A stretch of 64,000 bases of DNA from Microbacterium paraoxydans (GTDB lineage: Bacteria > Actinomycetota > Actinomycetes > Actinomycetales > Microbacteriaceae), in contig NZ_CP064873.1 in the NCBI RefSeq assembly GCF_019056515.1, positions 434,001 to 498,000 of the forward strand, read 5' to 3'. Under the pieces are notes generated by a model. It saw nothing but the letters and a program-made list of their open reading frames with translations, did no database searches and was not told the DNA's origin. This document shows, in pieces, positions 1 through 64,000 of the stretch. Each line of letters begins with the position of its first letter. Position 1 is the stretch's first letter. The translations under genes were made by a program, and so were the position numbers.

Positions 1-3000
1 TCGCCATCAGCTCCCTGCTGGCGACGGCTCTCGCGCTCGGCGGAGCGCTCCTCCCCGCGACCGCTGCACAGGCCGCCGATCTCCTCCCCGTCCCGCAGAC
101 GGAGTACCGGTTGCACGCGGTGTCCAGCGAATCGGATCCGTATCCGGCGCCGCCCTCGCTCGACGGCACGGCTCTCGGCGCCTTCGACGGCGACTATGCG
201 ACGCAGTGGACGTCGCGGTACTCGTCCAACGCGCCTTTCCCGCACTGGATCGCCCTCGACCTGCAGCGGTCCCTCTCGGTGAAGGGGCTGGACTACTCGG
301 TCAAGCGCGGGCAGAGCGTCGCGGCGAAGACCGTCGAGGTGTACGTCACGGACGACGCCGACGCCGCGCGCACCTCGCCGGCCGATGGGGGATGGGGCGC
401 CGCCGCCGCGGCCGCGACGCTGCACGCGCCCACCGCGAATGACGAGAAGCAGCGCATCACGCTGGAGACCGCGAAGGACGGCCGATACGTCGCGCTGCTC
501 GTCATCGACGCGCAGGGCACCACGGGCGGCGGCGCCGGTGAGATCCAGGTGCTCTCCGACGAGGAGCTCCCGCCGATCGTCACGGAGCCGGAGACGCCGG
601 AGCAGCCGGAGACCGGGGACACCGTCGAGATCGCCGCGGGCGGCACCACCGCCACCGTCTCCTCCGCGTTCCCGCAGATCCTCGGCTACCGCGTGGGCGA
701 TGACCGCCTCGGCGGGCAGAAGAGCTCCCCGCGCACCTGGGCGGTCAACGGCACCGCCTATGCGTCGACCACCACCTCCACGGCGACGGCGAGCGGCGTC
801 GACTACGTCTCGACCCTGACCGGCATCGACGTCACGGTGCGCAGCAGCATCCGCGTCGCGGCGAACGGCACGGTCGAGTTCACCGTGACCGGGGTGGACG
901 GTTCCGCCGCGGTGAACACCCTGGCGCTCCCCGACAACGCGTTCCTCTCCGCGACGGCCGCGGACGGCGCCGTCCTCGATCGCACCGTGATCAGCCCGAA
1001 CAGCACCACGAACGCCGATGAGCACATCGCGGTGGGAGCGGCGACGGCCACCGGGACGAAGGGCGCGGCCTTCGCATTCCTCGGCGACGGGACCCTCGCC
1101 GGCAGCGTGATCACGAACGCGACGACGCAGGCCTCCGGCGGCACCGCCTCGTGGAACACCCGGCTCACGACGCGGGTGACTGCGGCCGACGGCCGGACCG
1201 CGGAGATCGGCTCGAACACCTGGCTCATCCATCCGACCTCCGCCGTCGACAGCCGGGTGACGACCTACGCCCTTCCGAAGGTCACGGTGCTCCTCACCGC
1301 CGACCGCAACGGCGACGAGACCGTGGACTGGCAGGACGCCGCGATCCGCTACCGCGAGGTCGACGCCCCGCGCCTCGGTGCCGACCGGGTGGCCGACCGC
1401 GTGGTCAGCCGCATCCCGTTCAACTTCGCCTCGAGCGCCACGAACTACTTCGACCTCGTGCTCGACAACACCAAGCGCATCGCGAACCAGACCGACGGCC
1501 TCGGGCAGTGGGTGCTCAACAAGGGCTTCGGCAGCGAGGGACACGACTCCGCGAACACCGACTACGGCGGGAACTACAACGAGCGTGCGGGCGGCCTCGC
1601 CGACCTCAACCGCCTCGTCGACGAGGGGGCGAAGCTCAATGCCGACATGAGCGTGCACGTCAACGCCACGGAGATCTACCCGCAGGCGGACGCGTTCGAC
1701 GCGGCGATCCTCGATGGCACACCGCCCTACAAGCCGGGCTGGAACTGGCTGGACCAGTCGTACTACATCAACCAGCAGACCGATCTCGGCACCGGACGCG
1801 TGCTCGACCGCTTCCAGCAGCTGCGGGACGAGGTGCCGGGGCTCAGCGGCGTCTACATCGACGTGTACTACTCCAACGGCTGGGTGGCCGAGGAGCTCGC
1901 GGACGAGCTGAACGCCATGGATCTCGAGGTCGCGACCGAGTGGGGCGACAAGTTCGTCGACAGCACGGTCTGGTCGCACTGGCCGAACGACCTCGCCTAT
2001 GGCGGTAAGGACAACAAGGGCATCAACTCCACCATGGTGCGGTTCATCCAGAACGCGCAGGCGGACGTCTGGAACGACGACGTCCTGCTCGGCCAGCAGC
2101 GTCTCGTCGACGCCGAGGGCTGGGTGGGCAACCGCAACTGGGACGGCTTCATCGGCAACATCTGGTCGCAGAGCCTGCCGACGAAGTTCCTGCAGCACTT
2201 CGACCTGCAGACGTACGAGGCGGGGGTCGAGGCGACCTTCACCGACGACGTGGCGGCCCGGATCGACGGCGGCACGCGGGTCGTCACGATGGACGGCGCG
2301 ACCGTCCTGCGGGGCGACTCCTACCTGCTGCCGTGGCAGTCGCTGCCGTCGAGCGCCGAGTCGGGCTCGCCCGTCGACGCGGACAAGATGTACTTCTTCA
2401 CGGCCTCCGGCGGCGAGAAGACCTTCGGTCTCACGGACGCCTTCCGCGGGAACACGACCTTCGACGTGTTCGCGCTCGGCGACCAGGGCCGCGAGAAGGT
2501 GCGCACCGTCACCGCGGTCGACGGCAAGCTGACGCTGTCCGGTGAGAAGGGGACGGCCTACGTCGTCGTGCCTCAGGGCGGAGCGCAGCGGGCGGCGATC
2601 GAGTACCGCGACGCGGGCCTGACCGATCCCGGGTTCAACTCGGGCGCGCTCGACGGCTGGAACCCCCGGGGCGACGTGACCATCGAGCGCACGGACCTCG
2701 GCGCGGCGAAGAACGCCTCACGGGGCGACAACATCGCGGTCTTCGGCTCGTCCCCCTCCGCGATCTCGCAGACCGTCACCGGCCTCACCCCCGGGAAGCG
2801 CTACGCGTTCTCCGCGCAGGTGCAGATCGATCCGACGGCCACGCGCGACGTGAGCGTCGCGGTCGACACCGGGGGCGGCGTCGTGAGCCGCACCTGGAAC
2901 CTGTCCCCGACGTACAACTACATGCGCGCCGACTCGAAGGCCGGACAGTACTACCAGCGCGGATCGGTGTCGTTCCTGGCGCCGCCCTCCGGCGAGGTGA

Positions 3001-5150
3001 CCGTCTCGGTCTCGGCGGTCGCCGGCGACGCGGCGGTGCGCATCGACAACGCCAGGGTGATGGCGGACACGACGGCGCCGGCCGCGGCCGGCACGGTGTA
3101 CTCGAACGACTTCGAGGGCAACCAGCCCGGGTGGGGCCCGTTCGTGAAGGGCGACGCCAACGGCATCGACGACCCCCGCACGAGCATCTCGCGGCGGCAC
3201 GACCCGTACACGACGAGCGACTGGCGCAACACAGCCAAGCCGTTCGACAGCGGAGCCCTCGCGGGGCTGGCGGTGGACACCACCCTCACCGGTGAGCACT
3301 CGCTGATGTCCCACTCCGAGAACTCCGGCGTCGTCTACCGGACCGACCCCACGCTGGTGCCGCTGCAGGCCGGGCACACCTACCGCATCGGGTTCGACTA
3401 CCAGGCCGGCGCGAGCGGGGCCTACCGCTGGCTGACCGGCACCGACGCCGTGCTCGACGGGGAGATCTCCTCGACGACCCTGCGTCGCACCCCCGTCGTG
3501 CAGGCCCTGGAGACCACCGCGTTCCAGGAGGACGTGATCGTGGGGTGCGGCGACTACACGTGGGTCGGTCTGGAGCGGGTCGGCGGCCCGGACGTCGACT
3601 TCGTCCTCGACGACTTCACGGTCACCGACCTCGGTCCGACGGAGGGTGGCACGCCGTGCGCCACCGTCTCCGGCGAGGCCGTGACCCTGAGCCCCGGGGC
3701 GCAGACCCCGTTCACCACGACCTTCACCAACAGCGAGGACATCCTGGCGGAGAACGTCGGCGTGCAGCTCGACCTCCCGGAGGGCTACACCGTCGAGGTC
3801 GCAGACGGGTCGTCGAACCTGTTCGCGAAGGTCGCCCCCGGCGAGAGCGTGACGACGGACTGGCTGCTGACGGCACCGGCGTCGGCCGCGGGCTCCGCCG
3901 TGAGCATCGGCATCGCGGCCACCTACCTCGTCGACTGCGACGTGCGGACCGTGCAGACCGCGCAGGAGGCGGCTGTGGCCTCCCGCGCCCGCATCCCGAA
4001 CGCGCAGATCACGGCGACCGCGAGCTCCGAGGAGACCGCGGGTGAGGACGGCACAGCGACGAACATGCTCGACGGCAATGCCGGGACGTTCTGGCACAGC
4101 CGCTGGAGCAGCGACGCCCCCGGGTATCCGCACGTGCTCACGTTCGACCTCGGTTCCGCGGAGACGGTCGACGGCATCTCCTACCTGCGGCGCGGCGCGA
4201 ACCAGAACGGCCCCATCAAGGGCTTCCAGGTCGCGGTCTCCACCGACGGGCAGACCTTCACCGACGTGGCGGTGGGTGAGTGGAAGAACGTCGCGGAGTG
4301 GCAGGATGTCGACTTCGCCGCGACGACCGCGCGATACGTGCGGGTGACGGCGACCTCGTCGATCTCGGGCACGCCGTTCGCGGCCGTGGCGGAGATGGCG
4401 GTGTACGGTGTCACGTCCCCGCAGACGGGGCACGCCCCGGAGAAGCGACCAGCGGACGACCTCGGGGCGTGCGCCCCGGAGACCGATCCGGTGCTCGCGC
4501 TCGGCGCGGATTCCGTGCGCGCAGGGGAGACGGTCGAGGCCGTGCTCTCAGGCTTCGCGCCCGGCGCCGCCGTCTCGTTCTGGCTGGACGGCGTGCGGCT
4601 CGCGGACGCGACGGTCGATGCGCACGGCGCGCTGACCACCCGCGTGCTCATCCCCGCGGATGCGACGGTCGGGAAGCACCGCTTCCTCGTCAAGGACGCC
4701 TCCGGCGCGGAGGTGGCCGGCGCGGACCTCAAGGTCAAGAAGGCGAAGCCGGCGAAGAAAGCCGTCCTCACCCCGTCGGTCGGCACCGCGGTGGCAGGAG
4801 ACTCCCTCCGCGTGCAGCTCCGCGGCTTCGACCCCGAGGCGGTCGTGCAGCTCTGGCTCCACTCGGAGCCGGTCCGCGTGGGCGAGGTGACGATCGCCGC
4901 CGACGGCGGCGCGGTCGCGACCGTCCTCATCCCGGCGGCCACGCCCGCGGGTGCCCACGCGCTCGTCGCGACGGACACCGAGGGCGCCGAGCTGGCCCGC
5001 GCGGATCTCACGGTCACCGCGGCCGCGACCGCCGCGGGCGGGGCGCTGGCCACGACCGGCGCCGAGGGGATGACCTGGCTGGCGGTGGCTGTCGGGGCTC
5101 TCGCGCTGAGCGCCCTCGGCGCGGGGCTCTGGCGGCGGCGACGCGGCTGA
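1..5150 (+). CDS. Secreted endo-alpha-N-acetylgalactosaminidase (GH101), 5'-truncated by the window edge
   Basis: The open frame runs in from before base 1, so the true start is outside the window. The first codons give a hydrophobic signal peptide ending in an AQA cleavage site near base 74. A discoidin-like (F5/8C) domain follows at about 120-560. The GH101 catalytic region at about 1270-2400 carries GVYIDVYYSNGW, whose Asp (1860-1862) is the likely nucleophile, and ATEW, whose Glu (1938-1940) is the likely acid/base. Galactose-binding-like modules (about 2600-3650), a NEW3-like module (about 3660-3950), a second discoidin domain (about 4000-4410) and two Ig-like repeats follow. The C-terminus has LATTG (5046-5060), a hydrophobic helix and an Arg-rich tail, which is a class E-type sortase signal. 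GH101 enzymes release Gal-beta-1,3-GalNAc from mucin-type O-glycans. A terminator follows. The family call is firm; substrate specificity is inferred. Confidence 0.9.
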   Translation, partial: AISSLLATALALGGALLPATAAQAADLLPVPQTEYRLHAVSSESDPYPAPPSLDGTALGAFDGDYATQWTSRYSSNAPFPHWIALDLQRSLSVKGLDYSVKRGQSVAAKTVEVYVTDDADAARTSPADGGWGAAAAAATLHAPTANDEKQRITLETAKDGRYVALLVIDAQGTTGGGAGEIQVLSDEELPPIVTEPETPEQPETGDTVEIAAGGTTATVSSAFPQILGYRVGDDRLGGQKSSPRTWAVNGTAYASTTTSTATASGVDYVSTLTGIDVTVRSSIRVAANGTVEFTVTGVDGSAAVNTLALPDNAFLSATAADGAVLDRTVISPNSTTNADEHIAVGAATATGTKGAAFAFLGDGTLAGSVITNATTQASGGTASWNTRLTTRVTAADGRTAEIGSNTWLIHPTSAVDSRVTTYALPKVTVLLTADRNGDETVDWQDAAIRYREVDAPRLGADRVADRVVSRIPFNFASSATNYFDLVLDNTKRIANQTDGLGQWVLNKGFGSEGHDSANTDYGGNYNERAGGLADLNRLVDEGAKLNADMSVHVNATEIYPQADAFDAAILDGTPPYKPGWNWLDQSYYINQQTDLGTGRVLDRFQQLRDEVPGLSGVYIDVYYSNGWVAEELADELNAMDLEVATEWGDKFVDSTVWSHWPNDLAYGGKDNKGINSTMVRFIQNAQADVWNDDVLLGQQRLVDAEGWVGNRNWDGFIGNIWSQSLPTKFLQHFDLQTYEAGVEATFTDDVAARIDGGTRVVTMDGATVLRGDSYLLPWQSLPSSAESGSPVDADKMYFFTASGGEKTFGLTDAFRGNTTFDVFALGDQGREKVRTVTAVDGKLTLSGEKGTAYVVVPQGGAQRAAIEYRDAGLTDPGFNSGALDGWNPRGDVTIERTDLGAAKNASRGDNIAVFGSSPSAISQTVTGLTPGKRYAFSAQVQIDPTATRDVSVAVDTGGGVVSRTWNLSPTYNYMRADSKAGQYYQRGSVSFLAPPSGEVTVSVSAVAGDAAVRIDNARVMADTTAPAAAGTVYSNDFEGNQPGWGPFVKGDANGIDDPRTSISRRHDPYTTSDWRNTAKPFDSGALAGLAVDTTLTGEHSLMSHSENSGVVYRTDPTLVPLQAGHTYRIGFDYQAGASGAYRWLTGTDAVLDGEISSTTLRRTPVVQALETTAFQEDVIVGCGDYTWVGLERVGGPDVDFVLDDFTVTDLGPTEGGTPCATVSGEAVTLSPGAQTPFTTTFTNSEDILAENVGVQLDLPEGYTVEVADGSSNLFAKVAPGESVTTDWLLTAPASAAGSAVSIGIAATYLVDCDVRTVQTAQEAAVASRARIPNAQITATASSEETAGEDGTATNMLDGNAGTFWHSRWSSDAPGYPHVLTFDLGSAETVDGISYLRRGANQNGPIKGFQVAVSTDGQTFTDVAVGEWKNVAEWQDVDFAATTARYVRVTATSSISGTPFAAVAEMAVYGVTSPQTGHAPEKRPADDLGACAPETDPVLALGADSVRAGETVEAVLSGFAPGAAVSFWLDGVRLADATVDAHGALTTRVLIPADATVGKHRFLVKDASGAEVAGADLKVKKAKPAKKAVLTPSVGTAVAGDSLRVQLRGFDPEAVVQLWLHSEPVRVGEVTIAADGGAVATVLIPAATPAGAHALVATDTEGAELARADLTVTAAATAAGGALATTGAEGMTWLAVAVGALALSALGAGLWRRRRG

Positions 5151-5162
5151 GTCCCTCTGCAC

Positions 5163-5196
5163 AGGAGAGGCCCGGGGTTCGCCCCGGGCCTCTCCT
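5163..5196 (+). terminator. Intrinsic terminator after the GH101 gene
   Basis: A perfect 15-bp stem (AGGAGAGGCCCGGGG pairing with 5182-5196) is closed by a TTCG tetraloop, starting 12 bases after the stop codon. There is no long T run, which is usual for high-GC actinobacterial terminators. Confidence 0.85.
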
Positions 5197-5302
5197 GCGC
5201 GCGGCGGGGAGTTTGCCGGTTCTCCACGGGTCGCGGTTCCGGGGCCGGAGAGCGTGCCTTCGGTCCCCGATACTCGAGGGGTAGTCACGAAAGGAGCCGT
5301 AC

Positions 5303-5551
5303 ATGCATACTGTAAGCATGCCGAACGTCCTCATCCGCGACCTCGATCCGGGCGTGCATTCCGTGCTCGCCGCACGCGCGCGCGAGCGAGGACAGTCGCT
5401 TCAGCAGTATCTGTCGACGGAGCTCACTCGCCTCGCCTCGCGCCCGACGCTTTCGGAGTTCCTGAGCCGACGAGCGCGGCAGCCGGAGATGACCGCGCTC
5501 ACCCCGGAGAGCATCGTCGCCGCCGTGCACGAGGGGCGCGCCGGGCGGTGA
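5303..5551 (+). CDS. FitA/VapB-type ribbon-helix-helix antitoxin
   Basis: This 82-residue protein contains a FitA-like N-terminus (PNVLIRDLDP) followed by the helix-turn-helix stretch of a ribbon-helix-helix DNA-binding fold, then a charged C-terminal tail that would wrap the toxin. An AAAGGAG ribosome site at about 5290-5296 fits the ATG at 5303. The family's usual start (MPNV) would be the ATG at 5318, which lacks a ribosome site. A TACTGT box at 5308-5313 could support a leaderless start there instead. The stop overlaps the toxin start by four bases, the coupling typical of VapBC operons. By family, the protein should neutralise VapC and repress its own promoter. Confidence 0.85.
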   Translation: MHTVSMPNVLIRDLDPGVHSVLAARARERGQSLQQYLSTELTRLASRPTLSEFLSRRARQPEMTALTPESIVAAVHEGRAGR

Positions 5552-5940
5552 TCGTCGTCGACGCCTCGATCGTCGTCGACCTGGTCTGCACCGGAACGTC
5601 GACCGGTGTCCTGGGGTCGCGGCTGGAGGACGAGTTTCTGCTTGCCCCGGAGCTGTTGCCGGTGGAGGTGGCCAGCGCTCTGCGGGGGCTCGAACGCGGC
5701 GGTGTCCTCGACGCCGCGGCGCTCGAATCCGCGGCCGGCGACCTCGCCCGCCTCCCGGTCGACCTGCATCCGACGCTCCCGCTGGTGCCGCGGATCCTCG
5801 CGCTGCGGGCGAACCTCACCGCCTACGACGCCGCGTACGTCGCGCTCGCCGCGGTGTTCGACTGCCCGCTCCTGACGCACGACCGGAGGCTCGCGCGGGC
5901 GGCCTCCGGTCTGTGCGCGGTCGAGGTGCCTAGCCCTTGA
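5548..5940 (+). CDS. vapC: VapC-type PIN-domain ribonuclease toxin
   Basis: The protein has 130 residues, normal for VapC. The PIN-domain acidic residues are all present: Asp5 in VVDAS, Glu40 in PVEVAS, Asp94 in AYDAAY and Asp112 in LTHDRR. These coordinate Mg2+/Mn2+ in the RNase active site, so the toxin looks intact. The start is a GTG inside the antitoxin stop region, so the two are translationally coupled. Its 3' end overlaps the end of the convergent ABC permease gene by 11 bases. VapC toxins usually cleave tRNA or rRNA; the target here cannot be read from sequence. Confidence 0.88.
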   Translation: MIVVDASIVVDLVCTGTSTGVLGSRLEDEFLLAPELLPVEVASALRGLERGGVLDAAALESAAGDLARLPVDLHPTLPLVPRILALRANLTAYDAAYVALAAVFDCPLLTHDRRLARAASGLCAVEVPSP

Positions 5941-6850
5941 CGGCGCCGGCGGCGAGACCCGAGCGCCAGTACTTCTGCAGCGTGAAGAACAGCGCGATGA
6001 GGGGGATCACGCCGAGCAGCGCCCCGAGCATGACGGCGCCCTTGTCGGGGGAGAAGTAGCTCATCATGCCGTAGAGGCCGAGGGTGACCGGCTTGAGGTC
6101 GGGGCTGGAGATCATCATGAGCGGGAGGAGGAAGTTGTTCCACGTGGCCACGAAGATGAACAGGAAGATCGTCACCATCGCGGGGCCGAGCAGCCGCAGC
6201 ACGATCGTGAAGAAGATCCGGCCCTCACCGGCGCCGTCGATGCGGGCGGCTTCCAGCAGCTCCGTCGGCACCGACGACTGCGCGTAGACCATGCCGAGGA
6301 AGACGCCGAACGGCGAGACCGCCGAAGGGATGATGATCGCCCACACCGTGTTCGTGAGGCCGAGCGCCTGGAACTCGATGTACAGCGGCACCGTGAGCAG
6401 GGCGACGGGCAGCAGGAGCCCCGCCATGATGATGCCGACCGCGAGCTTCTTCCCCGGGAAGGCGAACTTGGCGATCGCATAGCCGGCCATCACGGCGAAC
6501 AGCGTGCCGATGACCCCGGCGCTGAGCGAGTAGAACAGGGAGTTGCCGACCCAGCGCCAGAACAGCCCCTGCGTCCAGCCCATGAGGCTGTCGTAGTTGG
6601 TGGCGAGGTTCGGCTCGGCGAACCAGAAGCCGAACGTCGACGTGAGGTCGGTGTTGTTCTTCGTCGAGGCGACCACGAGCCAGAACACCGGCACGAGGAA
6701 GTACAGCGTGGCGACGACGAGGGCGATGATGCCGAACGTGCGCGCGGCGGGGCCGGGGGCGATCGACGGGGGAGGGGCGTCCGCCGCCTGCGGCTTCCGG
6801 GAGCGCCGCTTCGTCGGCGGAGCCACGGTGACGAGTCGTGTGGTGGTCAT
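5930..6850 (-). CDS. CUT1 sugar ABC transporter permease (MalG/UgpE type)
   Basis: This 306-residue inner-membrane protein has a basic Pro-rich N-terminus, about six hydrophobic segments and the permease EAA loop LLEAARIDGAGEGRIFF in the C-terminal half, which docks the ATPase. It is the last gene of a three-gene operon with the binding protein and the partner permease. Its ATG overlaps the partner's stop by four bases (ATGA). No ATPase gene is nearby, which is usual for actinobacterial CUT1 systems that share an MsiK-like ATPase encoded elsewhere. Confidence 0.93.
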   Translation of the reverse strand: MTTTRLVTVAPPTKRRSRKPQAADAPPPSIAPGPAARTFGIIALVVATLYFLVPVFWLVVASTKNNTDLTSTFGFWFAEPNLATNYDSLMGWTQGLFWRWVGNSLFYSLSAGVIGTLFAVMAGYAIAKFAFPGKKLAVGIIMAGLLLPVALLTVPLYIEFQALGLTNTVWAIIIPSAVSPFGVFLGMVYAQSSVPTELLEAARIDGAGEGRIFFTIVLRLLGPAMVTIFLFIFVATWNNFLLPLMMISSPDLKPVTLGLYGMMSYFSPDKGAVMLGALLGVIPLIALFFTLQKYWRSGLAAGAVKG

Positions 6851-7821
6851 GCGTCGCCCTTCCGCCGCTGGAGCAGTGCGTACACGATCGCGAGCACACC
6901 CGCGATGCCGGCCATGAGCAGCGAGTACGCCGACGCCGGACCGCTGCCCGACGGCGACAGCTCGCCCATCATCGTGTTGTAGGTGAGCATCATCGGCGTG
7001 AAGTCCTTGCCCATCCAGGAGTTCGCGGCTTCCAGGATGACCGGCTCGTTGAACAGCTGGATCGTGCCGATGATCGACAGCAGCACGGCCAGCAGCGCGG
7101 CACCGCGCACGAGCGGCACCTTGATGCGGGTCGCGATCTGGAATCCGGTCGCGCCGTCCAGGCGGGCGGCCTCGTAGAGGTCGCGGGGGATGGCCTGCAG
7201 GGCGCTCAGGAAGATGAGCATGTTGTAGCCCGTGTAGGTCCACGTCGTCATGTTCGCCATCGAGAAGAGGATCGTCTGCGGCGACATGAGGTCGGTCCCC
7301 TCGGGCAGATACGGCAGGAAGGGCGACACCTCGGGCGTGTAGAGGTAGAGCCACATCATCGCCGCGATGATGCCGGGGACCGCGTAGGGGAGGAAGAAGG
7401 CGAGGCGGAACAGGGCGGGGCGGCGCACGATGAACGAGTCCAGCAGCAGGGCCAGGGCGAGGGCCGCGATGATCATCACCGGGATCTGGAACGCCGCGTA
7501 GAGCACGACCCGTCCCATGCCGGCCCAGAACGCGCCGTCGGTCGCCGCCGCGGCGAAGTTGTCGAGGCCGACGAAGGTGTCGACGAGCTCGCCGCCGCCG
7601 TACAGGCCGCCGCCGGCGGGCACCTGCGCGAAGAACGACGACCGGACCGACACGATGATCGGGATGAGGAAGACGACGGCGAACAGCAGCGCGAACGGCG
7701 CCATGAACAGCCACCCGGTCAGCCCCTCCCGTCGGATCCGCGATCGCCTGGTCGACGGGGCGACGGGGCGGCGCGCGGGAGGGAGCGGCGCCGCTGCCCT
7801 CGTCTCGGTCACTGTGGCCAT
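6847..7821 (-). CDS. CUT1 sugar ABC transporter permease (MalF/UgpA type)
   Basis: This 324-residue membrane protein has a cytoplasmic basic N-terminus, a first transmembrane helix near residue 40, and an EAA loop (LYEAARLDGATGFQIATRI) before the last helices. It pairs with the downstream permease to form the transmembrane pore. It lies 89 bases after the binding-protein gene, and a strong hairpin in that gap probably lowers permease expression relative to the binding protein. The substrate is not readable; the GH101 gene nearby suggests a host-glycan disaccharide as one possibility. Confidence 0.93.
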   Translation of the reverse strand: MATVTETRAAAPLPPARRPVAPSTRRSRIRREGLTGWLFMAPFALLFAVVFLIPIIVSVRSSFFAQVPAGGGLYGGGELVDTFVGLDNFAAAATDGAFWAGMGRVVLYAAFQIPVMIIAALALALLLDSFIVRRPALFRLAFFLPYAVPGIIAAMMWLYLYTPEVSPFLPYLPEGTDLMSPQTILFSMANMTTWTYTGYNMLIFLSALQAIPRDLYEAARLDGATGFQIATRIKVPLVRGAALLAVLLSIIGTIQLFNEPVILEAANSWMGKDFTPMMLTYNTMMGELSPSGSGPASAYSLLMAGIAGVLAIVYALLQRRKGDA

Positions 7822-7842
7822 GATGTGCCTCTCGCTCTCACG

Positions 7843-7884
7843 ACGACGGCGGAGTGCGCGATCGCCCGTGCACTCCGCCGTCGT
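7843..7884 (-). other. Intercistronic stem-loop between binding protein and permease genes
   Basis: Perfect 15-bp arms (ACGACGGCGGAGTGC at 7843-7857 and its complement at 7870-7884) flank a 12-base loop. The element sits 26 bases after the binding-protein stop and 21 bases before the permease start, in transcription order. Such hairpins act as partial terminators or as 3' stabilisers that raise binding-protein mRNA over permease mRNA. Confidence 0.75.
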
Positions 7885-7910
7885 TCATCCGATGATGCCG
7901 TCCGGTCCGG

Positions 7911-9224
7911 TCATTCCGCGACCGGGAGGCCGAGGTCCTTGAGCGACGCGACGGCCGTGTCCTGCGCCGTCGTGAAGATGTCGGCGACCGAGGCCGTGCC
8001 GGCGGCGGCCGCGGCGGCCGTCTCGTTCATGTTCGCCAGGGTCGAGAAGCCGGGGGCGTAGGGGAAGTCGGGGTTGAGGTTCTCGGTGGCGGTGCCGAGC
8101 TCGGCGAGCACATCCTGGCCCCCGAACTGCCGCAGCATCTTCTCCGGGGTCTCCACCTCACCCTTCGCGGCGACGACGAGACCCTGCGACGCGAGGTCGT
8201 CGACCTGCGTGTTGAACCAGTCGTTGAACTCCATGGCGGCCTCGGGGTTCTCGCAGCCCTTCATGACCGAGACGCCGGAGCCGCCGTCGGGGCCGCTCAT
8301 CGCCCCGGCGCCGAAGTCCGGGAGCTGGGCGACGCGCCACTGCCCCTCGGCCGGGGTGCCGTCCAGCGAGTCGAGGAGGAAGCCGGCCTCCCAGGCCGCG
8401 CCGACGTGGCCGATGAGGCTGCCGTCGTTCAGCGCCGCCGTGAAGCCCTCGCCCCAGCGCTCGGTCGCGAGCGTCTGCTTGCCGTCGAGCAGGCCCTGCC
8501 AGAAGGCGGCGACGCGCTCGGAGCCGGCGCCCTCGGCGTCCACCTTCCACTCCTCGCCCTCGGTGGAGAACCAGGTGTCGCCGGCGGCCGCGGCCTGTCC
8601 GGAGAGCCAGTTCTGTGCCTCGTCCGGAGTGAAGGCGGTGACGAACTTGCCGGCGGCGGCGGCCGTGGCGGAGGCGGCGGTCAGGTCGTCGAGCGTGGCC
8701 GGGGCGTCGAGGCCGAGCGCCTCGAACTCCGCGGTGTTGTAGAAGTAGACGAGGGGCCCGGTGTCCTGCGGGAGGCCGACGATGGCGTCGCCGACCCGCA
8801 TGCCGCTGAACGCGCCGGCCGAGTAGTGGTCCTCGTACTTCTCGGCCTCCGCGGCGACGTCCTCCAGCAGACCCTTCACATAGAGCTGCGGCACCTCGGA
8901 GTATCCGGTCTGCGCGAGGCACGGGCCGTTCCCGGCCTTGATGTCGGTCTCGAGCTTGAGGATCATGTCGCTGGCCTTACCGTCGAACTTCGTGGCCGTG
9001 ACCTGGATGTCGGGGTGCTCCTCGTTCCAGCGGTCGACGATCTCCGCGACCGTGGTCATGCCCTCGCCGTCGGGCAGGCGGTGCATGTACTCGATGGTGA
9101 CGGGCTCACCGCCGGCGTCGCCGCCCCCGGATGCGGCCGGCGCGCAGGCCGCGAGTCCGAACGCCGACACCGCGCCGAGGGCGACGACCGCGGCGACGCG
9201 GGGGGTGCGTGAGGTGGGTGCCAT
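7911..9224 (-). CDS. Extracellular sugar-binding lipoprotein (CUT1 ABC importer)
   Basis: This 437-residue protein has a lipoprotein signal peptide with lipobox GLAAC near residue 27, then a Gly/Ser-rich linker and the family 1 solute-binding fold (IEYMHRLPDGEGM near the N-terminus). It would be anchored outside the membrane and deliver substrate to the two downstream permeases. A GAGGAG ribosome site precedes the ATG. A clear promoter with an overlapping LacI-type operator lies about 85-110 bases upstream. No regulator gene is adjacent. Confidence 0.93.
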   Translation of the reverse strand: MAPTSRTPRVAAVVALGAVSAFGLAACAPAASGGGDAGGEPVTIEYMHRLPDGEGMTTVAEIVDRWNEEHPDIQVTATKFDGKASDMILKLETDIKAGNGPCLAQTGYSEVPQLYVKGLLEDVAAEAEKYEDHYSAGAFSGMRVGDAIVGLPQDTGPLVYFYNTAEFEALGLDAPATLDDLTAASATAAAAGKFVTAFTPDEAQNWLSGQAAAAGDTWFSTEGEEWKVDAEGAGSERVAAFWQGLLDGKQTLATERWGEGFTAALNDGSLIGHVGAAWEAGFLLDSLDGTPAEGQWRVAQLPDFGAGAMSGPDGGSGVSVMKGCENPEAAMEFNDWFNTQVDDLASQGLVVAAKGEVETPEKMLRQFGGQDVLAELGTATENLNPDFPYAPGFSTLANMNETAAAAAAGTASVADIFTTAQDTAVASLKDLGLPVAE

Positions 9225-9306
9225 GCTGTTCTCCTCTTTGAGGTCATGTTCCTGCGGATCGCCCGAAGCGGGGACGCGGGGAGGGTGCGCCGTCGATCAC
9301 ATGCAC

Positions 9307-9335
9307 ATCAAATCAGAAAATGTTTGCGCTCACAA
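9307..9335 (-). promoter_or_regulatory. Promoter with overlapping LacI-type operator for the sugar ABC operon
   Basis: On the reverse strand TTGTGA (9330-9335) and TTTGAT (9307-9312) are separated by exactly 17 bases, a good sigma-70-type promoter. The imperfect palindrome TGTTTGCGCTCACA (9321-9334; outer TGT/ACA, central GCGC) covers the -35 region and looks like a LacI-family operator. The segment is locally AT-rich. Transcription would start near 9300, leaving a leader of about 75 bases. Confidence 0.7.
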
Positions 9336-9471
9336 GACGCGGAATCGCGGGACGGGGACGAATTCGGATGCCTCAGAGGGAGCGCTGACATCGATCGGCG
9401 GCGTCGGGACGCGGTCGTGCGCGGCGGGACACGGCGGCCCTCCCGCTGAGGGGATCGCCGCCCGGGTACGA

Positions 9472-9504
9472 CGAAACACCCGCACGAGCCGTGCGGGTGT
9501 TTCG
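9472..9504 (-). terminator. Intrinsic terminator after the DUF3073 gene
   Basis: Perfect 14-bp arms (CGAAACACCCGCAC, 9472-9485, and 9491-9504) with a 5-base loop lie 11 bases past the stop of the reverse-strand gene. The ends are A/T-rich on both sides, so it may also work in the other direction. The remaining 9336-9471 stretch shows nothing else. Confidence 0.8.
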
Positions 9505-9514
9505 AACCGAGGGG

Positions 9515-9706
9515 CTACGCCTTCTCTAGTTCGTCTTCGTCTTCGTCTGCGTACTCGTCGGCCCACTTGTCGACGTAGGCGTCTTCGTCGGAGTCGCTCG
9601 AGTGCGCGAGCTCGCGCTCCAGCGCCGAGTAGTTCACCGACGGACTGTACGCCTTGAGTTCGCGGGCGATCTTTGTGTGCTTCGCCTTCTGACGGCCACG
9701 GCCCAT
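9515..9706 (-). CDS. DUF3073 family small protein
   Basis: This 63-residue protein begins MGRGRQKAKHTKIARELK and ends in a strongly acidic tail (DEDEDELEKA). A basic head with KYSP/YSALE-like centre and an acidic tail is the pattern of DUF3073, a single-copy actinobacterial family of unknown function. A GAGGGGG ribosome site precedes the ATG and a terminator follows directly, so it is a monocistronic gene. It diverges from the universal stress gene. The charge pattern suggests nucleic-acid or ribosome contact, but that is only a guess. Confidence 0.85.
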   Translation of the reverse strand: MGRGRQKAKHTKIARELKAYSPSVNYSALERELAHSSDSDEDAYVDKWADEYADEDEDELEKA

Positions 9707-9818
9707 GCCTGAGACCCCCTCACGAGTTAAGCTGCGGGCAGACAGGCGCCCGAGTCATTCACGACACCGGCTCGAGGCCGGTAAGAGTAGCATTCAGGAT
9801 AGCACGCGGGGAACAGAC

Positions 9819-9834
9819 CCTGGCCGCGGCCAGG
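9819..9834 (+). other. Palindrome in the leader of the universal stress gene
   Basis: CCTGGCCGCGGCCAGG is a perfect 16-bp palindrome 22 bases before the start codon and downstream of a plausible TAGCAT -10 box (about 9788-9793). It could be a leader hairpin or a dimeric regulator site. Confidence 0.45.
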
Positions 9835-9855
9835 CCGGCGAAGGGAGCGATCTCC

Positions 9856-10398
9856 ATGACCGACAGCACCTCCACTCCGTCCGATGAGGCCACGCAGAAC
9901 GCCGCTCTGCAGAAGGCCGTGATCGTCGGGATGCAGCTCGACCAGGACCCGCACGTTCTTGATGAGGCCGTCCGCTTCGCCCGGCTGCTGAACGCCCCGC
10001 TCGTGGTGGCCCACGTCGACATCACGCGCTTCGTCACCTACGAGGATCCGGACGGCTACGTGCACTCCGCTCCCATCGACATCAACTTCGACGCGGGGGC
10101 TGCCGAGTTCGAGGCGGTCGAGGCGGCTGCGGCCACGATGCTCGACGGCAAGGGGGTCACCTGGACGGCACGTCAGCTCGTCGGCGACCCGGCGCTGGCG
10201 ATCAAGCAGCTCGCGAACAAGCTCGACGCGCAGCTCATCGTCGTCGGTACCCGCAAGCGCGGTATCGGCGAGTCCATCCGGGAGTTCTTCACCGGCTCGG
10301 TCGCCGCGCGCCTCGCCCATCGCCAGCACCGCTCCGTGCTCGTCGTCCCCCTGGGGGAGTCCGTACCGGACGAGCAGAAGGAGATCTGGCCGGAGTGA
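9856..10398 (+). CDS. Universal stress protein (UspA family)
   Basis: This 180-residue protein is a single Usp domain. The N-terminal strand AVIVGMQLDQD, the middle Asp-rich helices and the C-terminal nucleotide-binding motif (VVGTRKRGIGESIREFFTGS ending in SVLVVPLGE) fit the ATP-binding branch, although the usual GxRG is varied. The ATG at 9856 is chosen because AAGGGAG lies 8-9 bases upstream and the alignment starts just after it; a long upstream extension in frame lacks family similarity. The gene stands alone between a divergent DUF3073 gene and a terminator. Confidence 0.9.
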   Translation: MTDSTSTPSDEATQNAALQKAVIVGMQLDQDPHVLDEAVRFARLLNAPLVVAHVDITRFVTYEDPDGYVHSAPIDINFDAGAAEFEAVEAAAATMLDGKGVTWTARQLVGDPALAIKQLANKLDAQLIVVGTRKRGIGESIREFFTGSVAARLAHRQHRSVLVVPLGESVPDEQKEIWPE

Positions 10399-10406
10399 TC
10401 CGCACA

Positions 10407-10446
10407 CGACGAGGCCCCGCCGACGGATGTCGACGGGGCCTCGTGC
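10407..10446 (+). terminator. Intrinsic terminator after the universal stress gene
   Basis: An 11-bp stem (ACGAGGCCCCG at 10409-10419 with 10434-10444) starts 11 bases after the stop. The inner GAC/GTC can pair further. It lies between convergent genes and can serve both. Confidence 0.8.
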
Positions 10447-10461
10447 GGTCATGCCAGGGGC

Positions 10462-11088
10462 TCAGGAGTCCGGTTGACTCAGCGCCACCGTCACGCTCCG
10501 GGCGGCCTGGTCCAGCGCGTTCTCGAGGTCGGTGACCACCGACGACGGGAGGACGCCGCCCTTGGCGACATGGGTGCGCAGGTCGGTGCGGATGCGGGCG
10601 CGGAAGGCGTTCACGACGGCGTCCGCGCGGTGCAGCTCCTCGCGGCTGGTCAGCCGTGCATCGTCGCCCGCGGTGCGCGGCCTGTTCTTCGCCGCCGCCC
10701 GGTCGTCCTTGGTGGCCGTCGCCAGGTCGGCGCGAAGACTCTTCATCGCCTCCTGCACGCTCTGGCGCACCTCGTTCGCGATGAGACGGACGGTGTCGGT
10801 GATGCCCGCCTCGATGTCGGCGAGGTCGCCCTGGCGCGAGGCCAGCTCGGCGCGTCCGGCCTCGGTGATCGCGTAGATCGTCGTGCGTCCGTCGACGGTC
10901 TTGGTGACCTGCCCCTCCTCCTCGAGCTTCGCCAGGCGCGGGTAGATGGTGCCGGCGCTCGGCGTGTACGTGCCGCCCGTCCGGTCCGTGAGGGACTGGA
11001 TGATGCCGTAGCCGTGCTGCGGGGACTCCGCGAGCAGCGACAGCAGGTACAGGCGCAGATCGCCGTGGGAGAAGACCGCGGGGCTCAT
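10462..11088 (-). CDS. PadR family transcriptional regulator
   Basis: The 208-residue protein has the PadR winged helix at residues about 8-85 (LRLYLLSLLAESPQHGYGI, then GTIYPRLAKLEEEG), followed by a C-terminal helical dimerisation region. The ATG at 11088 is chosen because it forms an ATGA overlap with the upstream gene stop; a GTG three codons further up is possible. It is cotranscribed with a DUF4097 protein. Two near-identical palindromes upstream of the operon are probable operators for autoregulation, as in other PadR systems. Confidence 0.92.
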   Translation of the reverse strand: MSPAVFSHGDLRLYLLSLLAESPQHGYGIIQSLTDRTGGTYTPSAGTIYPRLAKLEEEGQVTKTVDGRTTIYAITEAGRAELASRQGDLADIEAGITDTVRLIANEVRQSVQEAMKSLRADLATATKDDRAAAKNRPRTAGDDARLTSREELHRADAVVNAFRARIRTDLRTHVAKGGVLPSSVVTDLENALDQAARSVTVALSQPDS

Positions 11089-11924
11089 GCTTCCCACTCC
11101 GGATCGTTCTCGATGGTCTGCGGAGCGCGGCGGAGGACCGTGACCCCTCCGGAGACGGAGTTGGCGCGGAGGTCGACGAAGCGTCCCGCGAGCTCCCCGG
11201 TGGTGCCGTTGTAGGTGCTCGGTCCGGACGAGCTGCGCTCGACCCCGTCGATGAGCAGGCGGCCGCTGAGCGAGCGGATGACGTAGTTCGCCGCGAGGGA
11301 CTCGTCGAGCCGCACCGTGGTGCCGCCGGAGACCGAGTTCACGGTGATCGTGTTGACGTCGCCCGCCGCGTCCACCAGCGTCGCGCCGGAGACGATGTCG
11401 ACCGTGGCCTTGCGGATGGCGCCCGTGACGGCCACGTCGCCGGAGACGCTGTTGGCGCTGAGCGAGCCGGTGAGGTTGCGGATCTGCACGTCACCGGAGA
11501 CCGAGTTCACGCTGAGGTCGCCGATGAGGGTGTCGACGATGATGTCGCCGGACACGGTGTTGAGACGGGTGTCGTTGCGGATGCCCGACACGAGGGCGCC
11601 GGCGCTCACGACGCCGAGGGTCAGGGCGATGCTGCGCGGGACGGCCACGCTCACCTCGGCGCGCGGACCGCCGGAGCCGAAGTTCCGGAACACCTCGAGG
11701 AAGTTGTCCCAGCCGAGCTGCGGGTGGTCGATCTCGACCTCGCCGTCGCGGGACTCGATCCGGAGGTCCTTGGTGGTGACGCCGTGCACCTCGATCCGGA
11801 TGCCGGGTTCGTCGTGGGCGATGACGTCGACCTGTCCGCCGACGAGGCCCACCTTGAGCCGGGTCGCGGAGGCGATGTCGATGACGCGTTCCTCGCCGGG
11901 GGCGATGAGCCACTTCTCGGTCAT
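11085..11924 (-). CDS. DUF4097 beta-strand repeat protein (putative adhesin fold)
   Basis: The 279-residue protein has no signal peptide or membrane span. From about residue 115 it is built of short repeats around NSVSGDV (at least five copies: NTVSGDI, NSVSGDV twice, NSVSGGT, NSVSGGV), predicted to form a right-handed beta-helix or stacked strands. DUF4097 proteins are often paired with PadR regulators in actinobacteria and may link to envelope stress, but no biochemical role is known. It is the first gene of the operon, with a TTCTCCT-complement ribosome site, and the PadR gene overlaps its stop. Confidence 0.85.
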   Translation of the reverse strand: MTEKWLIAPGEERVIDIASATRLKVGLVGGQVDVIAHDEPGIRIEVHGVTTKDLRIESRDGEVEIDHPQLGWDNFLEVFRNFGSGGPRAEVSVAVPRSIALTLGVVSAGALVSGIRNDTRLNTVSGDIIVDTLIGDLSVNSVSGDVQIRNLTGSLSANSVSGDVAVTGAIRKATVDIVSGATLVDAAGDVNTITVNSVSGGTTVRLDESLAANYVIRSLSGRLLIDGVERSSSGPSTYNGTTGELAGRFVDLRANSVSGGVTVLRRAPQTIENDPEWEA

Positions 11925-11950
11925 GTCTGCTTCTCCTGTGTCGAGGGATT

Positions 11951-11993
11951 CACGATATATCGTGTTGCCGTCACGATAACACGATATATCTCG
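11951..11993 (-). promoter_or_regulatory. Tandem PadR-type operators
   Basis: CACGATATATCGTG (11951-11964) is a perfect palindrome. A second copy CACGATATATCTCG (11980-11993) matches at 12 of 14 positions. Their centres are 29 bp apart, near three helical turns, and a half site (TCACGATA) lies between them. They sit 27-70 bases upstream of the DUF4097 start, over the expected promoter, in an AT-rich island. Confidence 0.7.
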
Positions 11994-12013
11994 ATCCCGT
12001 CACCCCTCTTTCC

Positions 12014-12072
12014 TTCGAATCGCCTGATTGGTCCCATATCGGCCGGAAATCGAGCCAATCAAGCGATTCGAA
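12014..12072. repeat. Long 18-bp inverted repeat in a divergent promoter region
   Basis: The arms TTCGAATCGCCTGATTGG (12014-12031) and its near-complement (12055-12072) differ at one position, which would be a G-U pair in RNA. The loop is 23 bases. It lies between the PadR operators and the MerR promoter, so neither flanking gene ends here and a terminator role is unlikely. Confidence 0.7.
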
Positions 12073-12077
12073 CGGGG

Positions 12078-12108
12078 TTGACCTTGACGTGACGGCAACT
12101 TCTACGGT
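12078..12108 (+). promoter_or_regulatory. MerR-type promoter with 19-bp spacer
   Basis: TTGACC (12078-12083) and TACGGT (12103-12108) are separated by 19 bases, the overlong spacer typical of MerR-activated promoters. An imperfect dyad (ACCTTGACGT / ACGGCAACTT, 12081-12101) is centred in the spacer. Autoregulation by the downstream MerR protein is the simplest reading. Confidence 0.7.
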
Positions 12109-12138
12109 GGAGGGGAACGACACGGAAGGGTGGGCGGG

Positions 12139-12981
12139 ATGAGCGAGAAGGACTGGTCGATTCAGGAGATCGCACGACTGGCGGGGACGACGAGCCGCAC
12201 GCTGCGGCATTACGACGACATCGGGTTGCTGCCTCCGTCGCGCATCGCGGCCAACGGGTACCGGCACTACGACGCGGCGGCGCTCGTGCGGCTGCAGCGG
12301 ATCCTCCTGCTGCGGGAGCTCGGGCTCGGACTGCCGCAGATCGCGGAGGTGCTGGGCCCTTCGACAGGCTCAGGGACCCAGGGCGGGGGCTCAGGGGCCC
12401 AGGGCGGGGGCTCGGCGGCGGAGGCGTCGGCGCTCGAGACACACCTCGCGCTGCTGCGCGAGGAGCAGACCAGGCTGGCGCGGCAGATCGCGTCGGTCGA
12501 ATCCACCATCACGGCATTGAGAGGAGGTGAGAACCTCATGGCAGAGAACATGTTCGACGGCTTCGACCACACGCAGTACAAGCAGGAGGTCGAGGACCGC
12601 TGGGGGAAGAAGGCCTACGCCGACAGCGACCGCTGGTGGCGCGGGATGAGCGACGCCGAGCGTGCCGAGTGGCAGCAGCGCGTGTCCGACCTCGGACGCG
12701 ACTGGATCGCCGCGGCGGAGAGCGGTATCGATCCCGCGTCCGCCGAGGCGCAGGAGCTCGCGCGCCGTCACGTGGCCTGGCTCACGGGCATCCCGGGCAC
12801 TCCCGCCGCCGCGCTCCGGCAGGGACCGGACGCGGATGCCAAGGCCTACGTCATCGGTCTCGGCGAGATGTACGTCGCAGATCCGCGCTTCGGCGCGAAC
12901 TACGCGACGTCCGCGGGTGGCACCCATGGCGCGGAGTTCGTCCGCGACGCGCTCCGCATCTACGCGGAAGCCTCCCTCTGA
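12139..12981 (+). CDS. MerR family regulator with TipAS antibiotic-recognition domain (TipAL-like)
   Basis: The 280-residue protein has a MerR DNA-binding head (residues about 5-72, SIQEIARLAGTTSRTLRHYDD), a coiled-coil dimer helix, and a C-terminal TipAS domain (about 140-280; DHTQYKQEVEDRWG...YADSDRWW). In TipAL this domain traps thiopeptide antibiotics and activates the promoter. Between head and coiled coil, residues about 73-94 are an unusual Gly/Ser/Gln-rich linker encoded by a REP-like repeat. The ATG is chosen for the GGAAGGG site 8 bases upstream. An internal ATG before the TipAS domain (12538, with AGGAGGTGAG upstream at about 12522) could yield a free TipAS protein, as known for tipA. 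Confidence 0.9.
   Translation: MSEKDWSIQEIARLAGTTSRTLRHYDDIGLLPPSRIAANGYRHYDAAALVRLQRILLLRELGLGLPQIAEVLGPSTGSGTQGGGSGAQGGGSAAEASALETHLALLREEQTRLARQIASVESTITALRGGENLMAENMFDGFDHTQYKQEVEDRWGKKAYADSDRWWRGMSDAERAEWQQRVSDLGRDWIAAAESGIDPASAEAQELARRHVAWLTGIPGTPAAALRQGPDADAKAYVIGLGEMYVADPRFGANYATSAGGTHGAEFVRDALRIYAEASL
12357..12413 (+). repeat. REP-like palindrome plus 21-bp tandem repeat inside the MerR gene
   Basis: CCCTTCGACAGGCTCAGGG (12357-12375) is an imperfect palindrome of the kind found as dispersed REP elements in many bacteria. Two copies of CCCAGGGCGGGGGCTC (12377-12392 and 12398-12413) follow with a 21-bp period. The insertion keeps the reading frame and encodes the GPSTGSGTQGGGS-type linker. 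Confidence 0.7.
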
Positions 12982-12993
12982 TCCGTCGAGCGG

Positions 12994-13056
12994 CCCCCTT
13001 GCGTGCGACCCACCCCGCTGCGGTCGTACTCAAGGGGGGGCTCGCACGCAAGGGGG
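12994..13056 (+). repeat. Long palindrome downstream of the MerR gene (possible terminator, shared repeat family)
   Basis: Perfect 15-bp arms (CCCCCTTGCGTGCGA at 12994-13008 and 13042-13056) enclose a 33-base loop, starting 13 bases after the MerR stop. On the opposite strand its first ~32 bases are about 80% identical to the palindrome after recQ at 59686, so it belongs to a dispersed repeat family as well as probably terminating transcription. Confidence 0.7.
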
Positions 13057-13081
13057 TGGATCGGGGGAGGAGGGGAGGGCG

Positions 13082-13087
13082 TAGGGT
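13082..13087 (+). promoter_or_regulatory. -10 box of a probable leaderless transcript
   Basis: TAGGGT is followed by exactly six bases and then the ATG at 13094, with no ribosome site. This spacing recurs at other genes in the window. Confidence 0.55.
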
Positions 13088-13093
13088 CGTGCC

Positions 13094-13486
13094 ATGACGG
13101 GGCAAGCGCGACGGGCACGACGGGAGCGCGACGACCGCCCCGCGTCCGGAGCCTTCGCGGTGGCGGCGACGGCCTATGCGGCCAACTGCGCCCTCGGCGC
13201 CGCGGTGGCGGCGCGGCTCATCGACACGCGCCGCTTCCGCTGGGTGCACCACGCCCTCTACATCCTGACCTGCGCGACGACCGGACTCGCCGTCGTCGCG
13301 GGTCTCGCCACCCGCACGCCGCGCACCCGTCGCGCCGCCCTTGCTCTCCTCCCCGCCGCCGTCCCCCTGGCCGCGATCCCCTACGCCGGGACGCACACTC
13401 GGCGGCACCCGCTCGTCGCCCTCACGGCGGCGCCCTTCGTCCTCGCGGGCCTCGTGGTCTCGCGCCTCCCCTCCGACCGGAAGTGA
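13094..13486 (+). CDS. Small membrane protein of unknown function
   Basis: This 130-residue protein is not recognised. It has a basic N-terminus, then four likely transmembrane helices (about residues 20-42, 52-72, 80-97 and 106-124) with short Arg/His-rich loops ([26 protein letters not shown]). The helices are Ala/Leu/Val-rich, and the HH and TH motifs in the loops might bind metal or heme, but that is speculative. It is followed by a nitroreductase gene after four bases, so the two are cotranscribed. Confidence 0.7.
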
Positions 13487-13490
13487 CCGC

Positions 13491-14297
13491 ATGGAACTGC
13501 TCGACGCCATCCGCCGCCGCAAGACCACGAACGGGGCGTTCCTGCCCGACCCGGTCTCCGAGGAGCACCAGCGCATCCTCCTGGAAGCGGCCGGGCGCGC
13601 GCCCTCGCAGCTCAACAGCCAGCCCTGGCGCTTCGTGGTGATCGAGAACAGGGACACGATCGACGAGATCGCGCGCATCTCCGGCGAGAGCATGACGGAG
13701 GCCATGTCGAACGGCACGTTCTTCGAGCGGTACAAGCCGTACTTCCGCTTCAGCCAGGAGGAGATGGAGGAGAAGCGCAGCGGCATGCTGTTCGACAAGC
13801 TCCCCGCGCCGCTTCGGCCCTTCACGTCCCAGGTGTTCACGAAGCGCGGCCAGACGCTCATGAACACGTTCGGCGTGCCGAAGACGCTGGGCTCGGAGAA
13901 CCGCAAGCTCGTCGCCGGATCGCCGCTGCTCCTGGGCGTCATGCTCGACCGGAGCGAGTACCGGCCCGGGCAGCTGTCGTCGTTCTACTCCGTGTTCAGC
14001 ATGGGGGCGGCCATGGAGAACGTCTGGCTGACCACGGTCGAGCTGGGCATGGGCATCCAGTTCATCTCGTTCCCGATGGAGGTGCCGGGGCGCTGGGACG
14101 AGATCGTCCGGCTGCTGCGGGTGCCCGACGATCTCGAGCTCATGGCCGTGTACCGGCTCGGCTACCTGCCGCCCGAGCAGCGCCGCCCGGCGATCGACTG
14201 GTCCAGCAGCCAGCGCAAGCTCGTGTCGCAGTACGTGTTCCGCGAGGACTGCGACACCCCGCAGCAGGGCTGGGACACGCCGCCGGCGCGGACCTGA
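13491..14297 (+). CDS. Nitroreductase family protein
   Basis: The 268-residue flavoprotein opens with [21 protein letters not shown] and [15 protein letters not shown], the FMN-phosphate-binding start of the nitroreductase fold. [20 protein letters not shown] is the C-terminal FMN-contacting helix region. Such enzymes are FMN-dependent NAD(P)H oxidoreductases acting on nitro compounds, quinones or flavins. The 60-residue insert rich in Phe/Tyr/Arg ([20 protein letters not shown]) is longer than in classical NfsB-type members. It is the second gene of a two-gene unit and ends one base before the convergent oxidoreductase gene. Confidence 0.85.
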
Positions 14298-14298
14298 G

Positions 14299-15828
14299 TC
14301 AGGAGCCCCCGACCGTCCGCGGCATCTCCGGGAGATCGTTCAGCGCCGGTCCTTCGATGCGCGTGCCGTCCGCGGCGAACCGCGACGCGTGCAGCGGGCA
14401 GTCCCACGTGCACTCGGCGTCGTTCCAGTCGAGGACGCCGCCCAGGTGCGTGCAGACGGCGCTGACGGCCCTGGTCACGCCGTCGACCGTGGAGATGGCG
14501 ACCGGGCGACCGCCGCGGTTCGCCACGACGCCCTCGCCCTCCGCGGGCTGCGGCACGGGGACCGGCGTGGTCTCGGCCTCGACCCAGCCCTTCGTGGCCG
14601 CGGCGGCCACCTTCGCACCCTCGACGGCCCCCCGTGCGAGATCGGCGGGGACGGTGAGCCGGGTGCCGAGGCGCAGCATCCAGGACGGGCGCTCGCGGCG
14701 CTTCGTCCCGATGATCTCCTCCGTGAGCCGCAGGGCCGCAGCGGGCGCGTTCGACAGCCCCCACTTCGCATACCCGGTGGCGATGCGGATGCGCCCGAGG
14801 CCGCGCGGCAGGGCGCCGACGAAGGGGATGAGGTTGTGCGACTGGTAGTCCTGCGCGGACCAGCGGTGGGTCTCCTCCGCATCCGGGAAGTGCAGGCGGG
14901 TCCAGTCCACGAGGTCGTCGATCGCCGCGGTCTCGCCGTCCGAGCGGCCGACCGGATGCCCGTTGCCGCCGACGACGAGCTGCGCGGTGTCGGCGGGGCC
15001 GTCGGCGGCGGACACCGGCCGGATGGACCGCGTCGGGCCGTCGGCGGAGATGAACGTCCCCTCCGGCACGCCGCCGGAGACCCGGAACGAGACGCAGTAC
15101 GACCGCATCCCGGCGACCTTGGAGAAGTACAGGCCGCGGTCGAGGATCGGGGTCCCCGTCGCGAGGACGATGTGCTCGGCGAACATCGGGCCCGCCGTCG
15201 TCTCCACCCGTGGCTCCGGCAGGGCGTGGGCGCCGGTCACGCGGACGCCGGTGTGCAGCGTGCCGCCTCCCGCGAGGAACTCCTTCGCGAGCGCGTCGGC
15301 GACGGCGACCGGGTCTATCGTCACCTGCGAATCGAGGGCGACCGCGCCCGCGACGGGGAACGGCGTCGACAGCTCGCCCGCGGTGAGCAGCCGGGTCGGA
15401 AGCCCCGCCTCCCGTGCGGCGGAGTGCTGGGCTCGGACCGCCTCGAGCCCGTCCGGACCCTGGGCGTAGGTGTGGTCGGTCCGCTCGGTGTAGCTCAGGC
15501 CCGCGCTGTCGGCGAAGCCGGTGAGCCACTCCATGCCGGCCCGGTTGGCGTCGACGTACGCCTGGACGAGGGCCGCCGGATGGTGCCTGCGGATGGTGGC
15601 GAGCTGCTGCCCCTGGAGGAGCGAGAGCTTGCCCGTGTTGCCGCCCGTCGACAGCTCCGCCACGTCCCCCGCGTCGACGACCACGACGTCGAGTCCGGCG
15701 CGGGTCAGGAGCACTGCGGTCGAGAGGCCGGTGAGCCCCGCCCCCACGATCAGCACGTCGTGCTGCGCGCCGGGATCGAAGGGAGTGCCGTGGGGTGCGT
15801 CCTGGTCGACCTTCCAGAGGGGCTTCAT
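14299..15828 (-). CDS. FAD-dependent oxidoreductase with C-terminal Rieske [2Fe-2S] domain
   Basis: The 509-residue protein has a DAO-type FAD domain at the N-terminus (VLIVGAGLTGLSTAVLLTRAGLDVVVVDAG reading in parts) and a substrate domain in the middle. A C-terminal Rieske cluster has CTHLGG near residue 459 and CPLHASRF near 477, giving the Cys-His/Cys-His set for a 2Fe-2S centre. This layout matches the IPR005805-type Rieske-tailed amine/glycine oxidase-like family, whose substrate is unknown. The ATG at 15828 has no clear ribosome site; a TTG four codons upstream is an alternative. It diverges from the fluoride channel genes and converges tightly on the nitroreductase. Confidence 0.85.
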   Translation of the reverse strand: MKPLWKVDQDAPHGTPFDPGAQHDVLIVGAGLTGLSTAVLLTRAGLDVVVVDAGDVAELSTGGNTGKLSLLQGQQLATIRRHHPAALVQAYVDANRAGMEWLTGFADSAGLSYTERTDHTYAQGPDGLEAVRAQHSAAREAGLPTRLLTAGELSTPFPVAGAVALDSQVTIDPVAVADALAKEFLAGGGTLHTGVRVTGAHALPEPRVETTAGPMFAEHIVLATGTPILDRGLYFSKVAGMRSYCVSFRVSGGVPEGTFISADGPTRSIRPVSAADGPADTAQLVVGGNGHPVGRSDGETAAIDDLVDWTRLHFPDAEETHRWSAQDYQSHNLIPFVGALPRGLGRIRIATGYAKWGLSNAPAAALRLTEEIIGTKRRERPSWMLRLGTRLTVPADLARGAVEGAKVAAAATKGWVEAETTPVPVPQPAEGEGVVANRGGRPVAISTVDGVTRAVSAVCTHLGGVLDWNDAECTWDCPLHASRFAADGTRIEGPALNDLPEMPRTVGGS

Positions 15829-15902
15829 GCCGACAGTCAACGCCTGTCCCCGCCCCCACCCCAACGCCTTGACATTCGACGGTCGCGCTGTCATGCGGCG
15901 AC

Positions 15903-15908
15903 TACAGT
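15903..15908 (+). promoter_or_regulatory. Candidate -10 box before the fluoride channel pair
   Basis: TACAGT lies seven bases before the GTG at 15916, suggesting a leaderless or near-leaderless transcript. No fluoride riboswitch (crcB motif) was recognised in the 87-base divergent gap. Confidence 0.4.
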
Positions 15909-15915
15909 GGCGAGC

Positions 15916-16290
15916 GTGAGTCTCCGTCGTGTCCTGCTCGTCGCGCTCGGCGGCACGCTCGGGACGGCGGCGCGTCTGGGCCTCGGACTCCTCGTGGACG
16001 ATCCCGGCGACTTCCCCCTCGCGGTGCTGCTGGCCAACGTGCTGGGCGCCCTGCTCATCGGGGTCGTGGCGGCGCGGCTCCCGGCCTCGGCGGAGCTGCG
16101 GCTGCTGCTCGGCACCGGCGTCCTCGGCGGCTTCACGACCTATAGCGCCCTCATGACCGGGACGTTGGCCCTGTGGGGGTCGGCTCCGCTCCTCGCCGCC
16201 GCGTATGCCGTGGGCAGTCTCGTCCTCGGTCTTCTCGCGGCCGCGGCAGGGCTCCGGCTGGGGCGCCCGCGCCGGGGAGGCGTGTCGTGA
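15916..16290 (+). CDS. crcB: Fluoride channel subunit FluC/CrcB (first of pair)
   Basis: The 124-residue protein has four hydrophobic helices and the FluC signatures GGTLGTAARLGLG, ANVLGALLIGV and GVLGGFTTYSALM. FluC channels are antiparallel dimers that export F-. The first-helix Arg and the central Asn are present. The GTG at 15916 is chosen from conservation; a GTG three codons up (15907) is also in frame. The next gene overlaps and encodes a second FluC protein, so the two probably form a heterodimer. Confidence 0.88.
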   Translation: MSLRRVLLVALGGTLGTAARLGLGLLVDDPGDFPLAVLLANVLGALLIGVVAARLPASAELRLLLGTGVLGGFTTYSALMTGTLALWGSAPLLAAAYAVGSLVLGLLAAAAGLRLGRPRRGGVS

Positions 16291-16646
16291 GTCCACTGCT
16301 GTTCCTCGCGGCCGCGCTCGCCGGGGGCGTCGGCGCCGTCCTGCGGTACCTCGTCGACCTCGGCGTCGCGCGGCTCGCCGGCCGACGGTTCCCGTGGGGG
16401 ATCCTCGTCGTCAACCTCACCGGCTCCTTCGCGCTGGGCCTCGTGACGACGGCGCTGCCGGAGGCGGCGTTCGTGCTCGGCGCAGGCCTCCTCGGCGGCT
16501 ATACGACCTTCAGCACCGCGATGCTCGATGTGGTCGCACTGTGGCGGGACGGCGAGCGCGGCGCCGCGGTGTTCGACGCGGTCGGCATGCTCGTGCTCGG
16601 TCTCCTCGCCGCGGGACTGGGGCTCGCGCTGGGGGCTGCGCTCTAA
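16287..16646 (+). CDS. crcB: Fluoride channel subunit FluC/CrcB (second of pair)
   Basis: This 119-residue four-helix protein has GGVGAVLRYLVDLG, VNLTGSFALGLV and LLGGYTTFSTAM, the canonical FluC motifs including the Phe and Thr of the fluoride path. It retains more of the consensus than its partner. The GTG overlaps the upstream TGA by two bases (GTGA). Paired overlapping FluC genes are common in Gram-positive bacteria, where the two subunits occupy opposite orientations in the membrane. Confidence 0.9.
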   Translation: MSPLLFLAAALAGGVGAVLRYLVDLGVARLAGRRFPWGILVVNLTGSFALGLVTTALPEAAFVLGAGLLGGYTTFSTAMLDVVALWRDGERGAAVFDAVGMLVLGLLAAGLGLALGAAL

Positions 16647-16677
16647 CCGACGCTTGCGGAGAGCCGTCGGCGCGCGC

Positions 16678-16709
16678 TACTCTCGCTGCTAATCGTTTAA
16701 CGCTAAACG
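16678..16709 (+). promoter_or_regulatory. Promoter and LacI operator of the second sugar ABC operon
   Basis: CGTTTAACGCTAAACG (16694-16709) is a 16-bp palindrome with central ACGC, typical of LacI-family sites. AAACGGTTAA overlaps it and could extend the site. TACTCT (16678-16683) is a plausible -10 box, which would put the operator just past the transcription start. The LacI gene at the end of the operon is the probable regulator. Confidence 0.7.
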
Positions 16710-16757
16710 GTTAACATCGCGCACCGCCTTCTCGTGCACCCGTCAAAGGAGACCTCG

Positions 16758-18020
16758 ATGCCCCGCACCTCTCGCCGCGCCCTGGGCGCCCTCGCCGCCT
16801 CCGCGGCCGCCGTCCTGGCGCTCTCCGCCTGCTCCTCCTCCGCGACCGGGGAGTCGTCGGGCGGCGACATCACCCTCAGCTACGCGATCTGGGACGAGAA
16901 CCAGAAGCCCGCGATGGAGGACATCGCCGCCGCGTACACCGAGGAGCACCCGAACGTCACGATCGAGATCCAGGTCACGCCGTACAAGGAGTACTTCACC
17001 AAGCTCCAGACCGCGGTGACGGGCGGCTCGGCCGCCGACGTGTTCTGGATGAACGGCCCGAACTTCCAGCTCTACGCCTCGAACGGACAGCTCGCCCCGC
17101 TCGACGACGTGGACGCGGCCGACTACCCCCAGGGGCTCGTCGACCTCTACACCTACGACGACGCGCTCTACGGCGCCCCCAAGGACTTCGACACCGTCGC
17201 GCTCTGGTACAACAAGGCGCTGTTCGACGCCGCGGGGGTGGAGTATCCGAGCGCGGGCTGGACCTGGGACGACTTCCGTTCCGCGGCCGCGAAGCTGACC
17301 GACCCGGCGAAGGGCCAGTTCGGCGTCGCCGCGAGCCAGTACGGCCAGGAGAACTTCTACAACTCCATCGCGCAGGCCGGCGGCGAGGTCATCTCCGCGG
17401 ACGGCACCCAGAGCGGATACGGCTCCCCCGAGGCTCTCGAGGGCATCGAGCTGTGGACCGACCTCATCGCCGACGGCTCCTCGCCCACGGCGCAGCAGAT
17501 GACGGACACGAACCCGGAGGACTTCTTCCTGTCCGGCAAGGTCGCCATGTTCCAGAACGGCTCCTGGGCCGCCATCGCCTACGCGGACAACGCGGACATC
17601 GGGGGCAGCGTCGACGTGGCGCCGCTGCCGGCGGGTCCGGAGGGCAACCAGAGCGTGATCCACGGCGTCGGGAACGTCGCGAACGCCAAGAGCGCGCACG
17701 TGGAGGAGGCCAAGGACTTCGCCGCCTTCGCGAGCGGCGAGCAGGCCGCGAAGATCCAGGCCGAGACCGGCACCGTGATCCCCGCGTACAACGGCACGCA
17801 GCAGGCCTGGGTCGACGCCCTCCCGCAGTACGACCTGCAGGTCTACATCGACGCGCTGGAGACGGCCGTCCCGTACCCCGTGTCGAAGAACACCTCCGCG
17901 TGGACGAGCATCGAGAGCGAGGTGCTGTCCCAGGTGTGGTCCGGAGCGGTCTCCCCGAAGGACGGACTGCAGGATCTCGCCGCGCAGATGCAGACCGCGC
18001 TGGACGCCGAGCAGGAGTGA
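16758..18020 (+). CDS. Extracellular sugar-binding lipoprotein (CUT1 ABC importer)
   Basis: The 420-residue protein has a lipoprotein signal with lipobox LSAC (near residue 25) and a Ser/Gly linker. The mature region begins ITLSYAIWDENQKPAMEDI, a family 1 solute-binding protein. Trp- and Tyr-rich segments (VFWMNGPNFQLYAS, ALWYNKALFD) are typical of sugar-stacking sites. The ATG at 16758 has AAAGGAG at 16744-16750. It heads an operon with two permeases, a LacI regulator and a dehydrogenase. The substrate is unknown. Confidence 0.93.
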   Translation: MPRTSRRALGALAASAAAVLALSACSSSATGESSGGDITLSYAIWDENQKPAMEDIAAAYTEEHPNVTIEIQVTPYKEYFTKLQTAVTGGSAADVFWMNGPNFQLYASNGQLAPLDDVDAADYPQGLVDLYTYDDALYGAPKDFDTVALWYNKALFDAAGVEYPSAGWTWDDFRSAAAKLTDPAKGQFGVAASQYGQENFYNSIAQAGGEVISADGTQSGYGSPEALEGIELWTDLIADGSSPTAQQMTDTNPEDFFLSGKVAMFQNGSWAAIAYADNADIGGSVDVAPLPAGPEGNQSVIHGVGNVANAKSAHVEEAKDFAAFASGEQAAKIQAETGTVIPAYNGTQQAWVDALPQYDLQVYIDALETAVPYPVSKNTSAWTSIESEVLSQVWSGAVSPKDGLQDLAAQMQTALDAEQE

Positions 18021-18024
18021 CCGG

Positions 18025-18987
18025 ATGACCGTCCTCGCGCCTCGCGCGGTCGCCCCCGCCGCCGGACGGACCCCGGAGGCCCCACCCTCCGGGGTCCGCC
18101 GGCGGCGCCGCACGCCCGGTGCCTCGCCGTGGTGGGCTCTGGTGTTCCTCGGGCCCACCGCCCTGGGCCTCGCCGTGTTCTACCTGTGGCCGACCGTGCG
18201 CACGCTCATCATCTCCTTCACGAAGACGGGGCCGTTCGGCGGCGCGGAGTGGATCGGGTTCGAGAACTACGTCCGGCTGTTCCAGGATCCGGAGCTCCTC
18301 GGGGCCCTCCGTAACACCGCGGTCTACACGGTGATCGCGCTCATCGGCATCCCACTCGCGGTCGGGATCGCCGCGCTGCTGAACACCACCGGTCTCAAGG
18401 GCCGCAGCGCCTATCGCACGCTCTACTTCATCCCCGTCGTCACCATGCCCGCGGCGATCGCGCTCGTGTGGCGCATGATCTACAACGGCGACTACGGCGT
18501 GCTGAACGCGGCCCTCGGCGCGGTCGGCATCGAGGGGCGGAGCTGGCTGACCGATCCGAACACCGCGCTGGTCGCGATCGCCGTCGTCGGCATCTGGGCG
18601 GGCCTCGGGACCAACATCGTCATCTTCCTCGCCGGGCTCCAGGGCATCCCCGACACGATCATGGAGGCGGCCGACCTCGACGGGGCGGGCCCCGTACGCA
18701 AGTTCTTCTCGATCACGATCCCGCTGCTGTCGCCCTCGATCTTCTTCGTCAGCGTCATCAGCGTGATCGGGGCGCTGCAGGTGTTCGATCTCATCTACAT
18801 GATGCTCGGGCGCAGCAACCCCGCGATGCCGAACACCCGGACGGTCGTCTACCTGTTCTACGAGGCGGGCTTCCTCGACAACGACCGCGGCTACGCCGCC
18901 GCCGTCGCCTTCCTCCTGCTGCTGATCATCCTCGTGCTGACGATCGTGCAGTTCCGGCTGCAGAAGAAGTGGGTGCACTATGAGTGA
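18025..18987 (+). CDS. CUT1 sugar ABC transporter permease (MalF/UgpA type)
   Basis: The 320-residue protein has a Pro/Arg-rich cytoplasmic start and six predicted membrane helices. The EAA loop is IMEAADLDGAGPVRKFFSI, before the last two helices. It starts four bases after the binding-protein stop and overlaps the next permease by eight bases, so the three transport genes are tightly coupled. Confidence 0.94.
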   Translation: MTVLAPRAVAPAAGRTPEAPPSGVRRRRRTPGASPWWALVFLGPTALGLAVFYLWPTVRTLIISFTKTGPFGGAEWIGFENYVRLFQDPELLGALRNTAVYTVIALIGIPLAVGIAALLNTTGLKGRSAYRTLYFIPVVTMPAAIALVWRMIYNGDYGVLNAALGAVGIEGRSWLTDPNTALVAIAVVGIWAGLGTNIVIFLAGLQGIPDTIMEAADLDGAGPVRKFFSITIPLLSPSIFFVSVISVIGALQVFDLIYMMLGRSNPAMPNTRTVVYLFYEAGFLDNDRGYAAAVAFLLLLIILVLTIVQFRLQKKWVHYE

Positions 18988-19870
18988 CGTCTCCCTCGAC
19001 ACCCGCGCGGTCGTCGGTGCCGCCCCCGCACGATCGCGGAGGGCGGGCACCCCACGGAACCGCGGGCTGTGGATCGTCCACGTCGTGCTCATCGTCGGCG
19101 CCGCGCTCATGGTGTTCCCGTTCGTCTGGCAGCTGCTGACCTCGTTCAAGACGCTGTCCGACTCGGTGCAGGTGCCGCCGTCGTTCCTTCCGCGCGAGTG
19201 GGTGTTCACCAACTTCGCCGAGGTCTTCGACTCGATGCCGTTCGGGCAGATGTTCCTGAACTCCGTGCTCCTCACGGTCGGCCGCACGGTCGGGCAGGTC
19301 GCCCTGTGCACCATGGCGGGCTACGCGTTCGCGCGCATCGCCTTCCCGGGCCGGAACGCCCTGTTCGTCGTGTTCCTCTCGGTGCTCATGGTGCCCTCGC
19401 AGCTCTACCTGCTGCCGCAGTACGAGATCATCCAGGCGCTCGGCTGGCTGAACACGCTGCAGGCGCTCATCGTGCCCGGCATCTTCAGCGCCTTCGGGAC
19501 CTTCCTGATGCGGCAGTTCTTCCTCTCGATGCCGGCCGAGCTGGAGGAGGCGGCGCGCATCGACGGGGCGAATCCGTGGCAGACCTTCTGGCGGATCATG
19601 GTTCCGCTCGCGAAGCCTGGCATCATCGCACTTGTGGTGTTCACTGTGCTGTGGTCCTGGAACGATCTGCTGTGGCCGCTGATCGTGACGACCGATCCGG
19701 CGAAGATGCCGCTGTCGGTCGGACTCTCGCAGCTCGTCGGCATCCACGGCACCGACTACCCGGTGCTCATGGCGGGTGCCCTGCTGGCGACCCTGCCCAT
19801 GCTGGTGACGTTCATGATCCTGCAGCGGCAGTTCATCCAGGGCATCGCGTTCAGCGGGACGAAGGGCTGA
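18980..19870 (+). CDS. CUT1 sugar ABC transporter permease (MalG/UgpE type)
   Basis: The 296-residue protein has about six membrane helices and the EAA loop LEEAARIDGANPWQTFWRI in the C-terminal third. It pairs with the upstream permease. As in the other two importers of the window, no ATPase gene is present, implying a shared ATPase elsewhere. The LacI gene follows after three bases. Confidence 0.94.
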   Translation: MSDVSLDTRAVVGAAPARSRRAGTPRNRGLWIVHVVLIVGAALMVFPFVWQLLTSFKTLSDSVQVPPSFLPREWVFTNFAEVFDSMPFGQMFLNSVLLTVGRTVGQVALCTMAGYAFARIAFPGRNALFVVFLSVLMVPSQLYLLPQYEIIQALGWLNTLQALIVPGIFSAFGTFLMRQFFLSMPAELEEAARIDGANPWQTFWRIMVPLAKPGIIALVVFTVLWSWNDLLWPLIVTTDPAKMPLSVGLSQLVGIHGTDYPVLMAGALLATLPMLVTFMILQRQFIQGIAFSGTKG

Positions 19871-19873
19871 GAC

Positions 19874-20929
19874 ATGGCACAGCGTGAGCACGCCCCGAGC
19901 CGCCGCCCGACCCTGCGGATGGTGGCCGAACGTGCCGGAGTGTCGACCGCGACCGTCTCGTACGTGTTCTCCGGGCGAGCAGGGGCCAGCGGGGCGGGCG
20001 TGGCCGAGGCCACCGCGGCGCGGGTGCTCGCGGCGGCGGACGAGCTCAACTACCGGCCGAACACGGCCGCGAGGGCGATCCGCACGGGTCGCAGCGGCAT
20101 GGTGCAGCTCTCCCTGCACATGCTGAGCGATCCGTGGTCGCTGGCGGTGGCCGACGCCGTGAACGCCGAGGCGAACCGGCACGGGCTGACGACGCTGATC
20201 CTCGCCGACGGCGACTGGCACGCGGCCCTCGACCGTGTCGAGAGCGACGTGGCGTATCTCGACGGCGTCGGCCTGGACGAGGAGGACGCCCGACGGCTGG
20301 GCGACCTCGTCAAGCGCGGCCAGCGGCTCGTGGTGTTCTCGGAGCATCTGGAGCCGGACGGCTTCGACGTCATCCGCTCGGACGCGATCCCGGGGTGCGA
20401 ACTCGCGATGGATCACCTGCTGGAGCGGCACACGGCCATCGGCTGCATCGCCGCGGAGGGTGCCGTCCGCCTCGCGGGAACCCAGGTCACGCGCTACACG
20501 CCGTACGTCGAGAAGCTCGCGGCGGCCGGCATCTCCCCGGATCCGGCGTGGACCGTGACCTACGCGGAGACCCAGGCCAGCGCCTTCACCGCCGCGATCG
20601 AGCTGCTGTCGCAGGAGAACCGCCCGGACGCCGTGTACGCGACGACCGACTTCGCCGCGATCGCCGCGATCAACGCCGCGCACATGCTCGGGCTCCGCGT
20701 GCCGCACGACGTCGCGGTGATCGGTGTCGGGAACACGCCGGACGCACGGCTCATCGCGCCCACCCTCACCACCGTCGGCCCCACGGACTTCTACGAGCGT
20801 CAGGCGCGGATCATCGTCGAGAAGGCGCTCGAGGGCGAGCCCTCGCCCGGGGCGCTGCACGAGTTCCCCTGGGCCCTCGTCCCCGGCGGCTCGACCGACC
20901 TCGACGCCCCGGCAGCCCGCGGCCGCTGA
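19874..20929 (+). CDS. LacI family transcriptional regulator
   Basis: The 351-residue protein has the LacI helix-turn-helix and hinge at residues about 12-65 (LRMVAERAGVSTATVSYVFSG, ending ELNYRPNTAARAIRTG), then a periplasmic-binding-protein-like effector domain. The HTH-hinge spacing is a few residues longer than usual (GASGAGVAEATAARV). It is cotranscribed with the transporter and probably binds the palindrome at 16694-16709, releasing it when the imported sugar or a phosphorylated product binds. Confidence 0.92.
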   Translation: MAQREHAPSRRPTLRMVAERAGVSTATVSYVFSGRAGASGAGVAEATAARVLAAADELNYRPNTAARAIRTGRSGMVQLSLHMLSDPWSLAVADAVNAEANRHGLTTLILADGDWHAALDRVESDVAYLDGVGLDEEDARRLGDLVKRGQRLVVFSEHLEPDGFDVIRSDAIPGCELAMDHLLERHTAIGCIAAEGAVRLAGTQVTRYTPYVEKLAAAGISPDPAWTVTYAETQASAFTAAIELLSQENRPDAVYATTDFAAIAAINAAHMLGLRVPHDVAVIGVGNTPDARLIAPTLTTVGPTDFYERQARIIVEKALEGEPSPGALHEFPWALVPGGSTDLDAPAARGR

Positions 20930-20970
20930 GCCGCCCCCTTTCTCTCCCCCTCTGTCACGAAGGACTTCTG

Positions 20971-22167
20971 TTGGACCTCCACATCGGCATCATCGGCTTC
21001 GGCGCGCGCTCCACCCTCCAGGAGGAGGTGCACCGGCCGGGGCACGGCTCCCGCATCACCGCCGTCTGTGACCTCGCCCCGCGCGCCCGCGAGGACGCCA
21101 GGGCGCTCGTCCCCGACGCGCTCATCACCGACTCCCTCGACGAGCTGCTCGCATCCGGCGTCGACGCGGTCATGGTGCTGACCCCGGACGACACGCACGC
21201 CGCCCTGACCATCCGGGCGCTGGAAGCCGGGGTGCCCGTCTTCTGCGAGAAGCCCCTCGCGATCGATCTCGCCGACGCCGACCGCATGCTGGAGACCGCG
21301 CGACGCACCGGCACCCGGCTCTACATCGGTCACAACATGCGGCACATGCCCGTGATCACCCTCATGCGCGGGCTCATCCATGACGGGCGCATCGGGCAGG
21401 TGAAGGCCGTGTGGGTGCGGCACTTCGTGGGGCACGGCGGCGACTTCTACTTCAAGGACTGGCACGCCGACCGGAGCCGCACCACCGGACTCCTCCTGCA
21501 GAAGGGAGCGCACGACCTCGACATCATCCACTGGCTGGCCGGCGCGTACACCGAGCAGGTGGCGGCGATGGGCGGCCTGAGCGTCTATGGCGACATCACC
21601 GACCGGCGGGACCGCACGGGGGAGCGGATGCCCGACTGGTTCAGCATGGACAACTGGCCGCCGACCGCGCTCACGGGACTCCACCCCGTCGTCGACGTCG
21701 AGGACATCTCGATGGTGAACCTGAGGCTGGAGGGCGGGATCTTCGCGTCCTACCAGCAGTGCCACTTCACCCCGGACTACTGGCGGAACTACACCGTGAT
21801 CGGCACCGAGGGGCGCATCGAGAACTTTGGCGACGTGGCCGGCAGCGAGGTGAGGCTGTGGAACCGTCGGCATGCCGGGGCGGCCGACGCGGACGAGGTG
21901 TTCATCGTGCCCGAGGTGCCCGACGCCGGACACGACGGTGCCGACGCGCTGCTCGTGGCCGAGTTCCTCCGGTTCGTGCGGCACGGTGGTCTCACGGCGA
22001 CCTCTCCCGTCGCGGCGCGGGAGGCCGTGGCCGCCGGGATCCTCGCGACCGCGTCCCTCCGGGGCGACGGCTCCGCGATCTCCGTCCCTCCGCTCGACCC
22101 CGAGCTCGTCGCCTACTTCGAGCGCGGCCAGACCCCCTCCTCCACCCCCTCCTCCTCCGCCGCCTGA
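20971..22167 (+). CDS. Gfo/Idh/MocA family NAD(P)-dependent oxidoreductase
   Basis: This 398-residue protein begins with a Rossmann strand and GFGAR loop (IGIIGFGARS). It carries the EKP motif (VFCEKPLAIDLADAD, near residue 90) whose Lys is catalytic, and a C-terminal beta-sheet domain (GLLLQKGAHDLDIIHWLAGAY) with the conserved His/Asp pair. Members oxidise inositols, sugar acids or keto sugars. The start is a TTG with GAAGGA six bases upstream and no better in-frame ATG. The C-terminus is a low-complexity Ser/Pro tail. It probably takes the first catabolic step on the sugar imported by the preceding operon. Confidence 0.9.
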   Translation: MDLHIGIIGFGARSTLQEEVHRPGHGSRITAVCDLAPRAREDARALVPDALITDSLDELLASGVDAVMVLTPDDTHAALTIRALEAGVPVFCEKPLAIDLADADRMLETARRTGTRLYIGHNMRHMPVITLMRGLIHDGRIGQVKAVWVRHFVGHGGDFYFKDWHADRSRTTGLLLQKGAHDLDIIHWLAGAYTEQVAAMGGLSVYGDITDRRDRTGERMPDWFSMDNWPPTALTGLHPVVDVEDISMVNLRLEGGIFASYQQCHFTPDYWRNYTVIGTEGRIENFGDVAGSEVRLWNRRHAGAADADEVFIVPEVPDAGHDGADALLVAEFLRFVRHGGLTATSPVAAREAVAAGILATASLRGDGSAISVPPLDPELVAYFERGQTPSSTPSSSAA

Positions 22168-22295
22168 CCCACCGGCAGGGGAGTGCAATAGGGCACCCGA
22201 ACCGCGTCTACCAGGTACGTTTCTGATCCTGCAGCGCGGGGGAGGAGGAGAGGCGCGGGGCTCTCAGGGAGTTCACACCGGAGGGAATGTACAAA

Positions 22296-22307
22296 CGTAC
22301 ATGTACG
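22296..22307 (+). promoter_or_regulatory. Probable TetR operator
   Basis: CGTACATGTACG is a perfect 12-bp palindrome, and a third GTAC (22289-22292) lies seven bases to the left, extending the symmetric region. It ends 19 bases before the TetR start, consistent with autorepression and control of the exporter downstream. The rest of 22168-22290 shows nothing recognisable. Confidence 0.65.
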
Positions 22308-22326
22308 GATGTCCAGGGGGTGAGCG

Positions 22327-22914
22327 ATGGCGGAGAGCGCGCGTCGGCGGCGTGATCCCGAAGCGCGCCGTCGGGAGATCGTCACCGCGACCGCCGAGCT
22401 CATCGTCGAGGTCGGGGCCGACGCCATCACGCACCGCATGGTCGCCGCCCGCGCCGGAGTGCCGCTCGGGGCGACCACCCAGTACTTCGACACCCTCGAC
22501 GACCTGCGCGGCGCCGCCTTCCTGGCCCTCGCGGACGAGATCGAATGCCGGCTCGACGGGGTGCGGCAGACCCTCGCCGAACGCGGAGCCGGGGCCGACG
22601 TCATCGCCGCGCTCGTCCACGACAGCATCCACGACGGACACGCGGTGCAGGCGGACAGAGCGGTGGTCACGGCAGCCGTCCACGATCCGCGTCTGCGCGA
22701 GCTCGCGCGCCACCTGTCCGACCGCCTCGTCGACCTCCTGGAGCCGACCTATGGCGCCGACCGGGCCCGAGCGGCGATGATCTTCATCGACGGCGTCATG
22801 TGGAGCACGCAGATCCGCGACGTCGATCTCGAACAGTCCTTCCTCGAATCCGCACTGGCGCGGATCCTCGGAGAACCTCTCTCCCTCCCATCCGCAGCGA
22901 CCGCCATCCCCTGA
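22327..22914 (+). CDS. TetR family transcriptional regulator
   Basis: The 195-residue protein has a TetR helix-turn-helix at residues about 10-55 (RRREIVTATAELIVEVGADAITHRMVAARAGVPLGATTQYF), followed by an all-helical ligand-binding domain that gives no clue to the ligand. AGGGGG lies six bases before the ATG. The exporter gene starts 16 bases after its stop, so the two form an operon under the upstream palindrome. Confidence 0.92.
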   Translation: MAESARRRRDPEARRREIVTATAELIVEVGADAITHRMVAARAGVPLGATTQYFDTLDDLRGAAFLALADEIECRLDGVRQTLAERGAGADVIAALVHDSIHDGHAVQADRAVVTAAVHDPRLRELARHLSDRLVDLLEPTYGADRARAAMIFIDGVMWSTQIRDVDLEQSFLESALARILGEPLSLPSAATAIP

Positions 22915-22930
22915 CACCGAGGACCCCGCC

Positions 22931-25900
22931 TTGTCGAAACTCGCCATCCTCAGCCTGAAGAACCGCGCCCTCATCGCGCTCGTGACGATCGTCGCCGCGG
23001 TGTTCGGCGGGCTCGCGCTGACCAACCTCAAGCAGGAGCTCATCCCGTCGCTCGAGCTGCCGGCACTCGTGGTCATGACCACGTACCCCGGCGCCTCGCC
23101 CGAGGTGGTCGAGAACGACGTCTCGACGCCGATCGAGTCGGCCATCCAGGGGGTTCCCGACCTGGAGTCGACCACCGCGACGAGCACGACCAATGCGTCC
23201 ATCGTGCAGGCGATGTTCTCGTACGGCACGAACCTCGCGACCGCGGAGCAGAAGATCCAGCAGGCGATCAACCGCATCTCCTCGCAGCTGCCGGAGGACG
23301 TCACGCCGCAGGTGCTCTCGGTCTCGATCGACGACTTCCCGGTGATCCAGGTGGCGGTCACCGGCTTCGACGACGCGGACAACGCCCAGGCGCAGCTCGA
23401 GAGCGTCGCGATCCCCGACCTCGAGGACGTCGACGGGGTGAACGCGGCCGAGATCGTCGGCGGCGTCGGACAGCGCATCACCATCACCCCCGACCTCGCG
23501 AAGCTCGCCGCCGCCGGACAGAGCAGCGAGGCGATCAGCACGGCACTCCAGCAGAACGGCACCCTGTTCCCCGGCGGCGAGATCACCGAGGACGACGAGA
23601 CCCTCACGGTGCAGACCGGAGCGAAGATCACCTCGGTCGACGAGATCGCCGCCCTGCCGCTCGTCGGCACCGCGGTCACCATCGGCGACGTCGCGACGGT
23701 GGAGCAGGTGTCCGACCCGGTGACCTCGATCTCCCGCGTCGACGGCGAGGACGCCCTGTCGATCTCCATCACGAAGCTCCCCGCCGCCAACACGGTCGAG
23801 GTGTCGCAGGGGGTCATCGCGGCCCTCGACGAGATCGGGGAGGCGCTTCCGGACGCGGAGTTCACGGTCGTGTTCGACCAGGCGCCGTTCATCGTGCAGT
23901 CCATCGACACCCTCGCCACGGAGGGTCTGCTCGGTCTCGTGATGGCCGTGCTCGTGATCCTCGTGTTCCTGATGTCGGTGCGCTCGACCCTGGTCACCGC
24001 GATCTCGATCCCGACCTCGGTCCTCATCACCTTCATCGGGCTGCAGGCGTTCGGCTACTCCCTCAACGTGCTGACCCTCGGGGCGCTCACGATCGCGATC
24101 GGCCGCGTGGTCGACGACTCCATCGTGGTGATCGAGAACATCAAGCGCCACTACGTGGGCGACGCGGACAAGGGCGATGCGATCCGTCTCGCCGTGCGCG
24201 AGGTCGCCGCCGCCATCACCGCCTCGACCATCACGACGGTGGCGGTGTTCCTGCCGATCGTGTTCGTGGGCGACATGGTGGGCGAGCTGTTCCGTCCGTT
24301 CGCGATGACCGTCACGATCGCCATGGTCGCGTCGCTCTTCGTGGCTCTGACGATCGTCCCGGTGCTCGCGTACTGGTTCCTCAAGCCCGGCAAGCCGCTC
24401 CTCGACGACCAGGGGAACGCGATCGACCCGGAGGACCCGGCCGCCCCGCCGACGCGGCTGCAGCGCGGCTACCGGCCCATCCTCGGCTGGACGCTGAAGC
24501 ACTCGGGCATCACGGTCGCGCTCGCGGTGGTGGTCCTCGCCGGGACCCTCGCCGCCGCCCCGCTGATGAAGGTGAACTTCCTCAGCGACTCCGGTCAGAA
24601 CACCATGACCGTGACGCAGGACCTCGGGCCGACCGCGAGCCTGCAGGCGAAGTCCGACGCCGCCGTCCCCGTCGAGGAGGCCCTCCTCGACATCGACGGC
24701 ATCGAGCACGTGCAGGCCTCCATCGGGTCGAGCGGTTCCGCGCTGCGCGACGCGTTCTCCGGCGGTGCGGGCATCACGTACTCCGTGCTCACCGACGGCG
24801 ACGCCGACCAGGAGAAGCTGCGCGCCGAGGTGCAGGACGCGATCGACGGCCTCGGCGACGAGGTCGGCGAGGTCGCCGTCGCGGCATCCGCCGGCTTCGG
24901 CTCCAGCGACATCGAGATCACCGTGTCGGCCGCGAGCGGCGACGACCTCGCCACCGCCACCTCCGCCGTGGTGGACGAGCTCGACGGCCGCGAGGGCATC
25001 GGGCAGGTGACCGACAACCTCGCCGAGGCGCTGCCGTACATCGCCGTGGTCGTGGATCGCCAGGCCGCCGCCCAGGTCGGACTGTCCGAGGTCGCCGTCG
25101 GATCGATCGTGTCGAACACGATGCGTCCCCAGCAGATCGGCTCGGTCGAGATCGACGACACCGCGCTGACCGTGTACCTCGTCAACCCGGAGCCGCCGAC
25201 GACCGTCGACGCCCTCCAGCAGCTCGCGATCCCCACCGCGGCGGGCATCGTGCCGCTGGAGGACATCGCGACCGTGGAGCAGCGCAACGGTCCGACCTCG
25301 ATCACCACCGAGCAGGGACGGCGCACCGCGACCGTCACCGTGCCGCCCGCATCGGACAACCTCGCGGTCGCCACCCAGTCGGTCACCGAGGCGCTCGCCG
25401 CCGCGGACCTGCCGGACGGCGCCTCGGCCGAGGTCGGCGGCGTCGCCTCGCAGCAGGCCGACTCGTTCGCGCAGCTCGGCCTGGCGATGCTCGCCGCGAT
25501 CCTCATCGTGTACGTGGTGATGGTGGCGACGTTCAAGTCGCTGCGTCAGCCGCTGCTGCTGCTGATCTCGGTGCCGTTCGCGGCGACCGGCGCCATCCTG
25601 CTGCAGATCATCACGGGCGTACCGCTCGGCGTGGCATCGCTGATCGGCGTGCTGATGCTCATCGGCATCGTGGTGACGAACGCGATCGTGCTCGTCGACC
25701 TCGTGAACCAGTACCGGGAGAAGGGACTGTCGACCGCGGAGGCGGTGATGGCGGGAGGGGAGAAGCGTCTGCGCCCGATCCTCATGACCGCGCTCGCCAC
25801 CATCCTCGCCCTCACCCCGATGGCGCTCGGGATCACCGGGCACGGCGGCTTCATCTCGCAGCCGCTGGCGATCGTGGTGATCGGCGGGCTCGTCTCCTCG

Positions 25901-26071
25901 ACCGTGCTGACGCTCATCGTGCTGCCGACCCTGTACAACCTCGTCGAGGGGGCGCGGGAGCGCCGTCGCGCGCGGAAGGGCGAGCCGCACGACGATGGCG
26001 CCCCGGTCCCCGTGCACACGGACGGCACGCCGGTCAGCCGGCGCGAGCTGCGCGAGAACCACGGCGAGTAG
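22931..26071 (+). CDS. RND superfamily efflux permease (AcrB/HAE1-like)
   Basis: This 1046-residue membrane protein has the RND plan: one helix, a large extracellular domain, a helix bundle, then the same again. GRVVDDSIVVIEN (near residue 390) is the helix-4 proton-relay motif with paired Asp. The N-terminus (LKNRALIALVTIVAAVFGGLAL) and FP/SLELPALVVMTTYPGASPEVVE resemble AcrB/MdtB rather than mycobacterial MmpL. No membrane-fusion or outer-membrane partner is nearby, as expected in a monoderm host. The TTG start at 22931 has AGGA upstream. The gene is cotranscribed with TetR, so it probably exports the TetR ligand; the substrate is unknown. Confidence 0.9.
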   Translation: MSKLAILSLKNRALIALVTIVAAVFGGLALTNLKQELIPSLELPALVVMTTYPGASPEVVENDVSTPIESAIQGVPDLESTTATSTTNASIVQAMFSYGTNLATAEQKIQQAINRISSQLPEDVTPQVLSVSIDDFPVIQVAVTGFDDADNAQAQLESVAIPDLEDVDGVNAAEIVGGVGQRITITPDLAKLAAAGQSSEAISTALQQNGTLFPGGEITEDDETLTVQTGAKITSVDEIAALPLVGTAVTIGDVATVEQVSDPVTSISRVDGEDALSISITKLPAANTVEVSQGVIAALDEIGEALPDAEFTVVFDQAPFIVQSIDTLATEGLLGLVMAVLVILVFLMSVRSTLVTAISIPTSVLITFIGLQAFGYSLNVLTLGALTIAIGRVVDDSIVVIENIKRHYVGDADKGDAIRLAVREVAAAITASTITTVAVFLPIVFVGDMVGELFRPFAMTVTIAMVASLFVALTIVPVLAYWFLKPGKPLLDDQGNAIDPEDPAAPPTRLQRGYRPILGWTLKHSGITVALAVVVLAGTLAAAPLMKVNFLSDSGQNTMTVTQDLGPTASLQAKSDAAVPVEEALLDIDGIEHVQASIGSSGSALRDAFSGGAGITYSVLTDGDADQEKLRAEVQDAIDGLGDEVGEVAVAASAGFGSSDIEITVSAASGDDLATATSAVVDELDGREGIGQVTDNLAEALPYIAVVVDRQAAAQVGLSEVAVGSIVSNTMRPQQIGSVEIDDTALTVYLVNPEPPTTVDALQQLAIPTAAGIVPLEDIATVEQRNGPTSITTEQGRRTATVTVPPASDNLAVATQSVTEALAAADLPDGASAEVGGVASQQADSFAQLGLAMLAAILIVYVVMVATFKSLRQPLLLLISVPFAATGAILLQIITGVPLGVASLIGVLMLIGIVVTNAIVLVDLVNQYREKGLSTAEAVMAGGEKRLRPILMTALATILALTPMALGITGHGGFISQPLAIVVIGGLVSSTVLTLIVLPTLYNLVEGARERRRARKGEPHDDGAPVPVHTDGTPVSRRELRENHGE

Positions 26072-26093
26072 TCGCGCGTCCGCAACGCGGAGA

Positions 26094-26135
26094 AAGGGCC
26101 CCGGTCCCGTCGAGGAGACGAGGATCGGGGCCCTT
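26094..26135 (+). terminator. Intrinsic terminator between convergent genes
   Basis: Arms AAGGGCCCCG (26094-26103) and CGGGGCCCTT (26126-26135) enclose a 22-base loop that can itself pair (CGTC/GACG). It lies 23 bases after the RND stop and before the convergent mutarotase gene, so it may serve both. Confidence 0.8.
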
Positions 26136-26167
26136 CCGCGTGTGTTCTCCGGACCGGTGGACCGCGG

Positions 26168-27064
26168 TCAGGCGAAGGAGAGGCCCCACTCCACGGTCCA
26201 GGTCTCGCCCGGGGCCAGGCGCCGCAGGCCGCGGCCGCTGTTGAGGGCATCAGCCGGGGCGGTCATCGGCTCGATCGCGACGGCGAGCGGCGTACCGGGA
26301 TAGTTCGTGGCCGTGTACACCTGCACGAAGTCGAAGCCCTCGCCCTGCCAGAGCGTGACGGTCCGGCCGTCGGGGGCGGTGAGGGTGTGCCGCACCCGGC
26401 CGTCCGGGTCGCGCTCGAGGTCGGTGAACCCGGTGTCGAGCGAGACGTCGCCGACGCGGATGCCCTCGCGCAGCTCGGGATCGGCGGGACGGGTGCCGAT
26501 CGGGAGCATGCGGTCATCCGTCTCGAAGGCGGTGCGGGCGGGCACCCGGAGGACGAGGTCGTGCGGGTCGACATCGCCGATCGTGGGGAACGGGTGTGTG
26601 CCGACCGCGACGGGCGCGGGGGAGTCGGACCAGTTGGTGAGCGTGTGCGTGACCTCGATGCCGTCCGCGGTGAGGACATACGCGACGGACGTCTCGATCA
26701 GGTACGGGTAGCCGGTCTGCGGGAAGACGGTCGCCCGCAGCGTCGCGGCGCCCTCCGTCTGCTCGATGGCGTACGCCGTGAAGCGCAGCAGGCCGTGACT
26801 GGCGTTGTCCGTCTTCGGCTCGGTGATCGCGAGCTGGCGCACGGTGCCCTCGTCGTCCCAGCGGCCGTCGCGCACCCGGTTGGGCCAGGGGGTCAGCACG
26901 ACGCCCGAGCACGACGGCGTCGGGATGTCGAGCGGATACGGGGAGATGAGATCGACCTCGCCGATCCGGAGGGCACGGAGAGAGGCGCCGACCTGGGCGA
27001 TCTGCGCGGTCACGTCGCCGAGACGGAGATGGACCTGGGTGCCGGTGGGAGAGACGGAGTTCAC
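26168..27064 (-). CDS. Aldose 1-epimerase (GalM-like mutarotase) family protein
   Basis: The 298-residue protein matches the mutarotase fold: NRVRDGRW near residue 68 (Arg in substrate site), NASHGLLRF with the catalytic-type His near residue 90, THPFP near 165 (second His), DTGFTDLERDPDGR and a late Glu in IEPMTAPADALNSG acting as base. These interconvert alpha and beta sugar anomers. The start is taken as a GTG because a TACGAT -10 box lies exactly six bases upstream (27071-27076), the leaderless arrangement seen elsewhere in the window. It diverges from the helicase gene. Confidence 0.86.
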   Translation of the reverse strand: MNSVSPTGTQVHLRLGDVTAQIAQVGASLRALRIGEVDLISPYPLDIPTPSCSGVVLTPWPNRVRDGRWDDEGTVRQLAITEPKTDNASHGLLRFTAYAIEQTEGAATLRATVFPQTGYPYLIETSVAYVLTADGIEVTHTLTNWSDSPAPVAVGTHPFPTIGDVDPHDLVLRVPARTAFETDDRMLPIGTRPADPELREGIRVGDVSLDTGFTDLERDPDGRVRHTLTAPDGRTVTLWQGEGFDFVQVYTATNYPGTPLAVAIEPMTAPADALNSGRGLRRLAPGETWTVEWGLSFA

Positions 27065-27121
27065 CTCGACATCGTAGTGCCGCAGGCCGCCGGAGTGCGG
27101 GGGTCTCCCAGGGATGCCGGG

Positions 27122-27337
27122 TAGACTGAGACGGTCGGCTTCGGACACCCGCGCAGGGCGCGGACGTTTTTCAGTGTGTGAAGTGTGAGTCCAGGGGCCG
27201 ATGGAACGCGTCGATCGACGCGAATCAACCATCACAGGAATGGCCCCGGCCGCAGATCGTCCGGACTCCGCTGGATCGGAGTGCTCGCGCGTGCGCGCAG
27301 CGCTGTTCTCGTGCGAGAACGCAAGAAGGACACCCGA
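27122..27337 (+). promoter_or_regulatory. Promoter and long structured 5' leader of the DEAD-box helicase
   Basis: TAGACT (27122-27127) is a good -10 box, giving a leader of about 200 bases. Shortly after the start comes an attenuator-like hairpin, CCGCGC (27149-27154) with GCGCGG (27158-27163), followed by ACGTTTTT (27164-27171). Next are the palindrome CGCGTCGATCGACGCG (27207-27222), flanked by pairing GGGGCC (about 27194) and GGCCCC (about 27242), and a hairpin GTTCT/AGAAC (27305-27320) just before the ribosome site AAGAAGGA. Cold-inducible helicase genes often have such autoregulated leaders. Confidence 0.6.
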
Positions 27338-29404
27338 ATGCCCAAGAACAAGAAGCCCCGCGGCGGTCGCGCCGCCGCGAACTTCGAGCCGCGCTACGGC
27401 GCCAAGAAGACCTCGTTCCACGACCGCCACCGTCCGGCCGGCGGTCGGGACACGGCTCGCGACGAGCGTCCCGCACGCGACGACCGCGAGGGTCGCGCGA
27501 CCGGCGGGTACGACCGTCGCCCCGGGAGCCGCAGCCCCGGGCACCGCGGCTACCGCCCGGAGGAGGCCGAGTCCGGTGCTCCGAAGCGCCGCTGGAGCTC
27601 CCAGGAGCGCGCCGGTCGCGACGAGGCCCGCAGCATCCGCAACCGTGCGGAGTCCGGGCGTCGCGAGGCCCCGCACCGCCGCGACGACCGCGCCGGTGGC
27701 GGCCGGTTCGACGACCGCGCCGAGCGTCCGCGGTACAACGACCGGTCCGGCGCTGGACGGTTCGACGACCGTCCGCGGCGGGACGACCGCGGCGGCTCGC
27801 AGCGACAGGGGTTCCGCGACGGCGACCACCGCGACGGCGGACGCCCGCGCTTCGACGACCGCCGGAACGAGCGTCCGCGCTTCGACCGCGACGACCGTCC
27901 GCGGCGGGACGACCGCGGCGGCGATCGCACCCGCGGTGGCGACCAGGGGACCGAGCGTTCGTACGACGCCGCCCGTGCGCGCCGCGCGTTCGACCGCGAC
28001 CGCACGCAGCGCTCCTTCGAGGGCGGGCGCGAGCGGCCGTCGACCGGAGGGGCCTACCGCACCGAGCGGCCGCGTCGGGACGAGCGCCCTCGTCGCGACG
28101 AGCGTCCGACCCGGAGCGACTGGAACGCGAAGCCGAAGGCGGCGTTCGAGCAGGCCGACGACGTCGTCCACGAGCGCCTCGAGGCACAGGCCGTGCAGGC
28201 CGTCGAGGTCGAGGGCGTCACGTTCGCCGACCTCGGCCTGGGCTCCAACATCACCGAGACCCTGAACAACATGGGCGCCGCGACGCCGTTCCCGATCCAG
28301 GCGGCGAGCATTCCCGCCGTCCTCGAGGGGCGCGACGTGCTCGCCCGCGGACGCACGGGCTCCGGCAAGACCATCGCCTTCGGGGCACCGCTCGTCGAGC
28401 GGGTGCTGCAGTCGCAGGCGGGCAAGCGTCGTGAGTTCGGACGGGCGCCGCGCGCGATCATCCTCGCCCCGACGCGCGAGCTCGCGCTGCAGATCGACCG
28501 GACCATCCAGCCGATCGCCCGCAGCGTCGGCCTCTTCACGACGCAGATCTACGGCGGCGTGCCGCAGGGCCGCCAGGTGGGCGCGCTGAAGAAGGGCGTC
28601 GACATCGTCATCGGCACCCCCGGCCGTATCGAGGACCTGATGAACCAGGGCAAGCTCGACCTGTCCGACTGCCGGATCGCGGTGCTCGACGAGGCCGACC
28701 ACATGTGCGAGCTCGGATTCGTCGAGCCCGTGCAGCGCATCCTCCGCCGCACGGCCGAGGGCAGCCAGAAGCTCCTGTTCTCCGCGACGCTCGACCGCGA
28801 GGTCGCGGCGCTGGTGGACGAGTTCCTCGTCGACCCCGCCGTGTTCGAGGTCGCCGGCGAGGACCAGGGCTCCAGCACCATCGAGCACCGGGTGCTCGTC
28901 ATCGAGCACCGCGACAAGGCGGACATCCTCACGTCGCTCGTCGACCGCGAGGGCAAGACGCTCGTCTTCGCCCGTACTCGCGCCTACGCCGAGATGCTGG
29001 CTGACCAGTTCGACGACGCGGGAATCCCGGCCGTCTCGCTGCACGGCGATCTCAACCAGGCCAAGCGCACGCGCAACCTGGAGAAGCTGACCTCGGGTCG
29101 GGTGAACGTGCTCGTCGCGACCGACGTCGCCGCGCGCGGCATCCACGTCGACGACATCGACCTCGTGGTCCAGGCCGACGCGCCGGACGAGTACAAGACG
29201 TACCTGCACCGCTCCGGTCGCACGGGTCGCGCGGGGCGCTCGGGCCGGGTCGTCACGCTCATCACGCGGCAGCGCCAGCGCCGGATGACCGAGCTGCTCG
29301 GTCGCGCCGAGATCGAGGCCCCGTTCGAGCAGGCCCGCCTGGACGACGACGTGATCGAGGAGATCGCCGGCCGCGTGCCATCCGCCGCCGAGCTCACCTC
29401 CTGA
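27338..29404 (+). CDS. DEAD-box RNA helicase with very long Arg/Asp/Gly-rich N-terminus
   Basis: The 688-residue protein begins MPKNKKPRGGR and has about 280 residues of low-complexity sequence with recurrent DDRPRRDDRGG-type repeats. The helicase core follows: Q motif region (FADLGLGS), motif I GRTGSGKT (about 338), PTRELALQ, TPGR, DEAD (VLDEADHM, about 449), SAT, ATDVAARGIHVDD and HRSGRTGRAG (about 624). It should unwind structured RNA in ribosome assembly or cold-shock mRNA. The disordered R/D/G tail normally sits at the C-terminus in RhlE/CsdA; here it is N-terminal. The ATG at 27338 has AAGAAGGA seven bases upstream. Confidence 0.93.
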   Translation: MPKNKKPRGGRAAANFEPRYGAKKTSFHDRHRPAGGRDTARDERPARDDREGRATGGYDRRPGSRSPGHRGYRPEEAESGAPKRRWSSQERAGRDEARSIRNRAESGRREAPHRRDDRAGGGRFDDRAERPRYNDRSGAGRFDDRPRRDDRGGSQRQGFRDGDHRDGGRPRFDDRRNERPRFDRDDRPRRDDRGGDRTRGGDQGTERSYDAARARRAFDRDRTQRSFEGGRERPSTGGAYRTERPRRDERPRRDERPTRSDWNAKPKAAFEQADDVVHERLEAQAVQAVEVEGVTFADLGLGSNITETLNNMGAATPFPIQAASIPAVLEGRDVLARGRTGSGKTIAFGAPLVERVLQSQAGKRREFGRAPRAIILAPTRELALQIDRTIQPIARSVGLFTTQIYGGVPQGRQVGALKKGVDIVIGTPGRIEDLMNQGKLDLSDCRIAVLDEADHMCELGFVEPVQRILRRTAEGSQKLLFSATLDREVAALVDEFLVDPAVFEVAGEDQGSSTIEHRVLVIEHRDKADILTSLVDREGKTLVFARTRAYAEMLADQFDDAGIPAVSLHGDLNQAKRTRNLEKLTSGRVNVLVATDVAARGIHVDDIDLVVQADAPDEYKTYLHRSGRTGRAGRSGRVVTLITRQRQRRMTELLGRAEIEAPFEQARLDDDVIEEIAGRVPSAAELTS

Positions 29405-29419
29405 CCCGTTCGGGATCAG

Positions 29420-29454
29420 AAAGGCCCCGGAGACTTCGGTCTCCGGGGCCTTTT
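29420..29454 (+). terminator. Strong intrinsic terminator after the helicase gene
   Basis: A 15-bp perfect stem (AAAGGCCCCGGAGAC, 29420-29434) with a TTCG tetraloop ends in TTTT. It is the most canonical terminator in the window and lies between convergent genes. Confidence 0.92.
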
Positions 29455-29474
29455 CGCGCTCCGCACCGGCCGGG

Positions 29475-30014
29475 TCAGGGGAGGGTGTGCTCGTGGAGGG
29501 ATGTCGTGAGGGCGGTGCCGTTGAGGTCGAGGTAGAGGACGCCCTCGGTGACCGTGAGGGTCAGGGTGTTGCGGCGGGCGAGGTGGGGCGTGGCGGTGTC
29601 GACGAACCCGGGATCGAAGCTGTAGAACCGGATGTCCTCGGCCCGGTGGATGCGCTTGTCGGCCCATGGCGCCATGACCTTCGCGGGATCGCGGTGCGTG
29701 TAGACCACGGTCCGGTCCGCGAGGCGGGTGGCATGATGCAGCCGTGCGGCGTCGGGAGCGCCCACCTCGATCCAGACGGTGACCCGCCCCGTGAGGTCGC
29801 GCACGAGCACGGCGGGCTCCTCCGTGTCGGAGACGCTCCCGCCGAACGCGATGCCCTCCGCGAACTCGAGTCCGTACGCGAGCACCCGGGTGAGCATGTA
29901 CGCGTCGGTCTCGGAGGGGTGCCGGGCGGCGCGGAGCGAGACGTCCTCGTAGACCCCGCGATCGGTGTCGGCCAGCTGCATCTCGAACGTGTGGACTGTC
30001 GAACCGATCGCCAT
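29475..30014 (-). CDS. YaeQ family protein
   Basis: The 179-residue protein begins AIGSTVHTFEMQLADTDRGVYE and contains ARHPSETDAYMLTRVLAYGLE and FGGSVSDTEEPAVLVRDL, the YaeQ signature of a PD-(D/E)XK nuclease-like fold (Glu/Asp with the later VWIEVG motif). The biological role is unsettled; early claims of an RfaH-like function were not upheld. A TAGGCT -10 box (30023-30028) lies eight bases before the ATG, so the mRNA is nearly leaderless. The gene converges with the helicase. Confidence 0.88.
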   Translation of the reverse strand: MAIGSTVHTFEMQLADTDRGVYEDVSLRAARHPSETDAYMLTRVLAYGLEFAEGIAFGGSVSDTEEPAVLVRDLTGRVTVWIEVGAPDAARLHHATRLADRTVVYTHRDPAKVMAPWADKRIHRAEDIRFYSFDPGFVDTATPHLARRNTLTLTVTEGVLYLDLNGTALTTSLHEHTLP

Positions 30015-30057
30015 GATCCTCGAGCCTACGCGGCGCAGCACCCCTTCCGTGACCGAC

Positions 30058-31152
30058 TCAGAACAGCATCGGCTGGGGAGGAGGGGACGCGGCAGCGCGG
30101 CCGCTCGGGGTGAACATCACCGGTCCGGCCCCCGGTGTCTCCGTCTGCACGTGGCCTTGGCCCGGGCGGAACCCGCGCCGCGGATAGTCGTCTTCGTGCC
30201 GGCCGTCGAGTCCGTGCATCCGGATGAGAGGACGAGCGCGCTTGGCGAGCCACTGCCGATACGGCTTCGGCGCCTCGACGGACGCTCCGGGATAGAGCCC
30301 CCGGTACGACGACACGAGGTCGGGACGGTTCTCGCCGAGCCACTGGAAGAACCACGGCTTGACGCCCGGACGCAGGTGCAGGGCTCCGTAGATCACGCTC
30401 CGCGCTCCGGCGGCCTTGATGCGGCGCAGGGCGTCGTCGATCGCGGCGAGGGAGTCGGTGAGGTGCGGCATGATCGGCATGAGGAACACCGTGACCGGGA
30501 ACCCGGCGTCGGCGAGGGCGCGCACCGTGTCGAGGCGGGCCTGCGTGGTCGGAGCGCCGGGCTCGATCGCTTTCTGCAGCGCGTCGTCGTACATCGCGAT
30601 CGACATCTGCACGTCGACCGGCACGCGCTGCGCCGCCTTCTTCAGCAGCGGGATGTCGCGGCGGATCAGCGTGCCCTTCGTGAGGATCGACATCGGGGTG
30701 CCCGACGCCGCGAGCGCCTCGATGATGCCGGGCATGAGGGCGTAGCGCCCCTCGGCCCGCTGGTACGGGTCGGTGTTCGTGCCGAGGGCGACCGTCTCGT
30801 GCTGCCAGCTCCCGCGGCGCAGCTCCCGTTCGAGCACCTCGACGACGTTGACCTTGACGACGATCTGGGTGTCGAAGTCGGCACCGCCGTCGAGGTCGAG
30901 GTACTCGTGCGTGCCTCGTGCGAAGCAGTAGGTGCAGGCGTGGGAGCAGCCGCGGTAGGGGTTGATCGTCCAGGCGAAGGGCATGCGCGACGCCCCGGGG
31001 ACGTGGTTGAGGGCGGACTTCGACAGCACCTCGTGGAACGTCATCCCGGCGAACTCCGGCGTCGTCACCGCGCGGAGGACGCTGGACCGGTTCTCGAGGC
31101 CTGGCAGCGCCGCCTCGTCGCTGTCCGCGAGCTTCTGTCCCTGCCACCGCAT
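30058..31152 (-). CDS. Rv2578c-type radical SAM protein (SplB-like)
   Basis: The 364-residue protein has the radical SAM 4Fe-4S motif CSHACTYC near residue 69, preceded by NPYRGC, and LGTNTDPYQRAEGRY typical of the SplB-like/Rv2578c branch. The N-terminal MRWQGQKL and C-terminal Pro-rich tail are shared by actinobacterial members. SplB itself repairs spore photoproduct; the role of this non-spore branch is not established, but DNA repair is suspected. The ATG at 31152 fits the family start. A near-consensus actinobacterial SOS box lies 9-24 bases upstream, supporting damage induction. Confidence 0.9.
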   Translation of the reverse strand: MRWQGQKLADSDEAALPGLENRSSVLRAVTTPEFAGMTFHEVLSKSALNHVPGASRMPFAWTINPYRGCSHACTYCFARGTHEYLDLDGGADFDTQIVVKVNVVEVLERELRRGSWQHETVALGTNTDPYQRAEGRYALMPGIIEALAASGTPMSILTKGTLIRRDIPLLKKAAQRVPVDVQMSIAMYDDALQKAIEPGAPTTQARLDTVRALADAGFPVTVFLMPIMPHLTDSLAAIDDALRRIKAAGARSVIYGALHLRPGVKPWFFQWLGENRPDLVSSYRGLYPGASVEAPKPYRQWLAKRARPLIRMHGLDGRHEDDYPRRGFRPGQGHVQTETPGAGPVMFTPSGRAAASPPPQPMLF

Positions 31153-31160
31153 CGTCCTAG

Positions 31161-31176
31161 TCGAACAAAGAATCGA
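31161..31176 (-). promoter_or_regulatory. Candidate LexA (SOS) box before the radical SAM gene
   Basis: On the reverse strand TCGATT-CTTT-GTTCGA matches the actinobacterial SOS consensus TCGAACNNNNGTTCGA at 10 of 12 fixed positions. It lies between 9 and 24 bases upstream of the radical SAM start, where a repressor would block the promoter. It is also upstream of the divergent peptidase gene. An 11-bp direct repeat (TCGAATGGAAG at 31173-31183 and 31207-31217) overlaps its edge. Confidence 0.55.
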
Positions 31177-31226
31177 ATGGAAGTCAAGCGAGTATGGCAT
31201 CAATGTTCGAATGGAAGAATGGGGCC

Positions 31227-32156
31227 ATGCCCTCCTCGCCGTACGCTCAGCATGCGGCGCCGCGCTCCCCGATCTTCGGCCCCGCTCTCCCAGTCGGGCT
31301 GGCGGTGACCGCGGTGGGCGTGCTGCTGTCCCTCACCGGGGCGGCCGCGACCCCTGTCGCCTCGGAGGAGATGCCGCGGCCGGTCGCGGTGATGCAGGTG
31401 CCGACCGTGGAGAACGCGGCGACGCCCGCGGCGGACCCCTGTGCCGACCCCGGGGTGCAGGAGGCGATGGCGGCGGGGGATGACGCCGCCACCATCGCGG
31501 GGTTCGGCGGCGGAGCGCGCTTCCGTGAGGCGGTGGTCGCGGGGAACGCGCCCTGCGTCTCGCTCAGCGATCCCGCCCGGATCTGGGTGGTGGTGAACAA
31601 GGGGCGTCCGCTCGATCCGGCCGCCTACGAGCCCGCGGAACTGGGCCAGGTGCCGCTGCAGATGACGACGCCGTCGGGCCGCGTGCGCACGGAGGTCGCC
31701 GACGCGGTCGGGCGCATGGCGGAGGCCGCCGCGGCCGCGGGCGTCGGCCGCATCGGCGCGAACAACGGCTACCGCTCCTACGGGCTGCAGGTCGCGACCT
31801 ACGGCGCCCACGTGCGGGACCAGGGGCAGGCCGACGCGGACGCCGGCTCGGCGCGCCCGGGGCACAGCGAGCATCAGACCGGTCTCGCCCTCGACGTCGT
31901 GGCCTGCGATGCCGGGTGCGGCGGTCTCGACGGCTTCGGGGCGACGCGGCAGAGCGAGTGGGTGGCCGCGCACGCCTGGGAGTACGGGTTCATCGTGCGC
32001 TACGAGCAGGTCGGCACCCCGGTCACCGGGTATGCGCCGGAGCCCTGGCACCTGCGTTACGTCGGCACGGAGCTCGCGGCGGCGTATCACGAGGGCGGCT
32101 TCCACACCCTCGAGGAGTTCTTCGGCCTGCCCGCCGCTCCCGACTACGAGCACTGA
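31227..32156 (+). CDS. M15 family D-alanyl-D-alanine carboxypeptidase (VanY-like)
   Basis: The 309-residue protein has an N-terminal membrane/signal segment (ALPVGLAVTAVGVLLSLTGAAA) and a linker. The VanY-like zinc peptidase domain follows: NNGYRSYGLQ, SEHQTGLALDVV (His and Asp zinc ligands, about residue 213) and EPWHLRYVG (catalytic Glu and third His ligand). It would trim the last D-Ala of peptidoglycan stems outside the membrane. Four Cys in pairs (CVS, VACDAGC) may form disulfides. The ATG at 31227 is favoured by GGAAG 9 bases upstream; an ATG at 31194 is possible. Confidence 0.88.
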   Translation: MPSSPYAQHAAPRSPIFGPALPVGLAVTAVGVLLSLTGAAATPVASEEMPRPVAVMQVPTVENAATPAADPCADPGVQEAMAAGDDAATIAGFGGGARFREAVVAGNAPCVSLSDPARIWVVVNKGRPLDPAAYEPAELGQVPLQMTTPSGRVRTEVADAVGRMAEAAAAAGVGRIGANNGYRSYGLQVATYGAHVRDQGQADADAGSARPGHSEHQTGLALDVVACDAGCGGLDGFGATRQSEWVAAHAWEYGFIVRYEQVGTPVTGYAPEPWHLRYVGTELAAAYHEGGFHTLEEFFGLPAAPDYEH

Positions 32157-32275
32157 ACGGACGGGTCCGCGGTGGCGCTCGGCGTGCTCTGAGGCTTTCC
32201 ACAAACGCGGTACCCAGTCCCACTCGGGATGGGATGCATTCTCACAATCGCCTGTCCTGCCCCGTGTTCCCGCCG

Positions 32276-32281
32276 TAGACT
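32276..32281 (+). promoter_or_regulatory. -10 box of the acyl-CoA dehydrogenase gene
   Basis: TAGACT sits 39 bases before the ATG in the otherwise empty 164-base gap 32157-32320, leaving a leader of about 33 bases with GGGAGGAC as ribosome site. No good -35 box is visible. Confidence 0.5.
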
Positions 32282-32320
32282 CGCCGGAGCAACGACGCAC
32301 GACACGTTCGGGAGGACGGC

Positions 32321-33484
32321 ATGGAACGCGACATCTACGAAGAGGATCACGAGGCATTCCGCGACCTCGTCAAGGATTTCGTCAAGCGCCACGTCACGCA
32401 CGAGGCGATCGAGAAGTGGGACGCCGCCGGCGAGGTGGACCGCGCCACGATGCGCGCCGCGGGTGAGGCCGGCATCATCGGGCTCTCCGTGCCCGAGGAG
32501 TTCGGCGGCGCCGGGATGCTGCAGGACTACCGCTTCCGCGCGATCGTGAACGAAGAGGTCATCGCAGCCGGAGCAGGCTCGCTCGCCGGCGCCTTCGGCA
32601 TCCAGGACGACCTGGCCGTCCCGTACCTCGTGCACATGGGCACGCAGGAGCAGAAGGAGAAGTGGCTGCCCCGCATGGCCACCGGCGAGGTCGTCGGTGC
32701 GCTCGCCATGACCGAACCCGGGGCCGGCTCCGACCTGCGCGGCATCAAGACCACCGCCAAGAAGGTCGACGGCGGCTACCTCGTCAACGGCGCCAAGACG
32801 TTCATCTCGTCCGGTGCGACCGCCGACCTCGTCGTGACCTTCGTCAAGACGGGCGAGGGCAACCGGCCCGACGCGTTCAGCCTCGTCCTCATCGAGAAGG
32901 GCATGGAGGGGTTCGACAACGGCAAGAAGCTCTCGAAGATGGGCTTCCACGGTCACGACACCGCCGAGCTGTCGTTCAGCGACGTGTTCGTGCCCGAGGA
33001 GAACCTCATCGGCGGCGTCGAGGGCAAGGGCTTCATCCAGCTCATGATGAACCTCCCGCTCGAGCGCCTCTCGATCGGCGTGGCCGGAGCCGCCGCCGCA
33101 CAGGCCGCGCTCGACTGGACCGTCGCCTACACGAAGGACCGCGAGGCCTTCGGGGAGCGCATCATCGACTTCCAGAACAGCCGCTTCACCATCGCCGACA
33201 TGTCCGCCACGGTCGACGCGCTGTGGGCCTTCATCGACCGCGCGCTCGTGGCGTACAGGGACGGCAGGCTCTCGGCCGAAGAGGCCGCGAAGGTCAAGTT
33301 CTGGGCCACCGAGCGCGAGTGGGAGGTGCTCGACGCCGGGGTCCAGCTCCACGGCGGCTACGGCTACATCACCGAGTACCCGATCGCCCGCGCCTTCCTC
33401 GACGCCCGTGTGCACCGCATCTACGGCGGCACGAACGAGATCATGCGCGAGATCGTCGGGCGTCAGATCGCCGGCAAGCGCTGA
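32321..33484 (+). CDS. Acyl-CoA dehydrogenase
   Basis: The 387-residue protein has the three ACAD domains: N-terminal helices, a beta domain with ALAMTEPGAGSDLRGIKT (FAD/substrate contact), and C-terminal helices with DREAFGERIIDFQ. The catalytic base is the Glu of YGGTNEIMREIVGR (near residue 373), the position used in short/medium-chain and isovaleryl-type enzymes. It introduces a 2,3-double bond into acyl-CoA and passes electrons to ETF. It stands alone, with its own promoter and terminator, so chain length cannot be inferred from neighbours. Confidence 0.93.
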   Translation: MERDIYEEDHEAFRDLVKDFVKRHVTHEAIEKWDAAGEVDRATMRAAGEAGIIGLSVPEEFGGAGMLQDYRFRAIVNEEVIAAGAGSLAGAFGIQDDLAVPYLVHMGTQEQKEKWLPRMATGEVVGALAMTEPGAGSDLRGIKTTAKKVDGGYLVNGAKTFISSGATADLVVTFVKTGEGNRPDAFSLVLIEKGMEGFDNGKKLSKMGFHGHDTAELSFSDVFVPEENLIGGVEGKGFIQLMMNLPLERLSIGVAGAAAAQAALDWTVAYTKDREAFGERIIDFQNSRFTIADMSATVDALWAFIDRALVAYRDGRLSAEEAAKVKFWATEREWEVLDAGVQLHGGYGYITEYPIARAFLDARVHRIYGGTNEIMREIVGRQIAGKR

Positions 33485-33513
33485 CGCAGGGCCCGCGCGG
33501 CGGGCCGCAGGAG

Positions 33514-33548
33514 AAACGCACCCTCGGGACATCCCGAGGGTGCGTTTT
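33514..33548 (+). terminator. Intrinsic terminator after the acyl-CoA dehydrogenase gene
   Basis: AAACGCACCCTCGGG pairs with CCCGAGGGTGCGTTT around a 4-base loop and ends in TTTT. It lies 30 bases after the stop. From here to the next operator (33549-33720) no gene is seen, though the 33665-33725 stretch is AT-rich and probably holds the promoter of the next gene. Confidence 0.9.
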
Positions 33549-33727
33549 CCGTCTGGAGGCAGAGGGGTGCGGCCCCACTTGTATCGACGAGTGGCGCCGG
33601 CGGGGACAGTCGGCCGTGCGGCGTGCCGGTCCCTGGGTCGTCGTTCTGCGCAGAAAAGCCTGATGACGAGCGGATAATTCCGGGTCCGACCAGGGGGCCG
33701 ACTTTCTTCTGACTTGTCTCTTCAGGG

Positions 33728-33759
33728 GATACATGTGCTGGTCCATGATCGATACATGT
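33728..33759 (+). promoter_or_regulatory. Direct-repeat operator upstream of the GntR gene
   Basis: GATACATGT occurs at 33728-33736 and 33751-33759, 23 bp apart, each containing the palindrome ACATGT. The pair lies just before the GntR gene in an AT-rich stretch and is a likely autoregulatory site for the whole Lsr-like cluster. Confidence 0.6.
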
Positions 33760-33824
33760 CCGGACAGGCGACGTCCGGCTCGAGGACGCCGATGTCCTCG
33801 CACCCGCTCACCGAAGAGGCCGGA

Positions 33825-34640
33825 ATGTCCACGCTCACCCTGCCGCAGCTCGACCGTACGTCGACGGCTCCGATCTGGTTCCAGATCATGCGCGCCGTCG
33901 AGGGGCAGATCGCCCAGGGCGCCTGGGCGCCCGGGGACCGCCTGCCGAGCGAGAGCGAGCTGCGCGCGCACTTCGCGGCCTCCCGGACCTCGGTCCGCGA
34001 TGCGCTGTCCCGTCTCGAGAGCGCCGGGATCATCTCGCGGCAGCAGGGCAAGGGCGCGTTCGTCGAGCGTGCCCAGGGGCCGTCCGCCTGGACGCTGCCC
34101 TCCGCGCCGAGCCTGCTCGGCGAGTACAGCGAGGACGGACGCAGCGCCCTGAGTTCGGAGATCCTCCGCGGAGGGATCGAGCCGCTGCCGTCCTGGGCCG
34201 CCGCGGTGGTCGGTCGCGACTCGCCCGACGGCATGGGCTTCGTGCTGGAGCGCGTGCGCGCCGTCGGCGCCCGCACCGCCGTCCACGTGATCAACTACCT
34301 GCCGACGCGCTTCGTCGGCGTCCTTCCCGACCTCCGCGACCCCCGGGCCAGCCTCTACGCCGCGATCTCCCGCGTCACCGGTGTGCGGATCGCGCGCATG
34401 CACCGCACGATCGAGGCCGTCTCGGCCGACCGGATGCTCGCGGGACTGCTCGAGGTCGAGCCGGGGCATCCGATCGTCGTGGTCGAGGCCGTCGCCTACG
34501 ACCAGAGCGGGCAGCCCATCGACATCTCCCGCGCCTCCGTGCGGACGGACCGTTTGCGCGTGAGCGTCGACACCGGCTTCGACGCGGCGGGCATCTCGAA
34601 CGAGACCGCTTCCGGTCGATACCCGGCCGCGCTCCGCTGA
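33825..34640 (+). CDS. GntR family regulator with UTRA effector domain (HutC subfamily)
   Basis: The 271-residue protein has a GntR winged helix (IWFQIMRAVEGQIAQGAWAPGDRLPSE, residues about 15-75; SVRDALSRLESAGII) and a UTRA ligand-binding domain ending RTDRLRVSVDTGFDA. UTRA regulators respond to sugar phosphates or amino-acid-like metabolites. The ATG at 33825 is chosen because it has AAGAGG upstream and lies downstream of the operator repeats; ATGs at 33756 and 33792 would overlap them. It heads a cluster reading in one direction to 41812 and probably represses it. Confidence 0.9.
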   Translation: MSTLTLPQLDRTSTAPIWFQIMRAVEGQIAQGAWAPGDRLPSESELRAHFAASRTSVRDALSRLESAGIISRQQGKGAFVERAQGPSAWTLPSAPSLLGEYSEDGRSALSSEILRGGIEPLPSWAAAVVGRDSPDGMGFVLERVRAVGARTAVHVINYLPTRFVGVLPDLRDPRASLYAAISRVTGVRIARMHRTIEAVSADRMLAGLLEVEPGHPIVVVEAVAYDQSGQPIDISRASVRTDRLRVSVDTGFDAAGISNETASGRYPAALR

Positions 34641-34676
34641 CCCCTTCCCCATCCTTCGATCCTCCGGGAGCCCTGC

Positions 34677-35696
34677 ATGACCGACCACCGCATCCTCGTC
34701 ATCGGCGACAGCTACATGACCGCCGAGGTCTTCACCCGCGCCTTCCGGGAGCGGGGGATCGAGACCGACGCGGTCACGATGACGATCGCGGAGCCCACCT
34801 GGGACACCGCCGCGATCCGCGAGTTCGAGGGCGATCCGGCCGAGGTCGCCCGGCTCGCCGCGGGGTATGACGTCGTCGCCTTCCACGCCGCCCCCGTCAC
34901 CGCCGAGGTCATCGCGGCCCTGCCCGACCTCCGCCTCCTCGGCTGCGCGCGGGGCGGCCCCGTGAACGTCGACCTCGACGCGGCCCGCGAAGCCGGCGTC
35001 CGCGTGACGACCACGCCGGGCAAGAACGCCGACGCCGTCGCGGATCTCACCATCGGCTTCCTCATCTCTCTGGTGCGCAACGTGCCGGCCTCCCTTCGGG
35101 ACGTGGACGACCGGGTGGCGGACGGGCGTGCGCTCGCCGAGTCGACGTTCGAGGGCGCCCGGTGGTTCGGACGCGAGGTCAAGGGGCTGCGCCTCGGGCT
35201 CATCGGCTACGGCAACGTCGCCCGGTTGGTCGCGGCGCGAGCTCGCGCCCTCGGGGCCGTCATCACGGCGTACGACCCGTTCGTCGATCCCGAGGCGGTG
35301 ACCGATGCGACGATCGTAGGCGACCTCGACGCGCTGCTCTCCGCCAGCGACGTCGTCAGCGTGCACGCCAGGGCGACCGCGGAGAACCGGCACCTGATCG
35401 GCCGGGCGCAGATCGAGCGGATGCCGCGCGGCGCGTTCCTCATCAACACCGCCCGCGAGTCGCTCGTCGACGAGCACGCACTGCTGGACGGGCTGCGTTC
35501 CGGACAGCTCGCCGGCGTCGCCCTCGACGTCAACGAGCCCGACGGGCCGTGGCGCGAGCTCGTCGCGGAGCCGAACCTGGTCCTCACCCCCCACCTCGCC
35601 GGAGCGACACACGAGACGCTCGCCCGCGGTGCGGACATGCTCGCCGCGGAAGTCGAGCGGTTCCTGGCAGGAGGTGATCTGCGATGGGAGCGCTGA
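34677..35696 (+). CDS. D-2-hydroxyacid dehydrogenase (phosphoglycerate dehydrogenase-like)
   Basis: The 339-residue protein has the NAD-binding GxGxxA-type loop ([21 protein letters not shown], near residue 180) and the catalytic triad: Arg in NTARESLVD, Glu in DVNEPDG and His in [10 protein letters not shown] flavodoxin-like substrate domain surrounds it. It would interconvert a 2-hydroxy acid and 2-keto acid with NAD(H). It overlaps the next gene by 13 bases, so it belongs to the kinase/aldolase pathway and may oxidise the substrate or reduce an end product. Confidence 0.9.
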
Positions 35697-37287
35697 CCGA
35701 CGTCTTCCTGGCGATCGACGCCGGGACCGGCTCCGCACGCGCCCTCGCCTTCGACATCGAGGGCCGGCTCGTGACCCACGCCGCCCGGGAGTGGACCCAC
35801 CGCGCGATCCCGGGCCACCCCGGTGGCACGGCCTTCGACACCGCGAACGGCTGGGAGGCCATCGCCGGCGCGGTCGCCGAGGTCGTCGCGCGGCTGGACG
35901 GCCGCCGCGTCGCCGCCGTCGCCGCCTCCAGCATGCGCGAGGGCTTCGTGCTGTTCGACGAGGCCGGCACGGAGATCTGGGCCTGCCCGAACACGGATGG
36001 TCGGGCCCGCGCCGAGGCCGACGAGCTCGTGGCGGAGGGCACAGCCGACGAGATCTACCGCACCGCCGGGGACTGGGTGTCGATCACCGCACCGGCTCGG
36101 CTGCGCTGGATCGCGCGCCACCAGCCGGAGGTCCTCTCCCGTGCGCGCCACCTCGGCATGCTGAGCGACTGGGTCACCACCCGGCTCACCGGCGTCTTCG
36201 TCACCGAGCCGACCTGCGGGTCGAGCTCCGCCCTCTTCGACCTCCGCGCGCGCGGATGGTCCGCCGACCTCGCGGATCTCGTCGGCATCGACCGGCGCAT
36301 CCTGCCCCCGGTCGTCGCGGCCGGCGAGATCGTCGGCGCTGTGACGCCCGCGGCGGCGGCCGCGACGGGGCTGCCCGTCGGCACCCCGGTCGTCGCCGGC
36401 GGGGCGGACACGCAGCTCGCCCTCCACGGCATCGCGGCGCGAGAGGGGACTCCGACGATCGTCGCCGGGACGTTCTGGCAGACGACGGCCGTCGTCGCGG
36501 AGCCCCTCGTCGACCCGGATCGTCGTCTGCGCACCCTCTGCCACGTCGACCCCGGCACCTGGATGATCGAGGGCATCGGCTTCCTCTCGGGACTCGCCAT
36601 GCGCTGGTTCCGAGACGCGATGTGCCCCGACGCGGCGGCGCTCGGACGCGCGGAGGGCCGCTCCGCCTTCCGCATCATGGAGGAGTGGGCCGCCGAGGTC
36701 CCGGTCGGCGCGAACGGCGTGGTCGCCACGATGGCGAACGTCATGCAGGCCGACGCGTGGCACCACGCCGCGCCCGCGTTCGTCGGATTCGACATCAACG
36801 ACGCCGCCGGATCGTCCCGCGGGGCGTTCATCCGGGCGATCGAGGAGTCCGCGGCCATCGTCGCCGGCGCGCACCTGGAGATCCTCTCCGCTCTCACCGC
36901 GGGCCGCGCGGTCGCGGACGGCACCGTGACGTTCACCGGCGGGTCGAGTGCGGGAGCGCTGTGGCCGCGGATCATCGCCGGAGTCACCGGCCTGGACACG
37001 CGCGTCACCCCCGCCCCGAGGCCACGTCATACGGTGCCGCGCGTCTCGCCGCCGCCGGTGTCGGCGCCACGCTCCCGCCCATGGGCGACGCCGAGCGGGT
37101 CGAACGGGTCGATCCCGCCGAGCACGCGCAGTACCGCGCGGTCACCGAGCGCTGGCACCGCGTCTACCGCGACGTCCTGGCGATCTCGAGCCCCGACCTC
37201 CCTCCGCTCTTCACCCCGCCGGGGGCGGCCCGCGGCCCCCTCGACCCCTCCACCCCCCGCCTCTCGCCCGTCGGCCACATCGGCTGA
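35684..37287 (+). pseudogene. FGGY carbohydrate kinase (LsrK-like), single frameshift near the C-terminus
   Basis: The N-terminal 440 residues read as an FGGY kinase: [19 protein letters not shown] (phosphate loop), [11 protein letters not shown], the Asp-containing [15 protein letters not shown], and [16 protein letters not shown] (adenine loop). At 37014-37017 the frame breaks: one more C in the CCCC run gives [18 protein letters not shown] and the expected family C-terminus ending at 37287, 534 residues in all. Unrepaired, the frame runs on into the next gene as a false fusion. The parent protein phosphorylates a sugar or an AI-2-like dione. A sequencing homopolymer error or a real mutation would look the same here. 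Confidence 0.85.
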
Positions 37288-37309
37288 CGACAACACGAAG
37301 GAGACCTCC

Positions 37310-38200
37310 ATGGCAGACCTCGACGGCAACGCCGACGCCAAGCAGTTCCACGTCGGGACGCCCGGCGTCCGGTTCACGCAGAACATCCGTGGCGCCGCCA
37401 ACCTCGACTGGGGCATGCAGAACCGCCTGTCCCGAATCCTCGATCCGGAGACCGGGCGCACGGTCATGCTCGCCTTCGACCACGGCTACTTCCAGGGGCC
37501 GACGTCGGGACTCGAGCGCATCGACCTCAACATCGCGCCGCTCGCCGCGCAGGCGGACGCGCTGATGGGCACGAGGGGCGCGCTGCGCACCTCCCTCCCG
37601 CCGGCGACGCGTGCCGGACTCGTGCTCCGAGCCTCCGGGGGACCCTCGATCCTCAAGGACCTCTCGGACGAGTACACGGCGATGGCGATGGAGGACGCGG
37701 TCCGGCTCAACGCCGATGCCGTGGCCGTGCAGGTCTTCGTCGGCGGCGAGCACGAGAGCCGCAGCATCCGCAACCTCACCACCCTCGTCGACGAGGGGTA
37801 CGCGGCCGGGATCCCCGTGCTCGGCGTGACCGCGGTGGGCAAGGAGCTGGTCCGCGACGCCCGCTACCTCGGACTCGCGACGCGCATCATCGCCGAGCTC
37901 GGCGCACAGCTGGTCAAGACCTACTACTGCGAGAAGGGCTTCGAGGACGTGGTGGCCGGATGCCCCGTCCCGGTCATCATGGCGGGCGGCAAGAAGCTCC
38001 CGGAGCTCGACGCGCTCACCATGGCCTCCCGTGCCGTGCGGGCCGGGGCGGCCGGGGTCGACATGGGCCGCAACATCTTCCAGAGCGCGGCCCCCGCCGC
38101 GATGATGACCGCCGTCCGCGCCGTCGTGCACGACGACCTCGACCCCGCCGACGCCTACGAGCTGTTCCGCGCGGCCACTGAGGCCCCGGTGCCCGCATGA
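37310..38200 (+). CDS. LsrF-like class I aldolase/thiolase (DhnA family)
   Basis: The 296-residue TIM-barrel protein resembles Lsr[41 protein letters not shown], the Lys in [14 protein letters not shown] as likely Schiff-base residue, and [14 protein letters not shown] with [11 protein letters not shown] binding phosphate. In the AI-2 pathway LsrF moves an acetyl group from phospho-HPD to CoA, giving DHAP and acetyl-CoA. The ATG has CGAAGGAG seven bases upstream. The gene follows the kinase and overlaps a cupin gene. LsrG, the usual partner, is absent, so the real substrate may differ from AI-2. Confidence 0.85.
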
Positions 38201-38571
38201 GCGCCGACGTGCTGCGGACCGCCGATGCCGCGCTGCGGTTCGGCGACTGGGGTCCGGGATACCTCGCCCAGGGGGAGGACGCGGCGTTCGGCGTCGTCGT
38301 GCTCCGCCCGGGGGACGAGTTCGCGAATCACCTCCACGAGCACCACACGGAGTCGTTCGTCGTGATCGAGGGCCGCGCGGAGATCTGGCTGGACCGCGAC
38401 ACGTGTCGGGTCGTCTCCGTCGGCGACGTGCTGCGGGCCGAGCCGCACGAGGAGCACTTCGTCCGCAACCCCTTCGACGAGACCTTCCGTGCGGTCTTCG
38501 TCAAGACCCCCTGGGTGGACGGCGACAAGGTCGACCGCCCCTGGACGCCGGACCTCCGATCCGGCGACTGA
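38197..38571 (+). CDS. Cupin-domain protein
   Basis: The 124-residue protein is a single cupin barrel: [28 protein letters not shown] carries the metal-binding His set and Glu of motif 1, and [20 protein letters not shown] is motif 2 with its His. Such proteins are sugar isomerases, dioxygenases or binding proteins. The ATG overlaps the aldolase stop (ATGA), so it is translationally coupled and may isomerise or epimerise the pathway intermediate, replacing LsrG. The exact reaction is unknown. Confidence 0.85.
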
Positions 38572-38613
38572 CGTTCCCCCTCACCCGAGAAGAACCACCG
38601 AAAGGACACCACC

Positions 38614-39939
38614 ATGAGCAGGCAACGACGCCCCTCTCCGACCGCGCGCCTCGTGCGCCGTGCCCTTCCCGTCATCGCCGTGGCATCCACGGCGGGCCTC
38701 GTGCTCGCCGGCTGCGGCGGGGACGCGGGAGGCGCCTCCGGCGACGGAGGCGACAAGACCCTGAAGGTCCTCATCGCCGCACCCCAGGAGGGTGCCGGTG
38801 CCATCCTCGAGGAGGACTTCGAGGCCGAGACCGGCGTCGAGGTCGAGGTCGAGGTCGTCCCCTACGACCAGATCCAGACCAAGGCGATCCTCGACGCGCA
38901 GTCCGGCACCAACAACTACGACGTCATCCAGTACTGGTACACGTCGGTCGGCGCCCTCGCCGACGCCGGGGCGCTCGCCGACATCACCGACTGGGTCGAG
39001 TCCGACGAGGACATCGACTCCGGCGACTTCATCGAGGCGATCTTCGGACCGTACTCGCAGTACGAGGGCGCCACCTACGGTCTGCCCATCGACGGCGACA
39101 CGCACGTGCTCTTCTACAACAAGGCGATCTTCGAGCGGAACGGCGTCGAGGTCCCGACCACGTGGGACGAGTACGTCGAGGTCTCGAAGAAGATCACCGA
39201 CGCCGAGAAGGCGAACGGCGTCTACGGCAACGCGCTGCTCGGCTCGAAGAGCGCGTTCAACATCGGGTCGACGTTCTTCAACCGGCTCGCGACGATGTCG
39301 CCCGACCCGATCGACCCGCAGATGCCGCAGCTCGACACCGAGTACGCGGTGGCCGCCGCGCAGTCGATGCTCGACGCCTCGCCGTCGGCCCTCCCCAGTC
39401 CGCTGGAGATCGGATTCGAGCAGGCGCTGCCGCAGTTCCTGTCCGGGTCGGTCGGGATGATCGAGTTCTGGACCGACCTGGGCGTGTTCGCGCAGGACCC
39501 GGAGCAGTCGAAGATCGTCGACGGCTGGGGCGTCGCCCCGCTGCCGGTGGGCCCCGAGGGCAAGGTCTCCGGAGCGCTCAACGCGGGATGGGCGATGGGT
39601 ATCAGCCCCAACGCGAGCGACGAGGACCTCGCGAAGCAGTTCGTCGCGTTCGCCTCGTCGAAGGAGACGAACGAGAAGCTCATCACGACGACCGGCTCCG
39701 GTGTCGACCCCACCCGCACCTCCACGCTGGAGAGTCCGGAGTACGTCGAGTTCGCCCCCGAGGTCTCGGCGGTCGCTGCCGAGGTGCTGCCCAACGCGCA
39801 GTCCTGGCCGACCTCGCCGCAGGCGCCGGAGATGATCCAGTCGCTCAGCGACAACCTAGCGCTGATGCTGCAGGGCGGCCTCACCGCCGAACAGGCGATG
39901 CAGAACACCTGGGACACCTGGCAGTCCCTGGCCGACTGA
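38614..39939 (+). CDS. Extracellular solute-binding lipoprotein (CUT1 ABC importer)
   Basis: The 441-residue protein has a lipoprotein signal with lipobox LAGC (near residue 34). The family 1 binding fold begins TLKVLIAAPQEGAGAILEE. NNYDVIQYWYTSVGAL and THVLFYNKAIFERNG are typical ligand-site regions. It is preceded by GAAAGGA and followed by two permease genes. This is the uptake arm of the Lsr-like cluster. It is not related to LsrB, which is an RbsB-type protein. Confidence 0.92.
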   Translation: MSRQRRPSPTARLVRRALPVIAVASTAGLVLAGCGGDAGGASGDGGDKTLKVLIAAPQEGAGAILEEDFEAETGVEVEVEVVPYDQIQTKAILDAQSGTNNYDVIQYWYTSVGALADAGALADITDWVESDEDIDSGDFIEAIFGPYSQYEGATYGLPIDGDTHVLFYNKAIFERNGVEVPTTWDEYVEVSKKITDAEKANGVYGNALLGSKSAFNIGSTFFNRLATMSPDPIDPQMPQLDTEYAVAAAQSMLDASPSALPSPLEIGFEQALPQFLSGSVGMIEFWTDLGVFAQDPEQSKIVDGWGVAPLPVGPEGKVSGALNAGWAMGISPNASDEDLAKQFVAFASSKETNEKLITTTGSGVDPTRTSTLESPEYVEFAPEVSAVAAEVLPNAQSWPTSPQAPEMIQSLSDNLALMLQGGLTAEQAMQNTWDTWQSLAD

Positions 39940-39968
39940 TCCCCTCGTCGAACCCGAAAGGACCGCTC

Positions 39969-40874
39969 ATGTCGCACCCCGTCACCTCCCGGCGCCGCGC
40001 CCGACGCGCGTCGTGGACGGGACGCGCCCTGCTCGCGCCCGCCGTCATCGCGATCGTCATCATCGCGATCTACCCGCTCGGCTACATCATCGCCGCCTCC
40101 TTCTCGGAGTCGTCGCTGGGCCGGCCGTTCACCGAATGGGTCGGGTTCGACAACTTCGCGGCACTGCTGGGGGACGGGGTCACCCTCCCGTCCCTCGGCA
40201 GGTCGCTGCTCTTCGCCATCCCCTCCGCCCTGATCGCGCTCGTGGCAGGGTTGGTCGTCGCCCTGTCGCTGGACGCCGCGGTCAAGGGCGGGCGCGTCAT
40301 CCGGGTGCTGCTCCTGCTGCCGCTGATGACACCGCCGGTGATGGCGGGCGTCATCTGGAAGCTCATGCTGGCCCCGACCGGGGGACTGCTGAACAACATC
40401 GGGCAGTCGTTCGCGCCCGGGTCCGAGCCGTTCCTGTTCCTCGGCTCCAGCCCCGCGGCGATGATCTCCGTGATCCTCGTGGACGCCTGGCAGTGGACGC
40501 CGTTCTGCGTGCTGCTCGTGTTCGCCGCGCTGCAGACCCTGCCGACCGAGGTGTACGAGGCCTCCCAGGTCGACGGTGCCGGGGTGTGGCAGACGTTCTG
40601 GCGCATCACGTTCCCGCTCGTGCTCCCGAGCCTCATCACCGTGCTGCTGCTCAAGCTCGTCGTCTCGTTCAAGGTCTTCGACCTCGTGTTCATCATGACC
40701 AGCGGCGGGCCGGGCTTCGACACCACCGTCAGCAGCTTCCAGATCTATCGGACCGGGCTGCAGACGTTCGACGTCGGCGCCGCCGCCGCGCAGACCATCG
40801 CCTTCCTGGTGCTGGTCACCATCGTCATCCTGCCGCTCAACGCCGTGCGGCAGCGGCTGCACAGAGAGGGCTGA
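39969..40874 (+). CDS. CUT1 ABC transporter permease (MalF/UgpA type)
   Basis: The 301-residue protein has an Arg-rich start, six membrane helices and the EAA loop VYEASQVDGAGVWQTFWRI. It is intact and starts 29 bases after the binding-protein stop with GAAAGGA upstream. It would need the frameshifted permease that follows to form a complete pore. Confidence 0.92.
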   Translation: MSHPVTSRRRARRASWTGRALLAPAVIAIVIIAIYPLGYIIAASFSESSLGRPFTEWVGFDNFAALLGDGVTLPSLGRSLLFAIPSALIALVAGLVVALSLDAAVKGGRVIRVLLLLPLMTPPVMAGVIWKLMLAPTGGLLNNIGQSFAPGSEPFLFLGSSPAAMISVILVDAWQWTPFCVLLVFAALQTLPTEVYEASQVDGAGVWQTFWRITFPLVLPSLITVLLLKLVVSFKVFDLVFIMTSGGPGFDTTVSSFQIYRTGLQTFDVGAAAAQTIAFLVLVTIVILPLNAVRQRLHREG

Positions 40875-40877
40875 CCC

Positions 40878-41812
40878 ATGTCGCTCACACTCCGCTCCAC
40901 GGATCGGGTCGACGAGAGCGCGACCGTCACGCTGGTGGTCCCCGACGCCCGCCGTCGCCAGCGGCGCCGTCGGACCGCGAGCATCTCCCGGCCCGGCCGG
41001 CCGTCCGTCACCGTCACGGCGGTGAAGGCCGTCGTGATCGTCGTGGCGATCGTCCTCGCGCTGCTGCCCGTGCTGTACATGGTGAGCATGTCGTTCAAGA
41101 GCCCGGACGACATCCTGTCGACCCGGATCCTCCCGTCCCGCCTCGCGTTCGAGAACTGGGTGGCCGCGTTCGAGAACTGGCCGATCCTCACCTACCTCCG
41201 CAACTCGATCGGGGCGGCGGTCGGGGCGGTGGTCGTCTCGCTGCTCGTGGCGATCCCGGCGAACTACGCGATGGCCCGGTTGCGCGCCGGCGGGAAGCAG
41301 ACCCTCGGGCTCATCGTCTCGGCGTACGTCGCCCCGCCGATCGTGGCGATCATCCCGCTCTTCGTCCTGGTGCGCACCGCGGGCTCATGGACTCGGTGAT
41401 CGGGCTGGGCATCGTCGAGGGCCTGCTGCTCACGCCGGTGGCGGTGTGGCTGCTCGACGGGTTCTTCCGCTCGATCCCGTTCGAGGTCGACGAGGCGGCG
41501 CAGATCGACGGATGCGGTCCGCTGCGCACCCTCTGGGCGGTGATCCTGCCGCTCACCGCCCCCGGCATCGTGGCGGTGTCGATCATCGTCTTCATCCTCG
41601 CGTACAACGACTTCCTCATCCCGCTGCTGCTCACGCAGAGCGTGGACTCCCAGACGCTCCCCGTGGGCATCGCGCTCATGCAGGGCGGTCGAGAGGTGAT
41701 GTTCGGGCAGATGGCCGCCGCGAGCCTCTCCGGGCTGATCCCGATCTACCTGCTGGCGCTGTTCCTGCAGAAGTGGCTCGTCGGCGGGCTCACGCAGGGC
41801 AGTGTGAAGTAA
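40878..41812 (+). pseudogene. CUT1 ABC transporter permease (MalG type), single frameshift in the middle
   Basis: The first frame (40878-41399) gives helices 1-4 and stops at a TGA after RTAGSWTR. The continuation from about 41384 in another frame reads LMDSVIGLGIVEGLLLTPVAVWLLDGFF, the EAA-type loop VDEAAQIDGCGPLRTLW and the last helices to 41812. One more G in the GGG run at 41381-41383 restores RTAGLMDSVIG and a full 311-residue protein of normal length. If the break is real, the importer is dead; a homopolymer sequencing error is at least as likely, since the kinase gene shows the same kind of defect. Confidence 0.85.
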
Positions 41813-41820
41813 GCGGGCGC

Positions 41821-41906
41821 GGGCACAACTTCGGAGATTCCGGACGACACGCCGGGGCGGCCTCTTCCGCCCCGGCGTGTCGTGCCCTGTCTCCGAAGCT
41901 GTGCCC
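41821..41906. terminator. Nested double hairpin between convergent operons
   Basis: Inner arms of 17 bp (ACGACACGCCGGGGCGG at 41844-41860 and 41867-41883) are perfect. Outer arms of 17 bp (GGGCACAACTTCGGAGA at 41821-41837 and 41890-41906) have one mismatch. It begins nine bases after the permease stop and ends five bases before the convergent gene's end, so it is probably a bidirectional terminator. Confidence 0.85.
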
Positions 41907-41910
41907 GGCC

Positions 41911-42786
41911 TCAGGCGAGGGGCTCGGCGGCGGCCTCGCGGGCGGCCTTCGAGGCGGGGGAGGCGGCGCCGATCTTCCAGTAGCCGCAGAAGCTGACGGC
42001 GTTCTTGTCCACGCCGCGCTCGCCGACGAGCTGCTTGCGGACGCCGGAGGCCAGGGACTGCTCGCCGGCCGCGTACGCGTGGAACGGAGCGTCGGGGAGT
42101 GCCGTCCTGCCGAGGGCGTCCAGGGCGAGAACCCCGGGCGGGATCTCGTGCGGCCGCACGATCCACACCACGTCGAGCCCCGACGGATGCGCGAACTCCA
42201 GGGCGTCCTCCGCGGACGGGACCTCGATGATCGCCGTGCCCGCGGCGTCGGCCGGCAGGGAGGCGCTGATTGACGCGATCGCAGGGAGGGCGGTCTCGTC
42301 GCCCACGAGCACCACCCGGTCGGTGCCCCGCTCGGGGTTGAACGTCAGGCCCTCGTCGATGATGAGGACGTGCTCACCGGGGGCGCAGGTCTCCGCCCAT
42401 CGGGAGGCCGGACCGGCGGTTCCGTCGGCCGCCGAGCCGTGCAGCACGAAGTCGACGTCGAGCTCGGCGCCGGTCTCGGCAGTGGCCGGGCGGTACGCGC
42501 GCACGGTGTAGTTGCGCATCACGGGGCGCTCGCCGTCGGGGATGCGGAGGAACTTCAGATACCCGAACATCCGGTTCGCCTTGGCGGGCACGCGCTCGAG
42601 CCCGGCCTCCCCGCCGATCGGCAGGAACAGCCGGAACCACTGGTCGTAGCCCATCGGACGGAAGCGGTCGATCTCGCCGCCGCCCAGGGTCACCCGCACC
42701 CAGTGCGGCGCGAGCCGTTCGGTGCGGAGCACGGTGAGGTGCAGGAGCTCGGCCGTCTCCGGCTTGACCATCTTGCTGAATGCCAT
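41911..42786 (-). CDS. Siderophore-interacting protein (SIP family flavin reductase)
   Basis: The 291-residue protein has the FAD-binding start (HWVRVTLGGGEIDRF), the RxYT motif (MRNYTVRAYRP, near residue 91) that binds FAD, and the C-terminal NAD(P)-binding domain (VVLVGDETALPAIASISASLP, then AAGEQSLASGVRKQL and FCGYWKIG). SIP proteins reduce ferric siderophores in the cytoplasm to release iron. It is last in an operon with an ECF transporter whose promoter carries a DtxR-like box, which points to uptake of an iron complex. Confidence 0.92.
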   Translation of the reverse strand: MAFSKMVKPETAELLHLTVLRTERLAPHWVRVTLGGGEIDRFRPMGYDQWFRLFLPIGGEAGLERVPAKANRMFGYLKFLRIPDGERPVMRNYTVRAYRPATAETGAELDVDFVLHGSAADGTAGPASRWAETCAPGEHVLIIDEGLTFNPERGTDRVVLVGDETALPAIASISASLPADAAGTAIIEVPSAEDALEFAHPSGLDVVWIVRPHEIPPGVLALDALGRTALPDAPFHAYAAGEQSLASGVRKQLVGERGVDKNAVSFCGYWKIGAASPASKAAREAAAEPLA

Positions 42787-42797
42787 GCGGGCGCCTT

Positions 42798-43616
42798 TCA
42801 GGGGAGCTGCCAGGGGAAGAAGACGACGAAGATCGCGGCCGACACGGCGAGCATCGCCACGGTGAAGACGGTGTCCCTCGCGCGGAACGGCACGAGGTGC
42901 CGCTCGGTCCGTGTCGGATGCGCACCGAACGCCCGGGAGTCCATCGCGAGGGCGACGCGCTCCGCATGCCGGATGGCACCCGCGAGCAGGGGGACGATGT
43001 ACCCCCAGCCGCGGGCGATCCGTGCGAAGGGGCCGCGGCCACCGTGGTAACCGCGCACCCGGTGCGCGGCGCGGATGACGGCGAGCTCGTGCCCGAACCG
43101 GGGCACGAAGCGGAAGGCGGCCAGGGCCGTGTACCCGATGCGGTACGGCACGCGCAGCTGCTGCACGCTCGCACGCACGAGATCGGAGCCGCTGGTGGTG
43201 AGGCCGCCGACGAGCGCGAGCGCGACGATCGACCCGAGCCGGAGCGCCGTGGCGAACCCGATGAGGAGGGCACCGCCGTAGAGGGTCCAGTCGCCGATCG
43301 TCACGACGGGGGCGGTGTCGGCGACCAGGGCCGCGTCGACCCACAGCGAGAAGCCGACGCCGATCGCGAGCATGCCCGCGGGAAGACCGAGCAGGAGCAG
43401 CGCGAGGAGGCGCCCCGTCACCCGCGCTCCGATGAGGATGAGGGCGTAGGCGAGCACGAGGAAGGCGGCGGGGGTGGCCAGGTCCCGCACGAAGACGAGG
43501 AGCAGCATGGCGGGGGCGAACCCGGCGACCTTCGCCAGCGGGTTGAGGCCGTAGAGGAACTGCCGCCGCGACGTGGCTGTGAGCGGCGCGTACGGATCGA
43601 GCGTGGTCATCGTCAT
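42798..43616 (-). CDS. ECF transporter transmembrane component (EcfT)
   Basis: The 272-residue protein has four to five membrane helices and the EcfT signatures near the C-terminal half: VIRAAHRVRGY and AIRHAERVALAMDSRAFG, the two Ala-Arg-Gly-like coupling helices that contact the ATPases. The ATG overlaps the stop of the ATPase gene by four bases. Together with the fused ATPase and the S component it completes an energy-coupling factor importer. Confidence 0.9.
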   Translation of the reverse strand: MTMTTLDPYAPLTATSRRQFLYGLNPLAKVAGFAPAMLLLVFVRDLATPAAFLVLAYALILIGARVTGRLLALLLLGLPAGMLAIGVGFSLWVDAALVADTAPVVTIGDWTLYGGALLIGFATALRLGSIVALALVGGLTTSGSDLVRASVQQLRVPYRIGYTALAAFRFVPRFGHELAVIRAAHRVRGYHGGRGPFARIARGWGYIVPLLAGAIRHAERVALAMDSRAFGAHPTRTERHLVPFRARDTVFTVAMLAVSAAIFVVFFPWQLP

Positions 43617-45280
43617 GGCGACACCTCCCACCCGGCCGCGGTGAGCACCCGCTGCAACGCGGGGACGCGCAGGCCGGCGGAGGGGAGGATCGCGGGATCG
43701 GCGAACAGTGCCGCCGTCGGACCGGCGGCCCGCACCCGCCCGTCGGCGAGGACGACCGTGTCGGTGGCGTGCTCGGCGACGAGCTGCAGGTCGTGCGTGA
43801 CGATGACCACGGTCGTGCCGTCCGCCCGCAGGCTCTCCAGCAGGTGCAGGAGCTCGGCGGCTCGGGCCCGGTCCTGCCCGAACGTGGGCTCGTCGAGGGC
43901 GAGGACGGGCGGACGGGTGATGAGGGCGGTGCCCACGGAGAGCCGTCGCTTCTCGCCGCCGGAGAGGAGGAACGGATGCACGCCGGCCTTGTGCGTCAGC
44001 CCGAACCGCTCCAGCATCTCCGCCACCCGCGTGCGGACCTCGTCGTCCGGCACCTGGCGCAGCCGGAGCCCGTGGGCGAGCTCGTCGAACACGGTGGCGG
44101 CGATGAACTGGTGCTCCGGGTTCTGGAACACGAAGCCGATGCGCGCCGCGAGCTCCCGAGGGGAGGCCGTCCCTGGGTCGATGCCGTCGACGGAGACCCG
44201 ACCTCTCGGCGGCGGCACGACCCCGGCGAGAGTCTGGATCAGCGTCGTCTTGCCCGCCCCGTTCGCCCCGACGATCGCGGTGAGGCTCCCGGCGGCGATG
44301 TCGAGGTCGACCCCGTGCAGGATCTCGGTGCGGCGCCGTGTGACCGTGAGGCCGCGGGCCCGGATGATGGGCTCCCGGTCGGCGGGGCGAGGGTCGCCGA
44401 CCGGCACCGAGGACGCGGCGCCGGGGCCGGGAGGCAGTGCGGCGGCCAGCGCCTCGGGCGTCAGCGGCAGCGGGTCGAGGACGATCCCCCGGTCACGGAG
44501 GCGGAGCGCGGCGAGCGTCGCGGCGGGCAGCCAGACCCCCATCGCCACGAGCTCGTCGGCATGCGCGCGGATGGTCTCGGCCGCCGGACCGTCGAAGACC
44601 ACCCGGCCCTCGCGGTCGAGCACGATGGTGCGCGTGACGAAACGCATCGCGGCGTCGAGGTTGTGCTCGACGAGGAGGATGGCCCGGTCTCCGGCGGCCA
44701 CGACCTCGGTCAGCGCCGCGTACACGTCGTCGATCCCCTGGGGGTCGAGGTTCGCGGTCGGCTCGTCCAGCACGATGAGAGGCGAGCCCATCGCGAGGGC
44801 GCAGGCGATGGCGAGACGCTGCCGCCCGCCGCCGGACAGGTGGTCGGGGTTGTCGTCGCGACGCTCCCACAGGCCGACGCGCCGCAACGCCTCCTCCACG
44901 CGGGCGCGCACGGTCTCCACCGGGAGCAGGAGGTTCTCCGGACCGAAGGCCACCTCGTCGTACACCGTCCCTGTGACGATCTGCGCGTCCGGATCCTGGA
45001 AGACCATGGCGACGTGCGTGCTGAGCGTCGCGGTGTGCGCGGTGGTCGTGTCGACGCCTCCGGCCTCGACGGCGCCGGTCATCGTCGCGGGGAGCGCGTG
45101 CGGGATGAGCCCGTTGAGGGCGAGCGTGAGCGTCGACTTCCCGGAACCGGACGGGCCGAGCAGCAGCACGACCTCGCCGGGATCGATGTCGAAGGTCACG
45201 TCACGGGGCGACGGGTGCGCGGCATCCGCGTGGGTGAGGGTCAGCTCGCGCACGCGGAGGAGGGGTGCGGATGGGCGCAC
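43613..45280 (-). CDS. ECF transporter ATPase, two ABC domains in one chain (YkoD-like)
   Basis: The 555-residue protein has two complete ABC modules. Module one has Walker A LGPSGSGKST (residues 41-50), signature LSGGGRQRL and Walker B LIVLDEPTANLD. Module two has GANGAGKTTL (near 335), LSGGEKRRLSVG and VLALDEPTFGQD. Fused EcfA-EcfA' chains are typical of the YkoEDC type and of many actinobacterial ECF systems. The start is a GTG with AGGGA eight bases upstream. A DtxR-like box lies 38-56 bases before it. Confidence 0.92.
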   Translation of the reverse strand: MRPSAPLLRVRELTLTHADAAHPSPRDVTFDIDPGEVVLLLGPSGSGKSTLTLALNGLIPHALPATMTGAVEAGGVDTTTAHTATLSTHVAMVFQDPDAQIVTGTVYDEVAFGPENLLLPVETVRARVEEALRRVGLWERRDDNPDHLSGGGRQRLAIACALAMGSPLIVLDEPTANLDPQGIDDVYAALTEVVAAGDRAILLVEHNLDAAMRFVTRTIVLDREGRVVFDGPAAETIRAHADELVAMGVWLPAATLAALRLRDRGIVLDPLPLTPEALAAALPPGPGAASSVPVGDPRPADREPIIRARGLTVTRRRTEILHGVDLDIAAGSLTAIVGANGAGKTTLIQTLAGVVPPPRGRVSVDGIDPGTASPRELAARIGFVFQNPEHQFIAATVFDELAHGLRLRQVPDDEVRTRVAEMLERFGLTHKAGVHPFLLSGGEKRRLSVGTALITRPPVLALDEPTFGQDRARAAELLHLLESLRADGTTVVIVTHDLQLVAEHATDTVVLADGRVRAAGPTAALFADPAILPSAGLRVPALQRVLTAAGWEVSP

Positions 45281-45317
45281 GGCACGTCCCTGGCTCGACG
45301 GAGGGTGTGCCTCTAAC

Positions 45318-45336
45318 TTAGCTGAGCCTTACCTGT
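45318..45336 (-). promoter_or_regulatory. DtxR/IdeR-like iron box upstream of the ECF ATPase
   Basis: TTAGCTGAGCCTTACCTGT matches the 19-bp iron-box consensus TTAGGTTAGSCTAACCTAA at 14 positions. On the reverse strand a TAAGTT -10-like box (45314-45319) overlaps it. It lies in the 80-base gap between the S-component gene and the ATPase gene, so iron repletion would shut off the ATPase-EcfT-SIP genes. Confidence 0.6.
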
Positions 45337-45360
45337 GCTGCCAGCGGGGCCCGTGCGCGA

Positions 45361-45906
45361 TCAGCGGCGCGCGACCCCGGCGGTGCGCAGCGCCGAACCG
45401 ATGGCGAGGCCGATCGCCGTCCAGGCCACAGGACCGAGCACGGAGATCGCCAGGTACAGCAGCTGGGCCCACAGCGGCATGACCGCGAGGTTCGCCGCGA
45501 AGAACACCGCGACCGCCACGACGACGCCGATCACGACCGCCGAGACGAAGAACCGCCAGGCGCCCCAGGAGCGATAGCGGGTGAGGGCGGCGACACCCTC
45601 CTGGATGAGGCCGAAGAGCAGCGCGGTGCCGATGAACCGCAGCGACCACGCCGGGTTGAAGGCGCTCGCGATGAGGGCGGCGAACACGTGTGTGATGAGC
45701 GCCACGAACGGCAGCCGCAGCACCTCCTGCGCGATGATGCCCGGCAGCACGTGCGAGCCCAGCACGAGGCCGTAGAGGAACAGCAGCGGGCTGGCCAGGA
45801 GGAGGGGAGTGACCCATCCGGCGATGCCGCCGAGGATGCCCGTGGCGACACCGATCGCTGCGCAGATCAGCAGCACTCTGGTCGACAGGACGGAGGTTCG
45901 GGCCAC
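45361..45906 (-). CDS. ECF transporter substrate-binding (S) component, substrate unknown
   Basis: The 181-residue protein has five to six membrane helices with short loops: RVLLICAAIGVATGILGGIAGW at the start, then LFLYGLVLGSHVLPGIIAQEVLRLPFVALITH. Its length, the Trp in the first-helix region and its place before a YkoD-like ATPase and EcfT suggest a YkoE-like S component, which in Bacillus takes up a thiamine precursor. The iron box and SIP gene argue instead for a siderophore, heme or other iron ligand. The GTG start has a TAGGCT -10 box exactly six bases upstream, indicating a leaderless mRNA. Confidence 0.8.
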   Translation of the reverse strand: MARTSVLSTRVLLICAAIGVATGILGGIAGWVTPLLLASPLLFLYGLVLGSHVLPGIIAQEVLRLPFVALITHVFAALIASAFNPAWSLRFIGTALLFGLIQEGVAALTRYRSWGAWRFFVSAVVIGVVVAVAVFFAANLAVMPLWAQLLYLAISVLGPVAWTAIGLAIGSALRTAGVARR

Positions 45907-45912
45907 GTCTCC

Positions 45913-45918
45913 AGCCTA
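45913..45918 (-). promoter_or_regulatory. -10 box of the leaderless S-component transcript
   Basis: TAGGCT on the reverse strand is followed by six bases (GGAGAC) and the GTG start codon. Confidence 0.55.
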
Positions 45919-46081
45919 CTGGCGACATTCGGAGAGTCGGCCGCCGTCCATCCTGACCGATCGGCACGATCGGGGGCGACCATCGTTCAGTTCTCGATCC
46001 GGCGCCGAACGGCGGGGCTATCGTGAGCCGCGGTGCGGCGACGACGCGGCATCGGGATCATCGGATCATCAGGAGCGAGAT

Positions 46082-49000
46082 ATGGGTCGAACACCCCTTC
46101 GGATCGCAGCAGCCACCACCCTGGCGACGCTGTTCATCGCATCGACGGCAACCGCAGGCCACGCAGCGACCGGGGAGGTGACGCACCCCGTTCCGGTCGC
46201 GGGGACCCCCGGGCACTACATCGTGATCATGAAGGCCGATCCCCTCGCCAGCTACGAAGGCGACGTCAAGGGCCTCAAGGCGACGAAGCCCGACGAGGGC
46301 GAGCAGCTCGAGACGCAGTCGCAGGACGCGCAGCGCTACGTCAAGCACCTCGAGTCCGAGCAGAGCAGCCTCATCAACGACGTCGGCGTCACCCCGGACA
46401 CGACCTACCAGGTGGTGCTCAACGGTTTCAGCGCCGACCTCTCGGGTGAGCAGGTGGACCAGCTCCGCGCCTCGAAGGACGTCCTCGGGGTGTATCCGGA
46501 CGAGATCCGTCACCCCGACGCGCAGACCTCGACCGACTACCTCGGCCTCGGCGACGACCGCAAGGGCCGCGGTGGGGTGTGGCAGCAGACCGGAGGCGTG
46601 AAGAAGGCGGGCGAGGGCGTCGTGGTCGGCGTGATCGACACCGGCATCGCGCCCGAGCACCCCTCGTTCGAGGGCAAGAAGCTCAAGCAGCAGAAGAAGC
46701 AGAACAGCCGCCACAAGGGCACGGACCCGTACACCGACGGCACCTACGTCTACTTCGACAAGTCCGACGGCGGACAGTTCCGCGGCGCGATGGTCGATGG
46801 TCAGGACTGGGACGAGCGCGACTACTCGACGAAGCTCATCGGCGGGCAGTACTTCTTCGCGGGAGCCCAGGCGGCCGGGTTCGACTTCCAGTACGACTAC
46901 CTCTCCCCGCGCGACGGCGACGGTCACGGCTCGCACACGGCGAGCACCGCCGCGGGCAACTTCGGAGTGGACGCCGAGGTCGAGGGTGTCGACTTCGGAA
47001 CGGTCTCCGGTGTCGCGCCCGGGGCGAAGGTCGCGGCCTACAAGGCCTGCTACGTCGGCCCGGACACGACCGTGACGACGGATGACATCTGCGCCCTGAG
47101 CGACCTCGTGGCCGCGATCGATCAGGCCGTGGCGGACGGTGTCGACGTGATCAACTACTCGATCGGCGGCGGCGCCGCGAGCACCGTGATGGCTCCCGAA
47201 GACCTCGCGTTCCTCAACGCCGCGGCCGCCGGTGTCTTCGTCGCGACCAGCGCCGGCAACGACGGCCCCGATCCGGTCACCGCCGACCACGCCTCGCCGT
47301 GGTACACGACGGTCGCCGCCTCCACCATCCCGACGTGGGAGGGCACCGTGCAGTTCGACGGCTTCGAGCAGGCCGGGGCCTCGGTGACCGTCCCGTTCGG
47401 CGACAGCGTCTCCGGTCCCTCCATCGCCGCCGTGGATGCCGCGGCGCCCGGTGCGGTGGATGCGCAGCTGTGCCTGCCGGGCACCCTCGACCCGGCGAAG
47501 GTCTCGGGACACATCGTGGTCTGCGACCGCGGCGGCAACGCCCGCGCGGAGAAGTCCCAGGTCGTGAAGGACGCCGGGGGCATCGGCATGGTCCTGGTGA
47601 ACGTGCCCGGTGGTGCGGATTCCCTCGACAACGACTTCCACGCCGTGCCGACCGTGCACCTGAACGCCGCGCACCGTGCGGCCGTGCTCGCCTACGTGCA
47701 GGGCGGCGTCGATCGGCCGATCACCCTCGTCGGTGAGAACACCACCGGCGTGACCACGCCGACCCCGCAGATCGCGGGCTTCTCGAGCCGAGGACCGGTC
47801 CTCGCCGACGGCACCGACGTGCTCAAGCCGGACATCGCCGCACCGGGAGTGGCGATCCTCGCCGCCACGCACAACGCCCCGGGTGAGGACCCGACCTTCG
47901 GCATCCTCTCCGGGACGTCGATGGCCTCCCCGCACATCGCCGGCCTCGGTGCGCTCTACCTCGGGGAGCACCCGCGGGCGACCCCGGGCGAGATCCGTTC
48001 GGCCCTGATGACGACCGCCTCCGACACCGTGCTCCCCGACGGCTCGAAGAACACGAACCCGTTCGAGCAGGGTGCCGGACAGGTCGATGCGACGCGGTTC
48101 CTGAACCCCGGTCTGCTCTACCTCAACGGGTTCAAGGACTGGGCGGCGTTCCTCGACGGGAAGGGGCTGTCGGACTTCCCCGGCATCGACCCCATCGACG
48201 GCAGCGATCTGAACCAGGCATCGATCTCGATCGGGTCCCTGGCCAGCGCGCAGACCGTCACCCGCTCGGTCACCTCGACCGAGAAGGGCGTGTTCACGGC
48301 GAAGGCCTCCGTCCCCGGCGTGAACGTCACCGTCACGCCGTCCCAGCTCTCCTTCGACAAGCCGGGGCAGACGAAGACCTTCACGGTCACGTTCGACAGC
48401 ACCACCGCGCCGGTCGAGCAGTGGGCCACGGGTTCGCTCACCTGGACGAGCAAGAAGAACACGGTGCGCTCGCCGATCGCGGTCTTCCCGGTCACGGCGG
48501 ATGCCCCGGCCGAGATCACCGGCAGCGGCGTCGACGGCAGCACGACCGTCGACATCACCCCCGGCCTCGACGGCGATCTGGCGCTGGGCGTCTCGGGTCT
48601 CACGCCGTTCCAGCTCCTCAGCGACCCGGACAACCCCGTCGAGGGGCACTCGGGCAACGAGAACTCGGGCGACGCGAACAAGGACGTGTCCTGGATCGTC
48701 GACGTGCCGGAGGGCGCTACGCTCTCGCGCTTCGACCTCGACTCGTCCGACGACGAGGGCAGCGATCTCGACCTCACCGTCTACCGGGTCGTGAGCCCCG
48801 ACGACCTGCGCTACTACGAGCGCTGGCAGTCGGCGACGGGCTCGGCCGACGAGCAGGTGACGATCCCCGCACCGACCGCGGGCACCTACCTCGTCGTGGC
48901 GAACGTGTACGCGACCACCGGGCCGATGACGTGGGACATGACCCACGCCTCCGTGCTGCCGGACGGGGAGGGCTCCTTCACCGCGACGCCGAACCCGATC

Positions 49001-49267
49001 GCCGCGGTCCGCGGGGAGAACACGAGCTACGAGCTGAGCTGGACCGGTCTGACCGCCGGAACCCGCTACCTCGGACTCGTCCAGTACGGCGACTCGGCCG
49101 TGCGCACGGTGGTGACGGTCACGACGCCCGCGGATGCCGCGCCGACGCCGACTCCCGCGCCGAAGCCGTCGCCGACTCCCGAGCCGACGCCGACGCCGGA
49201 TCCGACCACGACCCCGGAGCCGACTCCGGAGCCGACCGCGCCTCCGGAGACCGACGCCCCCGGGTGA
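46082..49267 (+). CDS. Secreted S8 family subtilisin-like protease
   Basis: The 1061-residue preproenzyme has a signal peptide (AAATTLATLFIASTATAGHAA), an I9 inhibitor propeptide (HYIVIMKADPLASYEG... LNGFSADLSGEQV) and a catalytic domain. The triad is Asp (VVGVIDTGIAPEHP, about 186), His (DGDGHGSHTAST, about 282) and Ser (LSGTSMASPHIAG, about 613). A PA domain is inserted between His and Ser (VCDRGGNARAEKS), and Fn3-like domains follow. The C-terminus is a Pro/Thr/Glu tail (PTPTPEPTP-type) of the sort that usually precedes a cell-wall anchor, but no LPxTG or hydrophobic helix follows, so the enzyme should be released. AGGAG lies six bases before the ATG. Confidence 0.93.
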   Translation: MGRTPLRIAAATTLATLFIASTATAGHAATGEVTHPVPVAGTPGHYIVIMKADPLASYEGDVKGLKATKPDEGEQLETQSQDAQRYVKHLESEQSSLINDVGVTPDTTYQVVLNGFSADLSGEQVDQLRASKDVLGVYPDEIRHPDAQTSTDYLGLGDDRKGRGGVWQQTGGVKKAGEGVVVGVIDTGIAPEHPSFEGKKLKQQKKQNSRHKGTDPYTDGTYVYFDKSDGGQFRGAMVDGQDWDERDYSTKLIGGQYFFAGAQAAGFDFQYDYLSPRDGDGHGSHTASTAAGNFGVDAEVEGVDFGTVSGVAPGAKVAAYKACYVGPDTTVTTDDICALSDLVAAIDQAVADGVDVINYSIGGGAASTVMAPEDLAFLNAAAAGVFVATSAGNDGPDPVTADHASPWYTTVAASTIPTWEGTVQFDGFEQAGASVTVPFGDSVSGPSIAAVDAAAPGAVDAQLCLPGTLDPAKVSGHIVVCDRGGNARAEKSQVVKDAGGIGMVLVNVPGGADSLDNDFHAVPTVHLNAAHRAAVLAYVQGGVDRPITLVGENTTGVTTPTPQIAGFSSRGPVLADGTDVLKPDIAAPGVAILAATHNAPGEDPTFGILSGTSMASPHIAGLGALYLGEHPRATPGEIRSALMTTASDTVLPDGSKNTNPFEQGAGQVDATRFLNPGLLYLNGFKDWAAFLDGKGLSDFPGIDPIDGSDLNQASISIGSLASAQTVTRSVTSTEKGVFTAKASVPGVNVTVTPSQLSFDKPGQTKTFTVTFDSTTAPVEQWATGSLTWTSKKNTVRSPIAVFPVTADAPAEITGSGVDGSTTVDITPGLDGDLALGVSGLTPFQLLSDPDNPVEGHSGNENSGDANKDVSWIVDVPEGATLSRFDLDSSDDEGSDLDLTVYRVVSPDDLRYYERWQSATGSADEQVTIPAPTAGTYLVVANVYATTGPMTWDMTHASVLPDGEGSFTATPNPIAAVRGENTSYELSWTGLTAGTRYLGLVQYGDSAVRTVVTVTTPADAAPTPTPAPKPSPTPEPTPTPDPTTTPEPTPEPTAPPETDAPG

Positions 49268-49280
49268 TCCGGGAACGGTT

Positions 49281-49347
49281 GCACGACCCGGTCACGGCCG
49301 CACGAGGGAATCCCTCGTGCGGCCGTGCCGTCGTCTCCGGGTCGTGC
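49281..49347 (+). terminator. Nested hairpin after the subtilase gene
   Basis: Inner arms of 17 bp (CACGGCCGCACGAGGGA at 49293-49309 and its complement at 49311-49327) sit inside outer arms of 11 bp (GCACGACCCGG at 49281-49291 and 49337-49347). It starts 14 bases past the stop. The two-tier design matches that at 41821-41906. Confidence 0.8.
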
Positions 49348-49450
49348 AGACGTGCTGGGGCGCAGATCGTCCGGCCCTCCGTTCGTCGCATGACCCCCGC
49401 CGCTCGTCGCAGCGTCCTCGGATCCGGGCATGACGGCGGGGCGCACTCCC

Positions 49451-49456
49451 TAGCGT
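49451..49456 (+). promoter_or_regulatory. -10 box of the cstA operon
   Basis: TAGCGT lies 38 bases before the cstA ATG, giving a leader of about 31 bases that includes AGAGGAG. No convincing -35 box was seen in 49348-49450. Confidence 0.5.
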
Positions 49457-49493
49457 GGGGAGACGCAATGATGCGCCCCCAGAGGAGAACCCC

Positions 49494-51779
49494 ATGACCG
49501 CACCTTCGTCGCGCCGCCGCGACGGCGCCGGGCTCGTCGACGACGACCCCGTCATCGAGACCGACCCGAACCTCCCACCCGTCGCCCTCTCCGCGGAGCA
49601 CGAGGCGAAGAGCCGCCGCTGGACCCTGCCGAAGATCCTGCTGTGGACGGCCATCGCCCTCCTCGGCGGCGTCGCCTGGGTGATGCTCGCCATCGTGCGC
49701 GGCGAGACCGTGAACGCGATCTGGTTCGTGTTCGCCGCCGTGTGCACCTACCTGATCGGCTACCGCTTCTACTCCAAGGTCATCGAGAGGTACATCACCC
49801 GCCCCGACGACCGCCGGGCCACGCCCGCCGAGGTGAAGCAGGACGGCAAGGACTACGTCCCCACCGACCGCCGGGTGCTCTACGGTCACCACTTCGCCGC
49901 CATCGCCGGCGCCGGACCGCTCGTCGGCCCCGTGCTCGCGGCGCAGATGGGGTACCTCCCCGGCACCATCTGGATCATCGTGGGCGTCGTGCTCGCGGGA
50001 GCCGTGCAGGACTACACGGTCCTCTTCTTCTCGATGCGGCGCGGCGGCCGGACCATCGGCCAGATGGCGCGGCAGGAGCTCGGCAAGATCGGCGGCACGG
50101 CGGCGATCATCGCCTCGCTGCTCATCATGCTCATCATCGTCGCGATCCTCGCGCTCGTCGTCGTGAACGCCCTCGGCGAGAGCCCGTGGGGCGTCTTCTC
50201 CGTCGCGATGACCATCCCGATCGCCCTCTTCATGGGCGTGTACCTGCGCTACCTGCGCCCGGGCAAGGTGACCGAGGTCTCGATCATCGGCTTCGTGCTG
50301 CTCATGGCCGCCATCATCGGCGGCGGCTGGGTCGCCGGCACCGAGTGGGGCCAGGCGATCTTCCACCTCGACCGCACCACGATCGCGTGGGGCATCATCA
50401 TCTACGGCTTCATCGCCGCGGTGCTGCCGGTCTGGCTGCTGCTCGCGCCCCGCGACTACCTCTCCACGTTCATGAAGATCGGCGTCATCGTGATGCTCGC
50501 CGGCGCGATCGTCCTCGTGCGTCCGGAGATCTCGGTCCCCGCGGTCAGCATCTTCGGCGAGAACGGCATGGGTCCGGTGTTCGCCGGTCCGCTCTTCCCC
50601 TTCCTCTTCGTGACGATCGCGTGCGGCGCGTTGTCCGGATTCCATGCGCTGATCGCGTCGGGCACGACCCCGAAGCTCGTCGAGAAGGAGCGGCAGACCC
50701 GGTTCATCGGCTACGGCGGCATGCTCATGGAGTCGTTCGTCGCGATCATGGCCCTCGTCGCCGCGATCTCGATCGACCAGGGCATCTACTTCGCCATGAA
50801 CGCCCCGGCCGCCGCGACCGGGGGCACCGTGGAGGGAGCGGTCGCCTTCGTGAACTCGCTCGGGCTGACCGGGGTGAACCTCACGCCCGACATGCTCACC
50901 GGCACGGCGGCGGCGGTCGGCGAGGAGTCGATCGTCTCGCGCACCGGAGGGGCTCCGACGCTCGCGCTCGGCCTCGCGCACATCATGCAGCAAGCCCTCG
51001 GCGGACAGGCGCTGATGGCGTTCTGGTACCACTTCGCGATCATGTTCGAGGCCCTGTTCATCCTCACGGCGGTGGACGCCGGAACCCGGGTCGCCCGCTT
51101 CATGCTGCAGGACTCGATCGGCGCCTGGTTCCCGAAGTTCCGCGATGTCTCCTGGCGCCCAGGGGTGTGGATCTGCACCGCGATCATGGTGGCCGGCTGG
51201 GGAGCGATCCTCATCCTCGGCGTCACCGACCCGCTCGGCGGCATCAACACGTTCTTCCCGCTGTTCGGCATCGCGAACCAGCTCCTCGCGGCGATCGCGC
51301 TCGCCGTGGTGCTGGCCATCGTCGCCAAGCGCGGTCGCAGCTACTTCCGGTGGCTGTGGATCATCGCGCTGCCGCTCGCGTTCACCGCGGTCGTCACCAT
51401 CACGGCCTCGCTCTACAAGATCTTCTCGCCGGTGCCGGCGATCGGATACTGGGCGAACCACTTCCGCTACCTGGAGGCGCTGAACTCCGGTGACACCACG
51501 CTCGGCGCGCCGGAGGTGCTGCAGGCCGTCATCCGCAACACCGCGGTGCAGGGCACGCTGTCGATCATCTTCGTGGTGCTCGCGATCATCGTCATCGTCA
51601 TGGCCGTCATCGCGACCGTGAAGGCGATCCGCAACGGCGGCGGCGAGAACACCGAGGACCCGCCCGTGCCGTCCCGCCGCTTCGCCCCGGCCGGGTTCCT
51701 CCCCGACGCGGAGGAGCGCGAGCTGGAGAAGCAGTGGGAGCCGATCCTCGCCGAAGAGCGCGCGGCGGCACGGCACTGA
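49494..51779 (+). CDS. cstA: Carbon starvation protein CstA (pyruvate/peptide transporter family)
   Basis: The 761-residue membrane protein carries the CstA core: GHHFAAIAGAGPLVGPVLAAQMGYLPG, GAVQDYTVLFFSMRRGG, SGFHALIASGTTPK and TAVDAGTRVARFMLQD, with about 16 hydrophobic segments. CstA and its paralogue BtsT import pyruvate with protons, and older work implicates peptides. It is preceded by a hydrophilic acidic stretch and followed after one base by its YbdD partner. The two-component system downstream resembles the LytS/LytR pairs that sense pyruvate and activate cstA/btsT in enterobacteria. Confidence 0.94.
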   Translation: MTAPSSRRRDGAGLVDDDPVIETDPNLPPVALSAEHEAKSRRWTLPKILLWTAIALLGGVAWVMLAIVRGETVNAIWFVFAAVCTYLIGYRFYSKVIERYITRPDDRRATPAEVKQDGKDYVPTDRRVLYGHHFAAIAGAGPLVGPVLAAQMGYLPGTIWIIVGVVLAGAVQDYTVLFFSMRRGGRTIGQMARQELGKIGGTAAIIASLLIMLIIVAILALVVVNALGESPWGVFSVAMTIPIALFMGVYLRYLRPGKVTEVSIIGFVLLMAAIIGGGWVAGTEWGQAIFHLDRTTIAWGIIIYGFIAAVLPVWLLLAPRDYLSTFMKIGVIVMLAGAIVLVRPEISVPAVSIFGENGMGPVFAGPLFPFLFVTIACGALSGFHALIASGTTPKLVEKERQTRFIGYGGMLMESFVAIMALVAAISIDQGIYFAMNAPAAATGGTVEGAVAFVNSLGLTGVNLTPDMLTGTAAAVGEESIVSRTGGAPTLALGLAHIMQQALGGQALMAFWYHFAIMFEALFILTAVDAGTRVARFMLQDSIGAWFPKFRDVSWRPGVWICTAIMVAGWGAILILGVTDPLGGINTFFPLFGIANQLLAAIALAVVLAIVAKRGRSYFRWLWIIALPLAFTAVVTITASLYKIFSPVPAIGYWANHFRYLEALNSGDTTLGAPEVLQAVIRNTAVQGTLSIIFVVLAIIVIVMAVIATVKAIRNGGGENTEDPPVPSRRFAPAGFLPDAEERELEKQWEPILAEERAAARH

Positions 51780-51780
51780 G

Positions 51781-52026
51781 ATGACCTCCACGGTGGATCG
51801 GACGGATGCCGCGACCTCCCCGCTGCGGGCGCTGTGGAGCGCCCTCGGCCGGGTCGGCCGCGGCATCCGCTGGTACATGACGACGCTGATGGGCGACACC
51901 GCGTACGCCACGTACGTCGCCCATCACCGTCGGCATCATCCGGACGAGGAGCCGCTGACGGAGCGGCAGTTCTGGCGTCAGCGGATGGACGACCAGGACC
52001 GCAATCCCGGTGCCCGCTGCTGCTGA
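51781..52026 (+). CDS. YbdD/YjiX family small protein, CstA partner
   Basis: The 81-residue protein has the family core GDTAYATYVAHHRRHHPDEEPLTERQFWRQR, seen in YbdD and YjiX, which sit directly after cstA and btsT in many bacteria and are needed for pyruvate transport in the E. coli cases. It begins one base after the cstA stop. A Cys-Cys C-terminus and Arg/His-rich middle are notable. Confidence 0.9.
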   Translation: MTSTVDRTDAATSPLRALWSALGRVGRGIRWYMTTLMGDTAYATYVAHHRRHHPDEEPLTERQFWRQRMDDQDRNPGARCC

Positions 52027-52043
52027 CCCTGCCTGCGCGTCCC

Positions 52044-52049
52044 TAGGCT
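52044..52049 (+). promoter_or_regulatory. -10 box of a leaderless transcript for the LytS-type kinase
   Basis: TAGGCT is followed by six bases (GAGCGC) and the ATG at 52056. The kinase gene therefore seems to have its own promoter within the cstA region. Confidence 0.55.
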
Positions 52050-52055
52050 GAGCGC

Positions 52056-53237
52056 ATGAACGACGTCGTCCTCGCCGCGATCCTCGGCGCGCTCGGCGGC
52101 ATCGCCCTCACGGCGCTGCTGCTGCTCGCCCGGCGGTTCGCGCGCGGCTCGGCCGACCTCGGCAGCGAGGCGGAGCAGGGGGCACTGCGGGCGCTGCACC
52201 AGGCGAGTCTCGCCGCTCCGCACCTCCGCGGCGGATTGACCGGGCCGGATGCCGTCAAGGCCGCCCGGCACCTGCGGGCTCTGCTGGGCAGCGCCGCGGT
52301 CGCCATCGTCGGCGAGGACGACACGGTCACCCTCGACGGCGCCGCGGACGGGCTCGAATCCGCCGCCGTGCGCATCGCCGCCCAGGTGCGCGGGTCGGGG
52401 CGGCGGCAGGTGTTCCCCGCGCCCTCGCGGACGGACGACCTGGAGGCGGTCGGCGCGCCCATCCTCGTCGACGGGGAGACGGTCGGGGTGGTCGTCGCCT
52501 TCGCGTCCCCGGTGCGGGCCGCCCTCGTGCGGGCGGCGGAGGAGGTGGCCGACTGGTGCGCGGCGCAGGTCGAGCTCGGCGGACTCGAGGCCTCCCGCAC
52601 CCAGCTCGCCGAGGCGGAGCTCCGGGCTCTGCGTGCCCAGATCTCCCCGCACTTCATCTACAACGCCCTCACCGCGATCGCCTCGTTCATCACGACCGAC
52701 CCCGACCGGGCCCGTGACCTCGTGCTCGAGTTCGCCGACTTCACCCGCTACTCCTTCCGCCGGCACGGGGAGTTCACCACGCTCGCGGAGGAGCTGGGCA
52801 GCATCCACTCCTACCTCGAACTGGAGCGCGCGCGGTTCGGCGATCGCCTGCGGGTGACGCTGCAGATCGCGCCGGAGACGCTCGCGACGGTCATCCCCTT
52901 CCTCTCCGTGCAGCCGCTCGTCGAGAACGCCGTGCGGCACGGTCTGGAGCCGGGGGAGGGCGGCGGCGAGATCCGCATCACCTCCCGCGACGACGGCACG
53001 CACACCGAGATCCTCGTGGAGGACGACGGCGTCGGGATGGACCCGGACGGCCTGCGCGCGCTGCTCACGGCGCGCGAGGAGGGCGGTCACGTGGGTCTCC
53101 GCAACGTCGACACCCGGCTTCGCCAGGTCTACGGCAGCGGGGGTGGTCTGGTCGTCGAGACCAACGCCGGCGCGGGTACCCTGGTGCGCATGCGAGTCCC
53201 GAAATCGCAGCCCCTCCACGACCCGGACGACGACTGA
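52056..53237 (+). CDS. LytS/YehU-type sensor histidine kinase
   Basis: The 393-residue protein has one N-terminal membrane helix (VVLAAILGALGGIALTALLLLA), a GAF-like domain (about residues 60-180) and a HisKA_7TM/LytS kinase core. The phospho-acceptor His is in LRAQISPHFIYNALTAI (about 200), the N box in FLSVQPLVENAVRHGL and the G boxes in VEDDGVGMD and GHVGLRNVDTRL. Unlike LytS it lacks the 5TM domain, so it may sense through GAF or through the adjacent transporters. The cognate LytTR regulator starts eight bases downstream. Confidence 0.92.
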   Translation: MNDVVLAAILGALGGIALTALLLLARRFARGSADLGSEAEQGALRALHQASLAAPHLRGGLTGPDAVKAARHLRALLGSAAVAIVGEDDTVTLDGAADGLESAAVRIAAQVRGSGRRQVFPAPSRTDDLEAVGAPILVDGETVGVVVAFASPVRAALVRAAEEVADWCAAQVELGGLEASRTQLAEAELRALRAQISPHFIYNALTAIASFITTDPDRARDLVLEFADFTRYSFRRHGEFTTLAEELGSIHSYLELERARFGDRLRVTLQIAPETLATVIPFLSVQPLVENAVRHGLEPGEGGGEIRITSRDDGTHTEILVEDDGVGMDPDGLRALLTAREEGGHVGLRNVDTRLRQVYGSGGGLVVETNAGAGTLVRMRVPKSQPLHDPDDD

Positions 53238-53245
53238 GGAGCGGC

Positions 53246-53965
53246 ATGATCGACGTCCTCGTCGCCGACGACGAGCAGCCGGCCCTCGATGAGCTCGTGC
53301 ACCTGCTGCGTGCCGACCCGCGGATCGGCGAGATCCTCACTGCGGCAAACGGCGCCGACGCGCTGCGTCAGCTCTCCGCGCGTGCGGTGCGGATCGCGTT
53401 CCTCGACATCCACATGCCGGGCCTGCTCGGCACCGAGCTCGCCCGCGCGCTCCTCGGTCTCGCGGAGCCGCCCGCGGTCGTTTTCGTCACCGCCGACGAG
53501 GCCCGTGCGGTCGAGGCGTTCGAGCTGCGCGCGGCGGACTACCTCCTCAAGCCGGTCCGGCGGGAACGCCTGCGCAGCGCCGTGGACCGGGTGATCGAGC
53601 AGGAGGCCGCACCGCGCGGCGAGGACGAGGTGCTGCCGGTGACCGTGGGTGCGTCCGTGCGGTTCGTCCGGCGCAGCGACGTGCGCTGGGTGCAGGCGCA
53701 GGGCGACTACGCGCGGCTGCACACGGAGGACGACGGGCCCGGCCACCTCGTTCGCATCCCGCTCTCCGAGCTCGAGGCCCGGTGGGCGCCGGCGGGATTC
53801 CTCCGCATCCACCGTTCCACGCTCGTCCGGATCGCCGCGGTGACCGAGGCGCGGCTCTCGGGTGGGGAACCCGGCGTCGTCGTCGGCACGGCCGTGCTGC
53901 CGGTGAGCAGAAGGCTCGTCGCGACGGTGCGGGAGGCGCTCGTGCGGGGGGAGGGAACCGGATGA
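53246..53965 (+). CDS. LytTR family response regulator
   Basis: The 239-residue protein has a receiver domain (VLVADDEQPALDELVHLL at the start; phospho-acceptor Asp in IAFLDIHMPG near residue 54; Thr in VFVTAD; Lys in LLKPV) and a LytTR DNA-binding domain at about 130-235 (SDVRWVQAQGDYARLHT, FLRIHRSTLV). LytTR proteins bind direct repeats upstream of target promoters. The presumptive targets are cstA and the symporter that follow and precede it. Confidence 0.92.
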   Translation: MIDVLVADDEQPALDELVHLLRADPRIGEILTAANGADALRQLSARAVRIAFLDIHMPGLLGTELARALLGLAEPPAVVFVTADEARAVEAFELRAADYLLKPVRRERLRSAVDRVIEQEAAPRGEDEVLPVTVGASVRFVRRSDVRWVQAQGDYARLHTEDDGPGHLVRIPLSELEARWAPAGFLRIHRSTLVRIAAVTEARLSGGEPGVVVGTAVLPVSRRLVATVREALVRGEGTG

Positions 53966-54336
53966 CCGAGGCGCCGAAGCGGGTGCGGGTCACCGCGGAC
54001 ACCCCGCCGCGCCGCTCCGCCGCCGCCACGCGGGGGATCGCGCTGCCCGGCGCACCGGTCGCGGAGGCCGATGCCGTCTACGCCCGTGCCCTGATGCGCA
54101 GCCAGCTCCGGCTCGCGCTGGGCACCGTCGCCGGCTTCGTGGTGGTCGTCGTCGCCCTGGCGCTCGGGATCGCGCTCATCCCCGAGGTCGACGCCGTCGT
54201 CCTCGGCGGGCTGCCGCTGTCGTGGCTGCTCCAGGCCTTCGCGTTCTACCCGGTGATCCTCGTGTTCGCGGTGCTGTACGTGCGCACGGCGGTCCGCAAC
54301 GAGCGGCGGTACCGCGCCCTGCGGGACCGCGAGTGA
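53962..54336 (+). CDS. Small membrane protein, DUF485-like partner of the symporter
   Basis: The 124-residue protein has a Pro/Arg-rich cytoplasmic N-terminus and two strong membrane helices (LALGTVAGFVVVVVALALGIALI and the one around PLSWLLQAFAFYPVILVFAVLYV). This is the layout of the small DUF485/YjcH-type proteins that accompany ActP-like acetate symporters. It overlaps the response-regulator stop (ATGA) and is itself overlapped by the symporter start (GTGA), so all three are translationally coupled. Similarity to DUF485 proper is weak. Confidence 0.75.
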   Translation: MTEAPKRVRVTADTPPRRSAAATRGIALPGAPVAEADAVYARALMRSQLRLALGTVAGFVVVVVALALGIALIPEVDAVVLGGLPLSWLLQAFAFYPVILVFAVLYVRTAVRNERRYRALRDRE

Positions 54337-55790
54337 ACGCCGTGCTCGACCTCGTCGGGGTCGCCCTGGTCGTGATCGCCACCCTCCTCATCGGCGTGTA
54401 CGGGCTGCGCGTGTCGCGCACGACGAGCGACTTCTTCGTGGCGTCGCGGACGGTGCGCCCGGTCTGGAACGCCTCGGCCATCAGCGGCGAGTACCTCTCC
54501 GCGGGCACCTTCCTCGGCCTCTCCGGGCTCGTGCTGCTGGACGGCGCCCGCGGCTTCTGGTTCCCCATCGGGTACGCCGCGGGGTACCTGCTCGTGCTCG
54601 TGTTCGTGGCCGCGCCCCTGCGCCGGAGCGGGGCGTACACGATCCCCGACTTCGTCGAGGCCCGGCTCGACTCGACCGCCGCGCGCCGTGTCACCAGCCT
54701 CGCGGTGCTCATCATCGGCTGGCTCTACGTCGTGCCGCAGCTGCACGGCGCGGGCATCACGCTCGTCGTGGTCGCCGGGCTGCCGGAGTGGGTCGGCGCC
54801 GTGACGATCGCGGTGCTCGTGGCGGCGGCGGTCGCCGCGGGCGGCATGCGCGCGATCACCTTCGTGCAGGCGTTTCAGTACTGGCTCAAGCTCACCGCGC
54901 TCCTCGTGCCGGTGGTGTGCATCGCGTTCGCCCTGAGCGGCGGCCCGCACGACTTCGATCCCGCGCTCATCTTCCCCGCCGAGGCCGGGCCGTCCGGCTT
55001 CGACGCCTACGAGACCGCGTCGCTGCTGCTCGCGCTGCTCCTCGGCACGATGGGGCTGCCGCACGTCCTGGTGCGGTTCTACACGAGCCCGACCGGAGCC
55101 TCCGCGCGGCGGACCACCGTGATCGTCATCGCCATGGTGAGCGCGTTCTACGCCGTGTCGAGCGCGATGGGGCTCCTGGCGCGGATCGCCGCCCCCGACC
55201 TCGCACGGCCGGGGGTCGCCGACACCGTGGTGCTGCAGCTCCCGTCGCGGGTGTTCCCCGGGCCCGCGGGTGAGCTGCTGACGGCCCTCATCGTCGCCGG
55301 GGCCTTCGCCGCGTTCCTGGCGACCTCGGCCGGACTCGTGGTCTCGCTCGCGGGGGTCATCAGCCAGGACGTCTTCTCCGGCTCCGTGCGCTCCTTCCGG
55401 TTGTCCGCAGTGCTGTGTGCGCTCGTGCCGCTGGGGGTCGCGCTCCTCACGGTTCCCGCGGGGCTCGTGTCGAGCGTGGGGGTGGTGTTCGTCGTGGCGG
55501 CGTCGACGCTCTCGCCCGTGGTGCTGCTGGGCGTGTGGTGGCGGGGCCTCACCGCGCGCGGGGCGGTCGCGGGCATGGTGTGCGGCGGCGTCGCGACCGG
55601 ACTCGCCCTGCTCGTGCACGCCGCGGTGGACGGGGTCGGCGTCGCGGCGCCCTACCTCGCGCAGCCCGCCGCCTGGACGATACCGCTGGCGACCGGGGTC
55701 ACCGTTGCCGTGTCGCTGCTCGACCCTCGTGCGCCCTCGTCCCGCACGGACCGCTTCCTCGCCCGCGTGCACACCCCCGACCGCGCCTGA
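54333..55790 (+). CDS. Sodium:solute symporter, ActP/MctC-like (monocarboxylate uptake)
   Basis: The 485-residue protein has about 13 membrane helices and the SSS-family signatures: SDFFVASRTVRPVWNASAISGEYLSAGTFLGLSG at helix 1-2, GYLLVLVFVAAPLRRSGAYTIPDFVEAR, and the GTMGLPHVLVRFYT core of ActP-like acetate permeases. Together with DUF485 and CstA it suggests a locus for acetate/pyruvate uptake controlled by the LytS/LytTR pair. The GTG overlaps the preceding stop. The 476 bases that follow are the repeat region described next. Confidence 0.9.
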   Translation: MNAVLDLVGVALVVIATLLIGVYGLRVSRTTSDFFVASRTVRPVWNASAISGEYLSAGTFLGLSGLVLLDGARGFWFPIGYAAGYLLVLVFVAAPLRRSGAYTIPDFVEARLDSTAARRVTSLAVLIIGWLYVVPQLHGAGITLVVVAGLPEWVGAVTIAVLVAAAVAAGGMRAITFVQAFQYWLKLTALLVPVVCIAFALSGGPHDFDPALIFPAEAGPSGFDAYETASLLLALLLGTMGLPHVLVRFYTSPTGASARRTTVIVIAMVSAFYAVSSAMGLLARIAAPDLARPGVADTVVLQLPSRVFPGPAGELLTALIVAGAFAAFLATSAGLVVSLAGVISQDVFSGSVRSFRLSAVLCALVPLGVALLTVPAGLVSSVGVVFVVAASTLSPVVLLGVWWRGLTARGAVAGMVCGGVATGLALLVHAAVDGVGVAAPYLAQPAAWTIPLATGVTVAVSLLDPRAPSSRTDRFLARVHTPDRA

Positions 55791-55843
55791 GCCTGCTTCT
55801 GCTTCCCGGACTCTGTCTCCTGGAACAGGCGTTCGCGCGGGTT

Positions 55844-56263
55844 CAGGCAGGTGAAAGCCCATCGAGCCTGAGCCGGCGCGAGTGCCTGAAGAGCGGGAAG
55901 GGTAGGTGTGGTCGGGCCACAGGACTCCGGCGCGGCGGCAGGCACTAGCGCGAGAACAGGCAGGGAGCACCAGGAGTGCCTGAACTGGTGTGGGTGCCTG
56001 AACTGGCGCGTCAGCGAGGTTGCGCGCGAGGGCAGGCAGTGGCGTGAGAACAGGCAGGGAGGATCAGGAGTGCCTGAACTGGCGTGGGTGCCTGAACTGG
56101 CGTGGGTGACTGTTCGGACGCGTCAGCGGTATTGCGCGCGAGGGCAGGCAGTGACGTGAGAACAGGCATGGAGGGTGGCGAGTGCCTGAATCAGCGGGAG
56201 TGCCTGAATCGGCGGGAGTGCCTGTGCGGGAATGCCTGAATCGGCGGGAGTGCCTGTGCGGGA
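55844..56263 (+). repeat. Hierarchical 94-bp / 18-bp repeat with inverted CAGGCA-TGCCTG boxes
   Basis: CAGGCA occurs at 55844, 55939, 55957, 56033, 56051, 56145 and 56163. TGCCTG occurs at 55883, 55977, 55995, 56071, 56089, 56183, 56201, 56219, 56233 and 56251. Within a unit the boxes come as two CAGGCA 18 bp apart then two TGCCTG 18 bp apart. Units repeat every 94 bp (55939 to 56033), then 112 bp (94+18). The last unit carries a 32-bp duplication (56200-56231, 56232-56263). Reading frames are not kept, so it is non-coding. Facing CAGGCA and TGCCTG pairs can form stems. It lies between convergent genes. Confidence 0.85.
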
Positions 56264-56266
56264 GGG

Positions 56267-57184
56267 TCAGAGGGTGCGGCTGCGCGGCATCAGGCGCACC
56301 GGGGGAAGCGGCGGCGCGGGGATGCGCTGGTCGTGCCCCTCGACGACGCCGAACCGGGGGGATGCGGCCTCCCAGTCCTCTCGGGCGGCGGCGATCTCGT
56401 CGTGGGAGCGCCCGGCGAAGTTCCACCACATGACGATCTCGTCCTCGAACGGCTCACCCCCGAGGAGGAACAGCAAGCCGCCCTCACTGCTGGTCACCTC
56501 GACGCTGTCGCGGGAATCGCCGAGGTAGAGCATGTCGTTGCGGGTCATCGCGTGCTCGGGGACGGCGGCGTCGCCCTCGACGAGGAGCAGCGCATGCTCC
56601 CACTCCGGCCGCAGCGGCAGGCGCACCGTGGTTCCGGCGGGCACGACGATCTCCGCCCCGACGATCGGCGTGTGCACGGTCGCCGGCGAGCGCACGCCCG
56701 CGAACTCGCCGAGCACGACCGTGGCCGGGGCGTCCGATCCGGTCGCGGCCGGAAGGGTCGTCGTCGGCAGGTCGGTGTGCCGCTCGAAGCCGCCGTCCCC
56801 GTGGCGCGCGGACTCCGGGAGCACGACCCAGAACTGCAGCGCATCGAGCGGAACGGGCTCGTCGCCGATGGAGTACTCCGAGTGCGAGATGCCGTTGCCC
56901 GCCGTCATGAGGTTGAGCTGTCCGCGCCGGAGGTCGGCATCGCTGCCCAGCGAATCGCGGTGCCGGATCTCGCCGACCAGCGGCCAGGTCACCGTCTGCA
57001 GACCGATGTGCGGATGCGGCTCGACGCGCATCCGGGTCTCGGCCGGGCCGAACCTGTCGAGGAAGCACCATGCGCCGATGGTGGGGAGGTTGCGATGCGG
57101 CAGCACCCGCAGCACCTCCATGCCGCGCACACCGCCGAGCGGCACCGCCCGGGGTTCGAGGACGAGGCGGCGCTGCCCGATCAT
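56267..57184 (-). CDS. Pirin family protein
   Basis: The 305-residue bicupin has the pirin signature HPHIGLQTVTWPLVGEIRHRDSLG (metal-binding His pair) and MTAGNGISHSEYS, then a C-terminal cupin (FLLGGEPFEDEIVMWWNFAGRSHDEI). Bacterial pirins such as YhhW have quercetinase activity, but most have no known role. Its start overlaps the upstream acetyltransferase stop by four bases (ATGA), so the two are coupled. The 3' end abuts the repeat region. Confidence 0.92.
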   Translation of the reverse strand: MIGQRRLVLEPRAVPLGGVRGMEVLRVLPHRNLPTIGAWCFLDRFGPAETRMRVEPHPHIGLQTVTWPLVGEIRHRDSLGSDADLRRGQLNLMTAGNGISHSEYSIGDEPVPLDALQFWVVLPESARHGDGGFERHTDLPTTTLPAATGSDAPATVVLGEFAGVRSPATVHTPIVGAEIVVPAGTTVRLPLRPEWEHALLLVEGDAAVPEHAMTRNDMLYLGDSRDSVEVTSSEGGLLFLLGGEPFEDEIVMWWNFAGRSHDEIAAAREDWEAASPRFGVVEGHDQRIPAPPLPPVRLMPRSRTL

Positions 57185-57549
57185 TCCGCCCTGCCCGTGG
57201 GGTCCTCGTCCGCGCCGGCCGACTCCTTCTGCACCGGGGCGTCCGCCGTCGAGCCCGGGCGCTGCGGCCAGCGGATCTCGGCGCCGGGCACCTCGTGCGT
57301 CTGGAGGTACTTCGCGATGTACGGGCAGAGCGGCACGATCGCGTCGCCCGTCGACGCCACGTCGGTCAGTGCCGCCGCGGCGAGCTTCCCGGCCAGGCCC
57401 TGGCCCTGGAAAGCGGGGTCGATCTCGGTGTGCAGGAAGCGGATCGCGCCGGGGCGGGTGTCGAACTCGGCGAACCCGGCCAGCACGTCATCGGAACGGA
57501 TCTCGTAGCGGGAGGCCTCGTCGTTGCGGGTCACGGTGATGTCGGTCAT
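57181..57549 (-). CDS. GNAT family N-acetyltransferase (YidJ/GTL3-like)
   Basis: The 122-residue protein begins DITVTRNDEASRYEI and holds the short YjdJ-like GNAT fold: FLHTEIDPAFQGQGLAGKLAAAALTDVA, with the acetyl-CoA pyrophosphate loop QGQGLAGKL (near residue 50), and IVPLCPYIAKYLQTH with a Cys that fits this subfamily. A 25-residue Ser/Pro/Ala C-terminal tail is extra. AAGGAGCAT lies before the ATG. It is first in a two-gene unit with pirin, diverging from recQ. Confidence 0.88.
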   Translation of the reverse strand: MTDITVTRNDEASRYEIRSDDVLAGFAEFDTRPGAIRFLHTEIDPAFQGQGLAGKLAAAALTDVASTGDAIVPLCPYIAKYLQTHEVPGAEIRWPQRPGSTADAPVQKESAGADEDPTGRAE

Positions 57550-57642
57550 CGGATGCTCCTTCCGGCGTCTGGAACCAACCTACGCCCGGGATCGAGGGTG
57601 CGGGCCTGTGGACGTTGCCGTGCCGCTGTCCGTCGGGGTGAT

Positions 57643-57648
57643 TACGCT
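57643..57648 (+). promoter_or_regulatory. -10 box of a leaderless recQ transcript
   Basis: TACGCT is followed by six bases (GGAGGG) and the ATG at 57655. The GGAGGG abuts the start codon and is too close to act as a ribosome site. Confidence 0.5.
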
Positions 57649-57654
57649 GGAGGG

Positions 57655-59682
<2,028 letters not shown>

Positions 59683-59685
59683 CTC

Positions 59686-59763
59686 CGACCCACCCCCTTC
59701 CGCGCGAGCCACCCCTTTGCGGACGCTCGCAGGGGGCCGGGAAGCACGGAACGGGGTGGGTCG
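59686..59763 (+). repeat. Long palindrome downstream of recQ (shared repeat family, possible terminator)
   Basis: Arms CGACCCACCCC (59686-59696) and GGGGTGGGTCG (59753-59763) enclose a 56-base region that can pair further (GCGCGAGC/GCTCGC). The first ~32 bases resemble the reverse complement of the element at 12994-13056. It starts three bases after the recQ stop. From 59764 to 59918 no gene is seen; TACCAT at 59875-59880 is a plausible -10 box for the next gene. Confidence 0.65.
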
Positions 59764-59918
59764 ACGGAGCTCCGAACGGGGAACCTGTCGCGAGCCGACA
59801 ACGACGGGCGCGGACGGGGCGGCCAGGCGTTGGAGGATGCGGACAGGGGACTTCGTGCGGTTTTGTCGCACACCTACCATGAGAGGCATCCACTTTCGTC
59901 TCTCCGAGAGGAACGCTC

Positions 59919-61982
59919 ATGGTCGACGCCGCCGTCCGCCCTTCGACGACACCTGACCCGCGCGAGAGCGCGACCGCCCCGCGGATCGATGTCGCCCGCC
60001 TGAACGACGCCCTCATGGGCACCTGGGGCGACGTGCGCCGCCAGGCCCGCGAGATGATCAAGGACTCCGCGTTCTGGCGGAAGGACGAGCTCGGCAAGGA
60101 CGACCACCGCGAGCGCGTGCTCAGCCAGCTCCACCTCCTCGTCGACAACAAGGCGGTGCACCGGGCGTTCCCGAAGCGCTTCGGCGGCGAGGAGAACAAC
60201 GGCGGCAATATCGCCGGGTTCGAGGAGCTCGTGGCCGCCGACCCGAGCCTGCAGATCAAGTCGGGTGTGCAGTGGGGGCTCTTCGGCTCCGCGATCCTGC
60301 AGCTCGGCACGAAGGAGCACCACGACAGGTGGCTCCCCGGTGTCATGGACCTGTCGATCCCCGGCGCGTTCGCGATGACCGAGATCGGGCACGGCTCCGA
60401 CGTCGCCGCGGTCGGCACCACCGCCACCTACGACCCGGAGACGGAGGAGTTCGTCATCCATACGCCGTTCCGGGGAGCTGTGAAGGAGTACCTCGGCAAC
60501 GCGGCGCTGCACGGCATCGCGGCGACGGTCTTCGCCCAGCTCATCACGAACGGCGTCAACCACGGCGTGCACTGCTTCTACGTGCCCCTGCGCGGCGAGG
60601 ACGGCGTGGATCTGCCGGGCATCGGTCGCGAGGACGACGGTCTCAAGGGCGGACTGAACGGCATCGACAACGGCCGCCTCTCCTTCGACCAGGTGCGCAT
60701 CCCGCGCACGAACCTGCTGAACCGCTACGGCGACGTCGCCCCGGACGGCACCTACTCCAGCGCGATCGACAGCCCCGGCCGCCGCTTCTTCACGATGCTC
60801 GGCACCCTCGTGCAGGGACGCGTCTCGCTCGACGGCGCCGCCTCCTGGGCCTCCGCGCTCGGCCTGCACATCGCGATCACCTACGCCACGCAGCGTCGCC
60901 AGTTCGACGGGGCGGACGGGCAGGAGGTCGTGCTGATGGACTACGGCAAGCACCAGCGCCGTCTGCTCCCGCGCCTGGCCACCACGTATGCGCAGATCTT
61001 CGCGCACGACGAGTTCCTGCAGAAGTTCGACGGCGTCTTCTCCGGCCGCACCGACACCCCGGACGACCGGGAAGACCTGGAGACGCTCGCGGCCGCGCTC
61101 AAGCCGCTGTCGACCTGGCATGCGCTCGACACCCTGCAGGAGGCCCGCGAGGCGTGCGGCGGCGCCGGCTTCATGTTCGAGAACCGGCTCGTCGGACTCC
61201 GCGCCGACCTCGACATCTACGTCACGTTCGAGGGCGACAACAACGTCCTGCTCCAGCTCGTGGGCAAGCGGCTGCTGACCGACTACGCGAAGCAGTTCCA
61301 AGGCAAGGACGCCGCGGCGCTCGCGCGCTACGCCGTGGGGATGACCGCCGGCAAGGTGTTCCACGGCGCCGGCCTCCGTCAGCTCGGTCAGGCGGTGACC
61401 GACTTCGGCCAGGTCGCCCGGTCGGTGGAGCGCGGACTGCGCGAGGAGCAGCAGCACGACCTCCTCGCGGGCCGTGTGCAGCAGATGGTCGCCGACATCG
61501 CGACCCGGCTGCGTGCCGCCGGCAAGGACAAGGTGCTCGGGGCGCGGCTGTTCAACGAGAATCAGGCCGAGCTCATCGAGGCGGCCAGGGCGCACGGCGA
61601 GCTGCTGCAGTGGGAGGCCTTCACCGACGCCGTCCACGCGATGGACGACGCCGAGACGAAGAAGGTCATGACCTGGCTCCGCGACCTCTTCGGCCTGCAG
61701 CTCATCGAGAAGCACCTCGCCTGGCACCTCATCCACGGGCGGCTCTCCACGCAGCGGGCGGCGGCGGTGTCGAGCTACATCGATCGGCTGTGCGCGCGCC
61801 TGCGTCCGTACGCGCTCGACCTCGTGGACGCGTTCGGCTACGAGCCCGAGCACGTGCGGGCTCCCATCGCGAGCGGTGCGGAGAAGCAGCGGCAGGACGA
61901 GGCCCGCGCGTACTACGCCGACCTCGAGGCGACCGGTCAGGCTCCCGTCCTGGAGAAGACCCTCAAGCGGCAGAAGCGCTGA
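59919..61982 (+). CDS. Acyl-CoA oxidase (ACOX family)
   Basis: The 687-residue flavoprotein matches bacterial/peroxisome-type acyl-CoA oxidases: [41 protein letters not shown] region, [22 protein letters not shown] (FAD/substrate), [20 protein letters not shown] and the late [34 protein letters not shown] with the catalytic Glu (FEGDN). It oxidises acyl-CoA to enoyl-CoA with O2, making H2O2. The length is that of the ACOX family rather than the ~390-residue dehydrogenases. GAGAGGAAC precedes the ATG. Confidence 0.93.
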
Positions 61983-62042
61983 GCCGTCGGCCCGGGCTGC
62001 ACAGACGGCCCTCCGGACAGCGGATTCATCGGCGGGGGCGGA

Positions 62043-62048
62043 TAGTCT
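62043..62048 (+). promoter_or_regulatory. -10 box of the alcohol dehydrogenase gene
   Basis: TAGTCT lies 26 bases before the ATG, leaving a leader of about 20 bases with GAGGAG. No terminator was recognised in 61983-62042. Confidence 0.5.
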
Positions 62049-62074
62049 CGGCGAGTACCGACCCGAGGAGCAAC

Positions 62075-63121
62075 ATGTCGACCGTCACCGCCTACGCCGC
62101 CCCCGCCGAAGCCGCCCCGCTCGAGAAGACCGTCATCGAGCGCCGGGAGCTGGGCCCGCACGACATCCTCATCGACATCGCCTTCGCCGGTATCTGCCAC
62201 TCCGACATCCACACCGTGCGCGGAGACTGGGGTCCGCAGCAGTACCCGCTCGCCCCGGGACACGAGATCACCGGAACGGTCGCCGCGGTGGGGTCCGAGG
62301 TCACGAAGCATGCCCTCGGCGACCGCGTCGGTGTCGGCTGCCTGGTGAACTCGTGCCGGGAGTGCGTGTACTGCCTCCGCGGCGACGAGCAGTTCTGCAC
62401 GCAGGGCGCCGTCGGCACCTACGGGGCGGTCGACCGCGACGGCACGATCACCCAGGGCGGCTACTCGCAGCAGGTCGTCGTCACCGAGGACTTCGTGCTG
62501 CGGATCCCGGACGCGCTGCCTCTCGACGCGGCGGCTCCGCTGCTGTGCGCGGGCATCACCACGTACTCGCCGCTGCGGCATTGGAAGGTCGGCCCCGGCA
62601 CGCGCGTCGCGGTGGTCGGACTCGGCGGCCTCGGTCACATGGGCGTGCAGATCGCGCATGCCCTCGGCGCGAAGGTGACCGTGCTGTCGCAGACGCTCGC
62701 GAAGCAGGACGACGGCCTCCGCCTCGGCGCCGACCGCTACTTCGCGACGGGCGACCGCGACACCTTCCGCGACCTGCGGGGCTCCTTCGACGTGATCCTC
62801 AACACCGTGAGCGCCGTCATCGACCTCCGCTCCTACCTCGGGCTGCTCGACGTGGACGGCACCATCGTGTGCGTCGGTGCTCCCGCGGAGGCCCTCGCCC
62901 TGAACGCGGGGTCGCTGATCGCCGGACGACGCTCCATCGCCGGCTCGAACATCGGCGGCATCCGGGAGACCCAGGAGATGCTCGACTTCTGCGCGGAGCA
63001 CGGCATCACGGCGCAGATCGAGGTCATCCCCGCCTCGGCCATCAACGACGCGTACGAGCGTGTCCTCGCGTCCGACGTCCGCTACCGCTTCGTCATCGAC
63101 GCCGCCACCTTCGCCGACTGA
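62075..63121 (+). CDS. Zinc-dependent alcohol dehydrogenase (CAD/YahK type, NADP-linked)
   Basis: The 348-residue protein has the MDR plan: catalytic zinc ligands Cys in AGICHSDIH (about 41) and His-Glu in PGHEITG (about 63). The structural zinc cluster is [15 protein letters not shown] (about 94-108). The cofactor loop is [17 protein letters not shown]. The GICHSD and WG motifs mark the cinnamyl-alcohol dehydrogenase/YahK branch, which reduces aldehydes with NADPH. It follows the acyl-CoA oxidase gene on the same strand but has its own -10 box. Confidence 0.93.
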
Positions 63122-63165
63122 CCCCGTCCCCGTCCCGGTCCCGGTCCGTCCGTTCCGTCGCAGGA

Positions 63166-63280
63166 TCAAAACCGCACCCCCGGTGCCTGCCTGAGGAGCG
63201 ATTTCCGTCCCGCGAACATCGAGGCCGCAGAGCCGGGACGGAATAGTGTCCGGATGAGGGCCGCGCAGGCGCGGTTCTGA
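63166..63280 (+). other. Nested inverted repeats in a 425-base intergenic region
   Basis: Outer arms TCAAAACCGC (63166-63175) and GCGGTTCTGA (63271-63280; 9 of 10 pair) enclose inner arms TTCCGTCCCG (63203-63212) and CGGGACGGAA (63234-63243; perfect, 21-base loop). This could be a terminator or a structured RNA. The rest of 63122-63546 is free of genes; 63460-63545 is a G-rich run of GGGACGAGG-like units. Confidence 0.5.
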
Positions 63281-63534
63281 CCCCGCGTTGGTCTCGGAGG
63301 GCACCGTCTGCCGGAGGACCTCGGTCTGGTCTCCGCGCTCGGTGTGGGATGGGAAAGGTGCCGCGGATCTGCGTCGAAGGGCCCTTTTCGATCCCCCCTC
63401 GGAGGTGTGTGTCCTGGCGGGATGGAAAACGGGCCTGGGAGGCGGGGGGGAGGGGCGGAAGTGAACTCGGACGAGGGACGCGGGACGAGGGACGGGGGCG
63501 CGGGACCGGGGACGGGGGTGTCGGTGGGGGTGGA

Positions 63535-63540
63535 TACGGT
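63535..63540 (+). promoter_or_regulatory. -10 box of a leaderless glycosylase transcript
   Basis: TACGGT is followed by six bases (GAGGGG) and the ATG at 63547. Confidence 0.5.
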
Positions 63541-63546
63541 GAGGGG

Positions 63547-64000
63547 ATGACCTCCCTCCTCCTGGGGCCCGACTCCCGCGCGCGCTGCGCCTGGGTCGGC
63601 GACGACGCAGAATATCGCCGGTACCACGACGAGGAGTGGGGGACGCCGCTGCACGGGGACCGCGCACTGTTCGAGAAGATGGCGCTCGAGGGGTTCCAGG
63701 CGGGGCTGTCCTGGATCACGATCCTGCGCAAGCGCCCGCGGTTCCGCGAGGTGTTCGCGGGGTTCGTGCCGGAGGCCGTGGCGGCGTTCGACGACGCGGA
63801 CGTGGAACGCCTCATGGGAGACACCGGCATCATCCGCAACCGCGCCAAGATCCTCGCGACGATCGGCAACGCCCGGATCGTGGAGTCGATGGCGGACGGA
63901 GAGCTCGATGCCCTGATGTGGTCCTTCGCCCCGCCGGCGACCGGAGCACGGCCTCGCGAGTTCGCCGACGTCCCCGCGGTCACGCCGGAGTCGACCGCGC
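63547..64000 (+). CDS. tag: DNA-3-methyladenine glycosylase I (Tag), 3'-truncated by the window edge
   Basis: The first 151 residues are present: RCAWVGDDAEYRRYHDEEWGTPLHGDRALFEKMALEGFQAGLSWITILRKR is the Tag N-terminus with the zinc-ligand Cys, the base-stacking Trp/Tyr and the catalytic-region Glu. GIIRNRAKILATIGNA is the helix-hairpin-helix-like part. Tag excises 3-methyladenine from alkylated DNA. The frame runs off the window without a stop; roughly 45 residues are missing, including the C-terminal zinc ligands. Confidence 0.92.
   Translation, partial: MTSLLLGPDSRARCAWVGDDAEYRRYHDEEWGTPLHGDRALFEKMALEGFQAGLSWITILRKRPRFREVFAGFVPEAVAAFDDADVERLMGDTGIIRNRAKILATIGNARIVESMADGELDALMWSFAPPATGARPREFADVPAVTPESTA

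Follow-up and report, generated by a model that had tools for sequence, protein, structure and literature searches.

The 64,000-nucleotide stretch of Microbacterium paraoxydans DNA analysed here (the window) carries, between two convergent genes, a non-coding array that is a local expansion of a dispersed four-box palindromic element, not a one-off repeat. On the sequence comparisons described below, we lean towards the view that the element belongs to a REPIN-like family, and that a nuclease unrelated to the RAYT transposases recognises its members and probably spreads them.

The array (55826–56263) consists of four copies of a 62–63-bp element plus extra single steps. Each copy follows the formula CAGGC-N13-CAGGC-N16/17-GCCTG-N13-GCCTG, i.e. 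two inverted 23-bp arms, each made of box-N13-box (an 18-bp step), around a spacer of 16–17 bp. The copies, to which no strand is assigned, lie at 55826–55888 (spacer 17), 55939–56000, 56033–56094 and 56145–56206 (spacer 16 in each). A decayed box, TGACTG, stands 18 bp beyond the third copy, and after the fourth comes a 32-bp duplication (56194–56263, likewise without strand), carrying additional GCCTG boxes at 56220, 56234 and 56252. The 476 bp that separate the stop codon of a sodium:solute symporter gene (54222–55790, + strand; its start is uncertain, and Pfam was run on 54267–55790) from that of a pirin gene (56267–57184, − strand) are filled by the array, which the 3′ ends of the two genes abut on either side. 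The sequence GTGCCTGAA occurs seven times in the window, always in the array, compared to a mean of 0.24 and a maximum of 2 in 100 shuffles. Other short GC-rich tandem repeats were found by TRF at 49136–49258 and 63469–63518.

A first-pass annotation had described this region as 94-bp units built on an 18-bp step, from 55844 to 56263. The end is correct and TRF recovers both periods, but the start misses the first box at 55826, and the building block is the four-box element, with 94 bp corresponding to one element plus 32 bp. The hexamers had been counted exactly (seven CAGGCA and ten TGCCTG in 55844–56263), and their regular spacing is just as exact: 95/18/76/18/94/18 for CAGGCA and 94/18/76/18/94/18/18/14/18 for TGCCTG. 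The starts of units 2, 3 and 4 are spaced 94 and 112 (94 + 18) bp, in keeping with the claim that one unit is longer by 18 bp, and the duplication proposed for the last unit is seen by TRF as a 32-bp repeat.

To describe the element beyond the window, we used a covariance model made from 28 elements of the same genome and four of relatives, with only the boxes paired. In the M. paraoxydans genome the model finds 41 elements at 28 sites, all scoring at least 36 bits on the better strand, and the next match below them scores 17 bits; 13 of the 41 were not part of model building. At E 0.01, 58 of 119 genomes of the genus have a match. The pattern CAGG-N14-CAGG-N16-20-CCTG-N14-CCTG is present in 186 of 366 genus genomes, with up to 50 copies per genome, compared to eight of 366 for the reversed pattern, once in each by our reading of the table; single matches in a genome may be chance, and two, in G145 and G158, look irregular. 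Genome-wide box searches covered CAGG and a second box, GGAGG, elements of which occur in 35 of 119 genomes at up to 48 copies, with none for the reversed control. The first-pass annotation had suggested searching the same genome and its relatives, and it is these searches that turned up similar elements at the 28 sites and genus-wide. When the whole array was compared by blast with 58 relatives, only pieces were found, in its own genome and one other, because box letters and linkers diverge; hence searches for the geometry are needed. Another local expansion was noted in G159 (C1:859450-860059), where four near-identical four-box elements stand in tandem with a 182-bp period. The M. paraoxydans genome (G000) also holds a different repeat, of the GCCTGTCGAAGGG type, at C1:1014407-1014476, 1792988-1793010 and 1977701-1977771; it is tandem, with a 24- or 47-bp period, and was found as two-mismatch matches.

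We looked at the position of 21 sites relative to genes, 19 of them from M. paraoxydans and two from a relative (G029). None lies wholly within a called gene, and 19 of them have a 3′ end as their closest called gene boundary. The two exceptions are L002, which adjoins a tRNA as judged by eye, and L036. One caveat here is that the gene finder was crude: three sites (L009, L014 and L036) overlap a called gene end, and a second gene calling on wider stretches placed three elements (L090, L094 and L119) inside called frames.

Outside the window, elements bracket a gene of about 280–340 codons in M. paraoxydans and in four relatives (G029, G005, G138 and G139), where its neighbours are phosphofructokinase and prolyl oligopeptidase genes. 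The predicted protein combines an AbiEi-like N-terminal part with a C-terminal part resembling Vsr/EDxHD homing endonucleases. The M. paraoxydans protein matches DUF559 above the cut-off and REase_MTES_1575 just below its cut-off; of 48 aligned homologues, all match DUF559 and 43 match MTES_1575, with E values of at most 0.01. NCBIfam assigned no family to six of the proteins.

A search of 119 genomes for homologues of this gene provided a first set, its 30 top-ranking loci. A four-box element of the AGG form was present at 28 of them; 60 matches fell at a step of 18, and every other step between 12 and 24 gave zero or one. When boxes of any letters were allowed, 29 of the 30 loci had an element at step 18 or 19. 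Twenty-two of these loci adjoin phosphofructokinase; the other eight lie elsewhere, and all eight are flanked. A second set of 20 other homologues, picked from the same search list, gave 15 flanked at step 18 or 19, and a third set, from a second search, gave 26 of 30 further loci. After removal of six duplicates, 74 distinct loci remained, 65 of which have a four-box palindrome within 450 bp, on both sides in 38; the best step is 18 in 53 of the flanked loci and 19 in 12. No recognisable element was found at the remaining nine, which include a second homologue in the M. paraoxydans genome (L187). Elements were absent from all 21 homologue loci that belong to other families of the order. Of seven further loci from the genus or family, three had one, one of them in a different genus within the family; one of these three is also among the 30 of the third set.

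Elements and gene also tend to occur in the same genomes. At least three CAGG elements are found in 32 of 38 genomes with a close homologue, compared to 17 of 81 without (Fisher test, 5e-11, ignoring descent), where a close homologue is one within E 1e-78, a cut-off set after the list was seen. Of the six homologue-bearing genomes below this number, two (G099 and G140) have the gene next to TAGG boxes, which the pattern is unable to match. It is possible that the 17 genomes with elements and no close homologue (e.g. G118 with 15 elements and G100 with nine) have lost the nuclease or have a more distant cognate.

Boxes are specific to nuclease subfamilies and go with the protein, not with the genome. 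In the second set, boxes include TGCGGC, GTCGG, TCGGA, GGAGG, GAAGGC, TGAGG and GATCCGG. Box likeness tracks protein likeness (Mantel rho 0.31, 0 of 999, 59 loci), six of the 65 flanked loci having been dropped as no protein over 100 aa was recovered. Paralogues within a genome have boxes no more alike (2.94, 17 pairs) than distant proteins (3.00), compared to 3.96 for close proteins of other genomes. A homologue is bracketed by GGAGG elements in G032, G060, G071, G072, G081, G104 and G108. Two of these genomes, G081 and G108, hold both populations (13 and 20 CAGG elements, 37 and 6 GGAGG elements, respectively), and each has one CAGG-flanked and one GGAGG-flanked gene. In G099, the phosphofructokinase locus (L199, C14:42800-46800) is occupied by a homologue with GATCCGG boxes and a 19-bp step, while a GTAGG-type gene lies elsewhere (L135), indicating that the same chromosomal place can hold different nuclease and element types. 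At another locus (L206, G060:C8:16700-20600), a TCGGA element departs from those of the window in that complementarity between its arms is nearly perfect and extends through the linkers.

The site of the array itself differs among relatives. In G139 and G063 the symporter and pirin genes directly adjoin, a single base pair separating their stop codons (TGAGTCA), and in G029 they are separated by 61 bp without a four-box element (the last codons are subtracted from gap lengths at this site). In Microbacterium sp. LCT-H2, whose pirin is 99% identical, the gap is 389 bp, with three exact units rather than the four seen in M. paraoxydans; at the nuclease locus, LCT-H2 has three units and M. paraoxydans five. 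Of nine M. paraoxydans sites considered in this comparison, one (L087) has flanks that aligned to different stretches and another (L088) lies outside the compared stretches; the seven aligned on both flanks, the nuclease locus among them, all carry elements in LCT-H2, so recent movement is not seen. Over short times, then, elements keep their places, whereas the number of units changes. As regards MITEs, which have terminal inverted repeats and a target-site duplication, the element is itself an inverted repeat, and a target duplication is not evident in the single comparison of a filled with an empty site.

From these patterns we infer binding, cutting and mobilisation, along with any benefit to the host. 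The resident fusion protein, with its AbiEi-like and Vsr/EDxHD-homing-endonuclease-like parts, most likely has the element as its cognate site. A dimer of the nuclease would probably hold the ~62-bp element, one subunit per arm, and the nuclease domain would probably nick or cut there. Repair or recombination may then copy the element to further intergenic positions, chiefly gene 3′ ends, and may also expand it in tandem. Of the readings offered by the first-pass annotation, a protein-binding array and a mobile repeat are both supported, as two aspects of one system.

The main rival, given that AbiEi proteins autorepress, is that the elements are operators: the AbiEi-like part would repress its own gene and regulate or insulate neighbours, with the nuclease domain serving some other end and moving no elements. 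AbiEi-family antitoxins are described as autorepressing through 23-bp inverted repeats (PMC7319586), and elements do stand near both ends of the nuclease gene. Yet the sites favour gene 3′ ends, not the promoter side, and copy numbers reach 50. Tandem expansion and a wholly empty orthologous site also fit mobile DNA better, and we regard a purely operator role as unlikely.

The nuclease might instead attack incoming DNA, with the elements acting as chromosomal reference or decoy sites. Relatives of its domains occur in defence proteins (PADLOC reports AbiEi matches and, weakly, a homing endonuclease), and a Vsr/REase family was defined from the giant MTES_1575 protein (PMC3710099). However, nothing in this analysis ties the elements to phages. 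The nuclease had no match at E 1e-5 in phage and plasmid collections, an absence of little weight in either direction. Such a self-marking or defence function appears quite improbable.

We think it very improbable that the elements are independent of the nuclease and simply serve as hairpins that terminate transcription or stabilise RNA at gene ends. The 3′-end positions would suit this idea, and the units can indeed fold, as first proposed (single-strand DNA z scores of −5.4, −1.8, −2.7 and −3.0 for the four units). However, a search of 55700–56400 for a GC hairpin with a T-run found none, arguing against an intrinsic terminator. In M. paraoxydans, linkers show no covariation between arms (245 of 364 pairs, compared to 243.9 expected). 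A modest excess (z 3.5) appears when 76 elements from 13 genomes are pooled, leaving out G086, G091, G098, G138, G145, G158 and the near-identical G159 tandem copies; one genome, G150, pairs fewer than nearly all shuffles. Weak or absent linker covariation fits boxes read by protein better than a selected RNA hairpin, and hairpins leave the subfamily-specific boxes unexplained. Rfam gave two chance-like matches in 55500–56700, both far below gathering scores, so no known structured RNA family was matched there. The structured RNA reading put forward in the first-pass annotation is weakly supported. As for a one-off slippage product, suggested by the tandem units and the 32-bp duplication, dispersal of the element through the genome and the genus excludes slippage as its origin, leaving a negligible chance for a process that may explain unit number only.

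The reading we prefer, a nuclease-linked mobile element, invites comparison with the REP/REPIN-RAYT systems (PMC3116915, PMC3733652). As described there, these share with our elements short palindromes that lie outside genes, for the most part at 3′ ends, in many copies and with tandem clusters; each element type has a single enzyme gene, which its elements bracket, and a genome can have several types. The elements here are likewise short, repetitive and extragenic, save for the three copies that the second gene calling puts in frames. However, RAYT is an HUH tyrosine transposase, whereas the bracketed enzyme is a DUF559/AbiEi-like protein with a Vsr-like fold. In place of the REP tag GTAG (or CGTC) at one end, the M. 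paraoxydans box is CAGGC, with GTAGG and GGAGG in other subfamilies; and the arrangement of four boxes as two direct-repeat arms with a constant 18/19-bp step is unlike REP/REPIN. Spreading via cutting would resemble proposals for RAYT and REPIN, but with an unrelated enzyme. Given this, we do not file the elements as REP/REPIN, as the defining enzyme differs, even though they would work like REPtrons.

The protein, too, has recognisable relatives. Its predicted catalytic domain is of the EDxHD/Vsr-like type found in the homing endonuclease I-Bth0305I (PDB 3r3p; PMC3943268). Compared to that enzyme as described, it has a different N-terminal part, the putative nuclease gene is free-standing between bacterial genes rather than in a phage intron, and there are many candidate target copies in one genome. 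In AbiEi antitoxins of type IV toxin-antitoxin systems (PDB 6y8q; PMC7319586), a similar part occurs; here a nuclease domain is attached to it, the sites are scattered over gene ends, and the M. paraoxydans gene has phosphofructokinase and prolyl oligopeptidase neighbours rather than the AbiEii (DUF1814) toxin gene with which AbiE pairs. Homologues match the profiles of both the DUF559 and REase_MTES_1575 families, which include VsrA of Caulobacter (PMC12907096). In the openly licensed literature we found no description of these four-box elements, nor of a link between the DUF559 family and dispersed palindromes, which is weak evidence of absence.

Our data suggest that small mobile DNA repeats are paired with a putative nuclease in a way not recognised before. 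The broader proposition, which on sequence grounds we hold at roughly even chances, is that these represent a new kind of minimal mobile DNA among Actinobacteria. Homing-type nucleases that join an AbiEi-like DNA-binding part to a Vsr/EDxHD domain would copy four-box palindromes in trans, each subfamily with its own palindrome population, as an independent counterpart of RAYT-REPIN that would explain what the large Microbacterium 'DUF559' family does. In discussing CGTC repeats, PMC3733652 leaves open whether another enzyme serves palindrome families without a tyrosine transposase; if the proposition is true, that question becomes testable. It would also provide a concrete DNA target for a common nuclease family, known in databases only as DUF559, 'very-short-patch-repair endonuclease' or 'AbiEi antitoxin domain' protein, and many natural enzyme/box pairs from which DNA recognition could be read out. 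Bacteria would then have a second enzyme solution to the spreading of short palindromes.
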